Both the position numbers and the translations under genes were made by a program. 49,812 nucleotides of DNA, from the NCBI RefSeq assembly GCF_000425865.1, contig NZ_AUEG01000014.1, positions 1-49,812 on the forward strand, given 5' to 3'. The stretch's first letter is position 1, and each line of letters begins with the position of its first letter. This stretch comes from Lacticigenium naphthae DSM 19658 (lineage in GTDB: Bacteria; Bacillota; Bacilli; Lactobacillales; Carnobacteriaceae_A). This document shows, piece by piece, positions 1-49,812 of the stretch. The notes beneath the pieces are model-generated. The model searched no databases and was not told the origin of the DNA. It saw only the letters and a list, made by a program, of their open reading frames with translations.

Positions 1-217
1 GCCATCTTTTATAAAAAAACCATGCGGTTTCTTTAGTTATGCGGTATTAGCATCCGTTTCCGGATGTTATCCCCCTCTCATGGGCAGGTTCCCCACGTGT
101 TACTCACCCGTTCGCCACTCTTCCACTCTCTGCAAGCAGAGAGCTTCAGCGTTCGACTTGCATGTATTAGGCATGCCGCCAGCGTTCGTCCTGAGCCAGG
201 ATCAAACTCTCGTTAAA
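1..217 (-). rRNA. rrs: 16S rRNA, 5' end only (partial)
   Basis: The minus strand carries the universal 16S start AGAGTTTGATCCTGGCTCAG (complement of 191-210), followed by the usual ACGAACGCTGGCGGC and the V1/V2 region. The mature 5' end should lie about 7 bases upstream, near 217. The gene runs off the left edge, so only about 217 bases are present. The V1/V2 region resembles Lactobacillales, probably Carnobacteriaceae. That assignment is from memory and was not computed. Confidence 0.97.
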
Positions 218-377
218 GTGTTTGTGACTCAATTTGAATGTTACGTTATTTCTTTTGCAAATTTTACTTTGCCTGTGTTGTCTTAATTAAAAATCAAGAC
301 ACCTGCACATTTGATTGTGTTTGCTTTGTTCAGTTTTCAAAGGTCAATTCATCGTCGCCGTTATCAGCAACTTTTAT

Positions 378-407
378 ATCATACTATTTATTGTGCGTCA
401 GTGTCAA
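378..407 (-). promoter_or_regulatory. rRNA operon promoter P2 (proximal)
   Basis: On the minus strand a perfect -35 TTGACA (402-407) is followed after 18 bases by -10 TATGAT (378-383). Transcription would start near 371, about 155 bases before the mature 16S, which is normal for an rRNA leader. Confidence 0.8.
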
Positions 408-477
408 GAGTTTTTTTGAATTTCTTCAAAGGTATGACCACTCATTGTGAGCGCTCTCTTCCTTGCTGACTTCTAAT

Positions 478-507
478 AGTATAGCACTGTCTCATTCCAA
501 AAGTCAA
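478..507 (-). promoter_or_regulatory. rRNA operon promoter P1 (distal)
   Basis: Minus-strand -35 TTGACT (502-507), an 18-base spacer and -10 TATACT (478-483), exactly 100 bases upstream of P2. Tandem promoters are typical of rRNA operons. A third weaker match, TTGACC (594-599) with TAAAGT (571-576), may be P3. The rest of 508-700 holds no gene that I can see. Confidence 0.75.
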
Positions 508-700
508 GGGAAATTTTGTTGTTTTCAAGTGACTTATTTATCATTCAGTCGTTTTGCGACGACAAGGATTACTTTACCACCTTTTTTCACCTGGGTCAAT
601 ATCTTTTTTGAAAGTTGCTAAAAAAAATGACGTCTATACTATCTTACCCTAATAAAATAGACCTTCCATTTTTCCAGTTTTTTATTCCTTGATTTTTCAG

Positions 701-1435
701 TTATGCCTTTGGATCATCATGCTGGTCCGTCCTTTTTTTTAACATGAAAGAAAAATCTGCATCTTCTTCCTTTGTAATCATTAGTAGACCATCACCTAAG
801 GGTAGTATAGTCGCGTTCAAGGCTGGGTGATTTAGGACTACTTCTAAAAACTGATTGAGTTTCTTGTGAATCTTTTTTCTGCTTCGAGGAATATTTTCAG
901 TCTCTTGTAAGATGGTTCCTCCCTGTAATACATCGTCAATGGCTATTACTCCGCCGACTTTTAACACTCTCATGCAATGTGGGAAGAAATCATAATATTT
1001 TGCTTTTGCACTATCCATAAAAATGAAGTCATATGATTCATCCAATTCTTGTAGCACTTCTTCTGCTTGTCCCTTAATTAAACTGATTTTGTTACTATTT
1101 TTCATTTTCTTGAAATTCTTTTCTGCTTTTTCAATCATTGTCGGATTTCTTTCAATGGTTGTTATTTGACCCTCGTCAGGTAAAAATTGTGCCATCAATC
1201 CTGCAGAAAATCCTATAGCTGTTCCAATTTCCAAAATATTTACCGGTTTATAAAGAGGCAAAAACCATTCTAAAAAACGGACAGTTTCATGAGGTATCAC
1301 GGGAACACGTTTTTTGTTTGCTTCATTTTCTATAGCACCTAGTGGACCGGTCAACTGTCTTTGCTTTGTTCGTAAATAATCCCTAACAGCTTTATCTATG
1401 ACTGGCCTATCCATCATTTCATTCAATTTTCTCAT
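701..1435 (-). CDS. trmR: tRNA 5-hydroxyuridine methyltransferase TrmR (O-methyltransferase family)
   Basis: Class I SAM-dependent O-methyltransferase of 244 residues, resembling B. subtilis TrmR (YrrM), which makes 5-methoxyuridine at position 34 of tRNA. The SAM-binding motif LEIGTAIGFSAG lies near residues 68-79. The metal/acidic motif FMDSAKAKYYD is near 140, and DDVLQGG follows. Start: a GTG at 1444 has a purine-rich AGAAAG immediately against it. The ATG at 1435 sits about 8 bases from AGAAAGAG, so I prefer it. The gene stands alone just upstream of the rRNA promoters. The family is clear; tRNA specificity is by homology only. Confidence 0.85.
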   Translation of the reverse strand: MRKLNEMMDRPVIDKAVRDYLRTKQRQLTGPLGAIENEANKKRVPVIPHETVRFLEWFLPLYKPVNILEIGTAIGFSAGLMAQFLPDEGQITTIERNPTMIEKAEKNFKKMKNSNKISLIKGQAEEVLQELDESYDFIFMDSAKAKYYDFFPHCMRVLKVGGVIAIDDVLQGGTILQETENIPRSRKKIHKKLNQFLEVVLNHPALNATILPLGDGLLMITKEEDADFSFMLKKRTDQHDDPKA

Positions 1436-1581
1436 TTCCCACACTCTTTCTGAGTTTTTGAATTGTCAAACCTTATTTCTAATTGTCATTTTAAAAATTT
1501 TATTATGTAAAAGAGACAGTTATTGTGTTATTATCATATTAAAATATGAAATTATAGTTAAAAAAAAAGGAGAAAATTATA

Positions 1582-2226
1582 ATGTTAATAAAATCACTTG
1601 CTATTCCTAAGAAAAATGTCGTTACCGTTAATGAAAAAGCTACTTTGGAAGAAGCCATTGGGATACTAGAAGACGTAGGCTACCGTTGTGTCCCTGTTCT
1701 AGATGATTCAGGAAAGATTTTCAGAGGGAATATTTATAAGATGCATATCTATCGTCATAAAGCGAATGGCGGAGATATGACTTTACCCGTTACACATTTA
1801 CTTAAAAACGCTACTAAATATATTCACATTGATTCTTCTTTTTTCAAAGTATTCTTTATGATCAAAGACCTTCCTTATATTTCTGTTCTTGATAAAAACA
1901 ACCATTTTTATGGGATTCTTACTCATAGTTCTCTTTTGGATATGCTCCAACAATCTTGGAGTATCGATTCTGGAAGTTATGTTTTAACTATTGCATCAAA
2001 AGGTACAAAAGGTGATTTAACAAATATTTCTAAAATCATTAATCGCCATTGTTCGATAATCAGTGTAATTACATTGGACAACAAACGCGAGAATATGTTG
2101 CGTAGAACAATCATGACTCTGGAACCTGGCGTGGAAAAAGAAACTGTTGATTTGATCTCAAATCAATTAGATAAAAAAGGATTCCAAATTGTTGAAATAG
2201 AAGATTTACACAATGCAGAAGATTAA
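1582..2226 (+). CDS. cbpA: CBS-pair/ACT protein, CbpA-like c-di-AMP receptor candidate
   Basis: A 214-residue protein with two CBS motifs (about 1-60 and 70-125) followed by an ACT-like domain (about 132-205). This order and length match Listeria CbpA, a c-di-AMP-binding protein, better than the shorter DarB/CbpB, which lacks the ACT part. A good ribosome site (AAGGAG, 9 bases before the ATG) fixes the start. It is monocistronic and closed by the hairpin at 2314-2355. c-di-AMP binding is inferred from the family; the ligand cannot be read from the sequence. Confidence 0.75.
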   Translation: MLIKSLAIPKKNVVTVNEKATLEEAIGILEDVGYRCVPVLDDSGKIFRGNIYKMHIYRHKANGGDMTLPVTHLLKNATKYIHIDSSFFKVFFMIKDLPYISVLDKNNHFYGILTHSSLLDMLQQSWSIDSGSYVLTIASKGTKGDLTNISKIINRHCSIISVITLDNKRENMLRRTIMTLEPGVEKETVDLISNQLDKKGFQIVEIEDLHNAED

Positions 2227-2313
2227 AAGTTACTTTTACCGTATGAAATAAGATCATCCGCATCATACTTTTCCAAAAGGTGTCATCTTTAACGGTTACC
2301 TCTATTGTATCAA

Positions 2314-2355
2314 CAAAAAAACTTTCGTACAAAAAATGTACGAAAGTTTTTTTAT
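2314..2355. terminator. bidirectional intrinsic terminator
   Basis: A 10-bp stem ACTTTCGTAC/GTACGAAAGT (2321-2330 and 2338-2347) with a 7-base loop, flanked by an A-run on the left and a T-run on the right. It serves the CbpA-like gene (plus) and queT (minus). Confidence 0.9.
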
Positions 2356-2843
2356 TTTTCCATTATTTTTGAAAAGTGTAGTTTGCTGTTTATGTAAAGC
2401 ATGAGAGGAACACCAAGTCCCATAACTACAAGTTCTCCGATTGCTACTGATAAGTAACTCAGCCAAAACGGAAATTCTAATGCTAAGTATAGTTCCCACG
2501 CAATTAAGAATGAACCTATTGCGAAAGAGAGAGTATTGATTGTCATTCGAAGCTTGAGAGACATTTGTTTCGAAGAAAAAATAGCTAATAAGCCAAACGA
2601 AAAGAGCGTATGTCCTACCCCAAAAACCAAATCAAAAAGAACGATTTGCGAAAAAAATAAATTCGATATAAAAACGCCTAATACGACTCCTACTATATAT
2701 TTCTTATTAAAGACAGCTAAGTGATTAAAAATTTCTGCTACTCTGAATTGAATTACACCAAAAGATATGGGCGTTAACACACCCGTTACAGTAACATATA
2801 ACGCGGCTACTAGGGCATTATAAACCCACTGTTTTGTTTTCAT
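2352..2843 (-). CDS. queT: queuosine-precursor ECF transporter S component QueT
   Basis: A 163-residue, very hydrophobic protein with about five membrane segments. It has the N-terminal pattern of the QueT (DUF988) substrate-binding subunit of energy-coupling-factor transporters, including the PISFGVIQFRVAE stretch near residues 25-37. It would import a queuosine precursor using shared EcfAA'T modules encoded elsewhere. The call is strongly supported by the preQ1 riboswitch directly in front of it. The Shine-Dalgarno AGGAGG is part of the riboswitch 3' strand. Confidence 0.92.
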   Translation of the reverse strand: MKTKQWVYNALVAALYVTVTGVLTPISFGVIQFRVAEIFNHLAVFNKKYIVGVVLGVFISNLFFSQIVLFDLVFGVGHTLFSFGLLAIFSSKQMSLKLRMTINTLSFAIGSFLIAWELYLALEFPFWLSYLSVAIGELVVMGLGVPLMLYINSKLHFSKIMEK

Positions 2844-2850
2844 TCATGTT

Positions 2851-2890
2851 CCTCCTAGTTTTTTTCCGTGGGATGGTTACGAACCACGTC
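2851..2890 (-). promoter_or_regulatory. preQ1-I riboswitch (translational)
   Basis: The minus strand reads CGTGG, then TTCGTAACCATC, then CCACG, then an A-rich tail GAAAAAAACTAGGAGG. This is the class I preQ1 architecture: one short P1 stem, a C-containing loop, and an A-rich 3' tail that forms a pseudoknot. The tail includes the ribosome binding site of queT, so ligand binding should hide it. No separate terminator is present. Confidence 0.88.
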
Positions 2891-2968
2891 AAACTTTTTT
2901 TATTACCACAGTATGATTTGCTTTTTTACAAGTAAAGAGTTAAATAATATCTGCTCACTTTTCCCAGT

Positions 2969-3325
2969 TTAGTCTTTAAACTGATTTTTTAACCCAACAC
3001 TGATAGCTAATGCATCATCGACGTCAAACATCAATCGATAATCTAAATGGGTCACTTTATCTTTTAGTCTCTGTTTGTCAATCGTTCTGACTTGTTCTAA
3101 TAATACCACTGAATCCTTATCTAAGCCCGTTTCTTCAGCAGAAATCTCTACATGTGTTGGCATTTTTCCTTTTTGGATTTTCGTCGTGATGGCCGCGACA
3201 ATAACTGTCGGGCTATAGCGATTTCCAACATTGTTTTGGATAATTAGAACAGGTCGCATACCTCCCTGTTCCGATCCCACAACTGGTGATAGATCTGCGT
3301 AGTATATATCTCCCCTTTTTACCAT
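2969..3325 (-). CDS. ndoA: MazF/EndoA-type mRNA interferase toxin
   Basis: A 118-residue PemK/MazF-family endoribonuclease. The fold signature [20 protein letters not shown] is at the start. The conserved Arg in GGMRPVLI (about residue 24) and the Thr in AAITTK (about 48) correspond to the catalytic pair. B. subtilis EndoA cuts RNA at UACAU; specificity here is unknown. GGGAGG lies 8 bases before the ATG, and the antitoxin ends 30 bases upstream, so the two genes are one unit. As in Bacillus, the pair follows acpS, but the usual alr between them is missing. Confidence 0.92.
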
Positions 3326-3355
3326 AGGTAAATCCTCCCCAAAGGCTCCTTGTAG

Positions 3356-3610
3356 TTAGATGTGAGAACTGGCTCCCGTTTCACAATCGCCATATTCTAA
3401 GCAAATATCGAGATTGATTTGAGCCATTTCTGTGTATCCCTTCCGCATGGTGTCCATTGTTTTTATGCTATCTTTTAAGAAACATTGCACTAAGCTTCCT
3501 ACTAATTCCTCTTCATCAATATCCGTAGACTCACAGTATTGCTGAAAATCTTTATAAATCTTTTTTTCAACTTCAATCGTCAGCTTTTTGCTTTCATTGC
3601 TCTCCATCAT
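3356..3610 (-). CDS. ndoAI: EndoAI-like antitoxin (ribbon-helix-helix)
   Basis: An 84-residue acidic protein with an N-terminal ribbon-helix-helix-like segment (KKLTIEVEKKIYKDFQQYCE) and a C-terminal tail for toxin binding. I start it at the first of two adjacent ATG codons (3608-3610), which has GGGAGG 7 bases upstream. An upstream in-frame extension has no such site. It should neutralise the MazF-type toxin next door and autorepress the operon. Confidence 0.85.
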   Translation of the reverse strand: MMESNESKKLTIEVEKKIYKDFQQYCESTDIDEEELVGSLVQCFLKDSIKTMDTMRKGYTEMAQINLDICLEYGDCETGASSHI

Positions 3611-3724
3611 ATAGATTACCTCCCTAAGGGTACATCTGGTTAAAAAAAGTGTCTGTTTATTAACTAGTGTACCATGAAGAAAATTTATTTTGAACAAGTC
3701 GTTTATTAAAAAATAAAGAAACTC

Positions 3725-4081
3725 TTAGTGATTTTTTTCTAATATTACTTGCGCAGCTGCGACGCTATCCGTATGAGTGATGGACACAAAACTGTTCCCT
3801 TCAAATGGACTCCGTGTAACAGTCGGCTTGTTATCTTTATCTGGTAAAATTTCGATATCTTGAAATCCAACTTTCCCTATTCCTGTACCCATTGCTTTAC
3901 TATAGGCTTCTTTAGCAGCGAATCTTCCTGCTAAAAATTCCATTTTTCGTTTTTCGGGATAGCGAGAAAAAAGTGCATGCTCAGCTGCTGTAAGCACTCG
4001 CTCTGAAAACGATTTCTTGTTTTCGTAAGCCTCCTTGATTCTACTTATTTCGATAAGATCTAAGCCGATTCCAATAATCAT
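3725..4081 (-). CDS. acpS: holo-[acyl-carrier-protein] synthase
   Basis: A 118-residue group I phosphopantetheinyl transferase that moves 4'-phosphopantetheine from CoA to acyl carrier protein. The metal-binding motif GIGLDLIEISRI is at residues 4-15. The FAAKEAYSKA motif is near 54-63, with the C-terminal SITHTDSVAAAQV strand after it. AGAGGAG precedes the ATG. It lies between cshA and the toxin-antitoxin pair, as in Bacillus. Confidence 0.96.
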   Translation of the reverse strand: MIIGIGLDLIEISRIKEAYENKKSFSERVLTAAEHALFSRYPEKRKMEFLAGRFAAKEAYSKAMGTGIGKVGFQDIEILPDKDNKPTVTRSPFEGNSFVSITHTDSVAAAQVILEKNH

Positions 4082-4261
4082 TTTGGACTCCTCTTTATAT
4101 GTATATCTTTTTATTTGCTTCCTTGGTAATAGTTAACCAACACTATGTTATCAAACATTTATACAAAAGTCATATATAATTCCCTGATTATAGAAAAAGC
4201 TTTCATCATAACTTCGATGGGTCCTTGTAAAAGCAAGCAATACACCCCAATTCATTTAATT

Positions 4262-4303
4262 AAAAAATGAAAAAGATTGAAGCCGAAGCCTCAATCTTTT
4301 TAC
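4262..4303. terminator. intrinsic terminator after cshA
   Basis: A 10-bp stem AAAAGATTGA/TCAATCTTTT (4271-4280 and 4291-4300) with a 10-base loop. A T-rich stretch follows on the minus strand. It lies 14 bases beyond the cshA stop. Confidence 0.85.
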
Positions 4304-4316
4304 ACTTTAGTTATTT

Positions 4317-5789
4317 TTAGTTGCTTTTCTTTGGATTCGGTTTGCTGCGGTGGCTACCTTTGTGGCCTCCCTGACTATTTTTGCGGTCACGGTCACGGCC
4401 TCCACGATCATTTTTACGACGGCTATTCCCTTTGTATCCACCTTTTCCTCCACGGCTTCTTCCTTGTTTGTTTGGTAGAGGTCTTTCTGGTGTGATCTTA
4501 ACAGGAACATCACTTGGATCTTTAACCATTTGTTTCACTAAAGCTGCTGCTAAATCTTCAGCAGAATAAGAATTAAGCAAACGGTCCGCTGCTAATTTAT
4601 AGCTGTCCAAACCATTTTTTTCAATCATAGTATTGATATCAGCCATAGCTGTTACCAATTGACTTTCAAGTGCTTCATCATCAGTTGGCGGACGAAGAGG
4701 AGTCATTGTTTGTTTTGTTAACCCTTCGATCGTGCGCAAATAACCCATTTCATTCGGAGTTACCAACGTGATGGATATTCCGTCTGCACCTGCACGGCCT
4801 GTACGGCCAATTCTATGAACATAACTTTCAGGATCTTGAGGTATATCATAGTTATAAACATGTGTCACGCCTGTAACGTCTAATCCACGTGCAGCTACAT
4901 CGGTAGCAACTAAGATATCAACTTTTCCACTTTTAAAGGTTTTTAATACACTCATACGTTTACTTTGAGATAAGTCTCCATGAATTCCTTCAGCGCTAAA
5001 TCCACGCATCTCTAATCCTTTAGCTAATTCATCTACACGTCTTTTAGTACGCGCAAAAACAATAGCAGCACCAGGATTGTCAACATCCATTAAGCGAGTC
5101 ATGACATCAAATTTTTCATTATCGCGTGCTTTTGTAAAATATTGTTTAATATTTGTAGCAGCTAATGTTTTACCTTTGATGCGTACTGTTGCAGGTTGTT
5201 TCATGAAACGAACACCGATACGTTTGATTGCATCCGGCATTGTAGCAGAAAACAACAAAGTTTGACGTTCTGTAGGAGTTTCTTTAATAATCGATTCTAT
5301 GTCTTCAATGAATCCCATATTAAGCATTTCATCAGATTCGTCTAAGACAAGTGTTTCAACTGAGTCAAGTTTCAATGTTTTCCGACGAATATGGTCTAAT
5401 AAACGCCCAGGTGTTCCCACCACGATATGCGGAGAATCTTTCAATCCTTTAATTTGACGACGGATATCTGCTCCACCATATACAACTTGTACTTTAACTT
5501 TTTTATCTTTACCCAAGCGGAATAATTCTTCTTGAGTTTGGATAGCTAATTCACGTGTAGGTGCAATTACCAATCCTTGTACTGATCGATTGCTTAAATC
5601 GATTTTTTGTAACATTGGCAACCCAAAAGCAGCTGTCTTACCAGTTCCTGTTTGTGCTTGACCAATAATGTCCTTATTTTCTAAGGCCATCGGAATTGTT
5701 TGTTCCTGAATAGGGGTCATTTCTTCAAAGCCTACTCTTTCGATAGACTTCAGTAATTCTGTTGATAAATTGAGTTCATTAAATTTCAC
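4317..5789 (-). CDS. cshA: DEAD-box RNA helicase CshA (motif II reads DESD)
   Basis: A 490-residue cold-shock-type RNA helicase, expected in ribosome assembly and the RNA degradosome. In order: Q motif ([14 protein letters not shown]), Walker A AQTGTGKT (about 44-51), PTREL, GG, TPGRL, motif II, motif III SAT, ARGLD and [10 protein letters not shown]. The tail from about residue 430 is rich in Arg, Gly and Lys. Motif II reads LDESDEM instead of the usual LDEADEM; the DNA codes GAA TCT GAT. Translation starts at GTG (5787-5789) with GGAGG 7 bases before it. The gene is monocistronic. Confidence 0.95.
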
Positions 5790-6150
5790 TCGGTTTCCTC
5801 CTGTTGTTTCTTAAATTATCTGTTAGGAAACAAGGACAGTCATTTCATCGCATAAGTAAATCTTTTTAATTCTTTTAAATTATACGTTTCGTAGTCTCAT
5901 TTCCAGGCAGATTTATAGTCCGCCGTCCATAGAAAAAAACCTAGTACACATCTCCATTATATGAATCAGCACACTAGGAAAAGTAGTTCGTTTCTTTTCA
6001 TAACGATTGATCTAGTAGTTATCTTTTTTTTTCGAACGGTCTAATGACTGGCGAACCAGTATTCTTTAAACATCTTATCATGCCACACAACTGTTTTCAA
6101 ACATTATTCACTAAAGATGAAATGAATACGTTTTTAGTCTTTTTCGGCTG
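5790..6150 (-). promoter_or_regulatory. cshA promoter and leader; murF-cshA spacer
   Basis: A 361-base stretch without a credible gene. It holds a minus-strand -10 TATAAT (5879-5884) giving cshA a leader of about 80 bases. The -35 is weak. It also contains a likely terminator for murF at 5932-5978. No small ORF with a ribosome site was found. Confidence 0.6.
5932..5978 (-). terminator. probable terminator of the ddl-murF operon
   Basis: On the minus strand CCTAGT (5973-5978) pairs with ACTAGG (5940-5945) across a long loop, and seven T follow (5933-5939). It lies about 170 bases downstream of the murF stop. The stem is short, so this is moderate evidence. Confidence 0.55.
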
Positions 6151-7533
6151 TCACATCTTTGCCTTTAATTTTTCTACCACCTGTAATAGATTTGTTCCAA
6201 AGCTAGATTTCACGAGAACGCAGTCACCTGGCTGAGCAACTTTTTTAACCAAATCAACCAGGTGATCTTTATTTTCTTTTTCATAAAACAATCTTTCTTC
6301 AGGAAAAGCATGTTGCAATTGTTCATATAAGTAGTGCATCTCTTTCCCATATAGAAAAATAGTATCTATATGCTGGGAATCGATTGCTTCTCCGATACTC
6401 TCATGTAAATTTTTAGAAAAATCACCTAGCTCCAAGACATCACCTAATATTGCAATCTTATTTCCTGGAACAGTCATATCCCCGAAATAACGCAAAACAG
6501 CTTTCATAGAAGTTGGGCTAGCATTATATGCATCATTCAGCAACTGTATCCCATTCACTCCATCGATCCATTCCACTCTATTCTTCGTCAACTGGAAGTG
6601 TTCGAGACCTTTTGCGCACTCTTCGTAAGAAATATCCAGTGTTTCTCCTACCAATAGAGCAGCTAGAGCATTATTCACATTATATTTTCCAATAATAGGT
6701 AACTTTATCTGTTTGTTTACATCTTTTGTTGTTTTGAAATAAGTTTCCTTCAATTTAGCTTCAACATCTAGGCTCGCTAACGTGAAGTCCTCTGATTCTC
6801 CAAAGGTCTTAACAAATTGTGTAGGAAGGACCTGAATGTTTTCAGTTAGTAAGGGTTCGTTCCCCGGAATGATCACCGTTCCCTTTTCTTTTAATCCTTC
6901 CACAATTTCCAGTTTTGCTAAAGCAATACCTTTTCTTGAACCTAAATTTTGAATATGAGATTCTCCGATCATTGTGATTACAACGACCTCCGGCTCTGCT
7001 AAATGCGAAAGAAAAGAAATTTCCCCTTTTTCGCTCATCCCCATCTCCAACACTAATGCTTCTGTATCTATTGGCATATCCAGGATCGTAATCGGCATTC
7101 CAATCTCATTATTGTAATTTCCTTGTGTTTTGTACGTTCGATATTTTTGCTGTAACACACTGTATGTCATATCTTTTGTAGTCGTTTTCCCATTGCTTCC
7201 TGTTATCCCAACTACTCTGGGATTGATTTTTTCGAGGAAATATTTTGCTAGTTGTTGAAGAGCTTGAAGCGTATCTTCCACAAATATCACAGGAAAATCT
7301 TTAGGAGCTTCTTCTTTCGGTAAGCTCCACAATGTCGCAGTAGCTCCAGCTGAAATGGCTTCCTGAATAAATTCATGTCCGTCTCGGTTCCCTTTTAAAG
7401 GTACAAAAAGCGCGTCTGTTCCAATTTTCCGTGTATCAAACGCTACCTGATTTATTCGAATACTATTCCATTCATTGTTATGATCTAACGCGCTGACTGC
7501 ATCCGCTATTTCTTTTATTGTAAGTCTAGACAT
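6151..7533 (-). CDS. murF: UDP-N-acetylmuramoyl-tripeptide--D-alanyl-D-alanine ligase
   Basis: A 460-residue Mur ligase that adds the D-Ala-D-Ala made by the upstream Ddl to the UDP-MurNAc-tripeptide in the cytoplasm. The ATP-binding motif GITGSNGKTTTKD lies near residues 110-122. Downstream are LNDAYNASPTSM and ILGDVLELG, both conserved in MurF. I start at the ATG at 7531-7533 (MSRLTIKEIA), which fits the family N-terminus and leaves 22 bases after the ddl stop. The reading frame is open further upstream, but that part overlaps ddl. It is co-transcribed with ddl. Confidence 0.95.
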   Translation of the reverse strand: MSRLTIKEIADAVSALDHNNEWNSIRINQVAFDTRKIGTDALFVPLKGNRDGHEFIQEAISAGATATLWSLPKEEAPKDFPVIFVEDTLQALQQLAKYFLEKINPRVVGITGSNGKTTTKDMTYSVLQQKYRTYKTQGNYNNEIGMPITILDMPIDTEALVLEMGMSEKGEISFLSHLAEPEVVVITMIGESHIQNLGSRKGIALAKLEIVEGLKEKGTVIIPGNEPLLTENIQVLPTQFVKTFGESEDFTLASLDVEAKLKETYFKTTKDVNKQIKLPIIGKYNVNNALAALLVGETLDISYEECAKGLEHFQLTKNRVEWIDGVNGIQLLNDAYNASPTSMKAVLRYFGDMTVPGNKIAILGDVLELGDFSKNLHESIGEAIDSQHIDTIFLYGKEMHYLYEQLQHAFPEERLFYEKENKDHLVDLVKKVAQPGDCVLVKSSFGTNLLQVVEKLKAKM

Positions 7534-7555
7534 CTGATCCACGATCCTTTTCCCA

Positions 7556-8620
7556 TTATTCGCGTTCTCTAGCAGCATAGGAGTTTTTTTCTTCGTGCCG
7601 TTGCAACCCTAGCTGGATGAGTTCTTCAATTAAATCACCATAGGCTAATCCTGTTTTCTCCCATAAGCGAGGATACATGCTAAATTGGGTAAATCCGGGG
7701 AAAGTATTGATTTCATTAATGTAGATTTTCCCATCTTTGGTCAAGAAGAAATCAACTCGGCTCAATCCATTTCCTTCAATGGCCAGAAAAGCATCTGCTG
7801 CGTATTTGCGCAACTGTTTCTTCACTTCAGGAGTTACATTTGCTGGAATTTCCAAAGTTACCTCGTTGTTTAGGTACTTCGCCTTGTAATCGTAAAAGGA
7901 TTGTTCTTTGACAAGTTCGCCTGGAACCGAAGTGTTGATATCTTCATTTCCGAGGACTGCGACTTCTAATTCCCGAGCATCGATTCCTTGTTCAACGACA
8001 ATATGGCGATCGTACTCGAAAGCGAATTGAATAGCTTTTTCTAATTCACTGGGAGTTGTTGCTTTAGATATTCCGATACTCGATCCAAGGTTTGCTGGTT
8101 TTACAAACATCGGATAGACTAAAGCATCTTCGCAAGCTCCCATACTTTCTTCTTTATTTACACGCCAATCTGCTTTCCGGATAGATATATAGGGGACTTG
8201 AGGTATACCTGCTGCATTAAACAGTTTTTTACTGACTGCTTTATCCATGCCGCATGCGCTCGTTAACACACCCGCTCCAACATAAGGAACAGACATCATT
8301 TCTAGCATCCCTTGAATCGTTCCGTCTTCACCGTTGGGCCCATGTAAAACTGGAAAAGCTATTGAATCTGGTGCTTTTAATTGCATTAAGTCGAATGCTT
8401 TTGCTTCTGTTCCTAGCTCCAACACCATTTCTTCTTTTGTAAGTAGATTCTCCGCAGAATGAATCATTTCCCCTGCTATCCAATCGCCCTCGCGCGTTAT
8501 ATAGACGGGCTGGACTGTGTAATAATCATAATAGATTTCTTTTAAAATTGAGTGAGCCGACAGGATAGAAACATCGTGCTCTGCACTTTTTCCTCCATAT
8601 ATAAGAAAAATATTCATCAT
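7556..8620 (-). CDS. ddl: D-alanine--D-alanine ligase
   Basis: A 354-residue ATP-grasp ligase. It shows the N-terminal GGKSAEHDVSILSA motif, FPVLHGPNGEDGTIQG (about 90-105), VKPANLGSSIG (about 174-184) and the metal-binding NEINTFPG near residue 306. The residue that separates D-Ala from D-lactate ligases is Tyr here (DYKAKY, about residue 249). The product should therefore be D-Ala-D-Ala, meaning no intrinsic vancomycin resistance by this route. Two adjacent ATG codons follow GGAGG; I use the first. A promoter TTGTGT-16-TAAAAT may lie just upstream. Confidence 0.95.
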   Translation of the reverse strand: MMNIFLIYGGKSAEHDVSILSAHSILKEIYYDYYTVQPVYITREGDWIAGEMIHSAENLLTKEEMVLELGTEAKAFDLMQLKAPDSIAFPVLHGPNGEDGTIQGMLEMMSVPYVGAGVLTSACGMDKAVSKKLFNAAGIPQVPYISIRKADWRVNKEESMGACEDALVYPMFVKPANLGSSIGISKATTPSELEKAIQFAFEYDRHIVVEQGIDARELEVAVLGNEDINTSVPGELVKEQSFYDYKAKYLNNEVTLEIPANVTPEVKKQLRKYAADAFLAIEGNGLSRVDFFLTKDGKIYINEINTFPGFTQFSMYPRLWEKTGLAYGDLIEELIQLGLQRHEEKNSYAARERE

Positions 8621-8782
8621 GAATTCCTCCAAAGGTTTTCTTTTTCATTTCAGTTTCTCTTATTTTATCACAATTCTACTTCTACACAACGAGATAAGAT
8701 TAAATATTATCCAGAAAACGAAAGGGACAAGCTCAGTAAAGACCTTACTTTTCATTGAGTCATTCGGGCAGGACAAATAAAA

Positions 8783-8812
8783 AAAGGTTGGGAAGAATCC
8801 CAACCTTTTTTT
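8783..8812. terminator. intrinsic terminator after rpmE2
   Basis: Stem GGTTGGGA/TCCCAACC (8786-8793 and 8798-8805) with an AGAA loop, flanked by A7 and T7 runs. It works on the minus strand for rpmE2 and would also stop plus-strand transcripts. Confidence 0.93.
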
Positions 8813-8815
8813 GAA

Positions 8816-9076
8816 TTAGTCTTTGTTTTTGTCTGTATAACCGTATTTTTTGTTGAACCGATCCACACGTCCGTCTGCTTGAGTGAACTTTTGGCGTCCA
8901 GTATAGAAAGGATGAGAATCAGAAGAAATTTCAACACGTAATAATGGGTATTCATTTCCATCTTCCCACTCAACGGTTTCTTTTGATGTTTGAGTAGAAC
9001 CGATTAAGAATTTTGTTCCTGTAGATGTATCCATAAAGACAACTTGTCTGTATTCTGGATGAATTGATGGTTTCAT
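8816..9076 (-). CDS. rpmE2: 50S ribosomal protein bL31, type B (zinc-independent)
   Basis: An 86-residue bL31 without the zinc-binding cysteines (no Cys at all), which defines the type B paralogue. It contains the conserved [10 protein letters not shown] start and [10 protein letters not shown] motif. In many bacteria the type B form replaces the zinc form when zinc is scarce. The ATG is preceded by AAGGAG. It has its own promoter, so it is not simply read through from rho, although it follows rho as in Bacillus. Confidence 0.97.
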
Positions 9077-9146
9077 ATTTTTTCACTCCTTGTGCCCTGA
9101 TCCATTTGCTGTACCAGAGTTATTTTGTCGTTAGACAACATCTTAA

Positions 9147-9175
9147 ATAATATCATGCTACACATTTTTTTGCAA
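9147..9175 (-). promoter_or_regulatory. rpmE2 promoter
   Basis: Minus-strand -35 TTGCAA (9170-9175), 17-base spacer, -10 TATTAT (9147-9152). The leader contains a small hairpin TTGTC/GACAA (9125-9138). I see no classical zinc-uptake-regulator box. Confidence 0.7.
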
Positions 9176-9191
9176 CTCTGTAAATCGAATT

Positions 9192-10454
9192 TTATTTTTT
9201 ATTTGTACGAATAGCATCTAAAAAATCTTTGTTCGTTTCATATTTTTTTAATTTTTTTATGAATTGGTCTGTATAGTCGAGAGAATCTCCTCGCATCGCT
9301 CTTCTGAAAGTAAATAAACTATCCAAATCTTTTTCGGATAAGAGAAGTTCTTCCTTACGAGTGCCTGATCGCTGAATATCTATAGCCGGATAAATCCGTC
9401 TTTCAGCCAGCTCTCTTGAAAGATGAAGCTCCATATTCCCTGTACCTTTGAACTCTTCATAAATCACATCGTCCATCCGGCTTCCTGTATCTACCAAGGC
9501 GGTAGCAATGATCGTCAAACTTCCGCCCTCTTCTATGTTACGCGCAGCTCCAAAAAAGCGTTTAGGTCGATATAGTGCAGCTGGATCGATCCCGCCACTC
9601 AATGTCCGGCCACTTGGAGACTCCACAAGGTTGTATGCGCGCGCAAGCCGCGTAATACTATCCATTAAAATGACCACATCTCGTTTATCTTCTACTAACC
9701 GCATGGCTCTTTCGAGTACGAGTTCGCTCACACGCACATGGTTTTGCGGTTGTTGATCAAAAGTGGATGAGACCACCTCACCTTTGACACTTCTTTCGAT
9801 ATCCGTTACTTCTTCTGGACGCTCATCGATCAACAACATAATTAATTCTACATCTGGATGGTTCTGCATGATTCCATTTGCAACTTCTTTTAACAAAGTT
9901 GTTTTCCCTGCTTTAGGGGGGGCAACCAGTAATCCTCTTTGTCCAAATCCAATAGGTGAGATCATATCAATGATCCGCGTGGACAGTTTAGAGGAACTTG
10001 TTTCCAACTGAATTTTACGATTCGGATACAATGGTGTTAATGCTGGGAAATGAGACCTCTCCTTTGAAGTTTCTGGATCTGAATCATTCACTTTATTAAC
10101 TTGCATTAGTCCATAATAACGCTCGGAAGATTTTGGTGGTCGTGCCGTCCCAGAGACTTTATCCCCATTGCGCAAGGAAAAACGTTTGATTTGAGAAGCC
10201 GATATATAGATATCTTCCTTGCTCGGCGTATAATTGATCGGACGCAAGAATCCAAAATCTTGCTGATTCATAATATCTAATACACCTTCCACTTGGAAGT
10301 ATCCTTGTTTTTCTTCTTGAGCACGGATTACAGCTAAAGAAAGTTCTTTTTTATTCATTTGACTATAGTATGGTATTTTTAAATCTTTAGCATGTTGATA
10401 AATCTCTTTAAGTGTTTTCTCTTCTAGTTCACTTAGCGTTAAAATCTCTCCCAT
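9192..10454 (-). CDS. rho: transcription termination factor Rho
   Basis: A 420-residue hexameric RNA helicase. The N-terminal Rho_N-like helices and the cold-shock RNA-binding domain (about 50-120) precede the ATPase. Walker A is APPKAGKTTLL near residue 167. VILMDSITRLARAYN (Walker B) and the Q-loop and R-loop regions follow. Start: the ATG at 10452-10454 with GGAGAG upstream. It lies 10 bases after the murA stop, so the two genes are co-transcribed. Confidence 0.97.
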   Translation of the reverse strand: MGEILTLSELEEKTLKEIYQHAKDLKIPYYSQMNKKELSLAVIRAQEEKQGYFQVEGVLDIMNQQDFGFLRPINYTPSKEDIYISASQIKRFSLRNGDKVSGTARPPKSSERYYGLMQVNKVNDSDPETSKERSHFPALTPLYPNRKIQLETSSSKLSTRIIDMISPIGFGQRGLLVAPPKAGKTTLLKEVANGIMQNHPDVELIMLLIDERPEEVTDIERSVKGEVVSSTFDQQPQNHVRVSELVLERAMRLVEDKRDVVILMDSITRLARAYNLVESPSGRTLSGGIDPAALYRPKRFFGAARNIEEGGSLTIIATALVDTGSRMDDVIYEEFKGTGNMELHLSRELAERRIYPAIDIQRSGTRKEELLLSEKDLDSLFTFRRAMRGDSLDYTDQFIKKLKKYETNKDFLDAIRTNKK

Positions 10455-10464
10455 TCGTACTCTC

Positions 10465-11736
10465 CTATTCTTTTGACATTTCCATTGCAATGTCAGCGCC
10501 TAAATCAGATAATTTTTCAATAATGTGATCATACCCGCGTAAGATATTGTCGATTTCGGTTATTTCTGTTTTTCCTTCAGCCATTAATCCAGCTACGACC
10601 AATGCTGCACCCGCTCTTAAATCACTAGCAGCTACTTCGGCACCGGTTAAGCTAGCGCCTCCGTTTATTAAAATCAAATCACTTTCTACTCGTGCATCAC
10701 CACTCATCCGATTTAACTCAGGTATGTGTTTGACACGTTTAGGATAAATCGTATCTTCAATTAATGATTGTCCTTCTGCTTTCATTAACAGAGGTGTTAG
10801 TGGTTGTTGTAAGTCAGTAGCAAAACCTGGATACGGCAAAGTTTTTATGTGGATTCCTTTTAGAGATTCCGGCTCATGGACAACAATATAATCTTCTCCA
10901 ATTTCTAAAGGAACGCCCATCTCTTCCATTTTCGCTAGCAAACCTTCAATATGTTCTACTATCACATTTCTTACAGTAACTTTTTTTCCCATTGCAGCTG
11001 CAATTATGAGATAAGTTCCCGCTTCAATTCGATCAGGAATGATTGTGTGCCGACAGCCGTTTAAAGATTCCACTCCTTCTACTCGAATCGTATCCGTCCC
11101 AGCACCACGGATTTTAGCTCCCATATTATTTAGCAAAGTTGCTACATCAATAATCTCTGGTTCACGTGCAGCATTTTCAATTATTGTTTTCCCTTTTGCT
11201 TTGACCGCTGCTAGCATCACATTTATTGTCGCTCCAATGGATACTACATCAAAATAAACTCGCGTACCAACTAGCCCTTGCTCATCTGTGGTTAAGTACA
11301 TTGCGCCCATCTCATTTTCTACTGTAGCTCCTAGCGCACGAAAGCCTTTTAGATGTTGATCGATCGGACGTGGACCAAGAAAACATCCTCCAGGCAAACC
11401 AACAACTCCTTGCCCAAACTTTGTAAGTAAGGCTCCCATGAAATAATATGAAGCACGTAAGCTTTTGATTTTTCCACTCGGCATCGGCACTGAAACCATA
11501 TCAGTTGGGTCGATCACTAATGTGGATCCGTCAAAATCAGTGTGCACATTCATATCGTTTAAAATTTCAATCAAAGAATGGACATCCTGTATATTGGGAA
11601 CTCCCTCTAACGTTACCGGCGAATCAGCTAATATTGAAGCTGGGATCAATGCGACCGTGCTATTTTTCGCTCCACTAATTGTTACTTCTCCCGAAAGCTT
11701 TTTGCCTCCGTGTATTACTATTTTATCTGCAGTCAT
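10465..11736 (-). CDS. murA: UDP-N-acetylglucosamine 1-carboxyvinyltransferase (MurZ-type MurA)
   Basis: A 423-residue enolpyruvyl transferase that makes the first committed precursor of peptidoglycan. [15 protein letters not shown] at the N-terminus and the catalytic loop [13 protein letters not shown] (Cys near residue 117, the fosfomycin target) are intact. Position next to rho and fba matches B. subtilis murAB (murZ), so this is probably the second of two MurA paralogues. It has a leader of about 230 bases starting with a hairpin. Confidence 0.95.
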
Positions 11737-12012
11737 GAATTACCCTCGCTTTTTTCTGTAAAATAATTGACTATTCCTATACTCTTCTTGTCTTGCATCT
11801 CCAAAAATTGCTTAGCTTAAAAAAGGTTTATGGTTTTGTTTAAAAGGAAGGAAAACAGAGAAGAAGAGATGTAATAGCCCATCTGATGATAGTCGTGTAG
11901 TTTTTTAATTTTAAATTTATTTTTTTAACATTGTATGTAGATTCCCTTCAACTAGAGTGAAAGCGAATCTATTTACATTGTACAGTATCTTATAATTAGA
12001 TACAATAATTAA
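11737..12012 (-). promoter_or_regulatory. murA promoter and long structured leader
   Basis: The minus strand shows -35 TTGTAT (12000-12005), a 17-base spacer and -10 TACAAT (11977-11982). The transcript would begin near 11970 and run about 235 bases to murA. It starts with an imperfect hairpin whose arms contain TAGATTC (about 11967-11973) and GAATCTA (about 11938-11944). No ORF with a ribosome site was seen in the leader. Confidence 0.55.
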
Positions 12013-12064
12013 AGAAGCCCCCCTTACTATTTTGTGAGCTCACAAAATAGTAAGGGGGGCTTCT
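12013..12064. terminator. 52-bp perfect palindrome downstream of bioY
   Basis: Positions 12013-12038 are the exact reverse complement of 12039-12064, with GAGCTC at the centre and no loop. A transcript would form a stem of about 24 bp. It sits 17 bases beyond the bioY stop, so it probably terminates bioY, but no strong T-run follows on either strand. Confidence 0.75.
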
Positions 12065-12081
12065 AAATTTATTTCATTTTT

Positions 12082-12630
12082 CTATTTCAGCTGTCGAAAC
12101 TTTCTTGGCAATCGTTTATACACTAGCACTGCTCCCACTACCTTGAGACTATCTAAAGGAAGAAAGGAAAGAATACTTCCTGAAGCAACTACTTTCCAAC
12201 TAATTGGATTTCCTTGAACTAGATTGAGTATCCAATACGTATAATTTATTCCTGAAAAATAGATGATCCCTAACCCTATTAATGCAACCACAATTATCTT
12301 AATAAACGAATCTTCTTTATTTGCTTGGCTACCAATTAGAGGCGCTGCTAAAAGTGCTCCCAACAAGTAGCCAAATGATGGTCGAAAAATCGAATGCAAC
12401 CCTCCGATTCCGCCGGCGAAAACTGGAAATCCCAACAACCCTAAAAAAACATAAGCGGCTATCGTCATTACTCCTTTCTTCCAGCCCAATAAAAGAGGGA
12501 TAAAAATAAAGAAAAAAGTTTGTAGGGTAATCGGTACCGGTCCAATCGGAAAAATAACCACCGAAAAGATTCCGAGCAAAGCCACCATCAATGCACTTAA
12601 AACGATAGACTTCGAATGGTTTAGTTTCAT
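12082..12630 (-). CDS. bioY: biotin ECF transporter S component BioY
   Basis: A 182-residue membrane protein with about six hydrophobic segments and the BioY pattern PIGPVPITLQTFF (about 28-40), FLGLLGFPVFAGG and RPSFGYLLGALLAAP. It binds biotin and works alone or with the shared Ecf module. No strong ribosome site precedes the ATG. It interrupts the otherwise conserved murA-fba neighbourhood and has its own palindromic terminator. A clear BirA operator was not found. Confidence 0.93.
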   Translation of the reverse strand: MKLNHSKSIVLSALMVALLGIFSVVIFPIGPVPITLQTFFFIFIPLLLGWKKGVMTIAAYVFLGLLGFPVFAGGIGGLHSIFRPSFGYLLGALLAAPLIGSQANKEDSFIKIIVVALIGLGIIYFSGINYTYWILNLVQGNPISWKVVASGSILSFLPLDSLKVVGAVLVYKRLPRKFRQLK

Positions 12631-12787
12631 TTTTTTACCAACTTTCCACGAAATAAATAATCGGATTTCTTAGTTAGTTTACATGCAACAGTTAGAAGGT
12701 TCAATACTCCTCAAATCGAAACACGTGATTTATTCACTTGTGCATAAAAAAACAGCAACACAAACTCCATTATCTATCAAAAACGCG

Positions 12788-12836
12788 AAAAAAGGGGAAG
12801 AGACGGGTAATCGTCTCTTCCCCTTTTTTCTTTTTT
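12788..12836. terminator. intrinsic terminator after fba
   Basis: A perfect 12-bp stem GGGGAAGAGACG/CGTCTCTTCCCC (12794-12805 and 12812-12823) with a 6-base loop, flanked by A6 and T6 runs. It is just beyond the fba stop. Confidence 0.95.
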
Positions 12837-12841
12837 CTCTA

Positions 12842-13699
12842 TTAAGCTTGGTTAGATGAACCAAATTCTTTCATTTTTTCTTTAACAGAGTCAGTGATGT
12901 TTTGTTTTCCTGGTCCAATAATTTTTCTTGGATCATAAACTTTAGCATCATTCGCAATAACTTCACGAACACGTTTTGTCCATACTTGTTGTAATTCAGT
13001 ATTTACATTAATTTTTGAGTGTCCAAATTCAATTGCTTTTTTGATTTGATGAGTAGGAATTCCTGAACCACCGTGTAATACAAGTGGAGCTCCTGTTAAG
13101 TCAGAAATTTCTTTCATTTCGTCAAAGCCCAATACAGGTTCTCCAACGTAGTCACCATGGACAGATCCTAAAGCTGCTGCTAATGCATCAATTTTAGCTT
13201 CCACAACCATACGTTTACAGTCGTCAGGGTTTGCATACATAACTCCACCAGTAACGCCATCTTCAGTACCACCAACGGTACCCACTTCGGCTTCTACTGA
13301 AGCACCTTTTGAATGAGCATATTCCACAACTGATTTAGTTGCTTCAATGTTTTTATCAATTGGATATTTTGAGTTATCGATCATAACTGATGAAAAACCA
13401 GCTTCGATAGCTTCTTTACATTTTTCAAAAGATGAACCATGGTCTAAATGTAGTGCTACAGGAACGGTAATGTTCATTGTATTCATCAAAGCGTTGACCA
13501 TAGCGGAAACAACTTCAAACCCACCCATGTATTTTGCTGCGCCTTCGGAAACTCCTAAAATCACTGGTGATTTTTCTTCCTCTGCTGCAGTTAAAACAGC
13601 TTGAGTCCATTCAAGGTTGTTAATGTTGAATTGACCAACAGCGTATTTGTTTTCTAATGCTTTATTAAGCATGTCTGTCATACTGACTAATTTAGTCAT
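12842..13699 (-). CDS. fba: class II fructose-1,6-bisphosphate aldolase
   Basis: A 285-residue zinc-dependent aldolase of glycolysis. The zinc/catalytic motif [10 protein letters not shown] lies near residues 79-88. The later zinc ligands are in GSVHGDYVG and LHGGSG. GGAGG lies 8 bases before the ATG at 13697-13699. An upstream open frame without a site is not translated. Position between rpoE and murA is conserved in Firmicutes, but pyrG is missing here. Confidence 0.97.
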
Positions 13700-13771
13700 T
13701 TGTTTTCCTCCTTTAAATTTTGGATCTCTTTTCAGAAAAGCCTCATATTCTAAGCTTTTCACGACACTTTC

Positions 13772-13780
13772 ATTATAGCA
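13772..13780 (-). promoter_or_regulatory. fba promoter (extended -10)
   Basis: The minus strand reads TGCTATAAT, a consensus extended -10 element. The -35 is poor. The start lies about 75 bases before fba, as expected for a strongly expressed glycolytic gene. Confidence 0.65.
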
Positions 13781-13807
13781 AAAATATGGAGAATTACCAC
13801 TAAAAGA

Positions 13808-13843
13808 AAAGCAATTTATCAAATAAATTTGATAAATTGCTTT
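13808..13843. terminator. hairpin terminator after rpoE
   Basis: A 16-bp AT-rich stem (13808-13823 and 13828-13843) with the tetraloop TAAA and terminal A3/T3. It lies between rpoE and the fba promoter. Confidence 0.8.
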
Positions 13844-13863
13844 AATCGACTTTAAACAAACGC

Positions 13864-14439
13864 TTATGCCTCTTCTTCTTCATCGTCTTCATCAATAATA
13901 GTAAGGCCTTTTAATTCTTCGTCGTCTTCGTCATCATCGTCAATTTCAGAAAGATCTTTTTTATACTCACCTAAATCTTCATCATCATCATCATCAACCA
14001 TGACACCATGTTCATCTACTTCAACGCGATCACCATATTCAATTTCGTCGTCATCGTCTTCTATATCATCATCTTCTATATCTTCATCGTATCCATCAAA
14101 ATCGCCATATTTTTTCTTGCGTTTTTTGCGACGAGGACGTTCATCTTCTTCATCATTATCGTGTGTGATCTCTTCATCGATAGAATTCAGCGGATACCAT
14201 TCGCGGAGTCCCCAACGGTTTTCCCCTAACGAAATAAACCGTCCATCAATATTCAAATCTGTATAAAATTGTCCTTTACCTGCTTTGACTTCTTTATCAC
14301 TTAGTTCTAAATAACTAGCCACTAATTTTGAGATATCATTAAAGTCAATTACTTTTCCTTGTTCTTCTAAAATTGCCAGCGCGACATCTATCATTGCTAA
14401 TTCATTTTTATTTTGCCCTTTGAATTTCATTAATTCCAC
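13864..14439 (-). CDS. rpoE: DNA-directed RNA polymerase delta subunit
   Basis: A 191-residue delta subunit. A folded N-terminal winged-helix HARE-type domain (about 1-90, containing [15 protein letters not shown] and [11 protein letters not shown]) is followed by a highly acidic disordered tail of Asp/Glu runs broken by one basic patch [10 protein letters not shown]. It speeds RNA polymerase recycling. I choose the GTG at 14437-14439, since it gives the family spacing of seven residues before [12 protein letters not shown] 14430 and ATG 14475 are alternatives. Confidence 0.93.
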
Positions 14440-14485
14440 AAGGTACACATCCCTTCTAAAAAGTTTACTCTTCATCTTAACCGAT

Positions 14486-14926
14486 TCACGTAGTAAAACG
14501 CAATCGCAAATGATAATCCCCTAATTTTTGTTCGCTCATATGCAAAGAATAATCTACATAGACTCTACCAGAAAAAGGACGGTCATAATAACTAATTTTC
14601 ACATTTGTCGTTTGAATATCTACTGGTAAGATGCCAACTGGCGTTTTATATTGCGTTTGTGTAACTTTATCTCTATCAAATCTCAATCGTGTAGTCATTT
14701 CACCCCTGCGAATCAAGCTCACTATCCCATCCGCTTCTACTTTTATAGTAACTGGTATGGATTGTTCTTCATGTTTTTCCTCATAGCGTATATAGTAGCT
14801 CCCATTCATTTCTACTACTCTACCTGGTTCACTAAACTGATGATGCTGCTGTTCGTCGTTTTGGAACAATGTTGTCTCCATGTGGATTTCAGCAGGTAAG
14901 CCATTTTTCAAGTTGGAAGAAATCAT
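14486..14926 (-). CDS. DUF1934 family beta-barrel protein (YwiB-like)
   Basis: A 146-residue calycin-like protein of the DUF1934 family. Conserved features are RYEEKHEE near the middle and the C-terminal DYSLHMSEQKLGDYHLRLRF. The function is not established. AAAGGGG lies 7 bases before the chosen ATG (14924-14926). It is directly upstream of rpoE and probably co-transcribed with it. Confidence 0.8.
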   Translation of the reverse strand: MISSNLKNGLPAEIHMETTLFQNDEQQHHQFSEPGRVVEMNGSYYIRYEEKHEEQSIPVTIKVEADGIVSLIRRGEMTTRLRFDRDKVTQTQYKTPVGILPVDIQTTNVKISYYDRPFSGRVYVDYSLHMSEQKLGDYHLRLRFTT

Positions 14927-15059
14927 TTCACTTCCCCTTTCTATCATCCGCTCAATATTATTGAACTTCTTTTCTATTTTATCACAAATCTCCTCTAAAA
15001 TAACTAAACAAAATCCTTCTCAAAAAAAGTTTAGCGAGAAACTTTCCTTAAATTAAGCA

Positions 15060-15084
15060 CTGTTTAAACAGAATCTGCTATACT
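15060..15084 (+). promoter_or_regulatory. lipL operon promoter with embedded palindrome
   Basis: An extended -10 TGCTATACT (15076-15084) lies 37 bases before lipL. The -35 region is occupied by a perfect 12-bp palindrome CTGTTTAAACAG (15060-15071), a possible operator. Confidence 0.55.
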
Positions 15085-15121
15085 AAATAAGAAATAACTA
15101 GAGATAAAAGGAAATGATTAA

Positions 15122-15991
15122 ATGAAAATCGAAGATTTAGATATGTTCTTCCCATATAATAGCTCTGTAGTTTATGATGCCTTGACCATGCCCTATCAGG
15201 ACCCTTATCTTTCTCATTTTGCCTTAACCGATACCCTGATTGAACTTGCAGACAGTCAACATCAAAGCTCCCTTCACTTTTGGACTGAAAAAGATCTGAT
15301 TGTTCTCGGAATGATGGATTCTAAATTACCTTTCTTGAAGAAAGGTTTGGATTTTTTTAAGGAGAACCGCTACTCTTACATGGTTCGAAATTCAGGTGGT
15401 CTAGCTGTGGTTAGCAATGAAGGGATTTTAAACTTTTCAATTATTCTTCCCACTCCTTCTACTCGAACATTTACTATTAATGAAGGCTATCAACTCATGC
15501 ATGGAATTATCCAAAAAGCATTTGAAGAATATGGACAGAACATCACAGCCATTGAAATCCCCCAGTCCTATTGTCCCGGAGATTATGATCTCAGTATCAA
15601 CGGTAAAAAGATAGCTGGAATAGCACAAAGACGCATCAGGGGTGGAGTGGCCATTATGATATATATTAGCATTTCCGGGAACCAGGATGAACGGGGTCAA
15701 CTCATTCGTTCTTTTTATAAAGAAGGACTTCAAAACAAACAGGTTAAGTGGGACTTTCCAGATGTAGATCCCAACGTGATGACTACACTTTCAGAAGCCT
15801 TACACACAGAGTTCACTGTAGAACAAGCGAAAGAAAAAATCTCACGTGTGTTTCAACTTAACGGGATATCCTTACATCCAGCTAAGTACACTCAAGAAAA
15901 CACAAAAATTTATCAAAAGAATTTAACGAAAATGATAAAACGCAATGAACAACTGTTTGATAAAACGATCAAGAAAGAGGCCTCTTTATGA
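15122..15991 (+). CDS. lipL: octanoyl-[GcvH]:protein N-octanoyltransferase LipL
   Basis: A 289-residue cofactor transferase of the biotin/lipoate A/B ligase fold. RNSGGLAVV (about 89-97), the catalytic Cys in QSYCPGDYDLSINGKKIAGIAQRR (Cys about 153) and RGGVAIMIYI match B. subtilis LipL. That enzyme moves octanoyl or lipoyl groups from GcvH to E2 subunits. AAAGGA lies 9 bases before the ATG. Its stop overlaps the next start by 4 bases (ATGA), so the two are translationally coupled. A plain lipoate ligase is less likely. Confidence 0.88.
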   Translation: MKIEDLDMFFPYNSSVVYDALTMPYQDPYLSHFALTDTLIELADSQHQSSLHFWTEKDLIVLGMMDSKLPFLKKGLDFFKENRYSYMVRNSGGLAVVSNEGILNFSIILPTPSTRTFTINEGYQLMHGIIQKAFEEYGQNITAIEIPQSYCPGDYDLSINGKKIAGIAQRRIRGGVAIMIYISISGNQDERGQLIRSFYKEGLQNKQVKWDFPDVDPNVMTTLSEALHTEFTVEQAKEKISRVFQLNGISLHPAKYTQENTKIYQKNLTKMIKRNEQLFDKTIKKEASL

Positions 15992-17373
15992 GTATAAAAA
16001 ATTCTTTAACAATGCCACTTCCAATTGAAAAAGTTTTTCGCGATCCTGTTCATGATTATATTCATATTCAACATAAACTCTTCCTAGATTTAATTGACAC
16101 AAAAGAATTTCAACGGTTGCGTCGCATTAAGCAATTAGGCACATCTCAGTTTACCTTTCATGGTGCTGAGCATTCTCGCTTCTCCCATTCACTCGGCGTA
16201 TATGAAATCACACGACGGATCTGTGATAAATTTGTCCGGAATTTTCCTGCTTCTGAACATGGTGAATCTGGCTGGGATGATTCTGAACGTTTTGTCGCTT
16301 TGAGTGCAGCATTATTACATGATATTGGGCATGGGCCATACTCACATACTTTTGAAGAGATTTTTGAAACCAACCATGAAGCTCTAACGGTTTCCATCAT
16401 TCTATCTCCTGAAACAGAAGTTCACCAAGTACTCGTAAAAGTCTCATCCGATTTTCCAGAAAAAGTAGCCAGTGTTATTCAACAAACTTATCCGAATCCA
16501 CAAGTTGTTCAATTGATTTCTAGCCAAATCGATGCGGATCGGATGGATTATTTGCAAAGGGATGCTTATTTTACAGGTGTCAATTATGGGAATTTTGATT
16601 TAACTCGAATTTTGCGTGTCATTCGCCCTTCAAAAAATGGCATTGCTTTCCAAATCCAAGGGATGCATGCTGTGGAGGATTATATTGTTAGTCGCTATCA
16701 GATGTATATGCAAGTTTATTTCCATCGTGTGTCTAGGGGAATGGAGGTCACTTTAGAACGCCTGCTCAAGCGTGCAAAAGAGCTTTACCATGAAGCAAAC
16801 CCTCCTCTTGCTGTCGGCTTATTGGAACCTTTTTTCACAGAAACCTTTACGTTAAATGATTACTTGAACTTAGATGATGGTGTCTTGACTACCCAGTTTA
16901 TCCATTGGCAGTCACATCCCGATCCTATTTTAAGTGACTTAGCGAAGCGGTTTTTAAATCGGAGACCGTTAAAGTCGATCATGTTTAATAGCGAGACGGA
17001 CCAAGCTGCAATCAAAAAACTCCAACAACTCATTTCGAGTGCTGGCTATAATATTGATTACTACACAGCTTTTAACAATAGCTATGATTTACCCTATGAT
17101 TTTTATCGACCAAATAAACAGGGACCACATAAAACTCAAATTGAATTGATGTATCCTGAAGGAGAAATCGTTGAATTAAGTGAAATTAGTGAAGTAGTGA
17201 AATCTTTAGCTGGTAAATTTAGTGGGGATGAGCGGTTTTATGTCCCGAAAGAATTTTTGGAATTTTCTGAGGATGCAGAACTTACTTTGTTCGACCCGCT
17301 CGTTAAGGAGTTCAGAAATTATATAAAAAATGGTACAATACTTGTTGTAGAAAAAAAGATTAAAAGGAGCTAG
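15988..17373 (+). CDS. HD-domain phosphohydrolase, putative dNTP triphosphohydrolase (YwfO-like)
   Basis: A 461-residue HD-superfamily enzyme resembling B. subtilis YwfO and Enterococcus EF1143, which belong to the SAMHD1/dGTPase group. The metal ligands are H in EHSRFSHSLGVYE (about 53-65), HD in LLHDIGHGPYSHTFE (about 110-124) and D in QIDADRMDYLQRDA (about 183-196). It is coupled to lipL by a 4-base overlap, and the HAD gene starts 7 bases after it. The substrate is a homology inference. Confidence 0.87.
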   Translation: MSIKNSLTMPLPIEKVFRDPVHDYIHIQHKLFLDLIDTKEFQRLRRIKQLGTSQFTFHGAEHSRFSHSLGVYEITRRICDKFVRNFPASEHGESGWDDSERFVALSAALLHDIGHGPYSHTFEEIFETNHEALTVSIILSPETEVHQVLVKVSSDFPEKVASVIQQTYPNPQVVQLISSQIDADRMDYLQRDAYFTGVNYGNFDLTRILRVIRPSKNGIAFQIQGMHAVEDYIVSRYQMYMQVYFHRVSRGMEVTLERLLKRAKELYHEANPPLAVGLLEPFFTETFTLNDYLNLDDGVLTTQFIHWQSHPDPILSDLAKRFLNRRPLKSIMFNSETDQAAIKKLQQLISSAGYNIDYYTAFNNSYDLPYDFYRPNKQGPHKTQIELMYPEGEIVELSEISEVVKSLAGKFSGDERFYVPKEFLEFSEDAELTLFDPLVKEFRNYIKNGTILVVEKKIKRS

Positions 17374-17380
17374 TAAAAAT

Positions 17381-18214
17381 ATGTCATCCATAAAAATCAT
17401 TGCTATCGATATAGACGGGACTCTTCTAAATAGTGAGCTCAAATTACAAGAACCTGTAAAAGAAGCTATACAAAAAGCAAAAGCTTCAGGAATCAAAATC
17501 GTCCTGTGTAGTGGCCGCCCACTTCCAGGTGTAAAACCTTATTTAAAAGAATTGAATTTAACCGATGAAGGGGACTATGCCATCACTTACAATGGCGCGT
17601 TGGTGCAAACTTCTCATGATGGTAAAATAATCTCTCATCACACATTGGCCTATGATAATTTTCTTGAAGTTGAACGGACTGCTAAAAAAGCAGGTGTTCA
17701 CTTCCATGGTATTAATGAGTTGGGTCTCTTCACTTCAAATAAAGATATCAGTCCTTACTCCGTCCGCGAGTGTTTTTTAAATGATATTCCTTTGTTTTAT
17801 CGCACAAACGATGAGTTGGATACTTCCATGTCATATAGTAAAATGATGATGATCGATCCTCCGGAACAGCTAGAAAAAGCAATTGCGATATTACCGGAAT
17901 CCTTTTACGAAAGATATACTGTCCTCAGAAGTGCTCCCTTTTATTTAGAGATTTTAAATAAAGAAGCAAGCAAAGGTCAAGCACTAAGAGACTTGGCTAA
18001 CTTCTTAAACGTGCCAAGAGAAGAAGTGATGGCTATTGGAGATCAGGGAAATGATTTAGATATGATCGAATACGCTGGCATTGGTGTTGCTATGGGAAAT
18101 GCTGTTGACTCCATCAAAGAAGCAAGTAATGTGATCACAGTCTCAAATGACGAAGACGGTGTAGCTCAAGCCATCTATCGTTACGCACTGGAAAACGAAC
18201 AAGTTCGCAATTAA
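17381..18214 (+). CDS. Cof-type HAD-IIB sugar-phosphatase
   Basis: A 277-residue haloacid dehalogenase-type phosphatase. Motif I is IAIDIDGTLLNS (nucleophile Asp about residue 9). Motif II is VLCSGRPL. The Lys is in KEASKGQALRDL and motif IV is MAIGDQGNDLDMIEYAG. The family contains YidA and YwpJ-like general sugar-phosphate phosphatases; the substrate is unknown. It is the last gene of the lipL operon, followed by a strong terminator. Confidence 0.92.
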   Translation: MSSIKIIAIDIDGTLLNSELKLQEPVKEAIQKAKASGIKIVLCSGRPLPGVKPYLKELNLTDEGDYAITYNGALVQTSHDGKIISHHTLAYDNFLEVERTAKKAGVHFHGINELGLFTSNKDISPYSVRECFLNDIPLFYRTNDELDTSMSYSKMMMIDPPEQLEKAIAILPESFYERYTVLRSAPFYLEILNKEASKGQALRDLANFLNVPREEVMAIGDQGNDLDMIEYAGIGVAMGNAVDSIKEASNVITVSNDEDGVAQAIYRYALENEQVRN

Positions 18215-18230
18215 GTAAGTAGTGGTATCC

Positions 18231-18266
18231 GAACATCAATCCCTTTGGTTGGTGTTCTTTTTTTTT
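18231..18266 (+). terminator. intrinsic terminator of the lipL operon
   Basis: Stem GAACATCAA/TTGGTGTTC (18231-18239 and 18249-18257) with one G-U pair, a 9-base loop and nine T. Confidence 0.9.
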
Positions 18267-18301
18267 CTTGGTATACTTTTTAATAGAAAGGGGAATGATT
18301 C

Positions 18302-18745
18302 ATGACAACAGAAAAAGAACAAGTTTATGAAGCAGTTGCTGTCAATACCGGTGGCCGCGATGGTGAAAGTCACTTGCTTGATCGTACGTTTGAAGTTCGC
18401 GTTTCTACTCCTAAAGATATGGGGGGACCTGGACAAGGAACCAACCCAGAACAATTATATGCAATGGGACATAGTGCCTGTTATCATTCGGCTTTAGAAC
18501 ATTACAAAGCCCAAGAGAAAATAACCAATCCTTCACAAATTATACAAACAGTACGTTTACTCAATGACCCTAGTGATGGCGGATTCAAACTTGCGAGCAC
18601 GATCGAAGTCGCAATTAAAGATATGGATTTAGAAAAAGTACAAGTACTAGCTGAAAAAGCGCATGCTTACTGCCCTTACTCTAAAGCTACAAAGGGTAAT
18701 GTAGATTATGTAATCCGTGCAATAGAATATGAAGAAGGTAAATAA
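18302..18745 (+). CDS. OsmC/Ohr family peroxidase
   Basis: A 147-residue thiol peroxidase fold protein with the two conserved cysteines, one in GHSACYHSALEH (about 58) and one in AHAYCPYSKAT (about 122). These reduce organic hydroperoxides. The length and spacing fit the Ohr branch. AAAGGGG precedes the ATG. It is monocistronic between two terminators. An OhrR-type repressor is not encoded nearby. Confidence 0.9.
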   Translation: MTTEKEQVYEAVAVNTGGRDGESHLLDRTFEVRVSTPKDMGGPGQGTNPEQLYAMGHSACYHSALEHYKAQEKITNPSQIIQTVRLLNDPSDGGFKLASTIEVAIKDMDLEKVQVLAEKAHAYCPYSKATKGNVDYVIRAIEYEEGK

Positions 18746-18751
18746 ATCAAA

Positions 18752-18792
18752 ATAAAAAAATCCGGAGACTTTTCTCCGGATTTTTTATTTTT
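18752..18792. terminator. bidirectional terminator between the OsmC gene and folT
   Basis: Stem TCCGGAGA/TCTCCGGA (18761-18768 and 18773-18780), 4-base loop, flanked by A7 and T6 runs. It serves converging genes. Confidence 0.93.
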
Positions 18793-19324
18793 TTGCTGTA
18801 GAATGTTTGTGATAAATCCGTTGCAAGGTCGTGTTCTTTGTAACAATATAAATCAACACTACCCTCACCGGTGCAATGATCATATTTTGCAGGACCCGCG
18901 CTGGAAAAATCGCCATCCATGCTTCTTCATACATTAACACTAACCAAAAAGTGTTCAGCGTTAAATTGACCACGATCGTATTGAATAACACTGCTGCAAT
19001 GATCCGGATCAAAGTCACTTTTTTCCGATGTAAGAAAAAACCATAGGACCAACCACCTAAGAATGCAGAAAGTGTAAACCCAATAAAAAAGATCCCTCCG
19101 CGATTAAATAATACTACGCCTAATAAATCGGTTAAGGCCGCGGCGATCCCTGCAGTCCATGGTCCGTATAGCATGCCGATCAAAGCGGAAGGAAGAAACC
19201 CGAAAGCTATTCGAGTAAAGGGAGTTTGTATGGCTAGGAAACGAGTTAGGATAATATCCATCCCCATCAATAAGCCGATGACCGCAATTGCCTGGGTAGT
19301 GTACACACGTTTGTTTTTTAACAT
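18785..19324 (-). CDS. folT: folate ECF transporter S component FolT
   Basis: A 179-residue integral membrane protein with about six hydrophobic segments. It has the FolT-type RFLAIQTPFTRIAFGFLPSALIGMLYGP stretch near residues 28-55 and the C-terminal PARVLQNMIIAPVRVVLIY. It binds folates and uses the shared EcfAA'T module. Identification is strongly backed by the tetrahydrofolate riboswitch in its leader and by the C1-folate genes upstream. GGAGG lies 8 bases before the ATG. Confidence 0.93.
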   Translation of the reverse strand: MLKNKRVYTTQAIAVIGLLMGMDIILTRFLAIQTPFTRIAFGFLPSALIGMLYGPWTAGIAAALTDLLGVVLFNRGGIFFIGFTLSAFLGGWSYGFFLHRKKVTLIRIIAAVLFNTIVVNLTLNTFWLVLMYEEAWMAIFPARVLQNMIIAPVRVVLIYIVTKNTTLQRIYHKHSTAKK

Positions 19325-19374
19325 TTTGAAGGCCTCCTTAATAGTAAAGAGTCCTCGCTCATCTTATAAGTTCA

Positions 19375-19476
19375 AGAAAAGCGGATGCGGGAAAAAATCG
19401 CAAAGCTCGATTCGAGCTTCTTCGTCTAAAGGCTACATCCCATCCTTTAGCACTTTACGCTTTATCCCTACTCTTT
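19375..19476 (-). promoter_or_regulatory. tetrahydrofolate (THF) riboswitch
   Basis: The minus strand shows the class signature in order: AGAGTAGGGATAAAGCG near 19474, TAAAGTGC, the core GGATGGGATGTAGCC, ACGAAG, a variable hairpin AAGCTCG/CGAGCTT, and the closing CCCGCATCCGCTTT near 19378. The layout and conserved blocks match the THF riboswitch found upstream of folT genes. No T-run hairpin separates it from folT, and AAGGAGGCCTT can fold on the ribosome site, so control is probably translational. Confidence 0.88.
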
Positions 19477-19488
19477 TTGCTTCGCTTT

Positions 19489-19517
19489 ATTATACATCAA
19501 GTCCTTAGCTGACTCAA
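19489..19517 (-). promoter_or_regulatory. folT promoter
   Basis: Minus-strand -35 TTGAGT (19512-19517), 17-base spacer and perfect -10 TATAAT (19489-19494). It starts the transcript a few bases before the riboswitch. Confidence 0.85.
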
Positions 19518-19624
19518 TTCATCCTAAGGATTTGATAAAAAGCTATTGCACGTACATACGCTACATCTTTTGAAATCAATAATAGCAGCCAAATCAACGG
19601 TCTATACAACTATTCGATACCATC

Positions 19625-20197
19625 TTAGTCACACTCATGTACAGACAGGATCCTCTCTTCTAAAATCAAATAGTCTACTGGTATATCATGCGCTTCTATT
19701 GGTATTTTTTCATTCAGTTGATGCACAGAAAGTAAAGATACTGTAGTCTGGGGGAAATCCATTAAAAAGCGATCATAATAGCCTCCTCCAAATCCAATTC
19801 TATACCCTGAAGAATTGTAGATTACTCCAGGAACGATTAACAAATCGATGTTCTGTTTGGAAATTTTTTCCGTTTTTTCTGGTAAAGGTTCAATTAGCTG
19901 ATAAAAACCTTTCTCCGTTTGAGAAAAGTCTTCAATCAAGTAAAACTCTAACTTTTTCGATTGTGGTACTGTTTTGGGGACAGCCACTTTCTTTCCTTCT
20001 ATCCATCCTTGCCGGATTATCCTGTGCGTATCCCACTCCCCGTTATTTGAAATGGTCACCCCGATCACTTTTGCGTTTTTCCACAAAGAAGAAGAAAACA
20101 AATTTCTATGTATACTTGTTTCGATTTCTTCTCTTTCTTCTCTCGTCATACTGGTTAACCTTTTCATCATCTGCTTGCGGCATTCGTTTTTTTTCAT
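19625..20197 (-). CDS. 5-formyltetrahydrofolate cyclo-ligase
   Basis: A 190-residue 5-FCL/MTHFS family enzyme (YqgN-like) that uses ATP to turn 5-formyl-THF into 5,10-methenyl-THF. The basic N-terminus KNECRKQMMKRL and the C-terminal signature IVPGVIYNSSGYRIGFGGGYYDRFL (about 127-151) with its Gly-rich loop are intact. Its ATG overlaps the folD stop (ATGA), which implies coupling. No terminator is evident after it, so transcripts may continue to folT. Confidence 0.93.
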   Translation of the reverse strand: MKKNECRKQMMKRLTSMTREEREEIETSIHRNLFSSSLWKNAKVIGVTISNNGEWDTHRIIRQGWIEGKKVAVPKTVPQSKKLEFYLIEDFSQTEKGFYQLIEPLPEKTEKISKQNIDLLIVPGVIYNSSGYRIGFGGGYYDRFLMDFPQTTVSLLSVHQLNEKIPIEAHDIPVDYLILEERILSVHECD

Positions 20198-21060
20198 TCA
20201 CTAGCCAACTTCTTTAGGAAGCAGCGTGCAGATTGGACAACTTGTTTAGCTAAAATAGCTGTTGTAATAGCCCCCACTCCTCCAGGAACGGGTGTGATTG
20301 CCTCAACCTTTTTTATTACCTCATTATAACGAACGTCTCCACAGGGATTCCCTTCAGTATCGTATCCAAAACCTACATCGACAACCACGGCACCTTCTTT
20401 GACATGGTGTTCTGTAACTAAACCTAGCACACCTGTGGCCGAAATCACAATATCCGCTCCTTGTGTATATTTTTTAGTATCTTTTGTAAAAATATGGCAC
20501 ACACTGACTGTAGCTCCTCTATTTATAAGCATTAAAGCCAGTGGTTTTCCGACTACTGGACTACTGCCTATCACACAAATATCTTTTCCTTTTATATCTA
20601 TTTCATAAAATTCTAACAGAGCTAGCACCGCTGCAGGGGTACTGGGAACATTGGCTTGGCTTGTTTGTTGCACTAGATGGCCCAAATTGGTCGACGATAG
20701 TCCATCTATATCTTTTTCGGGTGTGATGATTTCGGCAATTGTTTCTCGTGAGATACTTTGGGGTAAAGGCTGCATCACTAAGATCCCATGTATTGCTTCA
20801 TCCTGATCGATCTTTATGAATTCTTTCACAAAGTCTTTTTCCGAAATGGTTTCTGGATAACTAAATAATTTGACCCGGATCCCAAGTTTTTTCATTTTTA
20901 TTTTAGCAGCTTTCTCATAAGAAACAGAAGCAATCTCTTCTCCTACTCGCACGATAGCTATCATCGGTTCAATATTTCTACCCAGCAATTCCTGTACTTC
21001 TTTTTTTACATCACTTTCTATTCCATTTGCAACTGGTTTTCCCTTTAAAACAGTAGCCAT
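20194..21060 (-). CDS. folD: methylenetetrahydrofolate dehydrogenase FolD, variant active site
   Basis: A 288-residue FolD-family protein interconverting methylene- and methenyl-THF. The Rossmann motif GSSPVVGKPLALML (about 165-178), PEKDIDG and TPVPGGVG are present. At the catalytic Lys of bifunctional FolD (Lys54 in E. coli), counting from the conserved Tyr48, there is Ala52. At the partner Gln (Gln98), there is Met96 in GILVMQPLP. These changes should impair the cyclohydrolase half-reaction, a step that FchA upstream can perform. Same operon, 24 bases after fchA. Confidence 0.93.
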   Translation of the reverse strand: MATVLKGKPVANGIESDVKKEVQELLGRNIEPMIAIVRVGEEIASVSYEKAAKIKMKKLGIRVKLFSYPETISEKDFVKEFIKIDQDEAIHGILVMQPLPQSISRETIAEIITPEKDIDGLSSTNLGHLVQQTSQANVPSTPAAVLALLEFYEIDIKGKDICVIGSSPVVGKPLALMLINRGATVSVCHIFTKDTKKYTQGADIVISATGVLGLVTEHHVKEGAVVVDVGFGYDTEGNPCGDVRYNEVIKKVEAITPVPGGVGAITTAILAKQVVQSARCFLKKLASE

Positions 21061-21084
21061 CTCAATCCCCCCTTTCTTAATGCT

Positions 21085-21735
21085 TTAAATTGTCCATTCC
21101 CCTGTCTCCAAGTACCGCTTAGCCTGATTGTAATTGTTTTTCGCTTCAAGCATCCCTTTTTCACGAAGACTGTTTCCCTGATCTAGTAGAGTTTGTCTTT
21201 CCGTTTCATTTTTGATTCCTTTAGCGTTCACTAGGACATTCAGATAGGCTGTTTCTAGAACTGTTTGAGAGAACAAGGATCCAACCGCCAAATCATTTAC
21301 GATCGAACCTTTGATTTTGTAATTCAGCAACCGGGTATAAAGTTGGTTTAATTGGATGATCTCCCGCATTAATTTGATAGGTGGTTGAGCAGCTTGAATT
21401 AATCCAGCTTGAATAGCTTGCTTGCGTTGCTGTTTCTGTACGGGAGTTGTTTTTGGCATGCGATAGGCTTTCATTACAGGCTCAAAAGCAAGTGCATCTT
21501 GTTTGATCAACTTTTCCATTACATGGCGATTTTCATGTGCTTGTTGCTTTATTTTTTCGAATTCAAGCACATCTATTTCACCTGTTTGCTTTGTGCTTTC
21601 TATGTCTGCAACCATATATGCAAGAGAGGCAGACAATCCGCCGATCAAAGCCGCTGCACTCCCCCCTCCTGGTTTTCCATCTCTAGCTTCTAATTGATTC
21701 ATATATTCTTGAATTGTCCAGTTTTCCACATTCAT
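21085..21735 (-). CDS. fchA: methenyl-THF cyclohydrolase FchA (cyclodeaminase family)
   Basis: A 216-residue, mostly helical protein of the formiminotransferase-cyclodeaminase family. It shows the signature EARDGKPGGGSAAALIGGLSASLA split over residues 16-39 and a C-terminal NDLAVGSLFSQTVLETAYLNVLVN motif. Stand-alone members next to fhs and folD act as methenyl-THF cyclohydrolase. No histidine-degradation genes are nearby, which argues against a role with formimino-THF. It starts 9 bases after the fhs stop. Confidence 0.88.
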   Translation of the reverse strand: MNVENWTIQEYMNQLEARDGKPGGGSAAALIGGLSASLAYMVADIESTKQTGEIDVLEFEKIKQQAHENRHVMEKLIKQDALAFEPVMKAYRMPKTTPVQKQQRKQAIQAGLIQAAQPPIKLMREIIQLNQLYTRLLNYKIKGSIVNDLAVGSLFSQTVLETAYLNVLVNAKGIKNETERQTLLDQGNSLREKGMLEAKNNYNQAKRYLETGEWTI

Positions 21736-21744
21736 TCCCCATTT

Positions 21745-23421
21745 TTAGAATAATCCACTGATTTTCCCATTTCCATCCACATCAACTACCTCAGCAGCAG
21801 GTATTTTCGGAAGTCCCGGCATTCTTAAAATATCTCCGGTAAACACAACAATAAATCCGGCTCCGGCAGAGACAGATAGATCCCGAATATTCACTGTAAA
21901 GTTCTCCGGTCTACCTCTTTTTACTTTATCATCCGATAAAGAATACTGTGTCTTGGCCATGCAGATAGGCATGCTCCCGTATCCGTCTCTTTCTAATTTC
22001 TTCATCGTTCTTTTTGCACTGACTGACCACTCTGTCTGGGATCCGCCGTAGATACGCTGAACAACTTTCTCTACTTTTTCCAATAAAGAATCACTCAGTT
22101 CATAAGCAAATTCAAAATGAGACGGTTGTTCACACATTTCTACAACAGCTTCGGCTAATTCTATACCGCCTTGACCACCTTGCGCCCAGACATTTGATAA
22201 AACAACATTGATCCCTTTTTCTTGACAAGCTTGTTTCAATGCATGTATTTCTTCAACTGTGTCTGTAGGGAATTGATTGATCGCTACAATTGTATTGATC
22301 CCATATACATCTTGCATATTTTCCACGTGCTTAAATAAATTAGGCATCCCCTTTAGCAAAGCATCTGCATTCTCATTATTCAGCTCCGCTTTCTTCACAC
22401 CTCCGTGCATCTTCAGTGCACGAATAGTTGCGACTACGACCACAGCATCTGGTTCGATGTTTGCAGAACGACATTTAATATCTAAAAATTTTTCTGCTCC
22501 CAAGTCCGCTCCAAAACCAGCTTCTGTTACTACATAGTCAGCAAGATTCAACGCTGCTTTTGTGGCGACGACGCTATTGCATCCGTGTGCAATATTTGCA
22601 AAAGGGCCTCCATGAATAAATGCTGGTGTATGCTCTAGAGTTTGAACTAAATTCGGCTTAAATGCATCTTTTAAAAGAGCCGTCAATGCTCCCTCTGCAT
22701 TCAATTCGCCTGCCGTAACGGGTTCATTTGCAAAAGTATACCCAACTACGATTTTTCTGATTCTTGCTTTTAATTCTTCCATCGATTCCGCTAGACAAAG
22801 GATGGCCATAATTTCAGAAGCGACTGTGATGTCAAAGCCATCTTCTCTCGGCATTCCGTTTGTTTTGCCGCCTAATCCGCTAATTATATTTCGGAGTTGA
22901 CGGTCATTCATATCCATTACGCGTCTCCAAACAACTCTGCGGGGATCCAGTCCGAGGACATTTCCATAAAAAATATGATTGTCAATCAGTGCTGCCAACA
23001 AATTGTTTGCGGATCCGATTGCATGTATATCTCCTGTGAAGTGTAAATTAATGTCTTCCATTGGAACTACTTGCGCATATCCTCCACCAGCAGCCCCGCC
23101 TTTCATTCCAAAGACTGGTCCTAAAGAAGGTTCGCGCAATGCAATCATTGCTTTCTTACCGATTTGTTGTAATGCATCTCCTAACCCAACTGACGTTGTT
23201 GTTTTACCTTCCCCGGCAGGAGTAGGATTGATAGCCGTTACTAATATTAGTTTTCCTCTTCCCGCTTCTTCTTTCATTGCTATTTTTTCGTAATCTATTT
23301 TCGCTTTGTATTTACCATAATATTCTACTAGTTCATTATCAATAGCTAATTTTTCTGCTATCTTTGCGATAGGATGAAGATTTGCTGCTTGAGCGATTGA
23401 GATATCTGAGTATTGTTTCAT
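21745..23421 (-). CDS. fhs: formate--tetrahydrofolate ligase
   Basis: A 558-residue ATP-dependent 10-formyl-THF synthetase. The P-loop [21 protein letters not shown] lies near residues 62-82. [32 protein letters not shown] and the C-terminal [18 protein letters not shown] are all present. It is the first gene of the leftward folate operon. AAGGAG lies 7 bases before the ATG. An extended -10 TGTTATAAT (23461-23469) lies 40 bases upstream. Confidence 0.97.
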
Positions 23422-23460
23422 GCAAAAACTCCTTATCTACTGATTTTTTAATGCGGTTTC

Positions 23461-23469
23461 ATTATAACA
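23461..23469 (-). promoter_or_regulatory. promoter of the fhs-fchA-folD operon
   Basis: Minus-strand extended -10 TGTTATAAT. No good -35 is seen. It faces away from nrdJ in a 395-base divergent spacer. Confidence 0.6.
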
Positions 23470-23648
23470 TAGCCCCTCTTTTATCTTGACAGTTTCTGTT
23501 CCTCCCTGAGAAAGAATTTATTTTCTCATCATTTTGTTACAAAAATGTATTATTTCAATTTTTTGCGAGTAAAATAGGTTTTTTAAATTGTTTATTTCCA
23601 AAAAATAAACTAAGCACATTCTACAAAAATATTCAATATTGAATTAGA

Positions 23649-23769
23649 TACTATATCGTGTAAAATTAAAAAGGTCAGGCACAATATCGTGTGTTTTGAG
23701 TACATATCAATTGTTGGTAATTCTCTTTTGTTTTTAGTATACTCGAATAGAAAGCACAACATATTGTGT
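23649..23769 (+). promoter_or_regulatory. nrdJ: nrdJ promoter with NrdR boxes
   Basis: Two NrdR-box-like sequences, TACTATATCGTGTA (23649-23662) and CACAATATCGTGTG (23680-23693), share ATATCGTGT exactly 31 bases apart. A third, CACAACATATTGTG (23755-23768), lies near the start site. The promoter TTGGTA (23714-23719), 18 bases, TATACT (23738-23743) lies between. Paired boxes about three helical turns apart are the hallmark of the repressor NrdR, which senses ATP/dATP. Confidence 0.78.
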
Positions 23770-23816
23770 CTATGCGATGCGAACATAACTATATGTTGAT
23801 AAGGAGTGAGGAAAAA

Positions 23817-26414
23817 ATGGCAATAAATTCGCCTGCAACTGCGCGCGTTGATATCGAAAAATTGAATGAAGCAATCGCTTTGTTCCCACAAATTCATCCT
23901 GTAACGGAAGAAATGTCTATTACTCATAAAGGAGTATCAAGGATGGTCATGCTTGATCGCTATTCTTTTAAAGATACGTCCAAAATCACTTTGTCTGAAG
24001 GGGATTTAGTTGTATTAACAGTTAAGCCTGATCCAAAATATCCTGCTCGAGGCGTTGGATATATTCAGGAACTCCATCATTCAAAAAACGAAGCAACTGT
24101 TTTAATTGAAGACGAATATCGTCACAACATTGAAGATCCAGATTCTCAACAATCTGGTTTGGTAACTGTAAGTCTTGATCTTATTGAAAAACCTCTCGAG
24201 ATTTTTTATGAACAAATCGCAAAAAGAAACGCGACTGGCCTTTCACAAACAGAAACGACTGAAGAGAAACGAAACGAGTCTTATCAAGATTTCTATAAAC
24301 AGTTGAGCGAATTAAACTTTATTCCTGCAGGTCGCGTACTTTATGGTGCCGGTTCACAAACCGATGTGACTTACTTCAACTGTTACGTCATGCCATTTGT
24401 ACCTGATTCACGTGAAGGTATTTCTGATCATCGTAAACAAGTTATGGAAATCATGAGTCGTGGAGGTGGCGTGGGAACAAATGGTTCCACATTACGCCCA
24501 CGGAATACGTTAGCTCGTGGAGTAAACGGAAAATCTTCTGGTTCGGTCTCTTGGTTAGACGATATCGCAAAATTGACTCATTTAGTTGAACAAGGTGGTA
24601 GTCGCCGCGGTGCACAGATGATCATGTTGGCTGACTGGCATCCAGATATCATTGAATTTATTATCTCTAAAATGCAAAACTCTCGCGTATTGCGTTACCT
24701 CATCGAAAATACAAAAGATGAGCAAATTAAACAAATGGCCCAAGAAAAATTAAAATTCAAACCTTATACTGACCGGGAATTGTCGATGTATCAGGGTATT
24801 GTCAATTATAAAAACTTTCCTGGTTATGGCGGATTCCCAATCGAAGTAATCCATGATGCTGAAGCTAAATTACGTGATGGCGGTGTCTATACTGTCCACG
24901 ATCCGGAATTTTTAACTGGGGCGAATATTACCGTTACTTTAACAGATGATTTCATGCAAGCTGTTGAGAACGATGCTCCTTGGCCACTTCGTTTCCCTGA
25001 CGTAGAAAATTATTCTGCTGATGAAATGAAAGAATACAATGCACATTGGTCCGAAGTTGGGGATGTACGCGAATGGCAGATGGAAGGTTTTGGTGTGAAA
25101 ACATACCGTACAATTCAAGCTCAAGAATTGTGGAAATTGATTAATATTTGTGCGACCTATTCTGCTGAGCCTGGAGTATTCTTTATCGACAATGCCAACA
25201 AACAAACCAATGCAAAAGCTTATGGACAAAAAGTAGTTGCAACCAATCCATGTGGAGAACAACCCCTCGCTCCCTATTCTGTTTGTAATTTAGCTGCCGT
25301 TAATTTAGCGAACATGGCTAATAGAGAAGAAGGAACCGTGGATTATGATAAACTTGTCCACACTGTTAAAACTGGTGTACGTATGCAAGACAACGTTATT
25401 GATGCTACTCCTTACTTCTTACCAGAAAACGAAAAACAAGCTCTAGGTGAACGGAGAATCGGGCTTGGAGTAATGGGGTTAGCTGACTTACTGATTTATA
25501 CGAAAAATCGTTATGGATCTATTGAAGGAAATATATTAGTAGACAAAGTTTTTGAAACGATTGCTGTTTCTGCTTATGAAGAATCGATTGAATTAGCAAA
25601 AGAAAAAGGCAGTTTCCCTTTCTTGATAGGTGAAACTGAAGAAGAAACAATGAATCTGCGCCACCGTTTCATTGAAACGGGTTATATGAAGGGTATGCCT
25701 GAGCACGTTCGTCAAGGAGTATTAGATCATGGGATCCGTAATTCTCATCTCCTCACCGTTGCGCCTACAGGAAGCACTGGAACAATGGTTGGTGTAGCAA
25801 CCGGTCTGGAGCCGTACTTTGCCTTCAAATACTTTAGAAGTGGACGATTGGGCAAATTTATTGAAGTTAATTCTCAAATTGTTCAGGATTATTTAGAACA
25901 ACACCCCGAGGCTGATCCCGATCATCTACCTGATTATTTTGTAGCTGCAATGGATTTAGCACCTGAAGAACATGTGGATGTTCAAACAACGATTCAACGT
26001 TGGGTAGATAGTTCGATTTCTAAAACAGTCAATGCGCCAAAAGGCTATCAAGCCAGCCAAGTAGAAGGCATTTATGAACGTCTATACAAAGGCGGCGCAA
26101 AAGGCGGAACAGTCTATGTAGACGGTTCTAGAGATACACAAGTGCTAACTTTAAAAGCTGAAGAAAATGAAGTTGAAGAAACGACACTATTCCCCATTGA
26201 GGAAACACGCATAGTTGAAAACAAAGATGAATTACAAGAATTAGTTGCTCAGGCTGAAAGTGATCATATTCGTATGCATGGTCATACTGATGATACCGTT
26301 TATGGTTCAGATGTTGGCGACACCTGTCCTATATGCCGTAAAGGAATCGTTGAAGATATCGGTGGCTGTAATACTTGTACAAATTGTAATGCACAATTGC
26401 GTTGTGGACTTTAA
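23817..26414 (+). CDS. nrdJ: adenosylcobalamin-dependent (class II) ribonucleotide reductase
   Basis: An 865-residue NrdJ that makes deoxyribonucleotides with coenzyme B12 and needs no oxygen. The active-site elements are the Cys in VTYFNCYVMPF, the N-x-C-x-E motif in ATNPCGEQPLAPYSVCNLAAVNL (split) and VAPTGSTGTMVG. The C-terminal 35 residues hold CPICRKG and CNTCTNCNAQLRCGL, a zinc-ribbon-like and redox-active tail. I start at the ATG at 23817 (after GTGAGG), not at the upstream in-frame ATG at 23766. It is monocistronic with a strong terminator. Confidence 0.96.
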   Translation: MAINSPATARVDIEKLNEAIALFPQIHPVTEEMSITHKGVSRMVMLDRYSFKDTSKITLSEGDLVVLTVKPDPKYPARGVGYIQELHHSKNEATVLIEDEYRHNIEDPDSQQSGLVTVSLDLIEKPLEIFYEQIAKRNATGLSQTETTEEKRNESYQDFYKQLSELNFIPAGRVLYGAGSQTDVTYFNCYVMPFVPDSREGISDHRKQVMEIMSRGGGVGTNGSTLRPRNTLARGVNGKSSGSVSWLDDIAKLTHLVEQGGSRRGAQMIMLADWHPDIIEFIISKMQNSRVLRYLIENTKDEQIKQMAQEKLKFKPYTDRELSMYQGIVNYKNFPGYGGFPIEVIHDAEAKLRDGGVYTVHDPEFLTGANITVTLTDDFMQAVENDAPWPLRFPDVENYSADEMKEYNAHWSEVGDVREWQMEGFGVKTYRTIQAQELWKLINICATYSAEPGVFFIDNANKQTNAKAYGQKVVATNPCGEQPLAPYSVCNLAAVNLANMANREEGTVDYDKLVHTVKTGVRMQDNVIDATPYFLPENEKQALGERRIGLGVMGLADLLIYTKNRYGSIEGNILVDKVFETIAVSAYEESIELAKEKGSFPFLIGETEEETMNLRHRFIETGYMKGMPEHVRQGVLDHGIRNSHLLTVAPTGSTGTMVGVATGLEPYFAFKYFRSGRLGKFIEVNSQIVQDYLEQHPEADPDHLPDYFVAAMDLAPEEHVDVQTTIQRWVDSSISKTVNAPKGYQASQVEGIYERLYKGGAKGGTVYVDGSRDTQVLTLKAEENEVEETTLFPIEETRIVENKDELQELVAQAESDHIRMHGHTDDTVYGSDVGDTCPICRKGIVEDIGGCNTCTNCNAQLRCGL

Positions 26415-26435
26415 GATAAATGGATTGAATTAGCT

Positions 26436-26487
26436 AAAAACCAACTCAGGATCAAGTGAGACTCATTTGATCCTGAGTTGGTTTTTT
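26436..26487 (+). terminator. intrinsic terminator after nrdJ
   Basis: A 15-bp perfect stem (26441-26455 and 26467-26481) with a further TGAG/CTCA pairing in the loop, flanked by A5 and T6. Confidence 0.95.
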
Positions 26488-26577
26488 ATACAAAGTAAAC
26501 AATCAAACCTATCGACATTGATTAGACTTTTCGCTATTATAAATATAGCAAGAATTTAAGTTTGGGAGGAATGTTTC

Positions 26578-26805
26578 ATGAAATTATTAGATAGAACAGC
26601 TTTAGTAATATTGATCATTGGTGGACTGAACTGGTTATCAGTGGGCTTACTCGAACTCGATCTTGTTGCAACAGTTGCTGGAGGTTCAGATACTTTGGTT
26701 GCTAAGATCGTTTATGTCCTTGTAGGTATTGCAGCATTATACTGTATCAAATACTTTACTTATACACCCAAGGGCTATCGTTCTCGTCGACGCGATCGCT
26801 TCTAA
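26578..26805 (+). CDS. DUF378 small membrane protein (YuzA-like)
   Basis: A 75-residue protein with two hydrophobic segments (about 5-27 and 39-58) around the conserved GGLNWLSVGL motif of DUF378, and a basic C-terminus RSRRRDR. The function is unknown. GGGAGG precedes the ATG. A promoter TCGACA-17-TATTAT lies upstream. It is monocistronic. Confidence 0.85.
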   Translation: MKLLDRTALVILIIGGLNWLSVGLLELDLVATVAGGSDTLVAKIVYVLVGIAALYCIKYFTYTPKGYRSRRRDRF

Positions 26806-26817
26806 TAAAAATATAAC

Positions 26818-26870
26818 TCATCAAAAAAGCAAGCCAGCAGAAAAAATCTGTTAGCTTGCTTTTTTGATGA
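26818..26870. terminator. long hairpin between the DUF378 gene and mgsA
   Basis: A 17-bp outer stem (26818-26834 and 26854-26870) containing A6 and T6 runs, plus a partly paired inner part. It serves the DUF378 gene and probably also mgsA, which ends 53 bases away. Confidence 0.85.
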
Positions 26871-26922
26871 GCTATTACACAATCTAAAACCTTCTTTGTA
26901 GACTTTTTCAACTTCATTCCTG

Positions 26923-27360
26923 TTAAACATCGTATTTTCTGTAGTCCTTATTCAAAATCCCTTTTTCCCGTTGAATATCTCTCCATTCTAAATGTCCAGC
27001 TTCTACTCCTTGTAAAATCATTTCAGCCGTACCCAAGTTGGTTGCTAAGGGGATGTTGTAAACATCTGATAATCGCATAAGGGCTGAGATGTCCGGTTCA
27101 TGCGGTTGAGAAGTTAAGGGGTCTCTCAAAAAGATTACTATATCTAATTTATTTTCAGAGACGTATGCCCCTATTTGCTGGTCGCCACCTAAAGGACCTG
27201 ATTTAAATCGATGGATGGGAAGTTGAGTTTCTTCAATTAGTCGCTTCCCCGTAGTTCCTGTAGCATACAAATGGTGCTTTCCAAGTAAGTCTTTGTATGC
27301 TGTTACAAATCTGACCATGTCATCTTTCTTTTTATCGTGGGCAATTAACGCAATATGCAT
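26923..27360 (-). CDS. mgsA: methylglyoxal synthase
   Basis: A 145-residue enzyme that converts dihydroxyacetone phosphate to methylglyoxal, a bypass of lower glycolysis when phosphate is short. [12 protein letters not shown] opens the protein. [11 protein letters not shown] and [13 protein letters not shown] (about 57-69) carry the conserved catalytic aspartates with [10 protein letters not shown]. The start ATG (27358-27360) has GGAGG upstream; the longer open frame is not needed. It diverges from the DJ-1-type gene. Confidence 0.95.
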
Positions 27361-27512
27361 ACTGCTTCCTCCTTCGCCTTCTTTATTTCCATAGTAGCAT
27401 ACTTGCACTCTATTTTTCATAAACAACGCCATTCACAAGCAATATAATTGCATTCATTCTTCCTTCTTCGTTAAACTAAAATTGGTCAAAATCATAAAGG
27501 AGGCTAAAAGAA

Positions 27513-28028
27513 ATGGGTAAGAAAGTAGCTACAGTTCTGACAAATTTATTTGAAGATGTTGAATTCACTTCTCCAAAGGAAACATTAGAGAAAGCCGGTC
27601 ATGAAGTTGTAACGATCGGTTTTGAAGCGGGTGAAATAGTTGAAGGGAAAAAAGAAAAAACTCAAGTTACTATTGATAAAAGTATCGGAGACGTTGACCC
27701 GTCAGATTTTGATGCCCTGCTTATTCCTGGAGGCTATTCTCCAGACAAACTCCGTAAAGATGAGCGGTTTTTGGACTTCGTTCGCGATTTTTCTAAAAAT
27801 AACAAGCCGATTTTCTCTATCTGCCATGCACCTCAGTTATTGATCAGCGCCGAAGTTGTAAAAGGAAAAGAAGTCACTTCCGTTAAGCAAGTCGCAATCG
27901 ATTTGAAGAATGCTGGGGCTCACTTTAGAGATGAAGCACTTGTTAAAGATAAGAGTGGACTGATTTCAAGTCGCACACCAACCGATTTACCTGTCTTTAA
28001 CGAGGCGATCATTGACGCGCTCAAATAA
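27513..28028 (+). CDS. DJ-1/PfpI family protein (type 1 glutamine amidotransferase-like)
   Basis: A 171-residue DJ-1/ThiJ/PfpI protein. The nucleophilic elbow IFSICHAPQLLISA carries Cys about residue 106, and the partner acidic residue is Glu in FEAGE or nearby. Members act as proteases, glyoxalases (methylglyoxal to lactate) or deglycases. The closest type seems to be B. subtilis YraA/YfkM. Its divergent pairing with mgsA makes methylglyoxal detoxification attractive but unproven. AAAGGAGG precedes the ATG. Confidence 0.88.
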   Translation: MGKKVATVLTNLFEDVEFTSPKETLEKAGHEVVTIGFEAGEIVEGKKEKTQVTIDKSIGDVDPSDFDALLIPGGYSPDKLRKDERFLDFVRDFSKNNKPIFSICHAPQLLISAEVVKGKEVTSVKQVAIDLKNAGAHFRDEALVKDKSGLISSRTPTDLPVFNEAIIDALK

Positions 28029-28047
28029 AAAACAGTTTCACCCCATT

Positions 28048-28096
28048 ACTTCCCAAAGTTAGATTCTCCACTCTAACGTTGGGAAGTTTTTTTTAA
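28048..28096 (+). terminator. intrinsic terminator after the DJ-1 gene
   Basis: Stem ACTTCCCAA...GTTAGA paired with TCTAAC...TTGGGAAGT (28048-28062 and 28071-28087) with one mismatch, then eight T. Confidence 0.9.
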
Positions 28097-28267
28097 CAAT
28101 AGTTTAGATATTGCTTTTACACATCGCAAAAGACTGTTTAATCAAGAAGTGCACAGTTACTAAAATAAGATTTTTTTCATCAATTCAAATCAAAAGTTTA
28201 GTATTTTCTCAACAAATTTTCTTTTTCTTTTGCTAAACTGTATTTAGTGCTAAAAACAAACTATAAA

Positions 28268-28339
28268 TCATCTCTTTTCTCCCCCTATGAAAAGAGTATA
28301 TCCCCTAAGCTGTCATATATATATATGGCAGTTTTTTTT
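28268..28339 (+). ncRNA. candidate small RNA A (C-rich loop)
   Basis: Hairpin CTCTTTTC/GAAAAGAG (28272-28279 and 28289-28296) has the loop TCCCCCTAT. A single-stranded linker containing ATCCCCTAA follows. An intrinsic terminator CTGTCATATA/TATATGGCAG (about 28310-28331) with eight T closes it. A -10-like TATAAA is at 28262-28267; no good -35 was found. The layout resembles csRNA and LhrC type regulators, which use C-rich loops to block Shine-Dalgarno sites. It has no host gene: nothing is encoded between the previous terminator and this one. Confidence 0.5.
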
Positions 28340-28390
28340 ATATATTTTACATAGTATAATCATACTTTCTTCACAATTTGCTAGTATAGT

Positions 28391-28486
28391 AATTTTATAC
28401 CCACAATAACCAATTTATTTATCTCTACACTCCTCCAAGTGTTGAGACCACTCCTTTTAGCCATCCAGTTTATTGGGTGGCTTTTT
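28391..28486 (+). ncRNA. candidate small RNA B (anti-Shine-Dalgarno loop)
   Basis: Hairpin CTC-T-ACACT/AGTGT-T-GAG (28423-28431 and 28438-28446) presents the loop CCTCCA. The linker ACCACTCCTTTTA can pair with AAAAGGAG. Terminator GCCATCCA/TGGGTGGC (28460-28467 and 28474-28481) is followed by five T. Possible -10 elements are TATAGT (28385-28390) and TATAAT (28355-28360), without a clear -35. It could instead be a leader attenuator of the downstream oxidoreductase gene, since the terminator lies 38 bases before its start. Confidence 0.5.
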
Positions 28487-28523
28487 CTATGTTAAAATAA
28501 AAAAAACAGAGAGGAGTTTAGCC

Positions 28524-29654
28524 GTGCCCGATAAAAAACGTGTGGCTGTGATTGGTTCAGGAATCATTGGAGCGACCACAGCTTATTATTTGAGTAAAGA
28601 AAAAAATATAGAATTAATTATTTATGATGAGGGGATCGGCCAGGCCACATCAGCTGCAGCCGGGATAATTAATCCGTGGTTATCTAAACGGAGAAACAAA
28701 AAGTGGTATAGTCTAGTTCGTGAAGGTGCGGCTTTTTACCCCACGCTGATGACTGAATTAGGGGAGACTTCTTCCTTTTATAAAAAAACCGGAGCTCTTC
28801 TATTTAAGAAAAAAGAGAAAGCTCTGAGTGAATTAAAAGAAATTGGTGAAAAAAGAAGAAAACAAGCACCAGAAATCGGTGAACTACGTATATTGCAAGC
28901 AGAAGCAATTAAGGAAATGATTCCTATCTATGATAAAAGTCAACCGGCCTTATATGTAAGTGGTGCAGCTCGCGTTGACGGAAAAGCTTTAGTCCAAAAA
29001 CTGATAAAGATCGCACAGAAAAATGGCGCTCAGTTTGTTCCTAAAAAAGCCTTTATTCAAAGAGCAGAAAAAGACAAGTATATTGTCACCGCTACTAGTT
29101 CGCAAGAAACTTTTGATGTAATCGTGTTGGCCACGGGGGCCTGGTTGGGACAGACTCTAGATCCTCTAGGATATTCTACCGATATCCGTCCTCAAAAAGG
29201 ACAACTGGCTCAATTGCAAATTCCATTTCTCCAGACAGCAGAATGGCCGGTCATTATTCCCGAGGGCGAAAAAGATATCATCCCCTTTGAAGAGGGAATG
29301 CTTTATATTGGAGCCACACATGAAAATGAACAAGGATTTGATTTGCTTATCGACTCTACCAAGTTGAAGTCCATGATTCGTGAGTCACAAGAAGAATTTT
29401 CATCACAGCTGGATGAGGATCAGGTGATTCAGCATAAAGTGGGGACACGCGCCTATACTTCAGATTTCTCACCTTTCTTTGGTGAAATCCCACTTGCACC
29501 AAACTTATTTGCCGCAAGTGGGATGGGCTCGACTGGACTGACCGCGGGTCCCCTTGTGGGATTTATTTTAGCTCAATTGGTTACAGGCAAAGAAAGTTTA
29601 TTGCCTTTGGAAGATTATCCCATTGAGAACTATGTAAAAAGGAAGAATGAATAG
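28524..29654 (+). CDS. FAD-dependent oxidoreductase, DAO/ThiO-like family
   Basis: A 376-residue flavoprotein of the D-amino-acid oxidase superfamily. The dinucleotide-binding motif VAVIGSGIIGATTAYYLS is at residues 7-24. VLATGAWLG lies in the middle, and the C-terminal FAASGMGSTGLTAGP closes the FAD site. Likely substrates are glycine, sarcosine or D-amino acids; the sequence does not decide. Start is GTG at 28524-28526 with GAGAGGAG 7 bases upstream. An in-frame ATG at 28473 lies inside a terminator hairpin and is rejected. Confidence 0.87.
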   Translation: MPDKKRVAVIGSGIIGATTAYYLSKEKNIELIIYDEGIGQATSAAAGIINPWLSKRRNKKWYSLVREGAAFYPTLMTELGETSSFYKKTGALLFKKKEKALSELKEIGEKRRKQAPEIGELRILQAEAIKEMIPIYDKSQPALYVSGAARVDGKALVQKLIKIAQKNGAQFVPKKAFIQRAEKDKYIVTATSSQETFDVIVLATGAWLGQTLDPLGYSTDIRPQKGQLAQLQIPFLQTAEWPVIIPEGEKDIIPFEEGMLYIGATHENEQGFDLLIDSTKLKSMIRESQEEFSSQLDEDQVIQHKVGTRAYTSDFSPFFGEIPLAPNLFAASGMGSTGLTAGPLVGFILAQLVTGKESLLPLEDYPIENYVKRKNE

Positions 29655-29939
29655 TTTCTTATTCTCCGCAATAGAGGGTCTGTTTAAATGTGGGTCTCAT
29701 CCTCTCCAATTTTAGGTAGAAAAGAAAAAGGGATAGTAGATTTTTTACCTATGTGTTCCTATTTCCATGGATTGTTCAGTCTTTTTATTCAATCTAAGCC
29801 TCTTAAAAGTGTATCGGTTATAATTGTCTAGATGATTCGTTTGGCCCTTAACGGCGATTAAATAGGGCATTTAGTACTAGCACCCTTTCGCCCGTTCTTA
29901 TCTATCAATCAACATTTTCACCCTGAAAAAGTCAATATA
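29655..29939. other. non-coding spacer, possibly decayed DNA
   Basis: About 285 bases without a credible gene on either strand. There is a weak hairpin around GCCCTTAA/TTAA-ATA-GGGC (29844-29868) and a run GAGGGTCTGTTTAAA (29684-29698) reminiscent of an insertion-sequence end, but no transposase fragment can be recognised. Confidence 0.4.
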
Positions 29940-29981
29940 GAAAGAACCTGCAACTCTTTTAAAAGAGTTGCAGGTTCTTTC
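29940..29981. terminator. 42-bp perfect palindrome after the lipoprotein gene
   Basis: Positions 29940-29960 are the exact reverse complement of 29961-29981, with TTTTAAAA at the centre. It sits 13 bases beyond the lipoprotein stop and probably ends the rsmI-lipoprotein transcript. It lacks a long T-run on the minus strand. Confidence 0.75.
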
Positions 29982-29994
29982 TTGTGTAATAGAT

Positions 29995-30783
29995 TTAGAA
30001 GGGGCCATATTCTCCTGTAACAGGATCCAGTTTTTTATATGTATCTTCCTCAGTATTGTATTCCACAATTGCAATCAAATGAGAAATTTCTACCTCATCA
30101 ATTTCTAAGGGTTCTCTTACTTCAACTTGATAAATCCCTTCAGCTTCCACTAAGAAAAATTCATATCCCCTTGGATCGATTTCTAGTTTTTCCATTACCT
30201 TGTTTAAAACTTCTGTTTCCTTTTCAGTAGCCATTACCTCTTGGTTTAATTCTTCACTCATATTTTCACTCGTGCTTTCACTTGTATCCTTCGCTTCTTG
30301 ATCAATTTCTTCTGCTTTTACGCTTTTTGCAGATTCATTTTTGGCTAACCATGCTTCTATTTCTTCATCAGTCGCTTCTTTAATTGGTTGTTCTGTATCT
30401 TTTTCAAACTCTTGATTAGCTATCTCAGAACTTCTTTCTGTTTGATAATTTGTTTCCGTTTGTTCTAACTCTTTTTTTACTTCATCCGCTTGTATTTGAT
30501 TGATTTCACTCAATAACCCTTGTGCTTCTACTTGAATAGCTTCAAAATCACTTAAATCGTTTTGGAGCAAAACTGATAATGTTCCAGCTGCTGCATCATA
30601 CTTGTTTGCTTCATACTGCTCTTTTGCAGTATCGATCATATTCGTATAGACATCTTCTCCAGAGGTGACACTATTTTCCGAAACTGCACTTGTATCCTCT
30701 TGGGGAGCATCTTCTGTCGCACAACCTGTCAGTAGAAAAACACTTGTTGCAGAAAGTGAGATCCATTTCGCTATTATTTTCAT
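29995..30783 (-). CDS. cell-surface lipoprotein of unknown function
   Basis: A 262-residue predicted lipoprotein. A signal peptide ends in the lipobox LLTGC with the lipidated Cys at residue 21. Residues 22-45 are Ser/Thr/Glu-rich linker. About 45-95 is a helical region with a TPR-like repeat. About 95-200 is a low-complexity Glu-rich, probably coiled stretch. The last 60 residues form a small alpha/beta-like domain (EFFLVEAEGIYQVEVRE...YKKLDPVTGEYGPF) resembling PepSY-like lipoprotein tails. AAAGGAG precedes the ATG, which is 23 bases after rsmI, so they are co-transcribed. Confidence 0.8.
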   Translation of the reverse strand: MKIIAKWISLSATSVFLLTGCATEDAPQEDTSAVSENSVTSGEDVYTNMIDTAKEQYEANKYDAAAGTLSVLLQNDLSDFEAIQVEAQGLLSEINQIQADEVKKELEQTETNYQTERSSEIANQEFEKDTEQPIKEATDEEIEAWLAKNESAKSVKAEEIDQEAKDTSESTSENMSEELNQEVMATEKETEVLNKVMEKLEIDPRGYEFFLVEAEGIYQVEVREPLEIDEVEISHLIAIVEYNTEEDTYKKLDPVTGEYGPF

Positions 30784-30806
30784 TTACTTGTTCTCCTTTT
30801 CATTGG

Positions 30807-31688
30807 TTAGTCTAGTAATCCGTGATAAGCTGCATAAACTTCTCTTTTTTGTATATCTCTTAACTGGGCTACCTTCTTGATTGCTTCTTTACTCGTTAAT
30901 GAATCCTGTTGCATCAACAGTTTCACATGTTCTTCCAGTGTCCAGTCCGTCCAGTCTGGTGTTTCTGTTTTGGGTGCCTCTTTGGACCCTTCGATGAGTA
31001 TACAAAATTCCCCTCTTGGCTGGTTAGAGTTGATCCACTCATTGATTTCTTCCGCATTCCCTCTAAGAAACTCTTCGTAGCGCTTTGTAAGCTCTCTTGC
31101 TAATACTATTTTTCTTTCTGTCCCCATTACATTTTCAATTGCCTGCATGACTGCTTTCAGACGATGAGGAGCTTCATATAAAATAATTGTTTCCTGTCTT
31201 TTATCCAGTTTTTCCAATTCGCTTTTTAATTCTTTTTTCTTGCGTGGTAAAAACCCGTGAAAATAAAAGGGTTGGGGCTCTAATCCAGATGCTACTAAGG
31301 CGGTAACTCCTGCACTCGCCCCTGGTAAAGGTACAACAGCGATTCCTTTTTCTATTGCCGCTTTGGTCAATTCGAAACCAGGGTCACTAATAGAAGGCAT
31401 GCCCGCGTCACTTACTTGTGCAATCGATCGTCCTTCTTCTAATTGCCTTATTAATTGCCCGATTCGCTCTTGTGTATTGTGTTCATGAAAACTGATTTGT
31501 TTTGTAGTAATAGAAAAATGATTGAGTAATTTTTGGGTTTGTCGAGTATCTTCTGAGGCTATTAAATCGACTTCCTTTAATATCCGAACAGCACGAAATG
31601 TCATGTCCTCCAAATTTCCTATGGGGGTAGGAACTAAATACAAACTTCCGTTTGATTGATTCGCTTCAAAACTTTTTTGACTAAGCAT
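30807..31688 (-). CDS. rsmI: 16S rRNA (cytidine(1402)-2'-O)-methyltransferase
   Basis: A 293-residue tetrapyrrole-methylase-fold enzyme. LYLVPTPIGNLEDMTFRAVRIL (N-terminal half-motif), SEDTRQTQKLL, VSDAGMPSISDPG and PLPGASAGVTALVASGL (about 112-128) are diagnostic. Start is the ATG at 31686-31688 with AAAGGAG 8 bases upstream. It follows the GIY-YIG gene by 17 bases. Confidence 0.96.
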   Translation of the reverse strand: MLSQKSFEANQSNGSLYLVPTPIGNLEDMTFRAVRILKEVDLIASEDTRQTQKLLNHFSITTKQISFHEHNTQERIGQLIRQLEEGRSIAQVSDAGMPSISDPGFELTKAAIEKGIAVVPLPGASAGVTALVASGLEPQPFYFHGFLPRKKKELKSELEKLDKRQETIILYEAPHRLKAVMQAIENVMGTERKIVLARELTKRYEEFLRGNAEEINEWINSNQPRGEFCILIEGSKEAPKTETPDWTDWTLEEHVKLLMQQDSLTSKEAIKKVAQLRDIQKREVYAAYHGLLD

Positions 31689-31705
31689 AAGGAATGCTCC
31701 TTTTC

Positions 31706-32041
31706 TCAACTTTTTTCCGGATGAACTCCTGGATAGACCGTACAATACGTATATTGTCCAAAAGGAGTTACAATTCCTTTTCCTTTTAAAAACTGTTCTT
31801 TTTTGTTGCGAGACAATTTTTTGAAAGCATATTCTGCTTTCATCGCTTCGCTTTTTGATGTATAGGATTCTGCATAGATCATTTGTACGGGACGTCTAAA
31901 CTGTGCTCGTGTATACTTTGCGCCCTTACCGGTATTGTGTTGTTCTAATCGCCTTTCTAAGTCTGTTGTGTAGCCTCCATAGAAAGTTTGGTCTCGGCAA
32001 TAAGCAACATAAAAATAACTTTTCTTGTCCAGGTCAACCAT
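31706..32041 (-). CDS. GIY-YIG nuclease family protein (YazA-like)
   Basis: A 111-residue single-domain GIY-YIG protein. The nuclease motif is [18 protein letters not shown] (about 8-25), with the Arg in [18 protein letters not shown] and a Glu near residue 70. The cellular role of this widespread small family is not known. It overlaps the end of the upstream methyltransferase gene by 8 bases, so translation is coupled. The order methyltransferase-yazA-rsmI is conserved in Firmicutes. Confidence 0.92.
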
Positions 32042-32777
32042 AGATCATCTTTCTCACTTCTGGAACATATTCATCATTTTCGTCGTAAATAATGATGGGT
32101 GGCAGTGATTTAAATCCTGCCATACTTCCATCTTTTATCGCTTCTATCAATAAAATATTAGCTTCTTTCCCTTTTTTGGGATAAACGAATTGAATCTTTT
32201 TAGGTATCAGCCGATATTTTTTCATCGTATCTAATATTTCCAACATTCTATCGGGACGATGAACAATATATGCTTTCCCATTTGTTTTCAGCAGATCACT
32301 AGACACTTTCATTACCAAATCAAGATCTGCATGGATTTCATGACGAGCAATAGCCAAATATGGATTCGGATTTTTTTTGCTTAAGGAATGAATCGGAAAA
32401 TAAGGTGGATTACATGTCAAAATGTCCACGGAATCCTTTTTGATCCATTGAGTAGTTTCAGCAATATCCGCCTCTATCATATCAATTTGATCGGCTAAAT
32501 TGTTCAGTTGGATACTACGGGTGGCCATATCCGCTAACCGCTCTTGAATTTCTATCCCTTTGATTGAACTTTTTGTTTTACCGCTCAGCATCAAGGCTAC
32601 CGCTCCATTACCCGAACATAAATCAACAATGGAAGCTCGATCATGTGAAGGGATCTGAGCAAAATTTGCCAATAAAATTGCATCAATCGAAAAAGAAAAA
32701 ACAGTATGGCTTTGAATAATGTCTAAGTTCACACTCATCAAGCGATCAATTCTTTCATCTTCTCTTAGATAAACCAT
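32034..32777 (-). CDS. tRNA(1)(Val) (adenine(37)-N6)-methyltransferase-like protein (YabB)
   Basis: A 247-residue SAM-dependent N6-adenine methyltransferase. The SAM motif [14 protein letters not shown] lies near residues 56-69 and the catalytic NPPY motif ([12 protein letters not shown]) near 124-135. Related to E. coli TrmN6. The ATG at 32775-32777 has AAAGGA 9 bases upstream, better than the ATG three codons earlier. The yabA terminator lies 110 bases upstream, so this is the head of a new transcription unit. Confidence 0.92.
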
Positions 32778-32880
32778 ATTTCTCATTCCTTTTTCTTCAT
32801 TATTCTTTCAGTATAGCATAATTCTATTTTACAGAAACCCTTTATTCTAGTTCTCTTTTTTTACCCGTTCTTCTAATAAA

Positions 32881-32920
32881 ATAAAAAAGAAGTCTAGGTT
32901 AGATTCCTAAACTTCTTGGT
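32881..32920 (-). terminator. intrinsic terminator after yabA
   Basis: Stem AAGAAGT-C-TAGG/CCTA-A-ACTTCTT (32887-32898 and 32906-32917) with one mismatch, then a T-run on the minus strand. Confidence 0.85.
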
Positions 32921-32979
32921 CAAACTATTGGATTTTTCATTTAACTCATTCTTCAAAATGATACATATGGCTATTTGTT

Positions 32980-33324
32980 TTATTTGCGTTCACCATAGAT
33001 AACATCTATACAAAATGCGCAAGGCTCATCTTCTACTCTACGAGAGCCATAAAAAACATTGCACACATGAAATCCCTCTTCATAAATTTTCTCTAAATTC
33101 AATCGAGACTGACTCATTTCGGGTGTGCTCATTTCCTTATTCAGTTGTTCTTGTTTTTCTAATTCAGCTAATCGATCGCGTAAATGTTGATTTTCAATCG
33201 ACAATGCTGTATTTGACTCCATGAGCAATTCGACTTCGTGTTTCATTTTTTGGAGTTGCTCAAGAGTGGCCGTTGCATCTTTTTCTAATTGTGCAAATGT
33301 ATCATAAACTTCTTTTTTATTCAT
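32980..33324 (-). CDS. yabA: replication initiation control protein YabA
   Basis: A 114-residue protein with an N-terminal leucine-rich coiled coil (about 10-60) and a C-terminal zinc-binding HVCNVFYGSRRVEDEPCAFC segment near residues 86-105. It bridges DnaA and the DNA clamp DnaN to restrain initiation. Start is the ATG at 33322-33324. The upstream open frame is not needed. It follows holB by about 100 bases; ricT (PSP1 domain), usually between them, is missing. Confidence 0.93.
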   Translation of the reverse strand: MNKKEVYDTFAQLEKDATATLEQLQKMKHEVELLMESNTALSIENQHLRDRLAELEKQEQLNKEMSTPEMSQSRLNLEKIYEEGFHVCNVFYGSRRVEDEPCAFCIDVIYGERK

Positions 33325-33427
33325 AGTCTCACCAACTCTTTGCTTCCTCTCCTCTAATATTCCTAGAGCTATCATACCATTTAAAACAGGTTAAACGCAA
33401 TCTTTACTAGAGTGATCTCTTCAGAGT

Positions 33428-34426
33428 TTAACCCTGAGTAATCTTCAAAGTTAACTGCTCGTACACACCTTGAGCAGGAACGTTACTCTCCAATTTTTTT
33501 CGTGCTTGCAAAATAGTTTCGATACACTGGATGAGTTTAAGTGCTGTTCTATTGTTAGTGAACTTTTTGATTTCTGCTTGCTTATCAATAAATGCTAAAA
33601 TGGTCGTTTTTTCATCATAAAACAACCGCAAACTATCACGGTACAGAAATAATAAAATCTCTAAAATCAACCGGTGTTTTTCTCTATCTTTTGAAATGCT
33701 CATCAGTTCTGTCTGCACATGCACGAATGCCAGCATATCCTTTTTTTCTAAAAAGACATACCATCTCCAAACTGATTGAACCAATTGAGTCATTTCTTCA
33801 TCAGCATCCCATTGTAAGGCTTCATCATCATCGTTGGTGAGGTTAGCAAATAAATGGGCTTGGCTAGTACTCAATCCTCTTGCTTCTAATTGCCTGATTT
33901 TTAATTGAATCGGGAGCGGTTGTAAATGAAAGATTTGACATCTTGATTGGATCGTAGGCAGTACTCTTTGTTTAGAAAGAGTTAGAAGAAAAAACAACAT
34001 ATCTCCTTCTGGTTCTTCAATGAACTTCAAAAGACTATTCGCAGCTCCGACTGTCATCGTGTCAACTTGGTTGATGATAACAATCTTTTTATTCCCTTCC
34101 ATACCACTTTTGGATAACTCTGATTTCAAAGAACGTATTTGGTCAACCTTTATAGAAAGCCCATCCGGTTCTACTTCGATCACATCCGGATGTTGGTTTG
34201 TGAGTATGCGAGAACAATTCACACATTTTCCACATGATTCTCCATCTGGTTTAGGGTGTATACAATGAATCGCTTCAGCTACGCGTAAAGCCGTTTGTTT
34301 TTTCCCTGTTCCTTTCGATCCCTCTAGCAAATATGCATGACCTAATTGATTGATCCTATTCAAGTGTTGAAAATGTTGAACAAGAGCTACTTGTTTACTA
34401 TCGCTTGTTTCAATAATAGTACGCAC
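33428..34426 (-). CDS. holB: DNA polymerase III delta' subunit
   Basis: A 332-residue clamp-loader subunit. GHAYLLEGSKGTGKKQTALRVA (about 29-50) is the AAA+ P-loop region. Four cysteines, CIHPKPDGESCGKCVNC, form the zinc module. NSLLKFIEEPEGD and the SRC motif (IQSRCQIF, arginine finger) are present. Start is probably GTG 34424-34426, with only a weak site (AAAGTAG) directly before it. It begins 10 bases after darA. Confidence 0.94.
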   Translation of the reverse strand: MRTIIETSDSKQVALVQHFQHLNRINQLGHAYLLEGSKGTGKKQTALRVAEAIHCIHPKPDGESCGKCVNCSRILTNQHPDVIEVEPDGLSIKVDQIRSLKSELSKSGMEGNKKIVIINQVDTMTVGAANSLLKFIEEPEGDMLFFLLTLSKQRVLPTIQSRCQIFHLQPLPIQLKIRQLEARGLSTSQAHLFANLTNDDDEALQWDADEEMTQLVQSVWRWYVFLEKKDMLAFVHVQTELMSISKDREKHRLILEILLFLYRDSLRLFYDEKTTILAFIDKQAEIKKFTNNRTALKLIQCIETILQARKKLESNVPAQGVYEQLTLKITQG

Positions 34427-34435
34427 CTACTTTAA

Positions 34436-34765
34436 CTAAAATTGTTTAAATTGGTCAATGGGGAGTACAAAGATAGTTGCTCCCCCTACTTCTACATCAA
34501 TGGGATAGGTCAAATCTGTTTCCATTGATAAGTCATAGGTTGGAGGATTCATCACGGTTTGATTCCGTGTAGAGCAATTTCCTTTTATTACCGCTAAAAC
34601 TTCTTCTACTCTTCGGTTTTCTATACCTATTATAAAAGTAGTATTCCCCGCTCTTAAAAATCCTCCTGTAGAGGATAATTTTGTCGCGCGCATTCCATGC
34701 TCTACAAAATCATCGGATAATCTCCGACTATCTTGATCTTGAACGATCGCTACTATCATTTTCAT
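34436..34765 (-). CDS. darA: PII-like cyclic di-AMP receptor DarA (YaaQ/PstA)
   Basis: A 109-residue PII-like trimeric signalling protein that binds c-di-AMP. MKMIVAIVQDQDSRRLSDDF and LSSTGGFLRAGNTTFIIGIE (about 32-51) are family signatures, and the C-terminal VGGATIFVLPIDQFKQF is conserved. It has the usual place between tmk and holB. GGAGGGG lies 6 bases before the ATG, and the start lies 14 bases after the tmk stop. Downstream partners of DarA are not known. Confidence 0.95.
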   Translation of the reverse strand: MKMIVAIVQDQDSRRLSDDFVEHGMRATKLSSTGGFLRAGNTTFIIGIENRRVEEVLAVIKGNCSTRNQTVMNPPTYDLSMETDLTYPIDVEVGGATIFVLPIDQFKQF

Positions 34766-34779
34766 ATTATACCCCTCCA

Positions 34780-35421
34780 TTAGTTAGTGCGTCTTTGAAT
34801 GAATTTTTGAATGATTTGCCAACTACTTTCTACTACCTTTTCCAATTCAGCACTCGCATCAACTGTAACGATTCGATCTGTGTTTTTTGCAACAACCTTT
34901 AAATAACCGCTTCTGACTAACTGATGAAAAGAAAGTGCTTCTCGATCTAACCGATCATATTGTCGTTTTTCTTTTCCTTGATTAATGCGCTGCAATCCAA
35001 TTTCTGCTTCTACATCAAGATAAAGTGTTAAATCAGGAGACAGACTTTCTGTTGCAAACTGATTCATTTGGGCGACTTCTTCCATTCCAATTCCTCTGGC
35101 ATAGCCTTGATAAACCACAGAACTATCGACAAAGCGATCACATATGACAATGTTGCCTCTCGTTAGCGCAGGAAGAATGGTCTCTTTCAAATGTTGTCTT
35201 CTACTAGCTGCATACAGCAATGCTTCCGTCCGTTCATCCATATCCGTATTTTGCGGATCTAATATCAGTTCTCGAATCATTTCCGCTATACGGTTTCCTC
35301 CCGGCTCTCGTGTAGAAATAACACTGTCTTGTTGTTCCTCAAGTCGTCTCACTATTTCTCTGATAACACTTGTCTTACCCGAACCGTCGGGACCTTCAAA
35401 AGTTATAAATATTCCCTTCAC
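34780..35421 (-). CDS. tmk: thymidylate kinase
   Basis: A 213-residue dTMP kinase. Walker A GIFITFEGPDGSGKTSVI is at residues 3-20, DR(F/Y) in CDRFVDSSVVYQGYARG near residue 95, and the LID region with RINQGKEKRQYDR around 148-160. Start is GTG 35419-35421, with GAGG 8 bases upstream; an earlier ATG lacks a site. It leads the tmk-darA-holB-yabA unit and sits behind the yaaL terminator. Confidence 0.96.
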   Translation of the reverse strand: MKGIFITFEGPDGSGKTSVIREIVRRLEEQQDSVISTREPGGNRIAEMIRELILDPQNTDMDERTEALLYAASRRQHLKETILPALTRGNIVICDRFVDSSVVYQGYARGIGMEEVAQMNQFATESLSPDLTLYLDVEAEIGLQRINQGKEKRQYDRLDREALSFHQLVRSGYLKVVAKNTDRIVTVDASAELEKVVESSWQIIQKFIQRRTN

Positions 35422-35510
35422 ATTCTCTGCCTCAATTCTATTTTTCTTATGTATAGTATACATGAAAAGTGCTCGATCGGACTACTAAACTCCTTTTCAT
35501 TTTTTATTAA

Positions 35511-35545
35511 AAAAGGGCTAGGATAGTTGACCGTATCCTAATCCC
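35511..35545 (-). terminator. intrinsic terminator after yaaL
   Basis: On the minus strand GGGATTAGGATA pairs with TATCCTAGCCC across an 8-base loop, then six T. Confidence 0.88.
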
Positions 35546-35550
35546 TCTTT

Positions 35551-35781
35551 TTAAAAGTAGTCTTTGATCCCTCTTTGTCTTGCTTCTTTATACAAATAAA
35601 AATAAGTGGCCTTGGCTAATTTCAGCTCTACATCTTGCCAGTCATGTTCTGAGCCAGACATATCATGCAAATGGCTTACTCTTTGCCATTCCTTATTCTT
35701 TTTTCGAATCAATGACAATAGTTTCTCATCATAAATTTCTTGAAGTGTTTGTTTTTTCCGGAATAAGTTTCGAATCCCCAT
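35551..35781 (-). CDS. YaaL-like DUF2508 protein
   Basis: A 76-residue, mostly helical protein of the DUF2508 family, which follows recR in many Firmicutes. Function unknown. Its ATG overlaps the recR stop by one base (TAATG), so translation is coupled. It ends the dnaX operon. Confidence 0.85.
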   Translation of the reverse strand: MGIRNLFRKKQTLQEIYDEKLLSLIRKKNKEWQRVSHLHDMSGSEHDWQDVELKLAKATYFYLYKEARQRGIKDYF

Positions 35782-36377
35782 TAGATCTCTCGACGCCCTT
35801 CCACCGCTTTTAACAATGTCATTTCGTCAGCATATTCTATATCACTGCCCACCGATAATCCATGAGCTAAACGCGTTACTTTTATACCTGCCGGCTTAAT
35901 CAGCCGTGATAAATACATTGCCGTTGCTTCGCCTTCAGCGGTAGCATTAGTAGCGAGAATAACTTCCTTTACTTCTTCATCTTGTAATCTCTTGATTAAG
36001 GTAGGTATATTGATATCTTCTGGACCAGTACCTTCTATTGGAGAAAGGACACCATGCAAGACATGGTAAAGTCCCTTAAAATCATTCATTTTTTCTAAAG
36101 AGATAACTTCTTTTGGATGCTCCACTACTATGATGGTACTTCGATCTCTTCTCTTGTCTTCACAGATATCACATGGATCATTTTCAGTAATATTTCCGCA
36201 AATCGAACAGTATTGCAAATCTCTTTTCACACTAATTAACGCTTTAGCGAAAGAGGTCACATCTTCTTCCCTCATATTAATTGTATAAAAAGCTAAGCGA
36301 GACGCGGTTTTTTCACCAATTCCAGGTAGCTTCATAAAGCTATCCATCAATTGAGAAATTGGTTCTGGATAATGCAT
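35781..36377 (-). CDS. recR: recombination mediator protein RecR
   Basis: A 198-residue DNA repair protein of the RecFOR pathway. In order: helix-hairpin-helix ([15 protein letters not shown], about 15-29), the C4 zinc finger [16 protein letters not shown] (about 57-72), and a Toprim domain with [14 protein letters not shown] and [15 protein letters not shown]. It lies in the conserved dnaX-ybaB-recR-yaaL operon. Confidence 0.97.
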
Positions 36378-36411
36378 ACTCTTTCCTCATTTCTTCAAGA
36401 AAGTACTCTTA

Positions 36412-36726
36412 TTACATACCTGGCATACCTTTAGCGTATTTCCCCATTACTTTTTCTGTTTCTTTATCAACTTTACTCAATGCATCGTTTACAGCGATCA
36501 AGACGAGATCTTCCATGATTTCTATATCTTCCGGATCCACTATATCTTCTTTAATAGATACTTTTTTCACTTTTTTATCACCAGTCATTGTAACCGATAC
36601 TAAGTCGTTATTAGCTACGCCATTAAATTCTTTTTGATTTAATTGTTCTTGTTCCTCTGCCATCTCTTTTTGCATCTTTTGCATTTTTTTCATCATACCT
36701 TGCATATTTCCCATTCCTCCGCGCAT
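36412..36726 (-). CDS. YbaB/EbfC family nucleoid-associated protein
   Basis: A 104-residue DNA-binding protein. An N-terminal Met/Gln/Lys-rich helix is followed by the conserved VSVTMTGDKKVKKVSI strand region and EDIEIMEDLVLIAVNDAL helix. It forms dimers that clamp DNA. It lies between dnaX and recR, as in most bacteria. Confidence 0.95.
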   Translation of the reverse strand: MRGGMGNMQGMMKKMQKMQKEMAEEQEQLNQKEFNGVANNDLVSVTMTGDKKVKKVSIKEDIVDPEDIEIMEDLVLIAVNDALSKVDKETEKVMGKYAKGMPGM

Positions 36727-36770
36727 TACGGATCATCCTCTCTGTTTCTAATTATTAGTCTCTTTGACTA

Positions 36771-38531
36771 TTATACCGAACTCTCTTTCACTTTTACAAT
36801 TTCTTGACCAAATAATTGAATTGCTTCGGTAACCAGTTCGTCTCCAGCATCTTTTTCTTTTTCTTGTGGAGACTGTTCACTCTTCTCAGCATTTTCATTA
36901 GTATCTTCACTATCATGTTGTTTTAGTTGGCGAATGTATTCTTTCCTAATTACGGGCCATTGCTCTTCGGTAACACTATTGAGGCGGGCTTCATACCCTA
37001 CCAATTTTTGTAAATGCAGTGCAATATCTTTGTTTAACTCTGTATCTTCTGTAGCTTTCTGGCAGAGTATATCGTATTGAAAAGATACAACCAACCCTTT
37101 GGGACTTGCTGCAACAGGTGTTGAAGCTTTTAAAACAGCTCTCTGGGTGACGGTGAGCATATTCATCAAATCCGGCCATACTTCCCGTAATTCTGCTAAA
37201 TTTTTCTTTGTCGCATGGTCTAAAACTTGGAAAATAGCGGTCTTGTTTGGTTTGAAAATTGATCCCGCTGATATTTTTTTGCTTTTCTTCTTCTTCTCTG
37301 GAACAGCTTGTCCAGAATGAGCTGTTTGCAATTTTTTAATGAGTTGATGCATCTCGTTTAATTGCACTTTTAGATTAGAAATTTCATCATTGTTTTCTGT
37401 TTGTGCAACTGGATCTGTACTGATCACCCTTTGTTCGGTTACAGAAGCAACTTGTTCCGTTAACCGCACGGTAGCGACTTCTAAATATATCTCTGCATGA
37501 TTGGAAGCTTTCAATTCTTGTTGGGTTTGATTAAACGTATGAATTATTTCATATACAACAGTTGAAGTCAGCTTTTCTGTAATTTTTTTAAATTTCTCAT
37601 CGATTTTTGCTTGTTTGAGCAACTCTTCTTTTCCAGAAGTTTGCTGGTATATAAGAATATCTCTACTAAAGAGGATCACATCTTCTACAAAGCGAAGAGG
37701 ATCTTTACCTTCAGCAAGCAGCGATTGCAGGATTGCCAGGCCTTCTTTAGTATCATTATCGATCATTGCTTGAAAATAATCTAATAGCAATTCTTGTGTC
37801 AAGCTTCCGGTAATACGCATAGCATCTGCAACAGAAACTCTTTCTTGAGAGAAAGAGATCGTCTGATCGAGTATGCTCAAAGCGTCACGCATTCCACCTT
37901 CAGCAGCCCGAGCTATAACAGGTAAGGATTCTTCTTCATATTGGATTTCTTCTTGTCCCAAAATATATTCCATTCGTTTAATTATAGAATGAATAGGTAT
38001 CCTTTTGAAATCGAATCTTTGTGTCCTTGAAATGATAGTCAAGGGTATTTTATGCGGTTCTGTTGTAGCTAAAATGAAAATGACATTTGCCGGCGGTTCT
38101 TCTAATGTTTTTAATAAAGCATTAAATGCTCCTGTCGATAGCATGTGTACCTCATCAATAATGTAAACCTTATATTCAGCACTCGTCGGAGCATAATTGG
38201 CTTTTTCACGAATGTCCCTAATTTCTTCTACGCCATTATTACTCGCGGCATCGATTTCAATTACATCATTTAATTTCCCTTGCGTGATAGACTGACATAT
38301 TTCGCACTCGTTACAAGGTTCTCCATCAACTCTATTGGGACAATTGATAGCCTTGGAAAAGATTTTTGCTGCACTTGTTTTCCCTGTTCCTCTAGGACCG
38401 GTAAACAAATAAGCATGACTTGTTTTAGATTGTATTAATGCGTTCTTCAAAGTTTGTGTAATAGCTTCCTGGCCTGCCACATCTGAAAAAAGTTGTGGAC
38501 GCCACACGCGGTACAACGCTTGATAGCTCAT
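36771..38531 (-). CDS. dnaX: DNA polymerase III gamma/tau subunit
   Basis: A 586-residue clamp-loader ATPase. Walker A TGPRGTGKTSAAKIF (about 44-58), the zinc module CPNRVDGEPCNECEIC (about 64-79), Walker B IDEVHML and the sensor SRTQRFDF are intact. The linker near residue 410 is Lys-rich, and its DNA contains an A7 run (minus strand of 37274-37280). The C-terminal third is the tau region. Start is the ATG at 38529-38531 after GGAAGAG. A -10 TATAAT lies about 40 bases upstream. Confidence 0.96.
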   Translation of the reverse strand: MSYQALYRVWRPQLFSDVAGQEAITQTLKNALIQSKTSHAYLFTGPRGTGKTSAAKIFSKAINCPNRVDGEPCNECEICQSITQGKLNDVIEIDAASNNGVEEIRDIREKANYAPTSAEYKVYIIDEVHMLSTGAFNALLKTLEEPPANVIFILATTEPHKIPLTIISRTQRFDFKRIPIHSIIKRMEYILGQEEIQYEEESLPVIARAAEGGMRDALSILDQTISFSQERVSVADAMRITGSLTQELLLDYFQAMIDNDTKEGLAILQSLLAEGKDPLRFVEDVILFSRDILIYQQTSGKEELLKQAKIDEKFKKITEKLTSTVVYEIIHTFNQTQQELKASNHAEIYLEVATVRLTEQVASVTEQRVISTDPVAQTENNDEISNLKVQLNEMHQLIKKLQTAHSGQAVPEKKKKSKKISAGSIFKPNKTAIFQVLDHATKKNLAELREVWPDLMNMLTVTQRAVLKASTPVAASPKGLVVSFQYDILCQKATEDTELNKDIALHLQKLVGYEARLNSVTEEQWPVIRKEYIRQLKQHDSEDTNENAEKSEQSPQEKEKDAGDELVTEAIQLFGQEIVKVKESSV

Positions 38532-38708
38532 TCTTGCTCTTCCTTTCTTCATTCCTGCTTCTCTATATTATTATAAAAGAATGGAGAGTGAATAGAAACA
38601 TCTAAAATAATCCCTTCTTTCCTTTTTTGCTAAAAGCAGTTGGAAATCAGGGGGGTAACAGTTAAATTGATCTTTAAGTGCTAAACAGATTTCTTTAGAA
38701 CAAATAGA

Positions 38709-38744
38709 AAAAAAGTTCTTGATCAAAAGATCAAAAACTTTTTT
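38709..38744 (-). terminator. terminator of the SRP RNA
   Basis: Stem AAAGTTCTTGATC/GATCAAAAACTTT (about 38712-38724 and 38729-38741) with an AAAA loop and T-run. It is a few tens of bases beyond the RNA. Confidence 0.85.
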
Positions 38745-38756
38745 CTTCTATTATGT

Positions 38757-38849
38757 ACATGTGACACATGGCGGAACGATACTTAGTGCTGCTTCCTTCC
38801 GGACCTGACACGGTTCATATGTCCGCCATTGTCACAAGGCCTTTCGGCA
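38757..38849 (-). ncRNA. ffs: signal recognition particle RNA, small bacterial (4.5S) type
   Basis: The minus strand holds the invariant apical core GTCAGGTCCGGAAGGAAGCA (around 38790-38809) between complementary arms TGTGACAATGGCGGA and TCCGCCATGTGTCACA. Length is about 93 nucleotides, without an Alu domain. A -10 TACAAT (38856-38861) gives a start near 38849. It lies just upstream of dnaX, as in most Firmicutes. It binds Ffh to target membrane proteins. Confidence 0.95.
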
Positions 38850-38915
38850 CTTTTAATTGTAACTTAAATCCACAAAAAAATCCAGTGCTATTTCTTTTAT
38901 GATCACAAAAAGAGT

Positions 38916-39593
38916 TTATTGAACATTCCATTTCAAAAAGACTTCTTCTGTTGCAGGAATATCAGGCGTAAAATCAACTTTGAATTCTTTACCTTCCATT
39001 TCTATTGGGATCAGAATTTTATCATACATTATTTTATCCAGATTTATGAATCCAATTTCTTTGAATTTTTCATCGGTCAGGAAAAATTTTTCTCCTTGCA
39101 ACGTTGCTTCACTGACTTGATCACTAAATTCTACTCCGCTTATTTGTTTAAATATTTTCCCATTATTATTTTTAAAAAAGTAATAATGTTGTCCTTTTCC
39201 TAAATAATCTATCGGTTCTTCTATTAAATCAGAAGAATATATCGACAGTTTTCTTAAAGATTCCAGATCGTTTAGATTAGTATACACCACGACCTCTGAA
39301 CGAGAGTAATAGTTATAACCCGTTAGTGTACGATAACGATCCCGCACTAAAGGATTCACAAGTCGAATTTCGTTTAAATAATCTTGGTAATACAAGTGAC
39401 CACCTACGCTTATACTGACTATTGTCAACAAAGTAATGACAGCGATCCTCACCAAAATTTTCTTTCTCTTTCTCTTTCTTGCATAAAACAAGACATAAGT
39501 CAGTATCAATACGATCAATGCACCCATTATTCCTAAAACAGTTAGAATTGTTTCATAGAATAATTCAGCAGTTACCCAAAAATCATAAGGCAT
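38916..39593 (-). CDS. membrane protein of unknown function
   Basis: A 225-residue protein I do not recognise. Two membrane segments lie near 10-35 and 48-68, joined by a very basic loop ARKRKRKKILVR. The remaining 155 residues should lie outside the cell. They include DRYRTLTGYNYYSRSEVVVYTN (Tyr-rich, about 86-107) and several beta-strand-like stretches. A small streptococcal/enterococcal type lipoprotein-like domain is conceivable. No good ribosome site is seen before the ATG. It is encoded alone between ffs and the PadR gene. Confidence 0.7.
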   Translation of the reverse strand: MPYDFWVTAELFYETILTVLGIMGALIVLILTYVLFYARKRKRKKILVRIAVITLLTIVSISVGGHLYYQDYLNEIRLVNPLVRDRYRTLTGYNYYSRSEVVVYTNLNDLESLRKLSIYSSDLIEEPIDYLGKGQHYYFFKNNNGKIFKQISGVEFSDQVSEATLQGEKFFLTDEKFKEIGFINLDKIMYDKILIPIEMEGKEFKVDFTPDIPATEEVFLKWNVQ

Positions 39594-39773
39594 TTTTTTC
39601 CGGCCTCCACAAACAGTTCAATTTGTTTTTTATTCTATCATACCTGCCCTTATAACTTCTACTTCTATTTAAAATAATGATTTGATGCCTCTTTTATTAA
39701 GCTTTTTTTACTTTACCTAATACAGTAATCATGTTACCATTACTCCAACAGATACAGTAAAAGAGGTGTGGGA

Positions 39774-40109
39774 ATGGTTTCAAGTGATAGCATGAGAGGT
39801 TTTAATGATTTAATCATCTTATCCCTTTTAGACACAGAGGATTCTTACGGTTATAAATTATCGAATCAGATCAAAAAGATTTCCAAAGGAAATTATGTTA
39901 TGAAAGAAACAACGTTGTATTCTGCATTTAATCGTTTAGAAAAGAAAAATTGGATCGCGTCATACAAAAGGGATGAAACATTTGGCAAACCACGAACGTA
40001 TTATCGTATGACTTCTCTCGGTAGAGAAATTTACCATACAAAGAAAAAAGAATGGCAAGAAACACAATTGATCATAAATACATTTTTGGAAAACCCGAAA
40101 GGAGAATGA
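39774..40109 (+). CDS. PadR family transcriptional regulator
   Basis: A 111-residue winged-helix repressor with the PadR hallmark ILSLLDTEDSYGYKLSNQI near residue 14-32, YSAFNRLEKKNWI and TYYRMTSLGREIY. Start is the ATG at 39774 with AAGAGG 7 bases upstream; the GTG at 39768 is too close. It is translationally tied to the next gene (stop to start 4 bases), which is the usual PadR/HAAS partner, probably controlling its own operon and the NatAB exporter. Confidence 0.92.
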   Translation: MVSSDSMRGFNDLIILSLLDTEDSYGYKLSNQIKKISKGNYVMKETTLYSAFNRLEKKNWIASYKRDETFGKPRTYYRMTSLGREIYHTKKKEWQETQLIINTFLENPKGE

Positions 40110-40113
40110 AAAA

Positions 40114-41091
40114 GTGAAAACATTAGAGAATTATGTAGAATCTGTTTTTATAGACCTTCCGTCTACTCCTCAACTCGATGCCTTAAAAGAAGAAATCCTT
40201 TCAAATATGGAAGAAAAATACTTGCATATACGAGAGTCCGGCGTTGATGAAGCTGAAGCCATTGGAATTGTTATTTCCGAATTTGGAAATATTGATGACA
40301 TTATCGATGAATATGACATACCCATCGAAACGAAACAGACTTCTTCAAAAGATACACTTCTTCTCAACGCGGCAAAAGCTGAAGAATACCTTGTTCATAG
40401 AAATCAGTTTGCTTTTGGTATTTCATTTGGAGTATTTCTTTGTATCCTATCCATCCCTTTATTACTCATTACAGGATCGCTATTATCTTGGATTTTTCCA
40501 GCTATACATGAAGAGGCTTTATCTTTATTAGCCGTCAGTCTTTTTCTCCTTACTATTGCTTCTGGAGTCGGTTTGTTTATCATTTTTGGAATAAGAGAAT
40601 CGCATTATCCATATGCAAATAAACAATTAAAAATCGACAAGCAATCCTATCTCTCTATTCAAACCGAGTATAAACAATTCACAATTCGGTTTCCTTATGC
40701 AATCGCAGCAGGGGTCGTGCTCTGTATAAGCGGTGTGGTCGCGTTATTACTGACATCTATTTTTCTTGCCCCCGAAAACCTTATTGGCGTTGCTTTCCTA
40801 CTTAGCTTTATTGCTACCGGTGTTTTCTTGTTCGTGTTTTTTGGAATTCAAAAAGATACGTATGAAAAATTATTGACTAAAGGCACACACTCTCCCGCAC
40901 AATTTCATTCACGTAAAGTTACAGATAGAGTCGCTTCTGTAGTGTTTCCATTGGCAACTTTTTACTATCTTTTTCAAGGATTTGTAAACGGACAATGGGC
41001 AACTGCCTGGATCGTCTTTCCTCTGGTAGGGGTCGGGTTTGGAATCTTCGCCGCTATTACAGAAGCTCTCGCAAACAGCAAGTTTAAATAG
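40114..41091 (+). CDS. HAAS-type (permease prefix domain) membrane protein
   Basis: A 325-residue protein with a cytoplasmic helical prefix (about 1-75, KEEILSNMEEKYLHIRESGVDEAEAIGIVISEFGN), the HAAS/DUF1700-like signaling domain often found with PadR. It is followed by about six membrane segments in two repeat-like halves (about 95-150, 195-245, 270-320). Start is GTG 40114-40116 with AAAGGAG 9 bases before it. The last 183 bases overlap the 3' end of the convergent natB frame. Confidence 0.85.
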   Translation: MKTLENYVESVFIDLPSTPQLDALKEEILSNMEEKYLHIRESGVDEAEAIGIVISEFGNIDDIIDEYDIPIETKQTSSKDTLLLNAAKAEEYLVHRNQFAFGISFGVFLCILSIPLLLITGSLLSWIFPAIHEEALSLLAVSLFLLTIASGVGLFIIFGIRESHYPYANKQLKIDKQSYLSIQTEYKQFTIRFPYAIAAGVVLCISGVVALLLTSIFLAPENLIGVAFLLSFIATGVFLFVFFGIQKDTYEKLLTKGTHSPAQFHSRKVTDRVASVVFPLATFYYLFQGFVNGQWATAWIVFPLVGVGFGIFAAITEALANSKFK

Positions 41092-42270
41092 TACTACTTG
41101 CTCAATAAAAACAAAAGTCAGTAACACCGCAAAGACTCCTGAAGCTAGAATAGAAATCCATACCCCTGATTGCGTGACCGTTTCTGCAGCGATCCTAAAC
41201 GGCATGATAAATGGAGTAAATAAAGGAATATACGAGAGAATGAGAACTAAAGGCTGGTCCGGCGCTCCGAATGCAAATAACCCTCCATAAAATCCAATCA
41301 TGGCGATAAATACAATGGGAGTCACTGCTTTATTAACATCTTCGATTTTAGTAACCAGCGATCCAAAGAACGCGGCTAGTACCACATACATAAAGACTCC
41401 TATAATAAAGAATATAAGGGTGAAGCCCAGTAAGGATTGAAGAATCTCGCCGATATCTATCCCCCCAATATATTGTTGGACGAACTCTGCATCTTTAAAA
41501 ACCTGATAGCCTATGATGCCCAAAATGATATACAAGCCGATTTGAGTAAAACAAATAAAGAGTACTCCAACCAATTTCCCAAAAAAATGGGTGGTGGAAG
41601 AAACGCTGGAGAGAATGACTTCCATGATGCGTGTGCCTTTTTCAGAAGCAACTTCCTCAGCTATGATACCAGCATAAGTCATGATAAAAATAAATATCCC
41701 GATCCCGACTGCGTATGCGCTACCTAACTTAATGGCATATTCTGTCATATCTTGGTCGATTATTTCTCCATCTTCCACGCGGACCACAGATTCACTTACA
41801 CGCGCCGGTTCAAATAATTGATTCACTTCTTCGGCTGATAGGCCTAAGGCACCGCCGCGCAGGGCATTTTGATATGCAGTTAGTTGACTGGACAAAATGG
41901 CTACCGCTTGGGAATTGTTTCGACTCGTATGAACGAACTCCGCTGTGAGGGTGTTGTTTTCTTCGCTAGCCATTATATAACCAACGATTTCTTCAGCCGC
42001 TAGAGCTTCTCTGGCTTCTGCTTCTGTAGTGATAGATAAATCTTTTTCAGCAGTGAATTCCGTCTCGACCAGTGCTGAACGAACGGACTCGTCACCTGAC
42101 ACAATAGCAATGGTATCATCTTGACTAAAGATATCCGTATTGCTAATGAGATAAATGATCACACCAATGATTGCTACGAGTATAATTGGAGATAAAATCA
42201 TTGTAATGAAACCGAGAGATTTTACATTTTTCTTGTATACTTCTTTTGCAATTATCCAAAATTTACGCAT
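40909..42270 (-). CDS. natB: NatB-type ABC exporter permease with foreign C-terminus
   Basis: A 453-residue ABC-2 permease. One N-terminal membrane helix (about 20-45), an extracellular domain of about 120 residues, then five to six helices (about 175-395). ASEKGTRIMEVILSSVS is the signature of NatB/YhaP permeases. From about residue 397, after FKLAV, the normal cytoplasmic ending is absent. Instead, about 57 Cys/Ser/Lys-rich residues are read from the antisense strand of the HAAS gene. It is the second gene of the natAB operon (8-base overlap). Confidence 0.85.
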   Translation of the reverse strand: MRKFWIIAKEVYKKNVKSLGFITMILSPIILVAIIGVIIYLISNTDIFSQDDTIAIVSGDESVRSALVETEFTAEKDLSITTEAEAREALAAEEIVGYIMASEENNTLTAEFVHTSRNNSQAVAILSSQLTAYQNALRGGALGLSAEEVNQLFEPARVSESVVRVEDGEIIDQDMTEYAIKLGSAYAVGIGIFIFIMTYAGIIAEEVASEKGTRIMEVILSSVSSTTHFFGKLVGVLFICFTQIGLYIILGIIGYQVFKDAEFVQQYIGGIDIGEILQSLLGFTLIFFIIGVFMYVVLAAFFGSLVTKIEDVNKAVTPIVFIAMIGFYGGLFAFGAPDQPLVLILSYIPLFTPFIMPFRIAAETVTQSGVWISILASGVFAVLLTFVFIEQVVLFKLAVCESFCNSGEDSKPDPYQRKDDPGSCPLSVYKSLKKIVKSCQWKHYRSDSICNFT

Positions 42271-43162
42271 GAATTTCCCCCGCTTTCCGTTTAAAAATTT
42301 CTTCTAGTGTCGGAGGTTGTTGACTGAAAGTTTGAATATAACCATCTTTTGTTACCAAATCAAAGATAGCTTTCCCATATTTTTCATCTTCTAATGTTAA
42401 CTCTAGCAACCCATCTATCGTTTTTCTAATCGATAGGATTCCTGGCATCTGTTTGATCACTTCTGCCGTAATGGGTGTTTCTAGGAATATTTTTGTGCGT
42501 CCGAATTGCTCGCGGATAGACTGAACTGATCCCTTTAGTATCATTTCTCCATCACGCAGCATGATCAAACTATCACAAATTTCTTCAACGTTATTCATAT
42601 TGTGACTAGAAAAAATGATGCTTGCCCCTTTTTCTTTCGCTTCTTTGATACCTAATTCCAACAGTCCTGCATTTACTGGATCCAATCCACTAAAGGGTTC
42701 ATCTAAAATAATTAATTCGGGTTCATGAATGAGCGTACAAATCAACTGAACTTTCTGTTGATTTCCCTTTGATAATGTCTTTACTTTATCGGTACGCTTT
42801 CCTTTCACTTGAAACTTTTCCATCCATTCATCAATTAAAGGAATGATCTCTTTCTTTTTTTTGCCTCTTAATTGAGCAAAATAAACGATTTGATCTTCGA
42901 TAGAAACTTTTGGATAAAGTCCTCTCTCCTCAGGCAAATAACCCACGCTATCATATTCTTTTTTGCGAAAGGGTTTGCCATTCCAAAGCACAGTTCCTGT
43001 ATCGGGTTGTAGTAAATCTAGTATTAAACGAAACGTGGTCGTTTTTCCTGAACCGTTTTGACCGATGATTCCCATTATTTCACCTTTTTTAATGGTGAAG
43101 TCCAATTGATCAACAGCAATCAAATCCCCAAATGACTTCTTTAGTTGCTTCACTTCCAACAC
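42263..43162 (-). CDS. natA: NatA-type ABC transporter ATPase
   Basis: A 299-residue ATPase. Walker A GIIGQNGSGKTTTFRL (about 33-48), Q-loop YLPEERGLYPK, the signature LSKGNQQKVQL and Walker B LIILDEPFSGLDPVNAG are present, plus the C-terminal extension typical of NatA/drug exporters. A GTG at 43160-43162 lies about 10 bases from AAAGGAGG and suits the family start LEVKQLKKSFG. The ATG at 43171 is too close. Na+ or peptide/drug export cannot be decided. Confidence 0.92.
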   Translation of the reverse strand: MLEVKQLKKSFGDLIAVDQLDFTIKKGEIMGIIGQNGSGKTTTFRLILDLLQPDTGTVLWNGKPFRKKEYDSVGYLPEERGLYPKVSIEDQIVYFAQLRGKKKKEIIPLIDEWMEKFQVKGKRTDKVKTLSKGNQQKVQLICTLIHEPELIILDEPFSGLDPVNAGLLELGIKEAKEKGASIIFSSHNMNNVEEICDSLIMLRDGEMILKGSVQSIREQFGRTKIFLETPITAEVIKQMPGILSIRKTIDGLLELTLEDEKYGKAIFDLVTKDGYIQTFSQQPPTLEEIFKRKAGEIHA

Positions 43163-43256
43163 AATAACCATTCCTCCTTTTAATTCGTGACACGTATATA
43201 CTATATATAACTATACACCTACATATACATATATTATACAATTTCATCCATCTTTA

Positions 43257-43448
43257 TCACCTAATTCGACACGTTGTCTTAGAACTTGAAATAGACGCCA
43301 TGACAGGGTTGATAAGAAAAATAAATAGTCCTGCTACAATCGAAGTCAGTACCGTATCAGGGAATAAAAATGTGAACACAACAAAAGTAATCGCAAAGTA
43401 AATCAAATAGTATAGTATACCCATTAATGGACACAATAATTTATTCAT
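43257..43448 (-). CDS. small two-helix membrane protein, unknown
   Basis: A 63-residue protein with two hydrophobic helices (about 8-30 and 33-53) and a short basic tail. GGGAGG lies 7 bases before the ATG, so translation is likely. Not recognised. It is followed by natA on the same strand, about 95 bases away, which is separated by a TA-repeat-rich spacer. Confidence 0.6.
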   Translation of the reverse strand: MNKLLCPLMGILYYLIYFAITFVVFTFLFPDTVLTSIVAGLFIFLINPVMASISSSKTTCRIR

Positions 43449-43826
43449 TCCATCGCCTCCCTTAGCATATTTTCATGCCTTTAAAATTATCCTATCCACG
43501 TAACCCAAAATTGCTTGAGCACATATTTTACCAAGTGCCTAGAGCCAAGGATTCAATTGGATTTACAGCAGTAGCTTTCCTATATCCAAACATATTCCAT
43601 TCAGAGAACCTTAAAAAAATAAGATTTAATATAGGAATTAAATCTGTTCCCTATTTAGATCAGCACTTTCATTGATCATTACTGTTGTCGTGTTGTATGG
43701 ACGATCACTGACTATTCCACGTTTTTTTATGTGTTTTTAAGTACTTGACCTGTTTTGTATACGAATCAATCAACACCCATTTTTAGTTGGATTCCGACAA
43801 AATAACGAATCAAAACGACAATCATT
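43449..43826. other. 378-base spacer downstream of tadA
   Basis: I see no gene with a ribosome site. The 66-codon plus-strand frame 43475-43675 is unsupported. No strong terminator hairpin was found beyond the tadA stop. A T7 run occurs near 43732-43738 without a clear stem. Confidence 0.5.
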
Positions 43827-44339
43827 TCATATTCTATTTTTCTCATCATTTTGCAGTTGCTTTTTTTGCTTGTTTCTTTTTCTTAAGTTTCTAAAAAATT
43901 CCGTTAAAATTTCACCACACTCTTCTTCCAGGACTCCTCTTTCATATGTTACGCGGTGATTAAATTTATCCTCATCTAATAAGTTGAAAATTGATTCTAC
44001 TGTTCCTCCTTTGGGATCTGGAGCACCATAATATACTTTTCTGATTCGAGATAGGATCATTGCCCCACTGCACATTGCACAAGGCTCTAAAGTTACGAAT
44101 AAATCACAATCTTCTAATCGCCAATTTTCTAACTGTTTATTCGCATCTTGAATGGCGATCATTTCCGCATGCGTTGTTGCATTTTGAGTAGTCTCTCTTA
44201 AATTGTGTCCTCTGCCAACAATTGACCTGTCTAGCACAATAACAGCTCCAATGGGAACTTCATCCTTAACTTGTGCCTTTTTTGCTTCTTTTAATGCCTC
44301 TTGCATGAATTGTTTCTTTTCTGCTTCGGTATATTCCAT
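43827..44339 (-). CDS. tadA: tRNA-specific adenosine deaminase
   Basis: A 170-residue zinc deaminase that changes A34 to inosine in tRNA-Arg(ACG), a tRNA encoded at 49308-49381. The active site HAEMIAIQDA (His and Glu near 57-59) and LEPCAMCSGAM (two Cys near 87-90) is intact. The gene normally sits next to ffs and dnaX; here it is separated from them by natAB, the PadR pair and the unknown membrane protein. The C-terminus is rich in Lys/Gln and longer than in many homologues. Confidence 0.96.
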   Translation of the reverse strand: MEYTEAEKKQFMQEALKEAKKAQVKDEVPIGAVIVLDRSIVGRGHNLRETTQNATTHAEMIAIQDANKQLENWRLEDCDLFVTLEPCAMCSGAMILSRIRKVYYGAPDPKGGTVESIFNLLDEDKFNHRVTYERGVLEEECGEILTEFFRNLRKRNKQKKQLQNDEKNRI

Positions 44340-44442
44340 TGGCTTATCCTTTTCTTTTTTATTTATTATATCAAACTCTCACTCTCACTACAGATAAATG
44401 TTAAAATAATAAGAGAAACTAACTGTAAAGGGGTCTTATCCA

Positions 44443-45306
44443 ATGACTTTATCGAAATTACTAAATATTTACCCAGACGCTTCCTTATCTAAAATAAAAA
44501 TCCATGATCCCCTTGTGCGAAGTTACCCCTATAAAGAAGGTTGGATAAATTTTTTCAAAAAAGATAAAAATGAAAAAGAGTGGGACCTGATTGAAATACT
44601 TTTAGACCAAGACGCCCCTTTAAAAAAAGAAACCAAATCAGACTGGTTTTCTTATTTAGCAGGGGAGACAACAATGGTCCCTACTAGTTCCAAAGGGGCG
44701 CTCCGTTTCCTTTTCTTTTTTTTAGATAAAAAAGACAGTACTTTTGAAAAGAAAGAATGGCTGAGAGCGATTCATGAAATTTTCACTCCAAATATAGAAG
44801 GGTTTTTCATTCAACAAAATCAGTATATATTAATTCAATCTTACTCTTCAAATTTTATTTCAGAAACTGAAATGAGTGGCTTTTTACAGACACTCGATGA
44901 TGACTTTTCAATCCAAACTCGCATGCACATCGGACAGTATTGGGAAAAGACTACCAATTTAAAAGAACTGTATGAAGAAGAATACCAAATGTCCCAAATA
45001 GGTCCGGCTACTCACTCAAACCGAGTGACAACTTTAGCTGATATCGCATTGTATTATTATACACACGATAAATTAAAAGATAGCCCAGTTGGTCAAAAAA
45101 TCAACCAAGTTCTCACTGAAGAATACGAATGGGTAGAAATTATTTTAGCTTTATGGAATAGCCAAGGGAATATAAGCGTAGCCGCTAAAGCATTATATTT
45201 GCACCGCAATACTTTACAATACCGCTTGGACAAATTTAATGAAAAAACCCATTTATCCTTAAAAAATATGAATGATCTATTCCTATGCTATTTGTTTATT
45301 CAATAG
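44443..45306 (+). CDS. PucR/CdaR-type helix-turn-helix protein
   Basis: A 287-residue protein whose last 60 residues are the PucR C-terminal HTH (ILALWNSQGNISVAAKALYLHRNTLQYRLDKF). The N-terminal 220 residues have no motif I can name, and no PucR sensory domain is apparent. They may sense an unknown ligand. AAAGGGG precedes the ATG. It stands alone. The target genes are unknown. Confidence 0.85.
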   Translation: MTLSKLLNIYPDASLSKIKIHDPLVRSYPYKEGWINFFKKDKNEKEWDLIEILLDQDAPLKKETKSDWFSYLAGETTMVPTSSKGALRFLFFFLDKKDSTFEKKEWLRAIHEIFTPNIEGFFIQQNQYILIQSYSSNFISETEMSGFLQTLDDDFSIQTRMHIGQYWEKTTNLKELYEEEYQMSQIGPATHSNRVTTLADIALYYYTHDKLKDSPVGQKINQVLTEEYEWVEIILALWNSQGNISVAAKALYLHRNTLQYRLDKFNEKTHLSLKNMNDLFLCYLFIQ

Positions 45307-45310
45307 TGTA

Positions 45311-45354
45311 AAAACAAAAAAACTTCTTGCATAAAAAAAAGCAAGAAGTTTTTT
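45311..45354. terminator. bidirectional terminator after the PucR-type gene
   Basis: Stem AAAAAACTTCTTGC/GCAAGAAGTTTTTT (45317-45330 and 45341-45354) with a 10-base A-rich loop. It also serves the YtxH-like gene on the minus strand. Confidence 0.93.
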
Positions 45355-45362
45355 CAAATTAA

Positions 45363-45716
45363 TTATGAAGCAATTTTCTTTTTCATTTCTTTTGAACGAT
45401 CTTTTAGATTATCCTTTAAATCAGTTGAAACTGTTTTGATTTGATTACTATATTCTGCTAACTTACCTTCCAAATCTGAGACACGGTGAACAGTACTGAG
45501 TAAATGATCCACTTCATTATCAGATAGCTTATCTACCAATGCTACTGCTTTTTTATTTCCTCTTAATTTATCTTTGACATAACATCTTGCTTTTTGCCGT
45601 TTAATTTGGGAAATAATTTTCTTTTGTGTACTTTCGGATGAAACAAAATAAATTGTTGCACCTATTGCAACAGCCGCACTGACACCAATTAGAATCCGTT
45701 TTGTTCTTTGTTCCAT
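45363..45716 (-). CDS. YtxH-like membrane-anchored protein
   Basis: A 117-residue protein with one N-terminal membrane helix (about 8-25, ILIGVSAAVAIGATIYFVS) and a charged helical, coiled-coil-like cytoplasmic part rich in Lys and Glu. It resembles YtxH general stress proteins. A promoter TTGGCT-18-TATGAT lies at 45752-45781. A GTG at 45728 abuts AAAGGAT, so I prefer the ATG at 45716, although its spacing is long. Confidence 0.75.
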   Translation of the reverse strand: MEQRTKRILIGVSAAVAIGATIYFVSSESTQKKIISQIKRQKARCYVKDKLRGNKKAVALVDKLSDNEVDHLLSTVHRVSDLEGKLAEYSNQIKTVSTDLKDNLKDRSKEMKKKIAS

Positions 45717-45751
45717 ATCAATGTTCACATCCTTTTTTTATTCTTGTACAA

Positions 45752-45781
45752 ATCATAACAGAAAATAATAAAAAGAGCCAA
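45752..45781 (-). promoter_or_regulatory. promoter of the YtxH-like gene
   Basis: Minus-strand -35 TTGGCT (45776-45781), 18-base spacer, -10 TATGAT (45752-45757). Confidence 0.65.
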
Positions 45782-45925
45782 AGATACACAACCACCAGAA
45801 CTACTGATAACAAAGTAAACGAAGGTTTCAGATTCTCTCGAAGATTCATTTTTAAAAGCAACTCTTCCGGTCTCATTTTAGAGCCCATTTAGTTTGTAGG
45901 ACAATGTGCTTGACTATACGTAGGA

Positions 45926-45960
45926 AAGAGGCTGAGACAATTGAATCGTCTCAGCCTCTT
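45926..45960. terminator. terminator after clpC
   Basis: A perfect 13-bp stem AAGAGGCTGAGAC/GTCTCAGCCTCTT (45926-45938 and 45948-45960) with a 9-base loop, 4 bases beyond the clpC stop. The T-run is short. Confidence 0.8.
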
Positions 45961-45964
45961 CGGT

Positions 45965-48454
45965 TTACGAGTGTGTTACTGCTTCATTTTTTTTATTTTC
46001 TTTCTCTTGTTTCAGTTTTATAGTAATCTCACCTTTTGTAGCCCCTACGGTAATGCTCGTACCTGATTTTACATTTCCAGATAAAAGGGCCTCACTAAGG
46101 CGATCTTCAATTTTTTTCTGAATTGCTCTTTTTAATGGTCTGGCACCATATTCAGGATCATAGCCTTCTTTAGCAATGACTTCAGCTGCAGCATTGGTGA
46201 TTTTTAACTGAATTCCTAAATCCTTCAACCGCACAATTACAGCACTCAACAGTAACTTCACAATTTGTTTGAGCTCTTCTTTGGTTAATGAATGGAAAAC
46301 AATTGTATCATCTACCCGATTCAAGAACTCTGGACGAAAAGTCTTCTTCAACTCTTCCATTATTTTCGATTGCATAGATTTATAATCAAATCGCTTATCC
46401 TTAGCGCCAAATCCGACTGATTTCTCATCCCGTAATGTCGTGGCCCCTAAGTTAGAAGTCATAATGATAATTGTATTCTTGAAATCGACTTTTCTGCCTT
46501 TTCCATCTGTTAATATTCCATCATCTAACACTTGCAAGAGAATATTAAAAACATCTGGATGAGCTTTCTCAACTTCATCCAATAGGACCACTGAGTAAGG
46601 TTTTTGTCTTATTTTTTCAGTTAATTGTCCACCTTCGTCATACCCAACATATCCGGGTGGCGATCCTACTAGACGACTCGTACTATATTTTTCCATGAAT
46701 TCAGACATGTCCACCCGGATAAGAGACTCTTCACTACCAAACATTGCTTCAGCCAAGGCTTTTGCAAGTTCAGTTTTCCCTACCCCAGTCGGACCTAAAA
46801 ACATAAATGAACCAATTGGTCGATTCGGATCTTTTAGACCACTTCTTGCACGCCTGATGGCTTGAGATACAGCTTTGACCGCATCCTCTTGTCCAATCAC
46901 CCGTTCATGCAATACACCTTCCAGATTCATTAACCTCTCAGTTTCTTTTTGTTCCATTTGTTGAACTGGAATACCCGTCCATTGAGAAACAATTTCTGCT
47001 ACGTCACGTTCTGAAACTTCTAGGTCAACTGGTTCTTCATTTTTTTCTGTTTGTAAAATTTTCTCTATTTTTTTTCTTTGTCGCATTTCTCGTGAACGGA
47101 TCTTCGCAGCTTTTTCAAAATCTTGATTTTGAATAGCCTCTTCTTTTTCTTTTGTAAGTTCTTCTAACTTCTGATTAGCTATTGTAAAAGTAGATGGTTT
47201 ATCTGTATAATCCAAACGAACTTTAGAAGCCGCTTCATCAACTAGATCGATAGCTTTATCTGGCAACTGTCTAGAGGTGATATACCGGTGTGATAATTGG
47301 ACTGCAGCTTTAATAGCATCGTCGGAAATAGATAACCCGTGATGTTCTTCATATCTTGACCGCAACCCGTATAGAATTTCTTCCGTTTCCTCGGGACTAG
47401 GTTGATTGATATGAACTGGAGCAAATCTTCTTTCCAAAGCAGCGTCCTTTTCGATGTGTTTTTGATACTCATCACGAGTCGTAGCGCCAATCGTTTGAAG
47501 TTCTCCACGTGCTAGTGCAGGTTTTAAAATATTTGATGCATCAATGGCACCTTCCGCTCCCCCTGCACCGATTAAAGTATGCAACTCATCGATAAATAAG
47601 ATGACTTCTCCATCTTGATAGATTTCATTTATGATTTTTTTCATTCGTTCTTCAAATTCGCCGCGGTATTTTGTTCCAGCGACTAGCGAACCCATATCTA
47701 AAGCCATCAACCGCTTGTTGGCCAATGTAGCTGGTATTTCTCCGCTAGCAATTTTCTGTGCTAAGCCTTCTGCAATAGCTGTTTTGCCCACTCCAGGCTC
47801 ACCGACCAATACCGGATTATTTTTTGTTCTTCGATTCAGAATTTGAACCATTCTTCTAATTTCGAGTGCTCTTCCAACAGTGGGATCCAATTTGCCTTCA
47901 CGTGCTAGCTCCGTTAAGTCTCGTGCTAGACCATCTAAAGTAGGCGTCCCACTAGCTGTTGTTTGATTCTTCGTGCTTCTAGAGAATTTTTGGCTTTTTG
48001 AAGTAACTGCACCATTTCCCAATTTTTTTACAACCATTTGTCTAGCTTTAGCCAAATGAATATCCAAATTCACTAATATTTTGGAAGCCAATATTTCATC
48101 ATCTCTTAAAATCCCTAGCAGAATATGTTCTGTTCCCACTAAAGACGATTTCATTCTTCTGGCTTCATCAGTTGCATAAGTGATCACTTGTCTAGTCCGT
48201 GGGGAGTATGGAAGGACTTTTTTATGATCGACAGATCCAGCCGGACCATACCCTGTGAAATGTTCTATTTCTTCTCTTATGTCTTCCTCAGTTAGTGTTA
48301 AATCTCTTAATGTTTTTCCAGCTATACCATCTGTTTCAAGTATTAAGCCAAGAAGCAAATGCTCTGTGCCAACTGAACGATGGCGAAAGGATTTAGCTTC
48401 TTTTTGAGCTAAATATAAGACTGTCTTTGCTTTTTCTGTAAATAGTTCGTTCAT
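45965..48454 (-). CDS. clpC: ATP-dependent Clp protease ATPase subunit ClpC
   Basis: An 829-residue HSP100 unfoldase that feeds ClpP. In order: double Clp_N domain (about 1-145), AAA-1 with Walker [10 protein letters not shown] (about 213), a UVR-type middle region (about 415-450, [17 protein letters not shown]), AAA-2 with GPTGVGKTE (about 545) and a C-terminal D2-small domain. The ATG lies one base after the ctsR stop and has GGAGG 8 bases upstream. mcsA and mcsB are absent between ctsR and clpC, as is usual in Lactobacillales. Confidence 0.97.
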
Positions 48455-48455
48455 T

Positions 48456-48941
48456 TTATTCGCCTCCGTATTCGTTGGGATCCTCATATTTTAAGTTTGT
48501 AAGGAATGATTTCATCAATCGTGCTCGCATGTTTTTTTCTGCCTTATTATCCATTGTGTAATAGCTCTTATCTATGGCTATCAATATCAATTTAGCTTCC
48601 CGTCTCGTAATCAACTGATCTTCAAATAGTTTAGTAACAATTGATTGTGAGTCCTTTTGACTAATACTTTCACCGATAATTTCAATCATTGTATCTAAAA
48701 ATTCAGATTCATCTAATAATTGGACTTTTATAATGCGTATATATCCGCCGCCACCTCGTTTGCTTTCAACTAAATAACCATGTTGAATAGTGAAACGAGT
48801 ATTGATTACATAATTTATTTGAGAAGGTACGCAATCAAACAGTGCAGCTATTTCATTTCTACGAATTTCAATTTGTTCTTGTCTGTTCAATACTTTTTTT
48901 AAATATGCTTCGATAATATCTGACATGTTATGATTTTGCAT
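48456..48941 (-). CDS. ctsR: CtsR family heat-shock repressor
   Basis: A 161-residue winged-helix repressor. The N-terminal half carries the HTH and beta-wing, with [18 protein letters not shown] (about 34-51) and the tetraglycine RGGGGYIRI (about 62-70), the DNA-binding and temperature-sensing part. It represses clp genes through heptad repeats; such a box lies upstream. Its stop and the clpC start are one base apart, a tight operon. Confidence 0.97.
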
Positions 48942-49044
48942 AGACTCTTAACCTAAAAGAAAGAATGATTCAAGAAATTCTTTTTTTAGATTCTCCTCCT
49001 TTTCTCCCATCAATTTTCATGAAAATTTCCTATCAACATTTGAC

Positions 49045-49074
49045 TTTGACTTTGTTTGACTATTACTAATTATA
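49045..49074 (-). promoter_or_regulatory. CtsR operator and ctsR-clpC promoter
   Basis: The minus strand carries AGTCAAACAAAGTCAAA (49045-49061), a perfect match to the CtsR box AGTCAAA-N3-AGTCAAA, with a further GTCAAA right after it. A -10 TATAAT (49069-49074) lies just upstream, so the operator covers the transcription start and autorepression is expected. The rest of 48942-49245 contains nothing else I can identify. Confidence 0.92.
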
Positions 49075-49245
49075 TAGCAAATCAAGTGATTTGAAAAGGA
49101 AGAAGGCTCTTTTTTAATGATTATTAGTCCTTATTAAATAGGAAATCAATAATATCAAATATATGAAATCCTTTCAAATAATACTCATTTCAATTTTATA
49201 CTAAAGGGAGCATAGTGACATCCGTTTGTACATAAAAATAAAACA

Positions 49246-49286
49246 AAAAAATCTATTTCCCTTTTTCTTAAAGAAATAGATTTTTT
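49246..49286 (-). terminator. terminator of the tRNA-Arg transcript
   Basis: Stem AAAAATCTATTTC/GAAATAGATTTTT (about 49247-49259 and 49273-49285) with a 13-base loop, then a T-rich tail on the minus strand. Confidence 0.88.
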
Positions 49287-49307
49287 GAGTTATTTTAAAA
49301 AAACATA

Positions 49308-49381
49308 TGCACCCTAGGGGAGTCGAACCTCTAACCGCCTGATTCGTAGTCAGGTACTCTATCCAATTGAGCTAAGGGTGC
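49308..49381 (-). tRNA. tRNA-Arg (anticodon ACG)
   Basis: A 74-base cloverleaf on the minus strand. Acceptor GCACCCT pairs with AGGGTGC, the anticodon arm is CTGA-CTACGAA-TCAG, and the T arm has GGTTCGACTCC. CCA is not encoded. The ACG anticodon needs A34-to-inosine editing by TadA. Confidence 0.97.
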
Positions 49382-49423
49382 AAAAAAAACAAAACAGTAG
49401 TACACTATCAAAAAGTTAACTTC

Positions 49424-49452
49424 ATTATACAATCTATTCTGTAGCAAAGCAA
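49424..49452 (-). promoter_or_regulatory. tRNA-Arg promoter
   Basis: Minus-strand -35 TTGCTT (49447-49452), 17-base spacer and perfect -10 TATAAT (49424-49429). It lies after the terminator that follows tRNA-Lys, so tRNA-Arg can be transcribed separately from the rRNA operon. Confidence 0.8.
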
Positions 49453-49484
49453 CATCTTTTCACTACCTTGATACTAATCAGAGC

Positions 49485-49520
49485 AAAAAAAAAGCTCATT
49501 ACAGTAAGAACTGTAATGAG
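49485..49520 (-). terminator. terminator overlapping the 3' end of tRNA-Lys
   Basis: On the minus strand CTCATTACAGT (49510-49520) pairs perfectly with ACTGTAATGAG (49495-49505) across a 4-base loop, and nine T follow (49485-49493). The first four bases of the stem (CTCA) are the last four bases of tRNA-Lys. Confidence 0.88.
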
Positions 49521-49589
49521 TCATGCAGGATTCGAACCTGCGACCCTCTGATTAAAAGTCAGATGCTCTACCAACTGAGCTAATGACTC
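49517..49589 (-). tRNA. tRNA-Lys (anticodon TTT)
   Basis: A 73-base cloverleaf on the minus strand. Acceptor GAGTCAT pairs with ATGACTC, anticodon arm CTGA-CTTTTAA-TCAG, T arm with GGTTCGAATCC. CCA is not encoded. Confidence 0.97.
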
Positions 49590-49598
49590 AAAGAACGA

Positions 49599-49671
49599 TG
49601 GAGGTTAACGGGCTCGAACCGCTGACCCTCTGCTTGTAAGGCAGATGCTCTCCCAACTGAGCTAAACCTCC
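49599..49671 (-). tRNA. tRNA-Val (anticodon TAC)
   Basis: A 73-base cloverleaf on the minus strand. Acceptor GGAGGTT pairs with AACCTCC, anticodon arm CTGC-CTTACAA-GCAG, T arm with GGTTCGAGCCC. CCA is not encoded. It directly follows the 5S gene in the same operon. Confidence 0.97.
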
Positions 49672-49686
49672 ATATAAAAAAAAAAG

Positions 49687-49804
49687 TGCACGGCAACGTC
49701 CTGCTTTCACAAGGGGAAACCCCTCACTATCCTCGGCGCTGAAAAGCTTAACGGCTGTGTTCGGAATGGGAACAGGTGTGTCCTTTTCGCCATCGCCACC
49801 GCAC
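49687..49804 (-). rRNA. rrf: 5S ribosomal RNA
   Basis: On the minus strand the gene reads GTGCGGTGGCGATGGCG..., with CACCTGTTCCCATTCCGAAC and the closing GACGTTGCCGTGCAC that pairs with the 5' end. Length is about 118 bases. The 5' boundary may be off by a few bases because the window ends 8 bases later. The 23S gene must lie beyond the right edge. Confidence 0.96.
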
Positions 49805-49812
49805 ATTTTTCT

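Follow-up and report, generated by a model that had tools for sequence, protein, structure and literature searches.

The DNA analysed here, hereafter the window, is a stretch of 49,812 nucleotides from Lacticigenium naphthae DSM 19658 in which mgsA, encoding methylglyoxal synthase (26923-27432, minus strand; TIGR00160, 197 bits, cut-off 147), lies beside pfpI, encoding a protein of the DJ-1/PfpI family (27513-28028, plus strand; TIGR01382, 189 bits, cut-off 139), both genes being conserved neighbours by synteny. Downstream of pfpI, positions 28262-28486 contain two successive units, A and then B, each comprising a hairpin, a C-rich linker and an intrinsic terminator, as seen in the sequence and its predicted fold; the next gene downstream encodes a FAD-dependent oxidase whose best match, ThiO, falls below its cut-off. 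The initial annotation had described this two-unit layout, and it is present as claimed: none of 200 dinucleotide shuffles folded as well as or better than unit A (z -7.1) or unit B (z -4.9). Both terminators were also listed by a terminator scan (11 sites versus 3.7 expected in 5 kb). Elsewhere in the window, Rfam models identified a PreQ1 riboswitch (2849-2893), a THF riboswitch (19377-19477) and a small SRP RNA (38753-38840), all on the minus strand.

Unit A, a predicted sRNA of ~95 nt on the plus strand (about 28246-28341), begins with a 5' hairpin (28272-28296) that exposes the loop UCCCCCUAU at 28280-28288, followed by a linker that folds as single-stranded (28297-28306, with UCCCC at 28301-28305) and by its terminator (28307-28338). 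Unit B, also on the plus strand and predicted at ~93 nt (about 28397-28489), starts with an unpaired, conserved leader (28397-28421, ACCCACAAYAACCAAYUUAUUU in the alignment), continues with a 5' hairpin (28422-28447) carrying the loop CCUCCA at 28432-28437 and a single-stranded linker (28448-28458) with ACUCCUUUU at 28450-28458, and ends in a terminator (28459-28489). B has two C/U-rich sites, both without UCCC, A has UCCC in its loop and linker only, and neither terminator loop is C-rich.

The view that no ORF explains these units withstood closer inspection. The frames within them encode 35 and 40 residues on the plus strand and 27 on the minus strand, and the frame of the next gene reaches far upstream to a TTG start at 28473, inside the B terminator. 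Alignment of relatives further revealed indels in loop A that are not multiples of three, which argues against coding, and we rejected a coding explanation on these grounds.

Transcript starts were inferred from conserved -10-like hexamers. For A, a possible -10 element (TAAACT at 28234-28239, preceded by TGC) has counterparts in relatives (TTAAACT, CTAGACT and ATAGAAT) and no clear -35 element, while upstream of B a possible -10 element (TATAGT, 28385-28390) follows an 11-bp direct repeat, ATCATA-N5-TTCACA (28359-28375), that is a candidate response-regulator box; both B elements were also found by pattern matching. A consensus promoter scan listed neither promoter. Because the promoter-like stretch of B (28359-28390) is located between the two units, A and B are probably two separate genes, each with a predicted transcript of about 95 nt. 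The 225-base region thus contains two units, as proposed, but probably as two transcription units rather than a single element, and the sizes of about 70 and 95 nt that had been suggested give way to two of about 95 nt.

For unit B we built a covariance model (R1) from 17 sequences, the window and 16 others from two families, after dropping L006 as a near copy of L005; the window, itself among these sequences, scores 87.5 bits. RNAalifold on this alignment predicted the terminator alone as structure, with 7 of its 11 pairs changed on both sides. The 5' hairpin was tested using the structure taken from the fold and a gap-free alignment of 17 of the 18 same-family sequences, L046, whose loop has one extra base, being excluded. 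In this alignment 86.6% of the cells pair (69.8% in shuffles) and 27 cells are changed on both sides (8.8 in shuffles), and none of 500 shuffles reached either value or the covariation score of the hairpin. Two of the five covariation measures were not above shuffles, namely pairs changed on both sides (5 versus 4.5) and further pair types (12 versus 11.4), and slid controls paired in 23.5-45.4%. The loop region CUCCUCCAAG was invariant in all 17 sequences. The expected preservation of the stems in relatives was therefore confirmed for B, whose hairpin and terminator covary, whereas the stem of the compact form of A (CUCUUUUC/GAAAAGAG, 8 pairs) is kept but so nearly invariant across nine sequences that it gives no covariation. 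The leader of B, though unpaired, is among the most conserved parts of the unit.

Within the window's family (f1), R1 matched 21 of 27 genomes at E<=0.05: strongly (E<=2.1e-12) in 19, each with one strong match (G003 has a second, weak one), and weakly in G007 and G010. As 12 of the 19 strong genomes had given rows to R1, only seven are independent. The window's genome has one match, B thus being single-copy. Across the order, R1 matched 124 of 295 genomes at E<=0.01, which represent 37 of 74 genera and include 17 that supplied the model; single genomes have as many as 12 copies. Tandem head-to-tail arrays of B-like units occur in genus g21 of family f8 (L072, 254-743; L073, 215-899; L079, 294-1001), with steps of ~195 or 212 bases and up to 12 copies per genome.

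Comparison with Rfam in permissive mode placed B near Ref84 (RF02846), which is Enterococcus sRNA 84. B reached 36.2 bits and A 30.2 bits, both under the gathering score of 52, and B aligned to positions 1-87 of the 87 model positions, with leader, hairpin, ACUCCUU linker and terminator in the same order. Ref84 resembles B in its leader (UACC-ACAA-AACC), its C/U-rich hairpin, its ACUCCUUUU linker and its terminator, with recognisable sequence along the whole of B, and differs in its loop, which is CUCCUCCA in B and CUCUU in the Ref84 model. In 20 fetched regions chosen from the R1 match lists, R1 and RF02846 selected the same loci in L077 (two copies), L078, L082, L083 and L086, all above the Ref84 gathering score. 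Across the order, RF02846 matched 94 of 295 genomes at E<=0.01 and exceeded its cut-off in 40; the 14 control genomes gave no match at this E-value.

The LhrC model (RF00616, gathering score 110) gave 25.4 bits for A and no listed match to B at E<=10. A connection between B and LhrC emerged instead from family f7, which contributes no sequence to R1 and which we take to be Listeriaceae because RF00616 exceeds its cut-off in 8 of the 10 f7 genomes searched. In these ten genomes, five with and five without an R1 match in the order-wide search, R1 gave 21 matches, 20 of which coincided with RF00616 matches (at most 8 bases off at either end); the remaining one lies off LhrC (G052:C127:208-267). 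With 75 RF00616 matches in the same genomes and 20 recovered, R1 misses most LhrC genes, and G032 and G045 have LhrC with no R1 match. Since R1 recovers both Rfam-accepted Ref84 copies and LhrC genes, B is, as judged by these model comparisons, a divergent relative of both and a new member of the Ref84-LhrC relationship.

LhrC1-5, Rli22 and Rli33-1 of Listeria (RF00616) share with B a hairpin, a C/U-rich linker, a terminator and an ACAACAA-type leader. In contrast, LhrC is multicopy whereas A and B are each single-copy in the window's genome, and LhrC carries UCCC in three sites, namely its loop A, the linker and the terminator loop, according to PMC4132741, whereas B is without UCCC and the terminator loops here are not C-rich. 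PMC4132741 and PMC5880928 describe pairing of LhrC with mRNAs at Shine-Dalgarno regions, and the former also reports UCCC seeds in the loops of RsaE and FsrA. The likeness to RsaE/RoxS and FsrA consists in such seeds, and neither unit has an Rfam match to these RNAs. With the CiaR-controlled csRNAs of streptococci, several small C/U-rich sRNAs that block ribosome sites, the similarity is one of general principle. The comparison of A and B with csRNA and RsaE made in the initial annotation found no counterpart among the Rfam matches, and the box upstream of B presumably differs from the CiaR repeat. The proposal that the two units are tandem genes for base-pairing sRNAs with a layout like that of LhrC is, for these predicted RNAs, well supported. 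Other low-threshold Rfam matches (ncr1575, Phe_leader, VqmR and others) were discarded as far below their thresholds.

In the literature searched, which left most subscription journals outside, we found no function for Ref84 and no paper on Ref84, Enterococcus and sRNA together. None joined LhrC to Ref84 by title or start of abstract, and among the matches listed for sRNAs of Carnobacterium, Alkalibacterium and Marinilactibacillus none concerned A or B by title.

Unit A occurs in two forms, the compact one of the window and a long one. The model of compact A (R2) rests on nine aligned sequences, supplied by nine of the 14 compact-A genomes. R2 matched 18 of 295 genomes across the order: the window's (28238-28337, the window being among the R2 sequences), 13 of the sister family f2 with strong matches, and four of genus g36 at 43-48 bits. 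Two of these four matches (G079 and G284) fall on R1 matches, and we treat all four as cross-matches to B-type RNAs. The single R2 match in the window's genome indicates that A, too, is single-copy. Compact A is followed within 1.5 kb by a B of the same orientation in 13 of the 14 loci; the fetched stretch of L104 contains no B.

Long A is about 190-220 nt, has four runs of at least four C and, in L005, folds with z -4.95. A motif search located it in 15 of the 19 same-family loci that have a strong B, with 309-401 bases from A hairpin to B loop. Together with a copy ~1.5 kb upstream in G014, which differs from the others in its last C-rich site and its terminator, and with the compact A of the window, A precedes B in 17 of these 19 loci; G003 and G008 show no A within 1.5 kb of B. 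Of the 21 pairs predicted for long A, 11 are changed on both sides; nine of these 11 belong to the terminator, which has 13 pairs. Against Rfam, the one match listed for long A was Atu_C9 (20.4 bits), which lies on the opposite strand in L016. In each of the 14 compact-A loci, A also draws a weak R1 match (24.7-40.4 bits), which allows, without proving, a shared origin of A and B. A is, as far as these sequence searches go, a conserved partner of B with no library entry found, below every Rfam threshold. Accordingly, the suggestion of a new sRNA pair is kept for A, which is the newer of the two, conserved and paired with B, and is withdrawn for B, which is related to Ref84 and LhrC. In Pisciglobus halotolerans a repeated CTGAACTTGTCC.../...GAACAAGTT array lies between A and B (L009, about 1620-1950).

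The neighbourhood is likewise maintained. By tblastn in the fetched stretches, pfpI lies near B in 16 of the 19 same-family loci and near compact A in 11 of 14, and mgsA near B in 15 of 19 and near compact A in 13 of 14.

A strict form of the box upstream of B (TCAYA-N5-TTCAMA-N9-TANNNT) occurs just once in the genome that contains the window, namely at B. In the 27 family genomes it has 22 matches, 17 of them B promoters, versus 6 for a reversed control; G012 and G015, both with a strong B, have no match. In the 60 bases upstream, the looser TCAY-N7-TCAY was present in 22 of 29 B, 6 of 14 compact A, 6 of 20 LhrC and 0 of 14 long A promoters, as compared to means of 0.26, 0.09, 0.14 and 0.02, respectively, in 1000 base shuffles; the promoter sequences are related, so these counts are not independent. 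When spacings of 7-17 were scanned, compact A showed only 11, B also 8 (10/29) and LhrC also 9 (4/20). The window's own A is without the strict repeat. As stated in PMC4132741, LhrC transcription needs LisR, the LisR-responsive region lies upstream of -53 and no LisR consensus was known to its authors. The shared 11-bp repeat is perhaps a LisR-type site.

A further copy of the B promoter box, in one genome (G011; L143, 1501-1531), lies between a response-regulator frame and a frame that by eye resembles an ABC transporter. We rejected a wider box regulon: 17 of the 22 strict matches are B promoters, the L143 copy occurs in one genome and another, L148, has no obvious link. Before long A, a [CG]CTTA-N8-TAAGG dyad was found in 9 of 10 loci checked (L040, L042, L045-L047, L050, L052, L054, L055), ~70-76 bases upstream of the hairpin. 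A CiaR-like reading of this element was dismissed, as it is a dyad and not a direct repeat, and a second regulator may act there.

Apart from the A locus itself, the genome contains an exact match to GGGGAGAAAAG, which is complementary to the invariant part of A, only once. This match sits at the pepF ribosome site (TIGR00181, 455.6 bits for a partial protein against a cut-off of 490.6), where 12 contiguous bases are complementary to A. With one mismatch allowed, GGGGAGAAAAG has 49 matches versus 85 for its reversed control, the control thus being commoner; of the 29 near-matches inspected, a few others also lie at start codons. Duplex energies were ranked in a 400-kb sample of 20 stretches, in which the stretches with pepF and an S41 protease were picked on purpose and that with oppA was not. 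Here pepF ranks first for A, with 1 of 20 shuffled versions of A beating it and 2 more within 0.6 kcal/mol, and strong duplexes of A were not above shuffles (121 genes at -14 or lower versus 68-164). Duplex energy ranking was consequently set aside as proof of a target, because some shuffles come close to it or beat it and A shows no overall excess.

Among 30 pepF loci from 33 genomes searched, GGGGAGA is present at the pepF site in 16 of 18 same-family loci, including G008, where no A was seen; it is absent in G003 (no A seen) and G012 (which has A). It occurs in none of 12 f2 loci, though 10 of these genomes have A, which counts against pepF as a target outside the window's family. The string AAGGGGAGA precedes 2 of 336 predicted genes in the 400-kb sample of the window's genome, oppA (Opp4A-like, 637.5 bits, cut-off 650) and pepF, and 1 of 154 and 0 of 170 genes in samples of two relatives. 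oppA retains AAGGGGAGA in all 19 loci found in 30 genomes searched, G003 and G008 included, but this conservation is weakened as evidence because the oppC ribosome site (GGAATGA) is equally conserved, in 18 of 18 loci with oppC found. The duplex of A with oppA ranks 26 of 335. LhrC lowers oppA in Listeria, as reported in PMC5880928. On the basis of site complementarity, pepF is our best target lead for A and oppA a weaker one.

We therefore favour, at a probability of about 0.72, the explanation that A and B are separate trans-acting sRNA genes in a conserved mgsA-pfpI-A-B order, with LisR-like control of B and blocking of Shine-Dalgarno sequences. An OmpR-type (LisR-like) response regulator would probably switch B on through the 11-bp direct repeat, with A under the same repeat in some relatives, and by analogy the inducing signal would be envelope stress. 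The C/U-rich seeds, CUCCUCCAAG and ACUCCUUUU in B and CUUUUCUCCCC and UCCCC in A, would pair with Shine-Dalgarno regions and stop translation, as others have demonstrated for LhrC. By homology, A and B are thus likely stress sRNAs that block Shine-Dalgarno sequences under response-regulator control. In this explanation, sequence, folding, conservation, covariation (of B and of the long-A terminator), family links, synteny and the promoter repeat are computed, and transcription with its start points, the regulator, the signal and the targets are predictions.

The most serious competitor, which we hold to be unlikely, would leave B as an ordinary Ref84/LhrC-type sRNA and make A the 3' UTR and terminator of pfpI with a conserved hairpin. 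In most loci A does follow pfpI in the same orientation, and its promoter in the window is weak, having neither a clear -35 nor the strict repeat and being absent from the promoter scan. On the other hand, pfpI appears by eye to be followed by a terminator-like hairpin and T run of its own (~28049-28094; not in the terminator scan), in 3 of 14 loci (L101, L102 and L104) A neighbours mgsA and the 3-kb stretch yielded no pfpI, and the 11-bp repeat occurs in 6 of 14 compact-A promoters.

It is less probable still that the C-rich loops act as sponges or bind proteins instead of serving as mRNA-pairing seeds. This reading could draw on the shortness, repetition and near-invariance of the loops, on the conserved B leader, to which no role is assigned, and on the fact that A has no overall excess of strong ribosome-site duplexes over shuffles. 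Against it, the seeds of A and B both complement strings of Shine-Dalgarno type, and LhrC, a related sRNA, pairs with mRNA (PMC4132741 and PMC5880928). That A and B are functionless, terminator-like relics we consider very improbable: the covariation of B, the order-wide conservation, the conserved tandem order and the promoter repeat all speak against it.

LhrC is a well-studied stress sRNA of Gram-positive bacteria, with a five-copy set in Listeria. That R1, built from neither Ref84 nor LhrC, recovers members of both suggests a single family. A broader and more tentative idea, to which we give rather less than even odds, is that a single ancient sRNA family, spanning the order and governed by a LisR-type regulator, has LhrC, Ref84 and B as its branches. 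In the window's lineage and its sister family it would have become a fixed cassette of two genes between which the seeds are split, A (UCUCCCC) being directed at a few genes with an unusual GGGGAGA site (including oppA and pepF, for oligopeptide uptake and breakdown) and B (CUCCUCC) at canonical sites. A single Ref84/LhrC/B family would make rules comparable across the order, and the A-B cassette, as linked single-copy siblings with different seeds, would offer a simpler setting than the five-copy Listeria set in which to explore why sRNAs of this kind multiply and divide their targets.
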